Assembly: GCA_029261155.1 (NCBI GenBank) | Contig: JAJDBW010000030.1 | Span: 1 to 32,608 of the forward strand | Length of the DNA: 32,608 nucleotides | From: Nitrospirota bacterium | GTDB taxonomy: Bacteria > Nitrospirota > Nitrospiria > SBBL01 > JAADHI01 | Direction: 5' to 3' | Shown here: one piece after another, positions 1 through 32,608 of the stretch | How positions within the stretch are numbered: position 1 is the stretch's first letter | Layout of the letters: every line of letters starts with the position of its first letter | Notes under the pieces: generated by a model | What the model saw: only the letters and a program-made list of their open reading frames with translations | The model's database searches: none | What the model was told of the DNA's origin: nothing | Translations under genes and position numbers: made by a program

Positions 1-216
1 GCCCTGTTTTCCACAAACGCCAGATCTCCTGTCGATCTAGGGGCGTTAACCTGATCCGCTTGTGCATCACCATGTCTACAGAACCTCCTCTTCGTTAAAT
101 TACACGAAATTCTGTAAACAACGCGCTTATTTCTTACACATCATTCCTTTAAACTATAGCCATCATTTTCGATGAGTCAATAGACCTTCAAGGTTTTACA
201 GGAACTTCAAGACCCA

Positions 217-459
217 TCAGTTCATTTGATGCCTGGAGATCCCTAAGAACTCGGAAGGGTAATGCTCTTCAGCGTGATCTGGCCGGTCAGCATGATAGAC
301 CGCACCGTTTTTCTCTTCCCGATTTTTCTGGATCGTTGAGTCCAAGATCTCCCCACAGATCACACAACGGTTGCCCATAAAATGGGTTTCACCGGCGCTT
401 TCCAGGTAATCCTGATATCGCTCTATCACCATCAAGCCCCCACATCTCGGACATTCCAT
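217..459 (-). CDS. Small zinc-ribbon protein
   Basis: An 80-residue protein with two CxxC knuckles, CPRC (residues 3-6) and CVIC (about 32-35), the pattern of a small treble-clef or zinc-ribbon fold binding one zinc. The first knuckle is followed by GGLMV and the second by GEILD. I recognise this layout from small uncharacterised proteins common in Nitrospira-like and deltaproteobacterial genomes, but no function is known to me. The C-terminal half is charged and hydrophilic, and there is no signal peptide or membrane segment. It stands alone, with no same-strand neighbour nearby. A role in nucleic-acid or protein binding is only a guess from the zinc ribbon. Confidence 0.75.
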   Translation of the reverse strand: MECPRCGGLMVIERYQDYLESAGETHFMGNRCVICGEILDSTIQKNREEKNGAVYHADRPDHAEEHYPSEFLGISRHQMN

Positions 460-960
460 GTCATACCCCCTATCTTATTCTGGAAATTGTCTATTATCCT
501 AGTCCTAAATTAAGCAAATAGAGTGCCGCGATAAATCGAAGATGAAATTGAAAAGCACCCCATAAATGGCTTGTTTTAATTTTGAAACAAACGCTGGCTT
601 TTGAATTCCATAAAAATGAAACCCCGCTTTCCTATTACTGGAATTAAATAGTGTAGAAGCGTATTAATAAAGATGGGGAAGAAGGAAAAAAAGACTTTTT
701 TAAAGGGGTAGCCTGAAATAAGGGAAAGCCGGTTTAGCAGAAGCCGCGCCCTCGTAGGACTCCAGCACGCCCGCTGCCATGACCGGGCTATTTGGGTTTT
801 TTCAGGCGATCAAGGATCTTTTGACCTCCCGATTTTTTTGAGGGGGGAGGGGGAGTGTTCTGTTTTGAATTTAGGATGACATGCGGCAGCAGCTTGCAGG
901 ACTTTAACCTGCTTGGTATGATCCGGAAAAACGAAACAGTGATTGGTTAGAGTCTAGATA
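460..960. other. Gene-free stretch with a possible structured RNA element (about 711-860)
   Basis: No coding region is convincing here. From 712 to 806 the DNA could fold into a three-way junction. The outer arms CCTGAAA (712-718) and TTTCAGG (800-806) pair, and inside lie a GGTTT/AAGCC hairpin (about 731-745) and a GCCCG/CGGGC hairpin (about 769-788). A CCTCCC/GGGAGG hairpin follows at about 825-850. The order GGGAAA ... AGAAGCC ... ATGACCGGGCT loosely recalls a class I cyclic-di-GMP (GEMM) riboswitch, but the first hairpin is too short and conserved positions differ. I cannot name it. No gene begins immediately downstream; the next start is at 961. Confidence 0.25.
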
Positions 961-1416
961 GTGCGTTACGCTTGGTCAAAGTTGAATCGGCTACAGAAGG
1001 GCACTTATGGCGAGTATCTGGCAAAGATGGAATTTGTTATGTACGGTTACCTTGTGTTCACAGCAGAAATTGATGACCGAGGCATCGACTTCGTGGTCCG
1101 AAATGACCAAGGCGTTCACTATGACGTCCAGGTAAAGACCGTAACGAAAGGGAACTACACATGGATAACCAGGAGCAAGTTCGTAAAGAGCCTCTGGGTA
1201 TGTCTGGTCTGTCTCACAGAGGGTAATCCCCCGGCTCTTTATTTGTTTTCCGGACACGATTGGGACCGGGACAAAAGTGGGTTGCTACAGCATAGAAAGT
1301 ATCCTAGCGCTAAGGAATCCGAATATGGGTTCCACTTCACAAAGAAGCGCGAGGCACACCTAGAAACCTACCGTTTCGACATATCCGCGGAGCGATTGCG
1401 CGACAAAATGTCCTAA
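961..1416 (+). CDS. Orphan PD-(D/E)XK nuclease-like protein
   Basis: A 151-residue protein starting at GTG. Its first 60 residues follow the PD-(D/E)XK nuclease core: a helix with Glu18 (GTYGEYLAKMEF), a strand ending in Asp43 (GIDFVV) and a strand with Gln57-Val-Lys59 (DVQVKTV). This E...D...QxK layout is seen in restriction-like endonucleases, Holliday-junction-resolvase-like proteins and the PD(D/E)XK families PF11645/DUF4365. The ribosome binding site is weak and the start was chosen because the core motif begins soon after. No methyltransferase, helicase or other defence partner lies beside it, so it reads as an orphan, possibly a remnant of a mobile element, given the recombinase fragment about 1.3 kb away. 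The fold is inferred from motif spacing; substrate unknown. Confidence 0.65.
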   Translation: MRYAWSKLNRLQKGTYGEYLAKMEFVMYGYLVFTAEIDDRGIDFVVRNDQGVHYDVQVKTVTKGNYTWITRSKFVKSLWVCLVCLTEGNPPALYLFSGHDWDRDKSGLLQHRKYPSAKESEYGFHFTKKREAHLETYRFDISAERLRDKMS

Positions 1417-1456
1417 CCAACGGCTGAGATGAGCGGGGCAACCAAGGACAGGCGAT

Positions 1457-1734
1457 GTGTCTTGTGATTATATTAAAGCACTAGATTTAGCCCGCGACGG
1501 TCATTGGGATGAATCCCATAAAGTCGATCAGCCCTATACCGATGAATTGTCCTGCCTCATCCATGTCTAATTGCATCGGGTCGAAGGAGACTTTAAAAAA
1601 ATGCCAATTACTTGTATAGAAGAAAAGGGGCGGACTCTCCGGACAACAGTTTAGAAGAGGAGCTTCATCGCCCCTATCGAATGGCAAATGCGAATTTACC
1701 ACGCAAAGTTAGTATGGTATACTTTTTTGCATGA
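1457..1734 (+). pseudogene. Decayed small-protein gene (YWYRRAG-type family)
   Basis: Translating this stretch by hand gives a family I recognise, with pieces in two frames. The first reads DYIKALDLARDGHWDESHK and then DELSCLIHV, stop, LHRVEGDF. After a seven-A run (about 1595-1601) the reading continues one frame over as ANYLYRRKGADSPDNSLEEEL. Intact relatives are about 70-100 residues long, with a W-(D/E)-x-A/S-H segment, an IHAYLHRxEGD segment and a YWYRRAG segment. Here an in-frame TAA (1567-1569) replaces an expected tyrosine codon and a frameshift lies in the A run. The original start is not clear. Either the gene is dead or the assembly has an error at the homopolymer; the stop codon argues for real decay. 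Confidence 0.6.
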
Positions 1735-1850
1735 AATTAGTAATATAGTCAGACATATTTACCGCGCCGGTTTTGTGAGACCCAATATAAGATGCTAATC
1801 GAGCATGAGCTGATGACGGTCACGGATATTGATTGGCTCCGGAAACAGCT

Positions 1851-1857
1851 AAGGAGA
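1851..1857 (+). promoter_or_regulatory. Ribosome binding site fixing the PEP-CTERM gene start
   Basis: The sequence AAGGAGA lies 5 bases before ATG 1863. It shows that translation starts at 1863 (or the adjacent ATG at 1866), not at the in-frame ATG at 1833. Confidence 0.75.
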
Positions 1858-1862
1858 ACTTT

Positions 1863-2543
1863 ATGATGTGTAATATTCGCAAAAAATTCATATACATTAT
1901 TACAGTGGCCATATTTTTTCTTGGGGTAAGTGAAACCCAGGCAGTCCCGGTGCTGGACCAGGTTTTCGATGCCGGCGCGACGCCAACGCTTTTCTCTGGC
2001 ATTGGAGGAACGGACAAGGCCCAAACTTTTACGGTTGGCCTTACTGGGAAACTGGTTCGAATTGATGTCGATATTATAAGGCAGTTGAACGCGCCTGCGT
2101 TTACCCCGCAAGATCTGAAGTTTGATATCCGACAAACGCTCGGCGGCGTTCCGATCGAAAGCGATGTGACAACATTGGCAAGCTTGGTCGTGCCCTACGC
2201 GAGCATCCCAACAACACGGGGTTTTTTTAGCCTGGATATTAGTTCTTTTGACGTCTCAGTAACAGCAGGAGACATTCTGGCTGTGGCCTTGAGAGAGTCT
2301 GGGAACAACACCGATTATGGTTTGTATGGAAGGACCGATGATTCCTATGTTGCCGGGGCCCATTATTTTAGAAATCCAGGCTTTGGTATTACGAGCTGGA
2401 AATCTACCGGATCGGGTTATGATGTGGGTTTTAAGACCTTTGTCGCGCCAATTTCCGAACCTTCAATCTTGTTCCTCCTCGGATCAGGTCTCATCGGTCT
2501 TATCAGCCTAAGAAAAAGAATAACTTCAGGAGCGGGATGTTAA
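1863..2543 (+). CDS. Exported PEP-CTERM-type protein
   Basis: A 226-residue secreted protein. It has an N-terminal signal peptide (basic MMCNIRKKF, hydrophobic IYIITVAIFFLG, likely cut after ETQA). The middle region of about 170 residues is rich in beta-strand-like sequence. It ends in a PEP-CTERM sorting signal: SEP motif, hydrophobic LFLLGSGLIGLISL, basic RKR. The motif has Ser in place of the usual first Pro, a tolerated variant. Such proteins are cut and surface-anchored or released by exosortase (EpsH/XrtA), usually together with exopolysaccharide. No exosortase gene lies in the window. The middle region resembles those of many PEP-CTERM proteins of unknown role. The strong ribosome binding site fixes the start. 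Confidence 0.85.
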   Translation: MMCNIRKKFIYIITVAIFFLGVSETQAVPVLDQVFDAGATPTLFSGIGGTDKAQTFTVGLTGKLVRIDVDIIRQLNAPAFTPQDLKFDIRQTLGGVPIESDVTTLASLVVPYASIPTTRGFFSLDISSFDVSVTAGDILAVALRESGNNTDYGLYGRTDDSYVAGAHYFRNPGFGITSWKSTGSGYDVGFKTFVAPISEPSILFLLGSGLIGLISLRKRITSGAGC

Positions 2544-2665
2544 GGACTCGAGCAAATTTATGCTGCGTTGGAACGCGCCAACGAGATAGGGCAGAGTGAA
2601 GCGGAAGCGGCAGAAGGACCTTAACCTTTCAATCGACGACGTCGAAGCAAAAATGACCTACAAAA

Positions 2666-2890
2666 TCACAACTCCATATCGTAAATCTGTTTGACATCTT
2701 TTTCCCGAATCCCCTAATAGGTCAAGGTCTGCTGTTGGATTGCGTGGCCAAAGGCCTCCATTAGTAGCGGGACCGGCGTTCCGCGCTTGTACTGCCAATA
2801 ACCCCAAGTCTTCCTCAAGGTGTGGCTTCCGTAGTTTCCTCTAAGACCTACGGCCGCGCACCAGCCCTTGACCAAACGCGTCACGCAAGA
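2666..2890 (-). pseudogene. C-terminal remnant of a tyrosine recombinase (phage-type integrase)
   Basis: Reading the minus strand gives about 70 residues of an integrase catalytic domain. These are RLVKGWCAAVGLRGNYGSHTLRKTWGY, carrying the His-x-x-Arg box; then LLMEAFGHA, carrying the second conserved His; then QQQTLTY, carrying the nucleophilic tyrosine. The codon after that tyrosine is TAG where relatives have a leucine, and reading resumes as GIREKDVKQIYDMEL before the natural TGA at 2666-2668. Upstream of about 2890 the frame decays and the N-terminal domains are missing. It is therefore a dead fragment of a site-specific recombinase and marks a former mobile element. Confidence 0.75.
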
Positions 2891-2999
2891 ACCCCAAAGA
2901 ACGCCTAGCCTGTCCAGTTTTCATGAGTTCTTTTTGAGACGCCCTTTTGATTAAATCAAGATTTTTATTTATCAATGAGTTAGGAAGTGAAGAAATCCC

Positions 3000-3023
3000 T
3001 GTCAAAAGGGTTCCCTTTTGACA
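3000..3023. repeat. Perfect 11-bp inverted repeat, 2-bp spacer
   Basis: TGTCAAAAGGG and CCCTTTTGACA face each other across TT. No T-tract follows on either strand, so it is not a typical intrinsic terminator. A related half (GCCCTTTTGAT) occurs about 60 bp upstream at 2942-2952. It could be an operator, an element end or a hairpin in the 3' region of the minus-strand barrel gene. Confidence 0.6.
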
Positions 3024-3143
3024 AAACTCACTCGTCTTAAATGACCTGATTTTTAGGAAAAAGAATTACCAAATCTGTCGTATCGAACCTGAGGAAGTCA
3101 CGAAATACCGAGGCCCCTCCTTAGCGCCAGGAGATAGAAACCA

Positions 3144-4268
3144 TCAAAAGCGATAGATGACCGAAATATCCATTGTGGGGTAGGGTTTGTTCCGATTATG
3201 ACTCATGAGTGGGTGAAGGTAGAGGACGAAATCTAATTTAAAATGATCACCCACCCAACCGACTCCGACAGTGGGCACAAGCGGGAACGGCAGCTTGTCT
3301 TTTAGGTTCTCAATTTTGTTGCTCTCAAGGGCCAATGGCGCAATGAGGCCGGCTCGATAGGTGAGCCAATCGCTTTTGTAGGAGAATCCGCCTCGCAACA
3401 CTTTAAACAGGATTTCGTATTCACCATAGCTGCCAGAAAGCCATTGATAGTCCAGGGATAGCTTAATCTCTGGCGATGTCTGCCACATTACGCCGATGGC
3501 GATGTCTCTGGGCAGAGGCACAACATATGTTGTTTTTGTTGTCCCTGTCTTGTCTGTTGTCGTGATATCAACATCCAGTTTTGTGTCGATGTCTTCTACA
3601 TTGAGACCAAAGGTTAAGGCGTCGTTGTAATAATACTTTGCCCCAAAGTGAAAACTGAAGGCGGTCGCATTTGAGGAGGAAATGATGACGTTTCCCGGAT
3701 CATTGGCTGTCACGCCACAAAACGCGGTACCACATTCTATCCGGCTCACAGAAAATGCAAAGCTCCATTTGGGGTGATGAATGGGGGTGAGGGCCCAACT
3801 CAGGCGGTAGTCTTTCGTTTTACTTTCAATCTCTCCGTCAAAATTTCCAGGAATTCCAGGGAGCGCATAACGTAGAAATATGCTTTCCAATTCGTCCTCC
3901 TTAAAGGCCCCGGTTGCACTGGCATGTAGTCTGGAAATCCACGCAAAAGAGAGGGTGGTTTTCAGTCCAAAGAAATTAAGTCGATCACTGACCAGACTCA
4001 GGGCTAAAAAATTGATCGGTGATAAGCTGGAGTTGATTTGCTTGGAGATAGAAAACTGGCTTTCCTTTAATTCCGAAAGCCCTGCGGGGTTCCAAAAAAT
4101 GGAATAAATGTCATCGGTGGTTGCCGCCGCCGCGCCGCCTAAAGCCATCTGCTCAGCCCCAACTCCGATTAATAAATCACTCCCTTCCGCTTTAAAGGTG
4201 CGCGCGTTGGCTGTGAAGGGGAATAGCAACACAAAAAGCAGGATCAGCCGAGTAAGAATTGGAACCAT
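3144..4268 (-). CDS. PorV/UPF0164-type outer-membrane beta-barrel protein
   Basis: A 374-residue outer-membrane protein. Residues 1-22 form a signal peptide with an ANA cleavage site. The mature N-terminus carries the signature of the PorV/PorQ/UPF0164 group: GVGAEQMALGGAAAA (about 35-49) and then FWNPAGLSEL (58-67). The rest is alternating hydrophobic/polar strands, and the last residue is Phe (ISVIYRF), as for proteins inserted by the BAM complex. Members are FadL-related 14-strand barrels; roles range from hydrophobic-compound uptake to type IX secretion shuttle. Nothing nearby points to a type IX system, so its cargo is unknown. It is transcribed alone, with long gaps on both sides. Confidence 0.8.
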   Translation of the reverse strand: MVPILTRLILLFVLLFPFTANARTFKAEGSDLLIGVGAEQMALGGAAAATTDDIYSIFWNPAGLSELKESQFSISKQINSSLSPINFLALSLVSDRLNFFGLKTTLSFAWISRLHASATGAFKEDELESIFLRYALPGIPGNFDGEIESKTKDYRLSWALTPIHHPKWSFAFSVSRIECGTAFCGVTANDPGNVIISSSNATAFSFHFGAKYYYNDALTFGLNVEDIDTKLDVDITTTDKTGTTKTTYVVPLPRDIAIGVMWQTSPEIKLSLDYQWLSGSYGEYEILFKVLRGGFSYKSDWLTYRAGLIAPLALESNKIENLKDKLPFPLVPTVGVGWVGDHFKLDFVLYLHPLMSHNRNKPYPTMDISVIYRF

Positions 4269-5041
4269 CTATTCAGGACCTTGCACCAGCAGCTTGAACG
4301 AAAAGAGAACAGGTATTATTTCGGATCGATATCCTTTAAATGGCCGCATGACACGTATTACCATTAGGGTACCTCTTTTTGGGAATAAAACAAAAAGACA
4401 AAAAATTCAGGGCGGGTAGATCGGCATTCTTTTGATGCACAAGGTTTTTTCATGTTGTTGACATTGAATTAAGAGAAAGGGTAGACAATCGTAGAGTTCC
4501 CTTTTGGCGGCTTCAGTGACTTCCCCGCACTTTCTTATGCCGCTTTCTCGATCTCTTCAAAATAATGTAAAAGGCCGAGTTGGGGGGTGTCAGACTCAAG
4601 CCGGAATTAAGTTCCTCCATCCTGGAGCATTCTCGAAGGCCGGGTTTTGGGGAAAGACTCGGAATGATCCGTTTTGGCCGTTTCTATGAATTTTGGTGTC
4701 CTTTGTGATTTCCTTATTTTTCCTCGATTTACCCTCCTCTTGTTAAATATGAAGTACACTATCAGGTTTTAATGAGGAAGACGTGGAGGCGCTGAGGATG
4801 TTCCAGAGTTTACAGCCTTGAACGCTAAGAAGTGCTTGAGCCTAAATTTGAGATCTACCTTCTTCAAGGTTTTTAAGATGTAATTTAAACCCGGTTTGGA
4901 TTTAGAAAACCCGGTCAAGTTTCGCTTAATTCGATAAATATTCGATCTACCTTACATATACCCTCGACCATATCGACTTAATCTTTTAAAACGGTCTCCG
5001 AGTCGTTCGCTCAGAAATTTCTGCGTGTGACGGGTGCCGGA
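4269..5041. other. Long stretch without a supported gene
   Basis: About 770 bases with only short, low-quality open frames on either strand. None has a recognisable motif or ribosome binding site. Small local repeats occur, for example ATTCGAT twice around 4929-4946. It lies between two minus-strand genes and must contain the promoter of the barrel gene and the end of the pabB-pabC transcript, but I see no clear hairpin terminator. Confidence 0.5.
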
Positions 5042-5902
5042 CTAGGCCTTGATTGTCTTTACAGCTTGGATAAAGATTTGACGGCAGCGATTTGTCATTT
5101 CCCCGGGTTGGCCGGAGCCGACCTTTTTGCCCTCCACCGCGATTAGTGGCATCACTTCAAAGGCGGTGTTGGTTAAAAAGGCCTCGTCGGCATTCAGAAG
5201 ATCTGCAAGGGGAAACAAGCCTTCTTCAATGGGAATCGCCTGTTTTTTTATCTCGGATATTAACACCTCTCGCGTGATGCCGTTTAATATCGGTGTCGTC
5301 AAGGCAGGGGTTTTTACTTCCCCATTTTTAATCCAAAAGAGATTACTAATACTGCCTTCTGCGAGGAAGCCTTCACTGTTGAGAAAGAGGGTCTCAAAGA
5401 CCTCTGCGCGATGGGCTTCGAGTCGTGCAAGGACATTGTCCATAAAGTTAAGCGATTTCATGCAGGGTTCTCCCACAAGGGAAGAGACGCGGCGGATGGT
5501 GCTGATCGTCACAGAAACCCCTATAGCATAAAGATCGTCATAGCCGGTAAAAGGCCGCGCCGTGATAACAAGGGTAGGCGTTTCGCAGAGATCTGGCCGC
5601 AAGCCGCTGATGCTTAAACCCCGCGTTAAGGTTAGGCGTAGGATGGCGTCGTTAAGATCATTCCGCCGCAGGGTTTCCTCCAATTGTTTAGCAAGCTGCG
5701 GGAGGGGAGGAATGGGAATATGAATTCGCTTTGCCGCGGCAGCGAGCCGATCGAGGTGAAGGGACAGCGCGAATATTTTTCCGGAATAGGCACGAAAGGT
5801 TTCGAAGAGGCCGTCCCCGTAAAGAAAGCCTTGATCGAAGACAGAAACCTTGGCCTCGGCTTCCGGAACGAGTTTGTCAATTAAATAGACCCACATGGAC
5901 AT
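5042..5902 (-). CDS. pabC: Aminodeoxychorismate lyase-type class IV aminotransferase
   Basis: A 286-residue fold-type IV PLP enzyme. The N-terminus has the family signature KVSVFDQGFLYGDGLFETFRA (about 18-38). The PLP-binding lysine is Lys149 (MKSLNFMDN), and Glu182 (AEGSISNLFW) sits in the cofactor-phosphate region. PabC eliminates pyruvate from 4-amino-4-deoxychorismate to give p-aminobenzoate, a folate precursor. By sequence alone it could be a branched-chain or D-amino-acid aminotransferase. The assignment to PabC rests on its place 23 bases after pabB on the same strand. The start could also be Met3 (5896). It is the last gene of a three-gene operon. Confidence 0.75.
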   Translation of the reverse strand: MSMWVYLIDKLVPEAEAKVSVFDQGFLYGDGLFETFRAYSGKIFALSLHLDRLAAAAKRIHIPIPPLPQLAKQLEETLRRNDLNDAILRLTLTRGLSISGLRPDLCETPTLVITARPFTGYDDLYAIGVSVTISTIRRVSSLVGEPCMKSLNFMDNVLARLEAHRAEVFETLFLNSEGFLAEGSISNLFWIKNGEVKTPALTTPILNGITREVLISEIKKQAIPIEEGLFPLADLLNADEAFLTNTAFEVMPLIAVEGKKVGSGQPGEMTNRCRQIFIQAVKTIKA

Positions 5903-5925
5903 TGTTTACCATGCGGTTGGAGCTT

Positions 5926-7452
5926 TTACAAGGAATTGATTACTTCGATAAAGGCGGCGGCCTTGTGCAGGGTTTCTTGGTATTCCAAAGCGGGGTCGGA
6001 ATCGGCGACGATGCCGGCGCCGACTTGAAAGGACAGCTGACCTTGATGCTGTACGCAGGTTCGAATGGCGATGTTTAAATCCATTTCTCCGTCGAAACCG
6101 ATATAGCCGATTGACCCGGTATAAATACCTCTGGCCCGTTTCTCGAGCTCAGCGATGATTTCCATGCAGCGGATCTTGGGCGTGCCGGTAATGGTGCCCC
6201 CCGGAAACACAGCCTGCAAAACTTGAAGGGGTGAAAGTCCGGGTCGTAGTTTGCCCCGGATGTTTGAGACGAGATGTGAGACATGGGAATAGCGTTCCAA
6301 GGCCATAAAGGCATCGACGCGGACGCTCCCGTATTCGCTGATTTTTCCCAGATCGTTCCGCTCAAGATCAACGAGCATAAGATGTTCGGCCCGTTCTTTT
6401 TCGCTACCGTAGAGAGACTCGACCAGGTCTTTATCTTCTGATGGATTTTTGCCTCGCGGCTTGGTTCCGGCGATGGGTCGTGTTTCGACAAGGGCACCGT
6501 CTGTTTGATTTTTAACGCGGACAAGACGTTCCGGGGAGCTGGAAGCAATTTTAAAATCGCCGATTTCAAGATAGCTTGAAAAAGGAGAGGGGTTCACTAT
6601 GCCCAAACCTTGGTAAATACGAAAAGGTGATTGAATCGGGGCGGGGGCAGTAAAGCGGTGCGAGAGGTTGGCTTGGAAGATTTCTCCTTGCGCAATATAG
6701 GCCTTGGCCCGCCGGACTGAAGTCTTATATTCTTCAGGAGAACAGTCCGATTTCAAGCGCGGAATCGTGTGAAGTTTTTCGCCTTCGTTTTCGAGTGGGC
6801 CTTTGGCTCTGATGCGTTTTTCTAGGGCATTGATCTTCTTTAGGCCTTGATTGATTGCCGCTTTTTCTTCCTTGCCCATCCGAATTTCTGGGACGGGATT
6901 GTAAACGATATGCAGGGCGTCCTTTCGATGATCCGCAAGGATAAAAAGATTCAAGAAAAGCAGGCTGATGTCCGGGGTATCGGCTTGACCTTCCCTCGGC
7001 TGCGGGAGTTTTTCAAACTGCTGCGCCAATTCATAACTAAAGTAGCCCACAACGCCACCCTGAAGAAAAGGGATCGCTTCCGCATTGTGTGTTGAATGGT
7101 CGCTGGGCCGAAAACGGTTTAGCCAGAACTGAAGGGCTGTCATGGGTGCGTCCGGATAGACGAAGCTGCGATTGCGAGCCCCTTCTTGTAACAAGTCAAA
7201 GCGGGAGGATTTCCCCTTGCTTTGAAAGCGTGCGAAAGGATCTCCCCCAAGAAGGGAAAAGCTTCCCTCGAACCAGCCGCCCATCGTTCCATCGAGGAGA
7301 ATGCAGTTTTCTTTCCATCGACTCCATTGAAAGGCAAGCGTGGGTGTGATGCTTTTTGTGGAAATCGTTCTAATTAGTGGGGCGGGGTTTGTTTGATGGC
7401 GCGGCGTCGCGCCCAAGACAGCCGGGCTGGAGGTGTGAAGGTTCAAAGTCAT
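5926..7452 (-). CDS. pabB: Aminodeoxychorismate synthase component I
   Basis: A 508-residue chorismate-binding enzyme that aminates chorismate to 4-amino-4-deoxychorismate with ammonia from PabA. The C-terminal two thirds hold the family motifs: ETRPIAGTKPRG (about 323-334), LVDLERNDLG (360-369), PGGTITGTPKIRCMEI (417-431) and the glycine-rich GAGIVADSDP near the end. The GGTITGTPK form is more PabB-like than TrpE-like. Position 328 is Ala where Escherichia coli PabB has its nucleophilic Lys, so an alanine-type mechanism or TrpE-like activity must be kept in mind. The first 40 residues are unlike the family and the true start may be later. No pabA/trpG glutaminase gene lies in the window. Confidence 0.85.
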   Translation of the reverse strand: MTLNLHTSSPAVLGATPRHQTNPAPLIRTISTKSITPTLAFQWSRWKENCILLDGTMGGWFEGSFSLLGGDPFARFQSKGKSSRFDLLQEGARNRSFVYPDAPMTALQFWLNRFRPSDHSTHNAEAIPFLQGGVVGYFSYELAQQFEKLPQPREGQADTPDISLLFLNLFILADHRKDALHIVYNPVPEIRMGKEEKAAINQGLKKINALEKRIRAKGPLENEGEKLHTIPRLKSDCSPEEYKTSVRRAKAYIAQGEIFQANLSHRFTAPAPIQSPFRIYQGLGIVNPSPFSSYLEIGDFKIASSSPERLVRVKNQTDGALVETRPIAGTKPRGKNPSEDKDLVESLYGSEKERAEHLMLVDLERNDLGKISEYGSVRVDAFMALERYSHVSHLVSNIRGKLRPGLSPLQVLQAVFPGGTITGTPKIRCMEIIAELEKRARGIYTGSIGYIGFDGEMDLNIAIRTCVQHQGQLSFQVGAGIVADSDPALEYQETLHKAAAFIEVINSL

Positions 7453-7475
7453 GCATCCGGCTTTCTTTGTCTAGA

Positions 7476-8282
7476 TTAGGCGGGTTGAATGCATCGAAAA
7501 CCGACATCGCTGATGGTCGCCTGTGGCGGGGCGAAAAGCCGAAAGGTTGTCGTAGAGTGAAATTTCAGAACCTCGTGGTGAATCTCAGGCGGGAAATGAC
7601 CGATCGACGACCAAGAATTTCCGCGGATCACTTTAAGCTGCTCTCCGTACTTGGTGCTCTGATAAGCGTTTCCAGGGTAGGGCGAGTACCAGTCTGCAGT
7701 CCATTCCCAGGCATTGCCAACCATGTCGTACACGCCAAAGGGGCTTTGTCCCTCGGGATAAGTGCCGACGGGTTGAAGGTTGCCGGTTTTTCCTCCGACA
7801 TTTGCTTTGTTGACATCGAATTCACCTTCCCAGGGGTATTGCCTGCCTTCAATCCCCCTCGCAGCTTTTTCCCACTCGGCCTCACTGGGTAATCGACCGC
7901 CCTTCGCGCGGCAATAATCTTGCGCTTCATCCCACTTTACCATGACGACTGGAAAAGAATCGTCTCCCTTGGCGTAGACACCGTTTTCCCAATAGGGCGG
8001 GGCCGGACGATTGCTCTCCTGTATAAATTCGGCGTATTCTGCATTGGTGACTTCATTCCTGTCGATGAAATAACGGGGGAGATACACTTTTCGAGCCGGA
8101 CCTTCATCCACGAGCCAAGGTTTCACGATGCCGTGTTCTTCGGCCAACAGGCTTTCATCGATCTGATCCGTTCCCATCAAAAATTCACCCGCAGGAATGC
8201 TAACCATACCTTCCGGTGCTTTTCTAAAACACGCTGAAATTAGAATAGAGATCGATAAACAGAGGGCTAAGGAAAGGCGCAT
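7476..8282 (-). CDS. SUMF1/FGE-fold lipoprotein without catalytic cysteines
   Basis: A 268-residue lipoprotein. The signal peptide ends in a lipobox (LISAC, Cys18), so it should be anchored in a membrane facing the periplasm. The rest is a formylglycine-generating-enzyme (sulfatase-modifying factor) domain: MVSIPAGEFLMGT, RNEVTNAEYAEF, GRLPSEAEWEKAARG, VYDMVGNAWEWTADWY, VIRGNSW and DVGFRC. True formylglycine enzymes carry two copper-binding cysteines after the RGGSW motif; here the stretch reads SSIGHFPPEI and has none. It is therefore not a sulfatase activator and probably a binding or assembly protein. It is the first gene of the operon with pabB and pabC and is divergent from two cytochrome c genes, which may be its true partners. 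Confidence 0.85.
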   Translation of the reverse strand: MRLSLALCLSISILISACFRKAPEGMVSIPAGEFLMGTDQIDESLLAEEHGIVKPWLVDEGPARKVYLPRYFIDRNEVTNAEYAEFIQESNRPAPPYWENGVYAKGDDSFPVVMVKWDEAQDYCRAKGGRLPSEAEWEKAARGIEGRQYPWEGEFDVNKANVGGKTGNLQPVGTYPEGQSPFGVYDMVGNAWEWTADWYSPYPGNAYQSTKYGEQLKVIRGNSWSSIGHFPPEIHHEVLKFHSTTTFRLFAPPQATISDVGFRCIQPA

Positions 8283-8315
8283 TTGGGACTCAATATCCTC
8301 GAGAAAAACTGTGCC

Positions 8316-8345
8316 ATTCTACTTGAGAAAATAAAAAGGTGTCAA
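8316..8345 (-). promoter_or_regulatory. Sigma-70-type promoter for the SUMF1-pabB-pabC operon
   Basis: On the minus strand a perfect TTGACA (8340-8345 read backwards) is followed after 18 bases by TAGAAT (8316-8321), about 34 bases before the start codon at 8282. It is back to back with the cytochrome promoter. Confidence 0.55.
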
Positions 8346-8357
8346 TCTAAAAATAGG

Positions 8358-8387
8358 TTGACAGGCTTACAAGAGTCTATATATATT
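8358..8387 (+). promoter_or_regulatory. Sigma-70-type promoter for the tandem cytochrome c genes
   Basis: TTGACA (8358-8363) and TATATT (8382-8387) are separated by 18 bases. The expected transcript start, near 8394, lies downstream of the in-frame codon at 8386, so translation must begin later, at 8437. Confidence 0.6.
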
Positions 8388-8436
8388 GAAACTTGGTCTA
8401 TCGATCTACAAAATAAAAAGTTCGAGGTCCGCGTCT

Positions 8437-8892
8437 ATGCTTTTAATGAAGATTTATTTCACAAAACTGGGTTTTGCACTGTTATTTTTGTTTGGCTTCA
8501 ACCTGAGCCCTGTGATCGCAGCCGAACGCGATCCCTTGCTCCCGCGTGTTCCTATAGATCAAATGGATGAAGCGAGACGATGGAAAAATCCTTTTCCTGC
8601 AACTCCCGAAAATATCGCCAAGGGACGCGCGCTCTTTACAGGAAAAGGTACTTGCTTTACCTGTCATGGTCACGAGGGTCGAGGCGACGGTTTTGCAGGG
8701 GCAGGCCTTGATCCGGCACCTCGAAATTTCCATAATCCCAGATTAAAAATGAAATCCGACGGTGAATTTAATTGGATTATCCATAACGGAAGCGCAGGGA
8801 GTGGCATGCTTTCCTATGCGCCGGGTGTAGTCACTTCCGAAGAGGCCGCCTTAATTATCCTCTACGAAAGAAGCCTCCATGACATTCCTTAA
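8437..8892 (+). CDS. Periplasmic c-type cytochrome, first of a tandem pair
   Basis: A protein of about 151 residues (from ATG 8437) with a hydrophobic export signal (LGFALLFLFGFNLSPVIAA) and one mono-heme site, CFTCH. It is followed by GHEGRGDGFAG, the usual class I cytochrome c loop. A candidate distal Met ligand lies in GSGMLSYAP. Before the heme it carries the short motif KNPFPATPENIAKG, which is also present in the next gene. The start at 8437 is preferred over upstream in-frame codons because it follows GAGG and lies after the predicted transcript start. Likely a soluble periplasmic electron carrier; its donor and acceptor are not shown here. It overlaps the next gene by 14 bases. Confidence 0.85.
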   Translation: MLLMKIYFTKLGFALLFLFGFNLSPVIAAERDPLLPRVPIDQMDEARRWKNPFPATPENIAKGRALFTGKGTCFTCHGHEGRGDGFAGAGLDPAPRNFHNPRLKMKSDGEFNWIIHNGSAGSGMLSYAPGVVTSEEAALIILYERSLHDIP

Positions 8893-9352
8893 CTTCCGAA
8901 AGTCGAAAGTGAAGAACCCCTTGATACGATTGTTTTACTGGATTAGCCCGTTTCTTTTACTTATCGTGTCCATCTCTTTTGCCGCAGAGCCTGATCTCTC
9001 TAAGCCCAGGGTCCCTTCCGCGCAACTCAAAGAAATTCAAGCCAAGAAGAATCCGTTTCCGGCCACAAAGGAAAATATAGAAAAAGGCAAGGCCCTCTAT
9101 CAAGGAAACGGCACTTGTTTTACCTGCCATGGCAAAGAGGGGCGGGGCGATGGATTGGCGGCCCCCGGCCTGGACCCTTCACCCAGAAACTTCACCAATA
9201 CGGCTTTTCATGCCATGCGTACGGACGGTGAGCTCTTTTGGGTTATTCGCCACGGGATTCCCGGCACAGCAATGATGCCCATGGTCGGCAGCGTGATTAC
9301 AGAAGAAGAAGCCTGGCTCGTTCTCCTCTACGAGCGTAGTTTGGGAAAATAA
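8879..9352 (+). CDS. Periplasmic c-type cytochrome, second of a tandem pair
   Basis: A 157-residue protein with a hydrophobic signal segment (LFYWISPFLLLIVSISFAA) and one heme site, CFTCH. It is collinear with the preceding gene: RVP near the mature N-terminus, KNPFPATKENIEKG, then GKEGRGDGLAAPGLDPSPRNF, then LLYERSLGK at the end. The distal ligand is probably a Met in GTAMMPMVG. The pair clearly arose by duplication and the overlap of 14 bases implies coupled translation, so the two may work together as a heterodimer or act in sequence in one electron-transfer chain. A terminator follows 30 bases later. Confidence 0.85.
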   Translation: MTFLNFRKSKVKNPLIRLFYWISPFLLLIVSISFAAEPDLSKPRVPSAQLKEIQAKKNPFPATKENIEKGKALYQGNGTCFTCHGKEGRGDGLAAPGLDPSPRNFTNTAFHAMRTDGELFWVIRHGIPGTAMMPMVGSVITEEEAWLVLLYERSLGK

Positions 9353-9383
9353 CGAGATGTTTTTTAGAAGAGGGTGAGATAAT

Positions 9384-9416
9384 AAAAAAAGGGGCTGAAT
9401 AAGCCCCTTTTTTTAT
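9384..9416 (+). terminator. Intrinsic terminator after the cytochrome genes
   Basis: An A-run, GGGGCT (9391-9396), a five-base loop, AGCCCC (9402-9407) and a T-run. The A and T runs make it able to work in both directions. Confidence 0.9.
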
Positions 9417-9488
9417 TTCGAATATAAATGCATCGATCTAAGCAAAACCACGTTTTCAGTTTGAACTTGAAAACGTCCGATATTAAAG

Positions 9489-9562
9489 TGCGCCCAGAGG
9501 GATTCGAACCCCCGACCCCTTGGTTCGAAGCCAAGTACTCTATCCAGCTGAGCTATGGGCGC
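9489..9562 (-). tRNA. tRNA-Arg (anticodon TCG)
   Basis: On the minus strand the sequence folds as a full cloverleaf. The acceptor is GCGCCCA/TGGGCGC, the D-arm AGCTCAGCTGGATAGAGT, the anticodon stem CTTGG/CCAAG with loop CTTCGAA (anticodon TCG, reading CGA) and the T-arm GGGGGTTCGAATCCCTC. The discriminator is A. The CCA end is not encoded. Confidence 0.95.
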
Positions 9563-9662
9563 ATGGCTTCGGTATCGCGCAGGAACAGTGTTTTGTCATA
9601 AAAATAGACAACGCAAAATCACTTAAAATTCCTTTATAAATAAAGCTTTTTAAGGCCTTGCC

Positions 9663-9989
9663 TCATTTTTTTACATTATCTATTCCATACCAGCGGCGAT
9701 CGCCACTACGTCGATTTTGCGCTGCAGCCTCTTCACTGCTGATCTTTCTGCGTTCATCTCCCTGTCTCCGTTCTCCTCCCGTGTGTTCATAAATAAGGGT
9801 CTGGAAGGTCTTGAGCTCGGTGCTATCTAAGAGCCGTTCGGGATGATCTGATGAGATCACTTCTTCAATTTGGGAGAACATCTCCGGAATATAGTTTTCT
9901 AAATTATAAACATCTGTGTTTTTTTCAATCATTTTCGCTTCCAGCGCCAAAAGTGCCGTCGTTTTTTCGTTAATAGCCTTTTTATCCAT
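9663..9989 (-). CDS. Hypothetical protein with Arg-rich tandem motif
   Basis: A 108-residue soluble protein between two tRNA genes. I do not recognise a named family. The first 70 residues look helical and acidic (AINEKTTALLALEAKMIEKN..., SQIEEVISSDHPERLL). The tail carries a repeated basic motif, GGERRQGDERR and then NRRSGDRRW. Such (G/S)xDRR repeats often occur as tails or linkers in bacterial signalling proteins (PilZ or GGDEF neighbourhoods), where the role is unknown. It has no signal peptide. It may be transcribed with tRNA-His from the promoter at 10128-10156, because both lie on the minus strand only about 50 bases apart. Confidence 0.6.
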   Translation of the reverse strand: MDKKAINEKTTALLALEAKMIEKNTDVYNLENYIPEMFSQIEEVISSDHPERLLDSTELKTFQTLIYEHTGGERRQGDERRKISSEEAAAQNRRSGDRRWYGIDNVKK

Positions 9990-10038
9990 TATCTAGTCCC
10001 CACGTTATTTATGCGGCTCGGCTAAAAAAATATTGAAC

Positions 10039-10114
10039 TGGGGTGAGTGAAGGGAATCGAACCCTCAACCACTGGAGCCACAGACCAGTGCTCTGCCATT
10101 GAGCTACACTCACC
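10039..10114 (-). tRNA. tRNA-His (anticodon GTG)
   Basis: A minus-strand cloverleaf with anticodon loop CTGTGGC (GTG). The extra 5' G(-1) at 10114 faces discriminator C73, the identity mark of tRNA-His. The acceptor is GTGAGTG/CACTCAC and the T-arm GAGGGTTCGATTCCCTT. The 3' CCA appears to be encoded (10039-10041), unlike the tRNA-Arg gene nearby. Confidence 0.95.
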
Positions 10115-10127
10115 ATCGGAAAAGGGG

Positions 10128-10156
10128 ATTATAGCATAGAGAAACTTTTAAATGAA
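10128..10156 (-). promoter_or_regulatory. Promoter for tRNA-His (minus strand)
   Basis: A perfect TATAAT on the minus strand (10128-10133) lies 14 bases before the tRNA 5' end. A weak TTCATT -35 (10151-10156) lies 17 bases upstream. Confidence 0.5.
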
Positions 10157-10165
10157 AGCACTCTC

Positions 10166-10194
10166 TTGACACTGAATAAAAAAAGAGATACCAT
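10166..10194 (+). promoter_or_regulatory. Promoter for rpsU
   Basis: TTGACA (10166-10171), 17 bases, then TACCAT (10189-10194). The transcript would have a leader of about 115 bases before rpsU. The -35 box lies only 10 bp from the -35 of the divergent tRNA-His promoter. Confidence 0.5.
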
Positions 10195-10317
10195 CCAAGA
10201 CTGTGGCTATACCGCTAAGCATTCTTTTCTTAGTATCCACCATCTAGTTGATTTAAAAGGCTTTTTAAAGATAGGGCGCCTCAAGACTTAGAGACATAAA
10301 AGGAGAAGGGGATATAT

Positions 10318-10512
10318 TTGATTAAGGTATACGATAATCAGATTGAAAAAGCACTAAAAGCGTTAAAACGACAATTGGCTAAAGAGGGCTTGTTAAAAGA
10401 ATTAAAACGGAGAAGTTTTTACGAAAAGCCTTCGGTAAAACGCAAGAGGAAACAAAAAGAAGCTAGGAAAAAGCGGATTAAAGCACAACGGTATCTTTCC
10501 CTCCCGCGCTAA
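10318..10512 (+). CDS. rpsU: 30S ribosomal protein S21
   Basis: A 64-residue basic protein with the S21 pattern: a VYDNQIEKALKALKRQL opening, then LLKELKRRSFYEKPSVKRKRKQ and a lysine/arginine-rich tail. S21 joins the small subunit near the anti-Shine-Dalgarno region and helps initiation. The start is TTG at 10318, fixed by the strong AGGAGAAGGGG ribosome binding site 7 bases upstream and by the family's conserved N-terminus; there is no nearby in-frame ATG. Use of TTG for a ribosomal protein is notable, and two other genes close by also use it. Confidence 0.95.
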   Translation: MIKVYDNQIEKALKALKRQLAKEGLLKELKRRSFYEKPSVKRKRKQKEARKKRIKAQRYLSLPR

Positions 10513-10751
10513 GCACTTCGATTTTTTCAATTTTCGTTTTCAGGGCATTTTTATTTCGGTCGTGATCTTGTCCTTAAAAGGCTTTCCTTTCTGTTAAGAG
10601 CCTACGGGATCTTTTATGTGGCTTCACTCTTCCTGGGCAAACAAGCTTTCACGCTATAGATATTTTAACTAGACATCGATTTTTAATTGTTTTAAGACCT
10701 GTACCTTTAACATCCTTCGACACTCGGTCCTTACATCAGATAGAGATAGAA

Positions 10752-11156
10752 ATGGATATAGAGCGAACCACTTTTTTTACCATTGATGCAGAGGACAAAC
10801 CGGGGCAACTTGCGCGTTTTTCGATGCTGATGTCCGAGAAAGAAGTAAACCTTGGATGTGTCTGGAGCTTTGGCACGGGAAGAGGAAACGCCGAAATAAT
10901 CGCCATTCCCAATAACCCGCACAAATTTAGAAAATTAGCACTAGAGGCAGACTGGACCTTTGAAGAAGGGAGCTGCTTCCACTTGGTTGGCGAAGATCGT
11001 CCCGGCGCTTTGGCCGACACGCTTGACCGAATTGCTCAGGAAGGCATTAATCTCCATTCCGTAAACGCGATCGGGTTCGAGACGCGTTATTCCGCCTATG
11101 TTTGGTGCGACGAAGACGATGTCGAAAAATTAAGAAAAATCCTAAAAGGTTGGTAA
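10752..11156 (+). CDS. Tandem ACT-domain protein
   Basis: A 134-residue protein made of two ACT domains, about residues 5-68 (FTIDAEDKPGQLARFSMLMSE) and 73-132 (FHLVGEDRPGALADTLDRIAQ). Each opens with the D-x-P-G turn that binds amino acids at domain interfaces. There is no catalytic domain, so it is likely a small-molecule-sensing regulator or a structural partner, as in stand-alone tandem-ACT proteins. The ligand is unknown. It lies 140 bases before the ATP synthase operon on the same strand, but the gap contains a possible promoter, so co-transcription is uncertain. The ribosome binding site is weak (GATAGAGATAGAA). Confidence 0.85.
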   Translation: MDIERTTFFTIDAEDKPGQLARFSMLMSEKEVNLGCVWSFGTGRGNAEIIAIPNNPHKFRKLALEADWTFEEGSCFHLVGEDRPGALADTLDRIAQEGINLHSVNAIGFETRYSAYVWCDEDDVEKLRKILKGW

Positions 11157-11227
11157 GTATCCAGGGTAGCAAGGAATCTAATTTAGCAGGTCATTACAAA
11201 ACAAGCACGATAATCTGGATAATCTGA

Positions 11228-11252
11228 TTGACAATAATTTAGCGTATATGAT
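11228..11252 (+). promoter_or_regulatory. Possible promoter of the ATP synthase operon
   Basis: TTGACA (11228-11233) and TATGAT (11247-11252) are both good boxes, but the spacer is only 13 bases, which is too short for ordinary sigma-70 use. One of the two may pair with a weaker partner. It is about 45 bases before atpZ. Confidence 0.3.
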
Positions 11253-11296
11253 AGACATACCCGTTTTTAATTCGTCTTCGATATTTCTGGAGTTTC

Positions 11297-11533
11297 TTGG
11301 TCCCTAGAAAAGGCGAGCAAACGAGCTGGCGATATTTACAACGATATGCTAACTTAGGATTTGAACTCGTTGTTGCCGTGTTGATCGGCGCAGGTGTTGG
11401 ATACAGTTTAGACAAATTTCTTGAAACAAAGCCCTGGTTCTTTTTGATCGGTTTTATATTCGGTGTGGCCGCGGGGTTTTTAAATATCTATCGTCTTATC
11501 GGGTCTCAAAGAGACAGAGGAAGAAAAAATTGA
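11297..11533 (+). CDS. atpZ: AtpZ/AtpI-type ATP synthase accessory protein
   Basis: A 78-residue membrane protein with two transmembrane helices (about 18-37 and 45-65) joined by a short loop (LDKFLETKPW), the pattern of the AtpZ/ATPase_gene1 family (PF09527). These proteins precede atpI and atpB in many F-type operons and have been linked to Mg or Ca supply or to assembly of the c-ring. The start is TTG at 11297, with GGAG just upstream; the next candidate would cut into the conserved helix region. Its stop overlaps the start of the next gene by four bases (TTGA), which implies coupled translation. Confidence 0.8.
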   Translation: MVPRKGEQTSWRYLQRYANLGFELVVAVLIGAGVGYSLDKFLETKPWFFLIGFIFGVAAGFLNIYRLIGSQRDRGRKN

Positions 11534-11838
11534 TTCACTCCCTGGTGATGGGTTTTTTTTTGGCAATCGTTTATGCGTACTTCCTCCAGAAATCTACATT
11601 TAGAGTGACGAAGCATGCGGGTTCTCTAATACGCCCTTTTCTACTCGGGAGTGTCGTGCTCCGTATCGTTGTTATTTCTTGCATTTTCTTCATATTAACT
11701 CAATTCTCGGTTTTTAATATTTCCTACGTTCTCATGGCGTTCCTTATTGGGATTTCCTCCCTTCTCTTTTTGAAAGCAGGTAACTTAATTATGACTGGAA
11801 CTAAATCGGTAGGCACGCAATCCCAGAGGAGACTTTAA
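11530..11838 (+). CDS. atpI: ATP synthase subunit I-like membrane protein
   Basis: A 102-residue hydrophobic protein with three or four predicted membrane segments (for example LVMGFFLAIVYAYFL, LIRPFLLGSVVLRIVVI and VLMAFLIGISSLLFL). Position and topology match AtpI, thought to act as a chaperone for c-ring assembly. Sequence identity within this family is always low, so the name rests mostly on context. It starts at a TTG codon inside the atpZ stop region and ends sharing one base with the ATG of atpB, so the three are tightly coupled. Confidence 0.7.
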   Translation: MIHSLVMGFFLAIVYAYFLQKSTFRVTKHAGSLIRPFLLGSVVLRIVVISCIFFILTQFSVFNISYVLMAFLIGISSLLFLKAGNLIMTGTKSVGTQSQRRL

Positions 11839-12593
11839 TGGAAGAAGGCGGCGGGGCGGTCGATCCCCTTCATCACTTCGAACTACATAACATCAAGGAA
11901 ATCGATCTTTTTGGAATTGATTTATCCATTACCCAAGCCGTCCTATGGATGTGGATTGCAGCGGGACTTGTCTTTATCGTACTCACCTTTGTCGCAATGA
12001 CATTAAAAAAGTACCCCAAGGGATTGCAGAACCTGGTTGAGGTACTTGTCGGTTTCCTTCGTAACGAATTGGTCATTAATGTTATGGGCGAGAAAGGAAA
12101 ACCCTGGTTTCCTTTAATTGCCACGATGTTCTTTTTTATCTTGTCCTCCAACCTATTAGGGCTTCTTCCCGGATCTTTTACCGCAACTGCAAATATAAAC
12201 GTTACGGCAAGCTTGGCCATCATCGTTTTTTTTCTGGTCCAATTTGCGGGGATTAAAAATCATGGTTTTGTCGGCTATTGTAAGGGTTTTGTCCCCTCCG
12301 GCATCCCGGCATGGGTGCTGCCCATTATGATTCCGATTGAAATCATCGGACTGTTCGCAAAACCTTTTTCGCTTGCTGTTCGTCTTTTCGCTAATATGAT
12401 GGCGGGCCACATGGTGATTTTGGTGTTTTTATCGATGATCATCCTTTTTAAGAGCGTCATCATTACGCCTTTGCCTTTGATCGGGGTGGTTATCATGATG
12501 GCCTTTGAAATATTCGTTTCATTAATTCAAGCTTATATCTTTTCTATACTCACGGCCTCCTATATCGGAGGCGCCATCCATATGGAACATTAA
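11838..12593 (+). CDS. atpB: ATP synthase subunit a
   Basis: A 251-residue integral membrane protein and the stator half of the proton channel. The C-terminal helices carry the hallmark SLAVRLFANMMAGHMV with the essential Arg182, which faces the c-ring carboxylate. About five or six membrane helices can be seen, and the conserved PWFPLIATMFFFILSSNLLGLLPG stretch lies at about 89-111. The length is normal for the family. It starts at ATG 11838, sharing its A with the stop codon of atpI. Confidence 0.97.
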   Translation: MEEGGGAVDPLHHFELHNIKEIDLFGIDLSITQAVLWMWIAAGLVFIVLTFVAMTLKKYPKGLQNLVEVLVGFLRNELVINVMGEKGKPWFPLIATMFFFILSSNLLGLLPGSFTATANINVTASLAIIVFFLVQFAGIKNHGFVGYCKGFVPSGIPAWVLPIMIPIEIIGLFAKPFSLAVRLFANMMAGHMVILVFLSMIILFKSVIITPLPLIGVVIMMAFEIFVSLIQAYIFSILTASYIGGAIHMEH

Positions 12594-12636
12594 TTCGGGT
12601 TATTCGCTACAGATTTTTTATTATAAGGAGGTGGAG

Positions 12637-12849
12637 ATGGAGTTTTTAGGAGCAGCACTTGGAATTGGTCTGGCCGCACTCGGGACAGGCCTTGGAATGG
12701 GATTCATGGTGGGTAAGACCATGGAGGCCATGGCGCGGCAACCTGAAATATCGGGTGAATTGAGAACCACGATGTTGATCGGTGTCGCCTTTATTGAGGC
12801 CTTGGCACTTTATGCCTTGGTGATTAGCTTCTTGTTGGTCTTTAAATAA
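12637..12849 (+). CDS. atpE: ATP synthase subunit c
   Basis: A 70-residue proteolipid of the rotor ring, with two helices joined by the conserved polar loop (ARQPE, 33-37). The ion-binding carboxylate is Glu54 (AFIEALALYA). Sodium-type rings have Gln in helix 1 and Glu-Ser-Thr in helix 2; here helix 1 reads GTGLGMG and Glu54 is followed by Ala-Leu, so the ring is most likely proton-driven. The start is ATG 12637, six bases after AAGGAG; the in-frame GTG at 12631 abuts that site and is too close. There is a 43-base gap after atpB, and the strong site suits the high copy number needed. Confidence 0.97.
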   Translation: MEFLGAALGIGLAALGTGLGMGFMVGKTMEAMARQPEISGELRTTMLIGVAFIEALALYALVISFLLVFK

Positions 12850-12862
12850 AGCGAGGTAAATC

Positions 12863-13363
12863 ATGTTCGAGGCAGAACCGGGATTAATTATCTGGACCTT
12901 GGTCACCTTTGGTGCACTACTGGCGCTTTTGGCCAAGTTTGCCTATAAACCGATTGTTGCACTCCTCGAGAGCCGCGCAGTCACAGTACGTGAGGACCTT
13001 GAGGCTTCCGAAAATGCCAGGAAAGAAGCCGAGGCTTTGCTTGTTCAGTATCAAGCGAAACTCGACGAAGGCCGTGCTGAAGTCCAAAAGATGATCGAAG
13101 AGGGTCGGACTGTCGGCGAAAAACTTAAGCGGGAAATTATGGAGAAAGCGGCCGAGGAATCGAAAGCCTTGGTTAAAAAAGCGCAGGAAGAAATTGAAAG
13201 AGAAAAAAAGAAGGCGCTCATGGAACTCCAAGGACAGGTTGCAGAACTGTCTGTTCAAGTCGCGACCAAGATGATATCCGAAACCTTGCAGCCGGAAGAT
13301 CATGAAAAATTGATCGAGGACGCTCTTTCGCGGGTCAAAGAGGATTATGCCAAAATTCGATAG
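12863..13363 (+). CDS. atpF: ATP synthase subunit b
   Basis: A 166-residue peripheral-stalk protein. One N-terminal membrane helix (IIWTLVTFGALLALLAKFAY, about 8-27) is followed by KPIVALLESR and a long, highly charged coiled coil to the C-terminus. It dimerises and links subunit a to delta/alpha. Only one b gene is present, so the stalk is a homodimer, not the b/b' pair of phototrophs. It overlaps atpH by 17 bases. Confidence 0.95.
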   Translation: MFEAEPGLIIWTLVTFGALLALLAKFAYKPIVALLESRAVTVREDLEASENARKEAEALLVQYQAKLDEGRAEVQKMIEEGRTVGEKLKREIMEKAAEESKALVKKAQEEIEREKKKALMELQGQVAELSVQVATKMISETLQPEDHEKLIEDALSRVKEDYAKIR

Positions 13364-13934
13364 CGAACTCCATAATCTTATTCAAGGCTATAGTCTCGCC
13401 TTATTTGGTGTGGCAAAATGTGAAGGGCTGATTGATCGGATCGAGTCGGAATTAACTGACTTGCGTGACACCTTATCATCAAATGAAGAACTCTTGCCTT
13501 TTTTAAAGGACCCAAAAGTAACGCCAGAGGGAAAAAGAAAGGCACTCAGTGAACTCTTAGGGGACAAGATTTCTCCGCTGATTCATTTTCAGCTATCGCT
13601 TGCCATTGAGCAGGGGCGAGCCCCACTCTTGCCCGCCATTATTGATGGATTTTTTGATTTAACGGCAGAATCGCGAAAGAAGATCACCGCTAAAGTCACG
13701 ACCGCTATTGCACTCTCCGAATCGGCTATTAAAAAAATTGAGACCACACTTTCAGACCTAGCGGGAGAACCTGTTTTTTTGAAAATGTCTGTGAACCCTG
13801 AGATTCTAGGCGGTATTACGGTGCACTTGGGAGACCGGATCATTGACGGGAGCCTCAAGGGCCAGATGGATCAATTGCGGGAAGGCATTTCGAGGAAGAT
13901 CTTAACCGAGAAGGGGAATGCTCTTGAAAATTAA
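13347..13934 (+). CDS. atpH: ATP synthase subunit delta
   Basis: A 195-residue stalk subunit (OSCP-type) that caps F1 and binds the N-terminus of alpha and the b dimer. An N-terminal helical domain (about 1-110) is followed by the C-terminal part with the conserved [19 protein letters not shown] (about 167-185), the usual delta ending. It starts inside atpF and ends inside atpA, so all three genes are translationally linked. The AGAGGA before its ATG lies within atpF. Confidence 0.93.
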
Positions 13935-15444
13935 GCAGGAAGAGATCACAAGCGTTTTACAAAAATATATAGAAGGATATAAATCTCACGTCACCTTTGA
14001 GGAATCTGGCGCCGTCTTGAGTGTCGGTGACGGCATTGCCCGTATATCCGGTTTGAAGAATGCGATGGCGGGTGAGCTGGTTTCTTTTCCCAATGACGTT
14101 GTCGGCATGTTGTTGAATCTCGAAAAGGACGATGTCGGTGCCATTCTCTTTGGAGAAACACGTCTCATTAAAGAAGGGGACGTCGTCAAAAGAACCGGGA
14201 AGATTGCTCAAATTCCGGTTGGCGAGGCAATGAAAGGCCGTGTGGTCGATGCTTTGGGTCGTCCCATTGATGGCAAAGGCCCGATCGTCACCGATGAATT
14301 CCGCGTTCTCGAAGGGCTGGCTCCCAGTGTAATCGAGCGCCAATCGGTCTCCGAGCCCGTACAAACAGGTCTAAAAGCCATTGACGCGATGATTCCCATT
14401 GGCCGAGGACAGCGAGAGCTCATTATCGGAGACCGTCAAACCGGTAAAACCGCTATCGCGATCGACACCATTATCAATCAGAAGAAGAGCGATATCTATT
14501 GTATTTATGTCGCAGTGGGCCAAAAATCCTCTAACGTCGCCGCCGTGGTCAAAATCCTTGAAGAACATGGTGCAATGGAATACACCACCGTCGTTTCCGC
14601 CACAGCGAACGAACCGGCTTCAATGCAATACATCGCGCCTTATGCCGGATGCACTTTGGGTGAAGCCTTCATGTATAACGGAAAAGCGGCCCTGGTGATT
14701 TATGACGATCTCTCTAAGCATGCCACCGCCTATCGCCAGCTTTCGCTCCTCCTTCGTCGCCCTCCGGGCCGTGAGGCTTTTCCAGGCGACGTCTTCTTTC
14801 TGCATTCACGTCTGCTCGAACGTGCGGCCAAACTCAGTGAGGACAAGGGAGGCGGATCCTTAACGGCACTTCCCATTATTGAAACGCAAGCGGGAGATGT
14901 GTCGGCCTACATTCCCACCAATGTCATTTCGATTACCGACGGCCAAATTTATCTCGAACCTGATCTGTTTTATTCGGGTGTACGTCCCGCGATTAACGTC
15001 GGACTTTCCGTCTCCAGAGTCGGGGGATCGGCACAAACAAAGGCCATGAAAAAAGTGGCGGGAACCTTGCGACTCGATTTGGCGCAATATCGCGAATTAG
15101 CGGCCTTCGCTCAATTCGGCTCTGACTTGGATAAATCGACGCTTGCCCAACTAAAAAGGGGCGAGAAAATGGTTGAGGTTCTCAAGCAGGGTCAATACCA
15201 TCCCTATTCTCTCGCCCAACAAGTAATGGCAATTTATGCCGGCACCGCGGGTCATCTTGATGATTTGAATTCAGGCGATGTAGAGGCCTTCGAGGCGGCT
15301 TTTTTGAAAATGATGGCGGATCAGCACCCTGAGGTCATTCAAGAAATCGAACAAAACAAAAAACTTGACGAGGCCTTAAACAAAAAAATGGACGACGCCA
15401 TCATCGCCTTTAAAAAAGGGTGGCAGCCGACGGGAGCCGTTTAG
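13918..15444 (+). CDS. atpA: ATP synthase subunit alpha
   Basis: The 508-residue non-catalytic nucleotide-binding subunit of F1. The P-loop GDRQTGKT is at 171-178. The arginine that reaches into the catalytic site is in [10 protein letters not shown], and the C-terminal helical domain is complete. The length is typical. The ATG at 13918 lies 17 bases inside atpH and follows GAGAAGGGGA; a TTG two codons later is an alternative. Confidence 0.97.
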
Positions 15445-15448
15445 TCAG

Positions 15449-16303
15449 ATGGCCGAAACCCTTCGCGAGCTAAAAACTCGCATCCGTTCCGCAAAAAAAA
15501 CCCAGCAGATTACCAAAACGATGCAAATGGTTGCCGCATCTCGCCTTAAAAAGTCGGAGATGATTTTTCGTCGTGCGAAGCCCTACCACGAAAAGATGGA
15601 GATCTTTCTATCGCATTTAATGGAATCGTCACAAGGGATCTCGCACCCTTTTTTTGAAGCGCGCGAGGTTAAAAAGATTGCCTTAGTGATTGTGACTTCC
15701 GACCGTGGCCTTTGTGGCGCTTACAACACCAGTGTCATCAACCGTGCCGAGTCTTTTTTAAAAGAAGAGAGACAACAACCGGTCGAACTCATTCTAATCG
15801 GTAAAAAGGGTTACGACTATTTTAAACGGCGACAATGGCCGATTCTCCTTAAATTTTTAGATCTGTCGGGACGGCCTGATAGAGAACTTATCTCAGAGAT
15901 CACCAAGCAGCTGATTGAGGCCTATCTTTCGGGAAATGTGGATGAAGTGAGTGTGATTTACACGGAATTTGTCTCGGCCTTGTCGAACAAACCTGTACTA
16001 AAGAAATTTCTCAATTTACAAGAATCGACTTCTGGATTGAAGTCCGACTTTATATTCGAACCCGATGTTGATACCATCGTCGATCATTTTTTAAACCGCC
16101 AAATCGCGTCAAGAATGTACACGGCACTTTTAGAATCCTTTACCGCGGAAAATTCTTCCCGGATGGTCGCAATGAAAAGTGCGACCGACAGTGCGAAAGA
16201 AATGATTGATCGTCTGAGCTTGATGGGAAATAAAGCGCGCCAGGCGGCCATTACAAAAGAGATCTTGGAAATTGTGACGGCCGGCGAGGCAATGAAGGCT
16301 TAA
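15449..16303 (+). CDS. atpG: ATP synthase subunit gamma
   Basis: The 284-residue central-shaft subunit. Family hallmarks are the N-terminal coiled-coil strand (RIRSAKKTQQITKTMQMVAASRL), the middle TSDRGLCGAYN segment and the C-terminal ATDSAKEMIDRL...AAITKEILEIV helix that rotates inside the alpha/beta barrel. It begins four bases after the atpA stop codon. I see no inserted redox loop of the chloroplast type. Confidence 0.97.
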   Translation: MAETLRELKTRIRSAKKTQQITKTMQMVAASRLKKSEMIFRRAKPYHEKMEIFLSHLMESSQGISHPFFEAREVKKIALVIVTSDRGLCGAYNTSVINRAESFLKEERQQPVELILIGKKGYDYFKRRQWPILLKFLDLSGRPDRELISEITKQLIEAYLSGNVDEVSVIYTEFVSALSNKPVLKKFLNLQESTSGLKSDFIFEPDVDTIVDHFLNRQIASRMYTALLESFTAENSSRMVAMKSATDSAKEMIDRLSLMGNKARQAAITKEILEIVTAGEAMKA

Positions 16304-16318
16304 CTCTATACTCCCAAT

Positions 16319-16342
16319 CATCCCTGAACGAAGACAGGGATG
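16319..16342 (+). repeat. Hairpin between atpG and atpD
   Basis: CATCCCTG (16319-16326) and CAGGGATG (16335-16342) form a perfect 8-bp stem with an 8-base loop. No true T-tract follows (TTATTGTGT), so it may be an RNA-processing or stability element inside the operon, not a full terminator. Confidence 0.6.
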
Positions 16343-16363
16343 TTATTGTGTACGGGAATTTAA

Positions 16364-17782
<1,419 letters not shown>

Positions 17783-17809
17783 TTGAAAATAAACGGGCGG
17801 TAAGCGCAT

Positions 17810-18088
17810 ATGGCAGCTCAAACTTTTCATCTCACGGTGATTACACCGGATCAAATATTTTTTGAAGGTCAGGTCGGGTCCATTATTGCTCCCGGCGGGG
17901 CTGGAAGCCTTGGTGTGTTGGCCAACCATGCCCCATTGCTTTCGACCTTAGAACCCGGTCGCCTCGTACTCACAAAATCCGATGGCAAAAAACAAACACT
18001 TACAATCGGACCCGGCTTTCTCGATATTCTCAACAACGAAGTGACGCTGCTGACCGATTCAGTTCAAGCCAGTCCGGATTCAAAATAA
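17810..18088 (+). CDS. atpC: ATP synthase subunit epsilon, short form
   Basis: A 92-residue epsilon subunit holding only the N-terminal beta-sandwich (FHLTVITPDQIFFEGQVGSI, then GSLGVLANHAPLLSTLEPG, then GPGFLDILNNEVTLLTD). The usual protein is 130-140 residues and ends in two helices that can extend into F1 and block ATP hydrolysis. Here it stops at SPDSK. The three frames after the stop show no helical-domain sequence, so this does not look like a frameshift. Natural short forms are known, for example in Chlorobium. The enzyme therefore probably lacks epsilon-type self-inhibition. It is the last gene of the operon. Confidence 0.93.
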   Translation: MAAQTFHLTVITPDQIFFEGQVGSIIAPGGAGSLGVLANHAPLLSTLEPGRLVLTKSDGKKQTLTIGPGFLDILNNEVTLLTDSVQASPDSK

Positions 18089-18145
18089 ACACGACACCGA
18101 CCATTGTCTCTCCCATCACTTTCTTCCAGACAACCCTTTCCAATT

Positions 18146-18175
18146 TTGACGGATCCTGAGTCGTCCGCATACACT
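18146..18175 (+). promoter_or_regulatory. Possible promoter for the HAD gene
   Basis: TTGACG (18146-18151), 18 bases, then TACACT (18170-18175), about 33 bases before the start codon. Matches are moderate. Confidence 0.35.
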
Positions 18176-18208
18176 ATGAATAGACTTAGTTTGAAGGAGA
18201 AATAGAAC

Positions 18209-18859
18209 ATGCTTCCATGGCATGATATCGATTTTGCTTTATTAGATATGGATGGAACGATATTGGATCGTTATTTCGATGACTATTTTTGGGAGGAACA
18301 TGTCCCGAAACGCTATGCCATGGGCAAGAAAATCTCCTACGAAAAAGCACGGCGAAAACTACTCGCGGCCTACAAAGCTGAGGAAAAAACGCTGAATTGG
18401 ACCGATGTCGATTATTGGTCCAATCGCCTGGGTCTCGATATCGTTGCAATGAAAGAGGAGATTCGGGATCAAGTCCGCATTCATCCCGGTGTCGAAACCT
18501 TCCTTCAATTTTTACGCGATCAACAAAAAGCCGTTATCCTCGTTACCAACGCCCACCCGAAAACAGTTAAGATCAAACTCGAGCAAACTTTACTTTTGCC
18601 CTATTTCGATACGGTGCTCTGTTCCAGCGATGTGGGCTTGCCAAAAGAAGAGATCGGTTTTTGGCGAGAGGCCGAATCGGTGCTTCAATTCAATAAGGCG
18701 CGATCGGTCTTAGTGGATGATAATGAAGATGTGCTCCTTGCGGCCCACACCTTTGGCATTAAACACCTGCTCCACAAACATCATGCCAGTAGCCGAGCCC
18801 CCAAAGAAGCCGCAGGTATCTTTCCAGCCCTCGATTACTTCACGCAATTACTTCCTTAA
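18209..18859 (+). CDS. yrfG: HAD-family nucleotidase, YrfG-like
   Basis: A 216-residue haloacid-dehalogenase phosphatase. Motif I is LLDMDGTILD (nucleophile Asp13, acid Asp15), motif II VTNAHP, the motif III lysine is in GLPKEEIGFW and motif IV is VLVDDNEDVL. The opening WHDIDFALLDMDGT and the segments FDDYFWEEHVP and LNWTDVDYWSNRLGLDI match Escherichia coli YrfG (NudG-like GMP/IMP 5'-nucleotidase), so a purine nucleotide substrate is plausible. The strong ribosome binding site AAGGAGAAA precedes ATG 18209. It follows atpC but appears to have its own promoter. It is convergent with manB. Confidence 0.85.
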   Translation: MLPWHDIDFALLDMDGTILDRYFDDYFWEEHVPKRYAMGKKISYEKARRKLLAAYKAEEKTLNWTDVDYWSNRLGLDIVAMKEEIRDQVRIHPGVETFLQFLRDQQKAVILVTNAHPKTVKIKLEQTLLLPYFDTVLCSSDVGLPKEEIGFWREAESVLQFNKARSVLVDDNEDVLLAAHTFGIKHLLHKHHASSRAPKEAAGIFPALDYFTQLLP

Positions 18860-18882
18860 AGCACGGCAGGGCATTCTTATTT

Positions 18883-20232
18883 TTATTCGATGAAGCTTGC
18901 GAGGACTTTATTGATGAGATTTTGGTGTTCGGCTAAGATTACTGAGCTGCTGGCTTCGAAACGCAGAACCAAGGCCGGTTGAGTGTTGGACGCCCGGATG
19001 AGCCCCCAACCGTCTTCGAATAAAATGCGAACCCCGTCGATATCGATAATCTTATATCGCTCCGCAAAATAGGCACGGCACTTTTCAACGACCTCAAATT
19101 TTTTATCATCCGCACAATCGACTCGGATTTCAGGTGTGGTGAAGCTTTTTGGAAGATCCAAAAAATAAGCGGAGAGCGGTTTGTTTTCTTTAACCAGAAT
19201 TTCGATCAATCGGCAAGCGGCATAGAGCGCGTCGTCGTAGCCGAAGTAGCGATCTGAGAAAAAGAGATGGCCACTCATTTCACCCGCCAAAAGCGCACCA
19301 CTCTCTTTCATCTTCGATTTAATCAAGGAATGACCGGTCTTCCACATGATGGCATGTCCGCCAAGACGCGTGACTTCATCATACAAAATTTGCGAGGCCT
19401 TGACTTCGGAAATAATCGTGGCGCCCGGATGCGTTTTTAAGATTTCACGCGCAAAGAAAAGCGTAAGTCGATCACCCCAGATAATCTCGCCATGTTCGTC
19501 AACGGCACCGATACGGTCGCCATCACCATCAAAAGCGATCCCCACGTCGGCCTTGTGTTCTTTGACGGCGGCAATCAAATCGGCCAAATTTTCTGCAACG
19601 GTGGGGTCGGGATGGTGATTTGGAAAAGTCCCATCGGGTTCACAAAAAAGCGGAACGATCTCGCAATCGAGTGCTTCAAAAAGCGTTTCCGCAATGAGGC
19701 CTGCCGCACCGTTTCCACAATCAATAACGACTTTTTTATTCTTAAAAGAAGGAAAGGCTTGAACGAAATAGTTGAGATAGGCCTTTAAAAAATTGGGTTC
19801 AGAGCTCAGCTGGCCTTCATGCTCGCCACGGTCAAAATCCTCTTGCTCGATCATCTGGCGGATCTTTTGTATTTCGTCGCCATGCAGTGTATGTTGCCCG
19901 CTGCACAGCTTGAAGCCGTTGTATTGGCCGGGATTATGACTGGCGGTTATCATCACACCGCCGTCGACCTTTAAGTTAAAAAGTGAAAAATAAAGCACAG
20001 GGGTCGGACATTTTCCGATGTCGACGACATCAACACCGCAAGTGAGCAGGCCCGATAATAGCGCTTGGCGCATATTCTCTGCGCTAAGCCGGACATCATA
20101 GCCAAGGGCGATGCGCTTGGCGCCCCGCCGGTGCATCAGGGTCCCGAAGGCCTTTCCGATGCCATTGGCAATTTCTTCCGTTAAATCTTCCCCAACGATG
20201 CCTCGAATATCATATTCGCGAAAGATAGACAC
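18883..20232 (-). CDS. manB: Phosphomannomutase/phosphoglucomutase
   Basis: A 449-residue alpha-D-phosphohexomutase that interconverts mannose-6-phosphate and mannose-1-phosphate (and often the glucose forms). It opens with the family's FREYDIRGIVGEDL. The phosphoserine loop is ITASHNP with Ser98, the Mg loop is DGDGDR (Asp235, 237, 239), the sugar-binding loop is AGEMSGH and the phosphate-binding loop RASNTQPAL is near the end. The form is that of AlgC/ManB. It lies 10 bases after manC on the same strand, so the pair supplies GDP-mannose for polysaccharide or LPS. The symbol algC would fit equally. Confidence 0.93.
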   Translation of the reverse strand: MSIFREYDIRGIVGEDLTEEIANGIGKAFGTLMHRRGAKRIALGYDVRLSAENMRQALLSGLLTCGVDVVDIGKCPTPVLYFSLFNLKVDGGVMITASHNPGQYNGFKLCSGQHTLHGDEIQKIRQMIEQEDFDRGEHEGQLSSEPNFLKAYLNYFVQAFPSFKNKKVVIDCGNGAAGLIAETLFEALDCEIVPLFCEPDGTFPNHHPDPTVAENLADLIAAVKEHKADVGIAFDGDGDRIGAVDEHGEIIWGDRLTLFFAREILKTHPGATIISEVKASQILYDEVTRLGGHAIMWKTGHSLIKSKMKESGALLAGEMSGHLFFSDRYFGYDDALYAACRLIEILVKENKPLSAYFLDLPKSFTTPEIRVDCADDKKFEVVEKCRAYFAERYKIIDIDGVRILFEDGWGLIRASNTQPALVLRFEASSSVILAEHQNLINKVLASFIE

Positions 20233-20242
20233 TTAAAGCAAC

Positions 20243-21682
20243 CTAGCCTTTCTTCTTTTCAATTCTGCCGTTTTTAGCGCGACCGTAATCATCTTGGTAA
20301 CGGACAATATCGTCTTCGCCGAGATAGCGTCCGGATTGGACTTCGATGAGTTGAAGTGGCTCGTCGGTCGGATTCTCCAGGCGGTGTTTAACTCCCATCG
20401 GTACGAAGGTGCTCTGATTTTCTTGAATGGTGTACACGCTTTCGCCGCAGGTCACGCGTGCGGTGCCCGACACCACAACCCAGTGCTCGCTCCGTTTTTT
20501 ATGGCGTTGAAGCGAGAGTCGAGAATGCGGGTTAACCACGATGCGCTTGATTTTGTAACCTGGGCCCTCCTCCAAGGTTGTAAAGCTGCCCCAGGCCCTG
20601 ATGATCGTCCGGTGAACGCGATGGGATTCCGCTTTCTTTGCTTTGAGAATCGCCACCACCTTTTTGACGTCCTGTGCCGAGGCTTTGTCGCAGACGAGTG
20701 TGGCATCGTCGGTGTCGGCGACAACAATGTTGTCCAAGCCAACGACGGCGATCATCCGCTTATCGCCATAGATTGTGCTATTTTTACTATCGACATTCAC
20801 CACGTTTCCCGTGATGATGTTTCCGTCCGCGTCCTTCGGGATGACCTCATCCAAGGCATTCCATGAGCCGACATCCTCCCAACCCATGTCCGTCGGAATG
20901 ACCGCGATTCGATCCGATTTTTCGAGAATGCCGTAGTCCACCGATGTGGCGGGGAGCTCTGCGTAAATGGCCTCTAGGCAGTCTCCTTCCTCCTTTGTTC
21001 CTATTTTATCCTCGATCGCTTTAAGTCCTTCAGAAAGCTCTGGCAAGAAGCGTTCAATCTCAGTCAATATGGTCGAGACCTTCCATACAAATATCCCGGT
21101 ATTCCAGAAAAAAGCGTCTTTTTGAAAAAAACCCTCTGCGATTTCGAGCTTCGGTTTTTCGATAAAACGAAGCACCTTTGAGGCAGGGGAATTCTCACTT
21201 AAGACCTTGCCCCGTTCAATATAACCATAAGCCGTTTCCGGACGTGTCGGTTTCGCTCCGATGGTCACCAAGTAGCCTTCTTCGGCAAGTTGCTCGGCTT
21301 GACGGAGGGCGTTTAGAAAGACGGGCGTATGTCGCACGAAATGGTCTGCAGATAACACGACCATAACGCCGTCTTGAAGTTGCTTTCGAAGGGTGACGGC
21401 AGCGAGTCCAATCGCGGCGGCGGTGTTCCGGCCAAAGGGTTCCGAAATAAAGTGAGGACCCAATTCACCACTTGAAGGGAGTTGTAATTGTATTTGTTCG
21501 GCCTGTTTTGGATTGGTTACAATATAAAGCTGCTTGGATGGAATGAGGTCGGAGACACGCGAAAGCGTGGCCTGAATTAGGGTTTGGTTTCCAAAAATAT
21601 TAAGCAGTTGTTTTGGATATTCCTCGCGGCTCAAAGGCCAAAAGCGTGTTCCGCTCCCTCCTGCCAATATTACCCCATACAT
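20243..21682 (-). CDS. manC: Mannose-1-phosphate guanylyltransferase/mannose-6-phosphate isomerase
   Basis: A 479-residue two-domain enzyme. Residues 1 to about 350 are the nucleotidyltransferase, with the GTP-binding signature GGSGTRFWPLSREEYPKQLL (8-27), the FIEKP motif and DYGILEKSD; it makes GDP-mannose. The C-terminal 100 residues are the type II phosphomannose isomerase cupin, with HSRLSLQRHKKRSEHWVVV and FVPMGVKHRLENP. Both steps feed the GDP-mannose pool. It is first in a two-gene operon with manB. The likely ribosome binding site is AAAGGGTGA before ATG 21682. Confidence 0.95.
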   Translation of the reverse strand: MYGVILAGGSGTRFWPLSREEYPKQLLNIFGNQTLIQATLSRVSDLIPSKQLYIVTNPKQAEQIQLQLPSSGELGPHFISEPFGRNTAAAIGLAAVTLRKQLQDGVMVVLSADHFVRHTPVFLNALRQAEQLAEEGYLVTIGAKPTRPETAYGYIERGKVLSENSPASKVLRFIEKPKLEIAEGFFQKDAFFWNTGIFVWKVSTILTEIERFLPELSEGLKAIEDKIGTKEEGDCLEAIYAELPATSVDYGILEKSDRIAVIPTDMGWEDVGSWNALDEVIPKDADGNIITGNVVNVDSKNSTIYGDKRMIAVVGLDNIVVADTDDATLVCDKASAQDVKKVVAILKAKKAESHRVHRTIIRAWGSFTTLEEGPGYKIKRIVVNPHSRLSLQRHKKRSEHWVVVSGTARVTCGESVYTIQENQSTFVPMGVKHRLENPTDEPLQLIEVQSGRYLGEDDIVRYQDDYGRAKNGRIEKKKG

Positions 21683-21943
21683 ACCATCACCCTTTAAAAT
21701 AATTTGCGAATCCTGTCTCCATTCGAATTGTCTGATGTAATCGAAGACTTAGTCAACAGGAGTCCGTGGTTTGGACTTGCCTTTAGTAAACGGACAAATA
21801 CTTAGCGAAGACGACTTATTCCCAGAATTTCATTTTGGTAAATATATCAAAGAGATCCCATGAATGCAAGACATTCAAAGGCTTGAGATTCGCCGCCTCT
21901 ATTTTCACATTGAAGTCCCTCCTCAATTGCTCTATTCTTCCAA

Positions 21944-22666
21944 ATGATGAATAACAAGGTATGTTTGATTACAGGTGGCGGTCGCGGCATCGGTCGCGCG
22001 ACCGCAAGCCTTTTTTCCGATAAAGGCGCGAAGGTTGCCATTTGTGCCCGGAGTCCGGGCGAGCTTCGTGGCGTGGCTAAAGAGATTGAAGCCGCAGGCG
22101 GAAAGGTGCGTTCTTTTCAGATCGATCTCGCTTCCCAGCGGGAGGTCATCCGGATGGTGGAGCAGATTGTTTCGGAGTGGGGCCAAATCGATTTTTTGAT
22201 CAATAATGCCGGCGTCTTGGGGCACCGGGGCACGCTGGCGACCACGCCGCCCGAGACTTGGGAAGAAGTCATGCGCATTAATTTAAACGGGACCTTTTTT
22301 GTGACGCAAGCGGTCGTGCGTAAGATGATCCCACGCCGTTCCGGAACAATCCTTTCATTGAGCTCTTCTGTCGGCCGAAAGGGCCGTGCTGGATGGGGCG
22401 CCTATTCTGTCTCGAAATTCGGCTTGGAAGGCATGATGCAGTGTCTTGCCGAAGAAGTGGCCGCGTTCGGTATTCGTGTGATTACTTTAAATCCGGAAGC
22501 CACGCGCAGCAAGATGCGGGCTTTGGCCTATCCGAAGGAAGATCCTAAAACCTTAAAAAAGCCGCAGGCCGTCGCGGAAGCCCTCCTTTACTTGGCCGAA
22601 TCGGAAGATCTCAGCCTGCACGGCACATCTCTTAATCTTTCGGAATTACCGATCCATGTCGATTGA
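21944..22666 (+). CDS. Short-chain dehydrogenase/reductase
   Basis: A 240-residue classical SDR. The NAD(P)-binding motif TGGGRGIG is at residues 10-17, INNAG at 86-90, the catalytic Ser is in SLSSSVG (about 138-144), and Tyr154 and Lys158 are in AYSVSKFG. Arg39 in ICARS suggests a preference for NADP(H). It resembles FabG-like 3-oxoacyl reductases, but the substrate cannot be told. It overlaps or abuts the next gene, a medium-chain dehydrogenase, so the two probably act on related substrates. Confidence 0.88.
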   Translation: MMNNKVCLITGGGRGIGRATASLFSDKGAKVAICARSPGELRGVAKEIEAAGGKVRSFQIDLASQREVIRMVEQIVSEWGQIDFLINNAGVLGHRGTLATTPPETWEEVMRINLNGTFFVTQAVVRKMIPRRSGTILSLSSSVGRKGRAGWGAYSVSKFGLEGMMQCLAEEVAAFGIRVITLNPEATRSKMRALAYPKEDPKTLKKPQAVAEALLYLAESEDLSLHGTSLNLSELPIHVD

Positions 22667-22682
22667 AGACCGTTTCCAAACC

Positions 22683-23711
22683 ATGAAAGCCGTGCGTTTT
22701 CTGCGCTTCGGGGGGCCGGAGGTCCTGATCTACGAAGACGCCCCGAAGCCGATACCTGGCCTCGATGAAGTCCTCATCCGGGTGAAGGCCTGCGCCCTGA
22801 ATCACCTCGATCTTTGGATTGGGGGAGGCATTCCGGCTTATCAAACCTCACTTCCCCATATTCCAGGTTGCGATGTTTCGGGTGTTATTGAAGGCCTTGG
22901 TGGCAATGTCTCCGCGCTTTCAATTGGACAGCGGGTCTTTATCGCCCCGGGCCTTTCTTGTTTTCGATGTCAGTATTGTCTTTCCGGTGCAGACCATCTT
23001 TGCGACCAATACCGTATTTTGGGGGCTGCGACGGATGGCGGCTACGCCGAATTTGTAAAGGCACCCGCAACGAATATCATGGCCATACCGGATTCCCTTA
23101 CTTATGAACACGCCGCGGCCTTTCCATTGACCTTCTTGACCGCTTGGCATATGTTGGTTTCCCGCGCCGCGCTGCGTCCAGGACAAGACCTCCTCGTATT
23201 GGCCGGTGGAAGCGGTGTTGGGAGTGCGGCAATTCAGATTGGAAAATTAATGGGCGCGCGCGTGATCGCAACGGCAGGCAATACGGCCAAATTAGAAACC
23301 GCACGCCAAATGGGGGCCGATATTGTTATCGATTATACCCAAGACGATTTCGCGAGCAAGGTTGCTGAAATAACGGATAAGCGGGGTGTCGATGTTGTCT
23401 TCGAGCATGTCGGCCCCTCCACCTTTGGGAAAAGCCTTCGATCCCTGGCCCCGCAGGGCACCTTGGTGACCTGCGGGGCGACGAGTGGTCCGACGACCGA
23501 GATTGATCTTCGCTACGTTTTTTCTCGGGAGTTGACGATTATGGGGGCGAAGATGGGGCCGCGTGCGGACTTGAATACGGTCGCACGATTAGTCGGGGAG
23601 GGGAAATTAAAACCGATAATCGATTCGACATATCCGCTTTCGGAAGCGCGCGCCGCGCAAGAAAAAATGCAATCTCGCGATTTCTTTGGCAAGATCGTCC
23701 TCAGGCCCTAG
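22683..23711 (+). CDS. Medium-chain zinc-type dehydrogenase/quinone oxidoreductase
   Basis: An MDR enzyme of about 342 residues (start at ATG 22683, where the family's MKAVRF opening begins; an in-frame ATG at 22656 overlapping the SDR stop is the alternative). The GroES-like domain carries GCDVSGVIEGLG and the four structural-zinc cysteines in SCFRCQYCLSGADHLC. The Rossmann part has VLAGGSGVGSAAIQIGKLMGA. The catalytic-zinc cysteine position of alcohol dehydrogenases reads ALNHLDLW here, as in quinone-oxidoreductase-like members, so a structural zinc without classic catalysis is likely. The substrate is unknown. It forms an operon with the SDR. Confidence 0.85.
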   Translation: MKAVRFLRFGGPEVLIYEDAPKPIPGLDEVLIRVKACALNHLDLWIGGGIPAYQTSLPHIPGCDVSGVIEGLGGNVSALSIGQRVFIAPGLSCFRCQYCLSGADHLCDQYRILGAATDGGYAEFVKAPATNIMAIPDSLTYEHAAAFPLTFLTAWHMLVSRAALRPGQDLLVLAGGSGVGSAAIQIGKLMGARVIATAGNTAKLETARQMGADIVIDYTQDDFASKVAEITDKRGVDVVFEHVGPSTFGKSLRSLAPQGTLVTCGATSGPTTEIDLRYVFSRELTIMGAKMGPRADLNTVARLVGEGKLKPIIDSTYPLSEARAAQEKMQSRDFFGKIVLRP

Positions 23712-23729
23712 CCTGGGCCACGTTTTCGC

Positions 23730-24056
23730 TTAGGGACCGTCGTATTCGTCGGGAAGGAGGAGGGAGATTTCTTCGCCATCCATCTTTACGGGATAGGTTT
23801 TCACTTTTAATTTCGGATTGAGGGGAGAGACGCCATCTTTGATATTAAAACACCAGCGGTGCCAAGGGCAGTATATTTCTTCGCCTTCCAATTCGCCATC
23901 CGCAAGGCCAGCACCTTGGTGCGGGCAGACATTCGAGGTGGCATACACCGTGTCGTTTAAACGAAAGAGCGCAATTTCAAACTTGCCGATCTCGACAACT
24001 AAGCCCGACTTAAAGGGAATATCATTTAGTTTTCCGACTGGGATATAAGGCATCAT
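23730..24056 (-). CDS. Rieske-type [2Fe-2S] ferredoxin
   Basis: A 108-residue soluble Rieske protein. Cluster ligands are Cys44 and His46 (CPHQGA) and Cys63 and His66 (CPWHRWCF). It resembles the small NirD/HcaC-type domains that pass electrons to oxygenases or serve nitrite reductase. There is no signal peptide or membrane segment, so it should work in the cytoplasm. No oxygenase or reductase partner is adjacent; it is convergent with the MDR gene. The start may be Met1 or Met2. Confidence 0.9.
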   Translation of the reverse strand: MMPYIPVGKLNDIPFKSGLVVEIGKFEIALFRLNDTVYATSNVCPHQGAGLADGELEGEEIYCPWHRWCFNIKDGVSPLNPKLKVKTYPVKMDGEEISLLLPDEYDGP

Positions 24057-24200
24057 GTTCTCTTAGGTAAAAGCTTAGCATAATAATTCATAAGGTGGCT
24101 CAGATCAATAAAGAAAACCCATCAGAGGTCTAAAATCGCTTCATCAATTTGGCAATATGGATTGTCGTCACCGGACCTTGCAGGATGAGGAGAAGGTTTT

Positions 24201-24971
24201 ATGGAAAAAACGATTGAACTTAAAATAAATTCCGAAAATAAAATTGCAATGGTTCTTTCCGAGCCGGAAAAACCCAGCGCTAACATTGTACTGCTGTGCC
24301 ACGGGTTTATGTCGAGCAAGGAAAGTAGCACCAATAAAATACTTACGGAGAAACTGCTGGCCAAAAACATCGCCACCTGCCGATTCGATTTCTATGGCCA
24401 CGGCGAGGATGGACATCCATTTCAGGATTTAACCTTGACGCGATGCTTAAACCAAGCCGAAGAAATTATCTCATGGATTACGCAAAGCGATTATTCCAAA
24501 CTCGCCATCATGGGTTCGAGTTATGGAGGATTGGTCGCAATCCTTTTGGCGGCACGGCATCCTGAAACGGTGGCCTTGGGTTTAAAGTGCCCGGTTTCAG
24601 ACTATCCCCCGCTCTGGCATGGGCTCTTGGGGGAAGCGGGGATGAGCGCCTGGAAAAAAGACGGTATTCTCAGTTTTGCCAGCCACGACGGCCGCGCGCG
24701 CCTGGACTATGCCTTTTATGAAGATCTCCTCGGCATCGATGCATACAAAGAAGCGGCGGAAATTCGCGCTTCAACCCTCATCGTCCATGGCGACGCGGAT
24801 GAAGACGTGCCGGTGGAACAAAGCGAGCGCCTTTATCAAACACTGACTTCCAAAAAAGAGTTCGAGAAAATGTCGGGCGCAGACCACCAATTTAACAAAG
24901 ACGAACATTTCGAAAAGATGATCGATCGCCTCCTTCGCGAGTTTGTCGGCGCCTTCAAGGAGAAACCCTAA
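24201..24971 (+). CDS. Alpha/beta hydrolase (serine aminopeptidase S33-type)
   Basis: A 256-residue alpha/beta hydrolase. The oxyanion region is LLCHGFMSSK, the nucleophile elbow is GSSYG with Ser107, the acid is Asp200 (HGDADEDVP) and the base is His229 (GADHQF). This is the esterase/lysophospholipase pattern of the S33 group. There is no signal peptide. GAGGAGAAGG precedes the ATG at 24201, a strong ribosome binding site. It lies 46 bases before the ABC-F gene on the same strand. The substrate is unknown. Confidence 0.88.
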   Translation: MEKTIELKINSENKIAMVLSEPEKPSANIVLLCHGFMSSKESSTNKILTEKLLAKNIATCRFDFYGHGEDGHPFQDLTLTRCLNQAEEIISWITQSDYSKLAIMGSSYGGLVAILLAARHPETVALGLKCPVSDYPPLWHGLLGEAGMSAWKKDGILSFASHDGRARLDYAFYEDLLGIDAYKEAAEIRASTLIVHGDADEDVPVEQSERLYQTLTSKKEFEKMSGADHQFNKDEHFEKMIDRLLREFVGAFKEKP

Positions 24972-25017
24972 AGCTGCGAAGCCCCTTTCCTCGCTCCGCT
25001 TGCCGAGATTGATACCC

Positions 25018-26853
25018 ATGTCATCCAGTCCGCTTGTCAGTTGCCAATCCATTAGTAAATCGTTCGGAACACAATGCTTGTTTTCCGATCTCTCCCTCGG
25101 TTTTTTTGAAGGCGAGCGTTTAGGGCTCATCGGGCCCAACGGCTCGGGCAAATCTACCTTGCTCAAAATTCTCGCCGCAGAGGAGACACCTTCTTCCGGC
25201 AGCATCTCCTGCAAGCGAAATTTAAATCTCGTTGCGGTCTCTCAAGATGACCAGCTCGATCCGCAAGCCACAGTCTTGGACACCTTGTTTTATTTGAAAG
25301 CCGAAGACATGGAAAACTGGGAGGCCAATCCTCAGCTTCGGGCCCTCATCTCGCCCATGGGATTTACGGATTTGGAACAAAAGGTGGAAACACTTTCAGG
25401 CGGATGGCGAAAACGTCTCGCCATTGCGCAAGCCCTCATTGCTCAACCGGACCTACTCTTTTTAGATGAGCCGACCAACCATCTCGATTTGGAGGGGATC
25501 CTCTGGCTTGAAGCGCTGCTGAATCGCGCGACTTTCGCTTTTGTTCTGGTCACGCATGACCGCTTTTTTTTAGAAAATACAAGCAATCGTATTATCGAAC
25601 TCAACAAGCGTTATGCCGAAGGCTTTATTAAAGTCGAAGGCAGCTACAGTACATTTTTGGAAAAGCGCGAGGCAACAATTAACGAGGGGATGAAGCACGA
25701 GCAAGCCCTATCGAGCAAGGTTCGCAGAGAATTGGAATGGTTGAGCCGTGGCCCCAAGGCACGGACGACCAAGGCCAAGTATCGGGTCGATAACGCGGCG
25801 GTCCTGCAAGAAGACCTAAAAACACTCAAGGCGCGCAACGCACAGAACCGTAGTGCCGGCATCCAATTTCAGAGTACAGATCGAAAAACGAAGAAGCTGC
25901 TGGAAGTCAAAAAGCTCGGCATTGAGCGCGGTGGGCTCACGCTTTTTCAAGATCTGAATTTTGTGTTGTCTCCTGGGCAGTGTTTAGGGATGATCGGAAG
26001 CAACGGCAGCGGAAAGAGCACGCTCATTCATCTCCTTAACGGGGAGTTAAAGCCGGATACGGGCCACATTAAAAAGGCCGATGGGCTCAAAACAGTTACC
26101 TTCGGACAAAAGCGCGAGCAGTTGGATCAGAATCAAAGCCTGAAGCGGGCGCTTTGCCCTTCGGGCGATCAGGTGATTTATCACGACAAGCCCGTGCATG
26201 TGGTCTCCTGGGCGAAGCGTTTTTTATTTACCGAGCCGCAATTGGCCTTGCCTGTCTCACGTTTGTCGGGCGGGGAACAGGCCCGCTTGCTGATCGCCAA
26301 TTTAATCTTACAGCCCGCCGATCTTTTATTGCTGGATGAACCGACCAACGACTTGGACATCCCCACCCTGGAGGTCTTAGAGGAAAGCCTTGCTGAATTT
26401 CCAGGTGCGCTCGTGCTCATCACGCATGACCGTTATCTTCTTGATCGATTGAGCGACACCCTGCTCAGTTTGGAAGGAGAAGGGCACACCGCTTTTTATG
26501 CGGATATTTATCAATGGCAAGCGGGACGAAATCAAAAGAAGGGCAAAAAACCCACTCCGAAAAAAGCGTCTTCTTCAAAAGAGAAACTCGACCAAAATCC
26601 AACTTCTACGCTAAGTAATGAAGCGAGTACCCGAAAACTGAGTTATGAAGAACGGAAGGAACTGAGCCGCCTCGAAGGGAAAATCGAAAAAGCCACGACT
26701 GCGCTTGCGACGGTTCAATCCAAATTAAACGACCCTGCAAACCAAAGCGATGCCGAGCGCTTGATGACCTTATCCCAAGAACTGCATACGGCGGAAGAAA
26801 AAGTGAATGATCTATATCGGCGTTGGGAAGCATTGGAGGCACGGAAGGATTGA
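25018..26853 (+). CDS. uup: ABC-F family ATPase, Uup-type
   Basis: A 611-residue protein (ATG 25018) with two ABC domains and no membrane part. Domain 1 has Walker A GPNGSGKS (39-46), signature LSGGW (126-130) and Walker B FLDEPTN (148-154). A linker of about 80 charged residues with WLSRGPKARTTKAKYR follows. Domain 2 has Walker A GSNGSGKS (327-334), signature LSGGE (416-420) and LLDEPTN. A lysine-rich tail and coiled coil (about 500-611) match Uup, not EttA. ABC-F proteins act on the ribosome; Uup also affects transposon excision and branched DNA. The upstream in-frame ATG at 24943 lies inside the previous gene and is rejected. Confidence 0.9.
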   Translation: MSSSPLVSCQSISKSFGTQCLFSDLSLGFFEGERLGLIGPNGSGKSTLLKILAAEETPSSGSISCKRNLNLVAVSQDDQLDPQATVLDTLFYLKAEDMENWEANPQLRALISPMGFTDLEQKVETLSGGWRKRLAIAQALIAQPDLLFLDEPTNHLDLEGILWLEALLNRATFAFVLVTHDRFFLENTSNRIIELNKRYAEGFIKVEGSYSTFLEKREATINEGMKHEQALSSKVRRELEWLSRGPKARTTKAKYRVDNAAVLQEDLKTLKARNAQNRSAGIQFQSTDRKTKKLLEVKKLGIERGGLTLFQDLNFVLSPGQCLGMIGSNGSGKSTLIHLLNGELKPDTGHIKKADGLKTVTFGQKREQLDQNQSLKRALCPSGDQVIYHDKPVHVVSWAKRFLFTEPQLALPVSRLSGGEQARLLIANLILQPADLLLLDEPTNDLDIPTLEVLEESLAEFPGALVLITHDRYLLDRLSDTLLSLEGEGHTAFYADIYQWQAGRNQKKGKKPTPKKASSSKEKLDQNPTSTLSNEASTRKLSYEERKELSRLEGKIEKATTALATVQSKLNDPANQSDAERLMTLSQELHTAEEKVNDLYRRWEALEARKD

Positions 26854-26874
26854 GGCAAATTAAAAGATCCTGTT

Positions 26875-26903
26875 TTGACTTTTGAAAAATCATGATATAT
26901 TTT
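26875..26903 (+). promoter_or_regulatory. Possible promoter before the HEPN-like gene
   Basis: TTGACT (26875-26880) with TATTTT (26898-26903) at 17 bases, or TATATT (26896-26901) at 15 bases. Moderate matches only. Confidence 0.3.
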
Positions 26904-27050
26904 GGTGGCGATTATATTATTTTTGTATAAATTTGTTTCTCTAAACGGCACCTGAATTCAGTCTAGGGTAAAGAATTATACGGAAACGATAGCTCAGTTA
27001 TTTCATCCAAACCCTGATTCGCCTTCGGCTTTTCTCATTGGAGTTGCATT

Positions 27051-27536
27051 ATGGCTACAATGATTACGTTTCATGTTCCGAATGATAAAGACTTGCTGGC
27101 AGCATTTGGCGAGGTGACCCTCCGTCATGAGCACCTTAGCCATATTTTACGTATGACTATTAAGACCCTGGCACGACTAACACCCGAAGAAGCTCTCGAC
27201 GCTACTTCCTACGATGGCTCACGCCAGCTACGGGAATGTATCAGTAAACTAGCGCGTCAAAGACTTGGAGTGGGAGAGCCTCTATTGAAACTGAAAGCTC
27301 TTCTAGAGCGTTGCAAACGTGCTACGGGCACACGGAACCAATTAATACACAGCATCTGGGCGAAGGAATTAGACGGCGAACCCTTGCGTCGTAGCGCTGA
27401 TCACACATGGCATCCACTACCAACCATTGAGGAACTATTGGCTTTAGCTAAGGAACTTCAAACTCTTACCGAATCTCTAAACGATGCACGACTACAAGGC
27501 TTTCTGTCTGAGGCACTTTCGAAGCGCCCAGATTAA
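27051..27536 (+). CDS. HEPN-like hypothetical protein
   Basis: A 161-residue, mostly helical protein that I cannot assign to a named family. Residues 93-101 read GTRNQLIHS, which contains the R-x4-H motif (Arg95 to His100, with Asn96) typical of HEPN-domain ribonucleases and nucleotide-binding HEPN proteins. The motif sits after long helices, as in that fold (RHEHLSHILRMTIKTLARL, LLKLKALLERCKRAT). HEPN proteins often act as toxins with a MNT antitoxin, but no such partner is adjacent: both neighbours are gene-free or unrelated. It may be a solitary gene of a mobile region. Fold inferred from motif and helix pattern; function open. Confidence 0.6.
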   Translation: MATMITFHVPNDKDLLAAFGEVTLRHEHLSHILRMTIKTLARLTPEEALDATSYDGSRQLRECISKLARQRLGVGEPLLKLKALLERCKRATGTRNQLIHSIWAKELDGEPLRRSADHTWHPLPTIEELLALAKELQTLTESLNDARLQGFLSEALSKRPD

Positions 27537-28059
27537 ACCAGTTAAGAATCAAAGATGCCGAAAAATATGGCTTTTAACCCAACCGCAAAAAAAAGGGTCA
27601 TTAAAAAAACAAAAGAATAGGGGCCAAATCTTGACATAATGTATAACTATTTTTAATAATCCGACCTGGCCAGACTCTTGCGGATTGCTATCCCACTTAC
27701 TTCCTCGGAGACTGGGTCTCCAAGACATCTTCTCGAAGGGCGGGCTTGCACTGCAGACCTGACCCCAATCAGATTGAAATAAACTTCCACTTCTTTAATA
27801 GAAAAATATCTGTGCCCACTTCGGATATCACATATAACAATTCTTCCCTCCACATTTATATATACAAAAATAATGATAAAGTAGGTATGATCCTGGCGAC
27901 GATAACGATAATAAGATTCCGTTCGATCCCATGATCCGGAACAGGATAAAATTCCTCTCATTCCTCCTTTTTCAAAGGGAGAAGTTTTGTGATTTCGTTT
28001 ATTGCCGCTTTAATAAGGCACAGGGTTCTTACGCTAACTGAAAACCATTCCATCTGTTT
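27537..28059. other. Gene-free stretch with REP-like ends
   Basis: I see no real gene. GGGGCCAAATCTTGACA (about 27620-27636) and the facing sequence GACCTGACCCC (about 27755-27765) look like the degenerate GGGGTCAAGT...ACTTGACCCC ends that surround REP-associated (RayT/Y1-type) transposase genes. No transposase remains between them. Open frames here lack motifs. The rest, to 28059, is AT-rich. Confidence 0.35.
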
Positions 28060-29604
28060 ATGACAAAGCGATTATCGATAAAGACTCTTTTAGGCCTAGT
28101 TCTCTTTTTACTCTTTTCTTTTGTTTCTCTCCCAGCATGGAGCGCTACGACCGATGCCTTAGCGCCCACGGAGGGTTTACTCCAGTTTAGCTTTGAAGAA
28201 GTGACCCTTCCTAAAGACGAAAAGATGGGATTAATGGGGGGCGCTTTTTTGTATGAGATAAACCCGTGGTTTTCCATGGGATTGGGTTCGTATGGGGCGA
28301 TTACAGGAGAACGGGGCGGTTTTATCACGCTGGGGATTGCAGCTGATCTCAGGATGGCACTCAATGACCATCTCAATCTAAAGAGTGGGTTATTTGTGGG
28401 GGCTGGGGGTGGAAGAGGCGGATTCACGCTTCAGGGGGGTGGTTTAATGCTTCGGCCTCATCTGGGTTTGTCTCTTGAAACCGGGGACTGGGGGAATGTT
28501 GGATTCGGCATCAGCCATGTCCATTTCCCGAATGGCAACATTCGTAGTACGCAACCCTATTTAATTTATTCCTTTCCATTTGAACTCTTCATTTCACACG
28601 CTTGGCTCGAAAAACCCGCTTTTACTCAACACGCCGATAAAAAGATTCCTGCATCCGAACGGGAATTTTCCGCGATTTACCGAAGGTATAAAGTAGCGAA
28701 GGGGGTCGTCACGGATGGGGGTAGCCCTCAGCACAGCAGTATTGATTTGATGGGTGTTGAATGGGTGCATGCTTTAGAGAGCAACTTCTTTCTAAAGATT
28801 GAATCGGAAGGGGCCATGGGCGGTCGCAGCAATGGCTATATGCAAGTTCTGATCGGGGGGGGATACCGATTGAGGCTGTCGGACCTAATGCTTGCCAAAA
28901 TTGCAACACAAATAGGGTTTGCGGGCGGTGGTTCCGTTTCGACCGGAGGTGGTTTCATTTATGATGTTTCACTCGGTCTCCAGCACGATCTGACGGATGC
29001 ACTTTTTCTGGGACTCGCGGGTGGCTTTGTTCATGCACCTGATGGCGACTTTAAGGCGACGAGCTTTTCCCTGCAGCTGGGCGTACGCTATGGTGTGCCC
29101 CTTGTCAAAAGAGAAGCCATAAAGTTCTCTTCATTGTCAGATTATCAGTGGCAACATTTAAGGCTCAGGATGACCCATCAGACTTACGTTGAAGCAAGAT
29201 CGACATGGCGAAACCATCACACCGATGAGAATGTCGATCTCCTTGGAATGCAGGCGGATTATTTTATTCGAGACTATCTTTATGTGAGCGGCCAAGGCAT
29301 TGGCGCCTATGATGGAAATGCAGGCGGATATATGACCGGGCTCTGGGGCTTAGGGTATCACCTGCCTATTTTAAATACGCCGGTGTTTTTAGACCTCGAA
29401 GGATTAGTGGGCGCCGCAGGCGGCGGCGGGCTCGATGTCGCAGGTGGCCTAGTCTGGCAAGGGAATATCGGCTTGGGCTATGCCTTCAGTAAATCATTGG
29501 CCTTAATCGGCTCTACAGGCTATATGAGCGCGCCAAAAGGAAATTTCAGGGCAAAGGTCTTTGGGCTTTCTCTTGCGTATCATTTTACATTGTTTACAAA
29601 ATGA
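28060..29604 (+). CDS. Three-repeat outer-membrane barrel-like protein
   Basis: A 514-residue exported protein. The signal peptide (about 1-29, ending PAWSA) precedes a body rich in glycine and alternating hydrophobic strands, ending in AYHFTLFTK. The body is three diverged copies of about 120-130 residues: about 40-172, 227-346 and 391-509. Each copy runs through a glycine cluster and then a fixed tail. The clusters are VGAGGGRGGFTLQGGG, IGFAGGGSVSTGGG and VGAAGGGGLDVAGG. The tails are HVHFPNGNIRS, GFVHAPDGDFKAT and GYMSAPKGNFRAK, each followed by a final strand. I do not recognise a named family. There is no Shine-Dalgarno before ATG 28060, which is odd. Outer-membrane location is inferred from the strand pattern. 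Confidence 0.75.
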   Translation: MTKRLSIKTLLGLVLFLLFSFVSLPAWSATTDALAPTEGLLQFSFEEVTLPKDEKMGLMGGAFLYEINPWFSMGLGSYGAITGERGGFITLGIAADLRMALNDHLNLKSGLFVGAGGGRGGFTLQGGGLMLRPHLGLSLETGDWGNVGFGISHVHFPNGNIRSTQPYLIYSFPFELFISHAWLEKPAFTQHADKKIPASEREFSAIYRRYKVAKGVVTDGGSPQHSSIDLMGVEWVHALESNFFLKIESEGAMGGRSNGYMQVLIGGGYRLRLSDLMLAKIATQIGFAGGGSVSTGGGFIYDVSLGLQHDLTDALFLGLAGGFVHAPDGDFKATSFSLQLGVRYGVPLVKREAIKFSSLSDYQWQHLRLRMTHQTYVEARSTWRNHHTDENVDLLGMQADYFIRDYLYVSGQGIGAYDGNAGGYMTGLWGLGYHLPILNTPVFLDLEGLVGAAGGGGLDVAGGLVWQGNIGLGYAFSKSLALIGSTGYMSAPKGNFRAKVFGLSLAYHFTLFTK

Positions 29605-29760
29605 CAGAATGCCAGGAGTTAGCATCGACCAATCTGCTATATATCTAGATAACTTTCTTTGACTTTTTCCCAAGCTTGAAATATTCTTGCACCATGACAC
29701 AGCCCTTAGATTTTTGTCTCTAACACAAATATCTAGTCTGCTTCTACGGAGGATGAGAAT

Positions 29761-30264
29761 ATGAAGCATTTAATTGTTTTCATAATGCTATTGACGCTCT
29801 CTGGATGTATCACAAAGAATATTTCTGGAAGGATGTACAATCTGGATGATGGCTCAATCATTGAAGTCAGTTTAAAAAACTATCATCTCGGTTACGGAAA
29901 GGCAGCAGCGACATTGGCGAACGGAGAATTTTTAATAGGTGAATATACCCTTTCTAAAACTACAGCCCCTCAAACGCCAATCCCTCATACGGGACCTGCC
30001 CTACCTTCGGAAAGTAAAGTAGAGTTGGGCGCGGCCTCTGTAATTCCCGGAAATGAAGATCCCTCTTGGTCTGAGGTCTATGGCTATAGTCGAAATGGCA
30101 GAGCGACCCCGGTGGGGACTGCCACGTTAATCGGGGATCGAGGTACACTCATTAACATCGTGCTCTTTAGTGCCGACACCATACGGGCGGTCGGGGATGG
30201 TGTTGCACGGACAAATCGCGGCGAATGGTACCGTGTCCATCTTGGCAATTTGAGTGAAGAATAG
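29761..30264 (+). CDS. Hypothetical lipoprotein
   Basis: A 167-residue protein with a lipoprotein signal peptide (LTLSGC, Cys16). It is hydrophilic after the lipobox. The middle region reads GKAAATLANGEFLIGEYTL and, later, TPVGTATLIGDRGTLINIVLFSADT, suggesting a small beta-rich domain. No named family is recognised. GGAGG precedes the ATG at 29761. It sits between the barrel gene and an exported dioxygenase on the same strand, but gaps of 156 and 38 bases leave the transcript grouping open; the second gap is short enough for co-transcription. Confidence 0.75.
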   Translation: MKHLIVFIMLLTLSGCITKNISGRMYNLDDGSIIEVSLKNYHLGYGKAAATLANGEFLIGEYTLSKTTAPQTPIPHTGPALPSESKVELGAASVIPGNEDPSWSEVYGYSRNGRATPVGTATLIGDRGTLINIVLFSADTIRAVGDGVARTNRGEWYRVHLGNLSEE

Positions 30265-30302
30265 TAGTCAAATCCTCCAATTCATATCAGGTGAATAACT
30301 TG

Positions 30303-30953
30303 ATGACTCAATTTTCAAGAAGGCGTATTCTTAAACTCGGCTTGCTCGGAGGTATGACCACCTTTTTTGGCTTCAATGGCTGCGTGCGTGCCAGCGACGG
30401 CACTACGCCGCCGGAAGTGGAAGGGCCCTTTTATCCGGTCGTGGCTCAAAAAGATCGGGATTTCGATCTGACGAAATTCGAGGGCCAGGATGGCGTCGCA
30501 GAAGGAAATCAGGTGATGATTGCCGGGCGAATTGTCGATCTTTCGGGCAAGGGTATCGAGGATGCCAGCGTCGATTTGTGGCAGGCCAATGCCAAGGGCC
30601 GTTACCGCCATCCGCACGATGACAATCCGGCGCCGCTCGATCCCCACTTTCAGGGCTGGGCCATCGTGCAAAGCGGCCAAGACGGTGGATTCCGGTTTAA
30701 GACGGTCATACCGGGCGAATACCCCGCATCGGCCAACTGGGTTCGGCCACCGCACATTCACTTTAAAATTGCGAAAAAGGGTTATATGGAACTCACGACT
30801 CAAATGTACTTTCCCGGTGAAAAGTTAAACGAAACGGATGCCCTATTAAAAAAGAAGTCGGCAGCAGACCGTGCTTTGATGATCGCCCAAAGAGAAAAAG
30901 CTGAAGAGGGTTTTGATCTGTATCGCTTCAATATTATCCTTCGTGAAGCATAA
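30303..30953 (+). CDS. Exported intradiol-type dioxygenase
   Basis: A 216-residue protein of the intradiol ring-cleavage dioxygenase fold (protocatechuate 3,4-dioxygenase beta-like). The iron ligands expected for the family are present: Tyr101 (GRYRHPHD), Tyr140 (PGEYP), His151 and His153 (PPHIHFKI). The N-terminus has a twin-arginine-like signal (SRRRILKLGLLGG) ending near NGC, so it is probably exported folded and perhaps lipid-anchored. Cytoplasmic members cleave catechols; exported members are less well known. The start is ATG 30303, eight bases after AGGTGA; an upstream in-frame GTG at 30291 overlaps that site. No aromatic-degradation genes are nearby. Confidence 0.88.
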   Translation: MTQFSRRRILKLGLLGGMTTFFGFNGCVRASDGTTPPEVEGPFYPVVAQKDRDFDLTKFEGQDGVAEGNQVMIAGRIVDLSGKGIEDASVDLWQANAKGRYRHPHDDNPAPLDPHFQGWAIVQSGQDGGFRFKTVIPGEYPASANWVRPPHIHFKIAKKGYMELTTQMYFPGEKLNETDALLKKKSAADRALMIAQREKAEEGFDLYRFNIILREA

Positions 30954-31095
30954 AGGGCAAGTATCGGATGACTGACGACCTTGACCCTTGCGTTCTGTGT
31001 TTCGCTATGGTTATTATCCTGAATGAACACCCTGATTTTTAGTGAGATCGTCCCCAAAATAGGGACATATTCAACCATAAAAAAGGAGGTGTAGA

Positions 31096-31359
31096 ATGCC
31101 AACTTATGCAGTGCATCGCGATTTACCAGGCATCACAATGGATCAACTCGCGGGTGCGCAACAAGCCGTTATTGCATCCAGCAAAAAATTTTCGGAAGCG
31201 GGGACGCCGGTGAAACTCATACGGAGCAATTTTTATCCGGTGGCATCGAAATGCACCTGTTTATTCGAAAGCCCGAACCCGGAAGTCCTAAAGAAAGTGA
31301 ACGAGGACGCCGCAGTGCCTTTTCAAACCATAGAGGAAGTGCTGGATCTCACACCGTAA
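31096..31359 (+). CDS. DUF4242 (SCO4226-like) small protein
   Basis: An 87-residue protein with the DUF4242 layout: YAVHRDLPGITMDQLAGAQQ at the start, then IRSNFYPVASKCTCLFESPNPEVLKKVNEDA, then the C-terminal PFQTIEEVLDL. This ferredoxin-like fold is found in a nickel-binding Streptomyces protein; metal binding here is only possible. It has an excellent ribosome binding site (AAAGGAGGTGT). It follows the dioxygenase by 142 bases. Confidence 0.8.
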   Translation: MPTYAVHRDLPGITMDQLAGAQQAVIASSKKFSEAGTPVKLIRSNFYPVASKCTCLFESPNPEVLKKVNEDAAVPFQTIEEVLDLTP

Positions 31360-31399
31360 TCGGCAAGAGGCCGCTTCTCGTTTATAGTCGGCATGTGTT

Positions 31400-31882
31400 T
31401 TGTCCCAAATTGATATTCGCACAGCGAAACCAGACGATTCGACCTTGATCTTGAAGTTCGTTCGTGAACTTGCCGCCTTTGAAAAGGCGGCCCATGAAGT
31501 CAGGGCCACGGAATCGGAGATTGCCGAGGCCCTATTCGGCGAAAACCCGAGCGCCCACGCCTTGATTTGCAGAATAGACGATCAGCCGGTGGGTTTCGCC
31601 CTTTACTTTTTTAATTATTCAACCTGGCTGGGCAAACGAGGCTTGTACTTAGAAGATTTATACATCAGCCCCGCGTACAGAAAAATGGGTACGGGGAAAG
31701 CTTTGTTGAAATTTCTGGCCCGCATCGCCGTTTCCAATAACTGTGGGCGTTTCGAGTGGAGCGTGCTCGACTGGAATAAACCCGCAATAGACTTCTACGA
31801 ATCGATCGGAGCAACACCGCAAGACGAGTGGATCTGTTACCGCTTGAGTGGAAAGGCGCTAGAAAATTTTGCGAATCCCTGA
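31400..31882 (+). CDS. GNAT acetyltransferase, SSAT-like
   Basis: A 160-residue GCN5-type N-acetyltransferase. The acetyl-CoA site is in LEDLYISPAYRKMGTGKALL (R-K-M-G-T-G-K) and the last motif is WNKPAIDFYESIGATPQDEW, as in spermidine/spermine and diamine acetyltransferases. The substrate cannot be inferred further. The only in-frame start is TTG at 31400, because a stop codon lies at 31385; the ribosome binding site is poor. It is 40 bases after the DUF4242 gene. Confidence 0.85.
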   Translation: MSQIDIRTAKPDDSTLILKFVRELAAFEKAAHEVRATESEIAEALFGENPSAHALICRIDDQPVGFALYFFNYSTWLGKRGLYLEDLYISPAYRKMGTGKALLKFLARIAVSNNCGRFEWSVLDWNKPAIDFYESIGATPQDEWICYRLSGKALENFANP

Positions 31883-31929
31883 AAAGATTGAACGAATTTG
31901 GTCCCCAATTTTGAATAAACGAAAACCCA

Positions 31930-32199
31930 ATGCCTAACAATTATTTTTGCTATCCCTGTAAACGCACCCTGAATCAACAACCCGATAAAAAGTGTCCGAC
32001 TTGCGGCGGGTTACTTATCGGAAAATCTGATATGGGAAAAGGACTCATTAGCCTAGTATTCGGGTCTTTTTGGGGTTTGCTGGCAATGGTCGCTTTTGAT
32101 ATGGACAAAATCGCCTTTTATCTTTGCTTCACGGTGTTTATCGTTTTATTTACAAATGGGGTTTGGAAAGTGTATCACAGCATGCAAATTAAACTTTAG
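31930..32199 (+). CDS. Small zinc-ribbon membrane protein
   Basis: An 89-residue protein. Residues 1-30 hold a zinc ribbon: CYPC (7-10) and CPTC (22-25). Then two hydrophobic segments, LISLVFGSFWGLLAMVAF and IAFYLCFTVFIVLFTNGVW, predict two membrane helices. The fold and size resemble many uncharacterised zinc-ribbon membrane proteins. I know no function. Confidence 0.7.
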   Translation: MPNNYFCYPCKRTLNQQPDKKCPTCGGLLIGKSDMGKGLISLVFGSFWGLLAMVAFDMDKIAFYLCFTVFIVLFTNGVWKVYHSMQIKL

Positions 32200-32209
32200 T
32201 TTTCCCGCT

Positions 32210-32608
32210 TCATTCCACCGTATTAAAATTCACGGTCCGTGATTGCCCTCCACTGATGATGCCGCCTTGGCCAAAGTTCGCATCGAGTTGACCACTCCGA
32301 TTGCGCTGGATATTTAGGCGAATGGTGCAGTCTGATTTAAGTCCTACAAAAGTACCGGCTGGAATTGCAAAGCGACCCTTATCGTTAACACCGGCTTCTG
32401 ACCAAGTATCGCTCATACCATCCTGACAGCTTACCATTGCGGCAAGAGTCATAAGTTCCTCTGATCCATGTGAATGGCATTGGGATAATGATCCACGTGG
32501 CGGTGCAAAAGGCGCCGAAAAAGTGAGCCACCGTCTAAACTCTCCATCAGGATTAACAACTCTGATGGAAGGGGAAGGATGTATAACGTGGATATGTATG
32601 CCAAAGTT
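32210..32608 (-). CDS. Partial gene running off the right edge (3' end)
   Basis: The minus-strand frame is open from the stop codon (complement of 32219-32221 or nearby) to the window edge, giving at least 130 residues. The internal Met often taken as the start (32452) is not needed, because the frame continues upstream through GEFRRWLTFSAPFAPPRGS. It looks like the C-terminal part of an exported or cell-surface protein: RFAIPAGTFVGLKSDCTIRLNIQ and GIISGGQSRTVNFNTVE are beta-rich. I do not recognise a family. Confidence 0.6.
   Translation of the reverse strand, partial: NFGIHIHVIHPSPSIRVVNPDGEFRRWLTFSAPFAPPRGSLSQCHSHGSEELMTLAAMVSCQDGMSDTWSEAGVNDKGRFAIPAGTFVGLKSDCTIRLNIQRNRSGQLDANFGQGGIISGGQSRTVNFNTVE

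Follow-up and report, generated by a model that had tools for sequence, protein, structure and literature searches.

Predicted three-barrel outer-membrane proteins form an unnamed family associated with OPX polysaccharide export genes in several phyla

Results

The locus and the encoded protein

The window, that is, the whole stretch of 32,608 nucleotides analysed here (contig JAJDBW010000030.1 of a Nitrospirota bacterium), contains on its forward strand an open reading frame (28060-29604) encoding a 514-aa protein. Based on this frame, an alignment of 74 family members, and an AlphaFold2 model (pLDDT 93.6), we predict it to be a triple-barrel outer-membrane protein. It starts with a signal peptide recognised by eye (residues 1-29, 28060-28146, +), which would be cleaved near AWSA-TT and contains a predicted helix at residues 7-22. 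Three repeats of eight strands each follow, all bounded according to the model and recovered in the repeat tree: repeat 1 (residues 37-180, 28168-28599, +), which is also seen in the repeat alignment, repeat 2 (residues 198-347, 28651-29100, +), which superposes on the barrels of OprF, OmpW, and OmpA, and repeat 3 (residues 363-513, 29146-29598, +), which contains the best Pfam OMP_b-brl stretch (395-509). The two linkers, residues 181-197 (28600-28650, +) and 348-362 (29101-29145, +), are delimited by the model and by conservation; both are variable and would be periplasmic under the assumed topology.

The generic OMP_b-brl domain (PF13505) is the single Pfam match of the protein (E 1.8e-7; 31.9 bits, above the cut-off of 28.7), and at E <= 0.01 it is found in 7 of the 74 family members. 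In NCBIfam the window protein has zero matches up to an E value of 10, and none of the 74 members receives a name, the sole match being a marginal and generic one in one member; a single-sequence search of PDB chains with the window protein, under the same E limit, found no match either. By these sequence searches the family, which occurs in several phyla, has no name: its Pfam matches are generic, and NCBIfam names none of its members.

Promoter and terminator scans yielded no more sites than shuffled sequences. Upstream of the gene lies a 161-aa open reading frame (27051-27536, +) with very weak matches to DUF6477 (E 0.03) and a HEPN-like family (E 0.13). Directly downstream is a small putative lipoprotein of 167 aa (29761-30264, +) with an LSGC lipobox seen by eye, for which Pfam at E up to 1 and NCBIfam at E up to 0.001 gave no match. 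The window also encodes an intradiol-type dioxygenase (30291-30953, +), whose best NCBIfam match, protocatechuate 3,4-dioxygenase beta, is below the cut-off and whose N-terminus looks twin-arginine-like by eye. The genes of phosphomannomutase and mannose-1-phosphate guanylyltransferase type (manB/manC type by Pfam; 18883-21682, -) are about 6.4 kb away. No OPX or Wzz gene adjacent to 28060-29604 was found in the window.

Three ancient repeats

The preliminary description had read the protein as three tandem repeats, which is confirmed both by Smith-Waterman comparison with shuffled sequences and by the AlphaFold2 model. The limits it proposed (40-172, 227-346, and 391-509) lie inside the model-defined repeats, but in repeats 2 and 3 they leave out strand 1. 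In every repeat of the window protein, the glycine clusters to which it drew attention recur at equivalent places, as does the P-x-G-(N/D)-(F/I) tail, and all of these map to loops L2, L3, and L4 of the model. For the units 28-185, 195-352, and 358-514, each compared with 1000 composition-preserving shuffles and with reversed copies, the scores were 119 (repeats 1 and 2), 155 (2 and 3), and 87 (1 and 3), against best shuffle scores of 69, 63, and 64 and reversed-copy scores of 38, 40, and 34, respectively. Since all repeat scores exceed those of the composition-matched shuffles and reversed copies, low-complexity glycine content is ruled out as the source of the similarity in the window protein.

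Among three homologues from the genus or family of the window, the similarity of repeat 3 to both repeat 2 and repeat 1 is clear in all six comparisons, with scores reached by no shuffle. The similarity of repeats 1 and 2 is weak in two of these three proteins, the score being 48 in L002 (reached by 9 of 1000 shuffles), 61 in L004 (best shuffle 60, reversed copy 62), and 69 in L003 (best shuffle 61). In a tree of 222 repeat units, the first, second, and third repeats each form a perfect clade of 74 out of 74 (supports 1.0, 0.957, and 0.943). Judging from these perfect clades, the triplication is ancient and had occurred before the sampled family spread, with no homogenisation of the repeats since.

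Predicted structure

The AlphaFold2 model computed with 74 homologues (pTM 0.88) has 24 strands, eight long ones per repeat; a model from four sequences (pLDDT 64.5, pTM 0.48) likewise has 24 strands in nearly the same places. In the predicted structure repeat 2 is a complete closed eight-strand barrel: residues 198-344 superpose on OprF (4rlc; Z 17.4, 2.0 A, 124 residues), and repeat 2 also matches a designed eight-strand barrel (Z 17.3), OmpW (2f1t, Z 17.0), and OmpA (1qjp, Z 16.0). The structural alignments are dominated by repeat 2, and the absence of other families from them was not used as evidence; among the 50 listed, no solved outer-membrane barrel is aligned to repeat 1 or 3 by itself, and repeat 1 by itself is aligned only to other beta-barrel-like proteins (Z 8.2-9.3). 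Porin III of the Legionella Dot/Icm machine (9nh2) is a further match of residues 198-348 (Z 17.1, 142 residues), which probably reflects just the common eight-strand fold.

The preliminary description had offered either one very large barrel or three linked barrels. Because repeat 2 superposes on closed eight-strand barrels and the whole chain matches large barrels poorly (TM by query length 0.13-0.29, rmsd 14.8-24.5 A among the 50 Foldseek matches listed), and with eight strands per repeat, the model supports three small eight-strand barrels in one chain. The other option, a single 24-strand barrel, agrees with the strand count of exactly 24 and is nonetheless extremely improbable, being disfavoured by the fit of repeat 2 on its own to closed eight-strand barrels and by a TM of 0.17 (by query length, on Foldseek's own alignment) to the 24-strand usher FimD.

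Barrels 1 and 3 presumably close in the same way, given their homology to barrel 2. The signal peptide seen by eye, together with the barrel fold, would place the protein in the outer membrane. In the model the three barrels may be tightly packed, and a defined packing, be it a row or a triangle, is likely, since rigid domains lacking a fixed arrangement should give a pTM much lower than 0.88.

Conserved loops

Outer-membrane barrels with an even number of strands have both termini in the periplasm. Under this assumption, loops L2, L3, and L4 of each repeat would be extracellular. These loops, which are short and rarely carry insertions, belong to the best-conserved parts of the protein, with a mean entropy of 0.80-1.86 bits per loop in the family alignment, against 2.33-2.57 bits for the variable L1 loops and a mean of 2.66 bits for the likewise variable periplasmic turns. 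Ordinary outer-membrane proteins usually present the opposite picture. The loop conservation can also have other causes, for instance folding.

Many strictly conserved glycines are located in L2 and L3 and on strands 3-5. Glycine occupies 23 strand positions in more than 80% of the sequences, 15 of them facing the lumen according to an assignment by hydrophobicity that is uncertain in the case of strands 1 and 2. The conserved non-glycine columns (entropy < 0.6 in 74 sequences) are A80, R85, F88, T90, S152, F156, P157, I161, S163, Q165, A252, Y260, F331, Y376, R384, Q412, A416, Y424, A452, A453, and A491, with no histidine among them.

Distribution and phylogeny of the family

Homologues of 507-512 aa, aligned along all three repeats, were found in three of 57 other genomes among the relatives of the window's organism. 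A scan of GTDB genomes revealed 135 loci encoding a relative; according to their titles, the best 80 of the 135, which were kept, belong to Zetaproteobacteria, Burkholderiales, other Gammaproteobacteria, Chlorobiaceae, Campylobacterota, Flavobacteriaceae, Nitrospirota, and a few others. Plasmid records gave no match. The alignment comprises 74 of 84 homologues, with P0001 standing for L001. Sequences at contig edges or with partial matches (L035, L036, L064, and L077), duplicates (L065 has the genes of L003, and L079 those of L002), and those judged redundant with others of the set (L027, L031, L040, and L062) were left out.

A profile of these 74 sequences matches 37 of 150 genomes of the Limnohabitans family, where 42 of 47 matches cover 450 or more of the 514 positions; the same holds for 39 of 43 matches in 37 genomes that were known carriers beforehand. 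In the phylum of the window 7 of 245 genomes match, its own genome included, two of them weakly over about 100 residues. Such weak matches (G290 and G296, E about 2e-4) were not accepted as members, and neither was a second, weak match (E 0.17) in the genome of the window.

The midpoint-rooted protein tree falls into halves of 45 and 29 sequences (branch support 100/100). The window protein belongs to the larger half, together with proteins of Zetaproteobacteria, Burkholderiales, and Chlorobiaceae, whereas the copies from its own genus or family (L002-L004) belong to the smaller one. The contig itself seems ordinary for its genome, as in five of six genus or family members searched the best match to its ABC-F protein has 63-69% identity (34% in the sixth, G003). 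Since the gene and its contig thus differ in their affinities, the window gene is probably an old paralogue or the result of horizontal transfer.

OPX and Wzz genes in the neighbourhood

We clustered the open reading frames of the fetched loci, 78 distinct ones with 727 kb of flanks in all (mean 9.3 kb per locus; the loci L012 and L024 share a genome). Apart from the family, the most widespread clusters, identified from Pfam matches of examples, are OPX (27 loci), Wzz-type chain-length proteins (21 loci, every one also with OPX), and sugar epimerase or dehydratase types (10 loci). Uniform placement, a crude null, would give OPX at 0.31 loci, and this test, like the other OPX tests below, ignores phylogeny. 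The 27 loci are probably a lower bound, because the ORFs were called crudely and contig ends often truncate the flanks. Loci with OPX occur in both halves of the protein tree (12 of 45 and 13 of 29 sequences), and the gene order and orientation vary among them, OPX being downstream and co-directional, upstream and co-directional, or convergent. For instance, in Mariprofundus ferrooxydans PV-1 a run of UDP-glucose dehydrogenase, epimerase, LMW phosphatase, OPX, and Wzz/GNVR genes begins 30 bp after the gene. Pfam identified one example each of undecaprenyl diphosphate synthase, UDP-glucose dehydrogenase, and LMW phosphatase, and one Thiobacillus locus contains a gene for the exosortase-associated protein EpsI.

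Poly_export and SLBB domains were detected in all ten OPX proteins scanned (nine from the 27 loci and one from the window's genome), a GfcC C-terminal domain in one of them, and Wza_C in none. All four Wzz-type proteins scanned, from three loci and the window's genome, score above the Wzz cut-off, one by a narrow margin (25.6 versus 25.5 bits). The 25 complete OPX partners are 287-1077 aa long (median 815). Comparison of 27 C-termini by eye revealed a shared tail of the KDWTQILYQ..G.AA type after the last SLBB domain in 21 of the 25 complete partners; it is moderately hydrophobic, looks helix-like, and is absent in L006, L014, L017, and L064.

In the remaining 51 of 78 loci OPX was not found in the fetched flanks, many of which are shortened by contig ends. 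Among 64 immediate neighbours from loci without OPX, no Pfam family occurs in more than three, glycosyl transferase 4 (WecA type) being one of the three-member families. A gene of the Zetaproteobacteria stalk cluster sfz, sfz3, encodes a protein of similar length, going by an excerpt of PMC8250860. A link to this cluster was dropped, as M. ferrooxydans PV-1 has one family match, which is situated beside a different sugar operon.

The window's genome has two OPX loci elsewhere. One (L089) includes a short OPX and a chain-length protein in an XrtA/PEP-CTERM-like exopolysaccharide cluster, identified by NCBIfam matches below their cut-offs, together with a TIGR03016-like protein that resembles a PEP-CTERM-associated outer-membrane protein, likewise below the cut-off. 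In the other, the gene of a long OPX (857 aa) is next to one of Wzz type, and around it no barrel gene was recognised by eye among ORFs of at least 150 aa. By its type, the 857-aa OPX is a better candidate partner of the window protein than the short one.

Co-occurrence with OPX across genomes

At the level of whole genomes, OPX is present in all 37 carriers among 150 genomes of the Limnohabitans family and in 70 of 113 non-carriers (Fisher p 4e-7). In the subset with sizes listed for OPX-negative genomes (G108-G178), the contrast is 14 of 14 against 23 of 33 at sizes of 3.5 Mb or more (p 0.018) and 11 of 11 against 19 of 24 at 4.0 Mb or more (p 0.13), so that it becomes weaker once size is controlled, and genome size could confound it. 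Among 50 carrier genomes across phyla, whose completeness is not stated, 43 have OPX and seven have no OPX match. A long OPX without the family protein is found in many Nitrospirota relatives, including G005-G007 from the window's own family. The dependence is one-way: carriers mostly have OPX, whereas long OPX proteins often occur without the family protein.

Discussion

Comparison with known systems

Multi-barrel outer-membrane proteins were reportedly described by Solan et al. in 2021, and combinations with eight-strand barrels are said to prevail among them. The window protein resembles this class in its predicted possession of more than one beta-barrel domain per chain: the model contains separate barrels, repeat 2 being closed in it and repeats 1 and 3 by homology. 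It differs from the class as reported there in having three barrels, in belonging to a family of several phyla, and in the link of that family to OPX. PMC11494523 refers to this class as an earlier study of its authors. The same paper presents GfcD of group 4 capsule export as modelled with 12 + 13 strands and a lateral gate, its middle domain being periplasmic. GfcD and YjbH are multi-barrel proteins encoded with an OPX export system, whereas the window protein has 8 + 8 + 8 strands joined by short linkers and neither 12- and 13-strand barrels nor a middle domain. Of the analogues known to us, the closest is GfcD, which has two barrels and belongs to an OPX-linked system of capsule export.

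The composite translocons EpsX and Wzp, as described in PMC9601211 and PMC9603273, have an 18-strand barrel and act mainly with short OPX proteins that have no membrane helix; 93% of the coupled barrels of Schwabe et al. go with an OPX of at most 280 aa. The family resembles them in 27 of 78 loci, the window not being one of these, where its predicted outer-membrane barrel gene lies near an OPX gene. Unlike them, it has three sets of eight strands instead of a single 18-strand barrel, and its partner OPX proteins are mostly long, the shortest of the 25 complete ones having 287 aa. OmpW, OmpA, and OprF share the fold of repeat 2, but they have one barrel per chain, and the window protein has no sequence match among PDB chains. 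We found no description of a three-barrel family of this kind in the literature searched, which is weak evidence of absence, as subscription papers were mostly outside its scope.

Possible role

The link with polysaccharide export is well supported for the family and less so for the window gene. On balance we regard the protein as probably an accessory of OPX/Wzz-type polysaccharide export, forming a three-barrel platform beside the exit. A long OPX would span the periplasm and reach the outer membrane with its own helix-like tail, as seen by eye; the three barrels, fused head to tail, would form a platform beside the OPX exit; and the conserved short glycine-rich extracellular loops may hold, guide, or anchor the emerging chain. 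The protein would accordingly contact both OPX and the polysaccharide.

Alternatively, it could be a structural or small-molecule protein of the OmpA/OmpW kind, its linkage to OPX being incidental. The 51 loci in whose fetched flanks no OPX was found, the solitary position of the window gene, and the presence of OmpW- and OmpA-type barrels among the closest solved folds listed are in line with this. It is nevertheless unlikely, considering that 27 loci have OPX against 0.31 expected, that these loci differ in gene order and represent both halves of the tree, and that OPX is present in all 37 carriers of one family.

Another reading is that the polymer leaves through the barrels or between them, so that the protein would be the exit pore for OPX export in the outer membrane, as EpsX/Wzp is in Myxococcus. 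It draws on the similar pairing of OPX and beta-barrel genes in the genomes, on the pTM of 0.88, which suggests a defined arrangement in which a gap between barrels could exist, and on the lack of a match to Wza_C, the known OPX membrane helix, in all ten partners scanned. The lumen of an eight-strand barrel is too narrow for the passage of a polymer. Moreover, the partner OPX proteins are mostly long, and a helix-like tail was seen by eye in 21 of the 25 complete ones, while the barrels of Schwabe et al. are almost always coupled to a short OPX. We therefore consider a pore quite unlikely and prefer an accessory role, in which the protein would hold or guide the polymer at the surface, because the barrels are narrow and the partner OPX proteins are mostly long with a helix-like tail.

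A surface enzyme acting on lipid A or other lipids, similar to PagL or PagP and present in three repeats, is improbable: eight-strand barrels do include such enzymes, and PagL (2erv) aligns with repeat 2 at Z 14.9, which is no better than the non-enzymes OprF and OmpA. The PagL lipid A deacylase relies on a conserved His-Ser catalytic pair, and with no conserved histidine column in 74 sequences, a PagL-type site is not conserved in the family.

The passage of polysaccharides across the outer membrane and their retention at the surface are understood in part only. Returning to the accessory role, we would tentatively suggest, as a possibility of low probability, that the three-barrel platform and a long multi-SLBB OPX with its own membrane helix make up an undescribed exit complex, in which the glycine-rich loops receive or retain the polysaccharide. 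An unnamed multi-phylum family tied to OPX by its neighbourhood is a direct target for studies of polysaccharide export, and three homologous barrels, predicted to be fused in one chain, provide a case for asking why barrels fuse.
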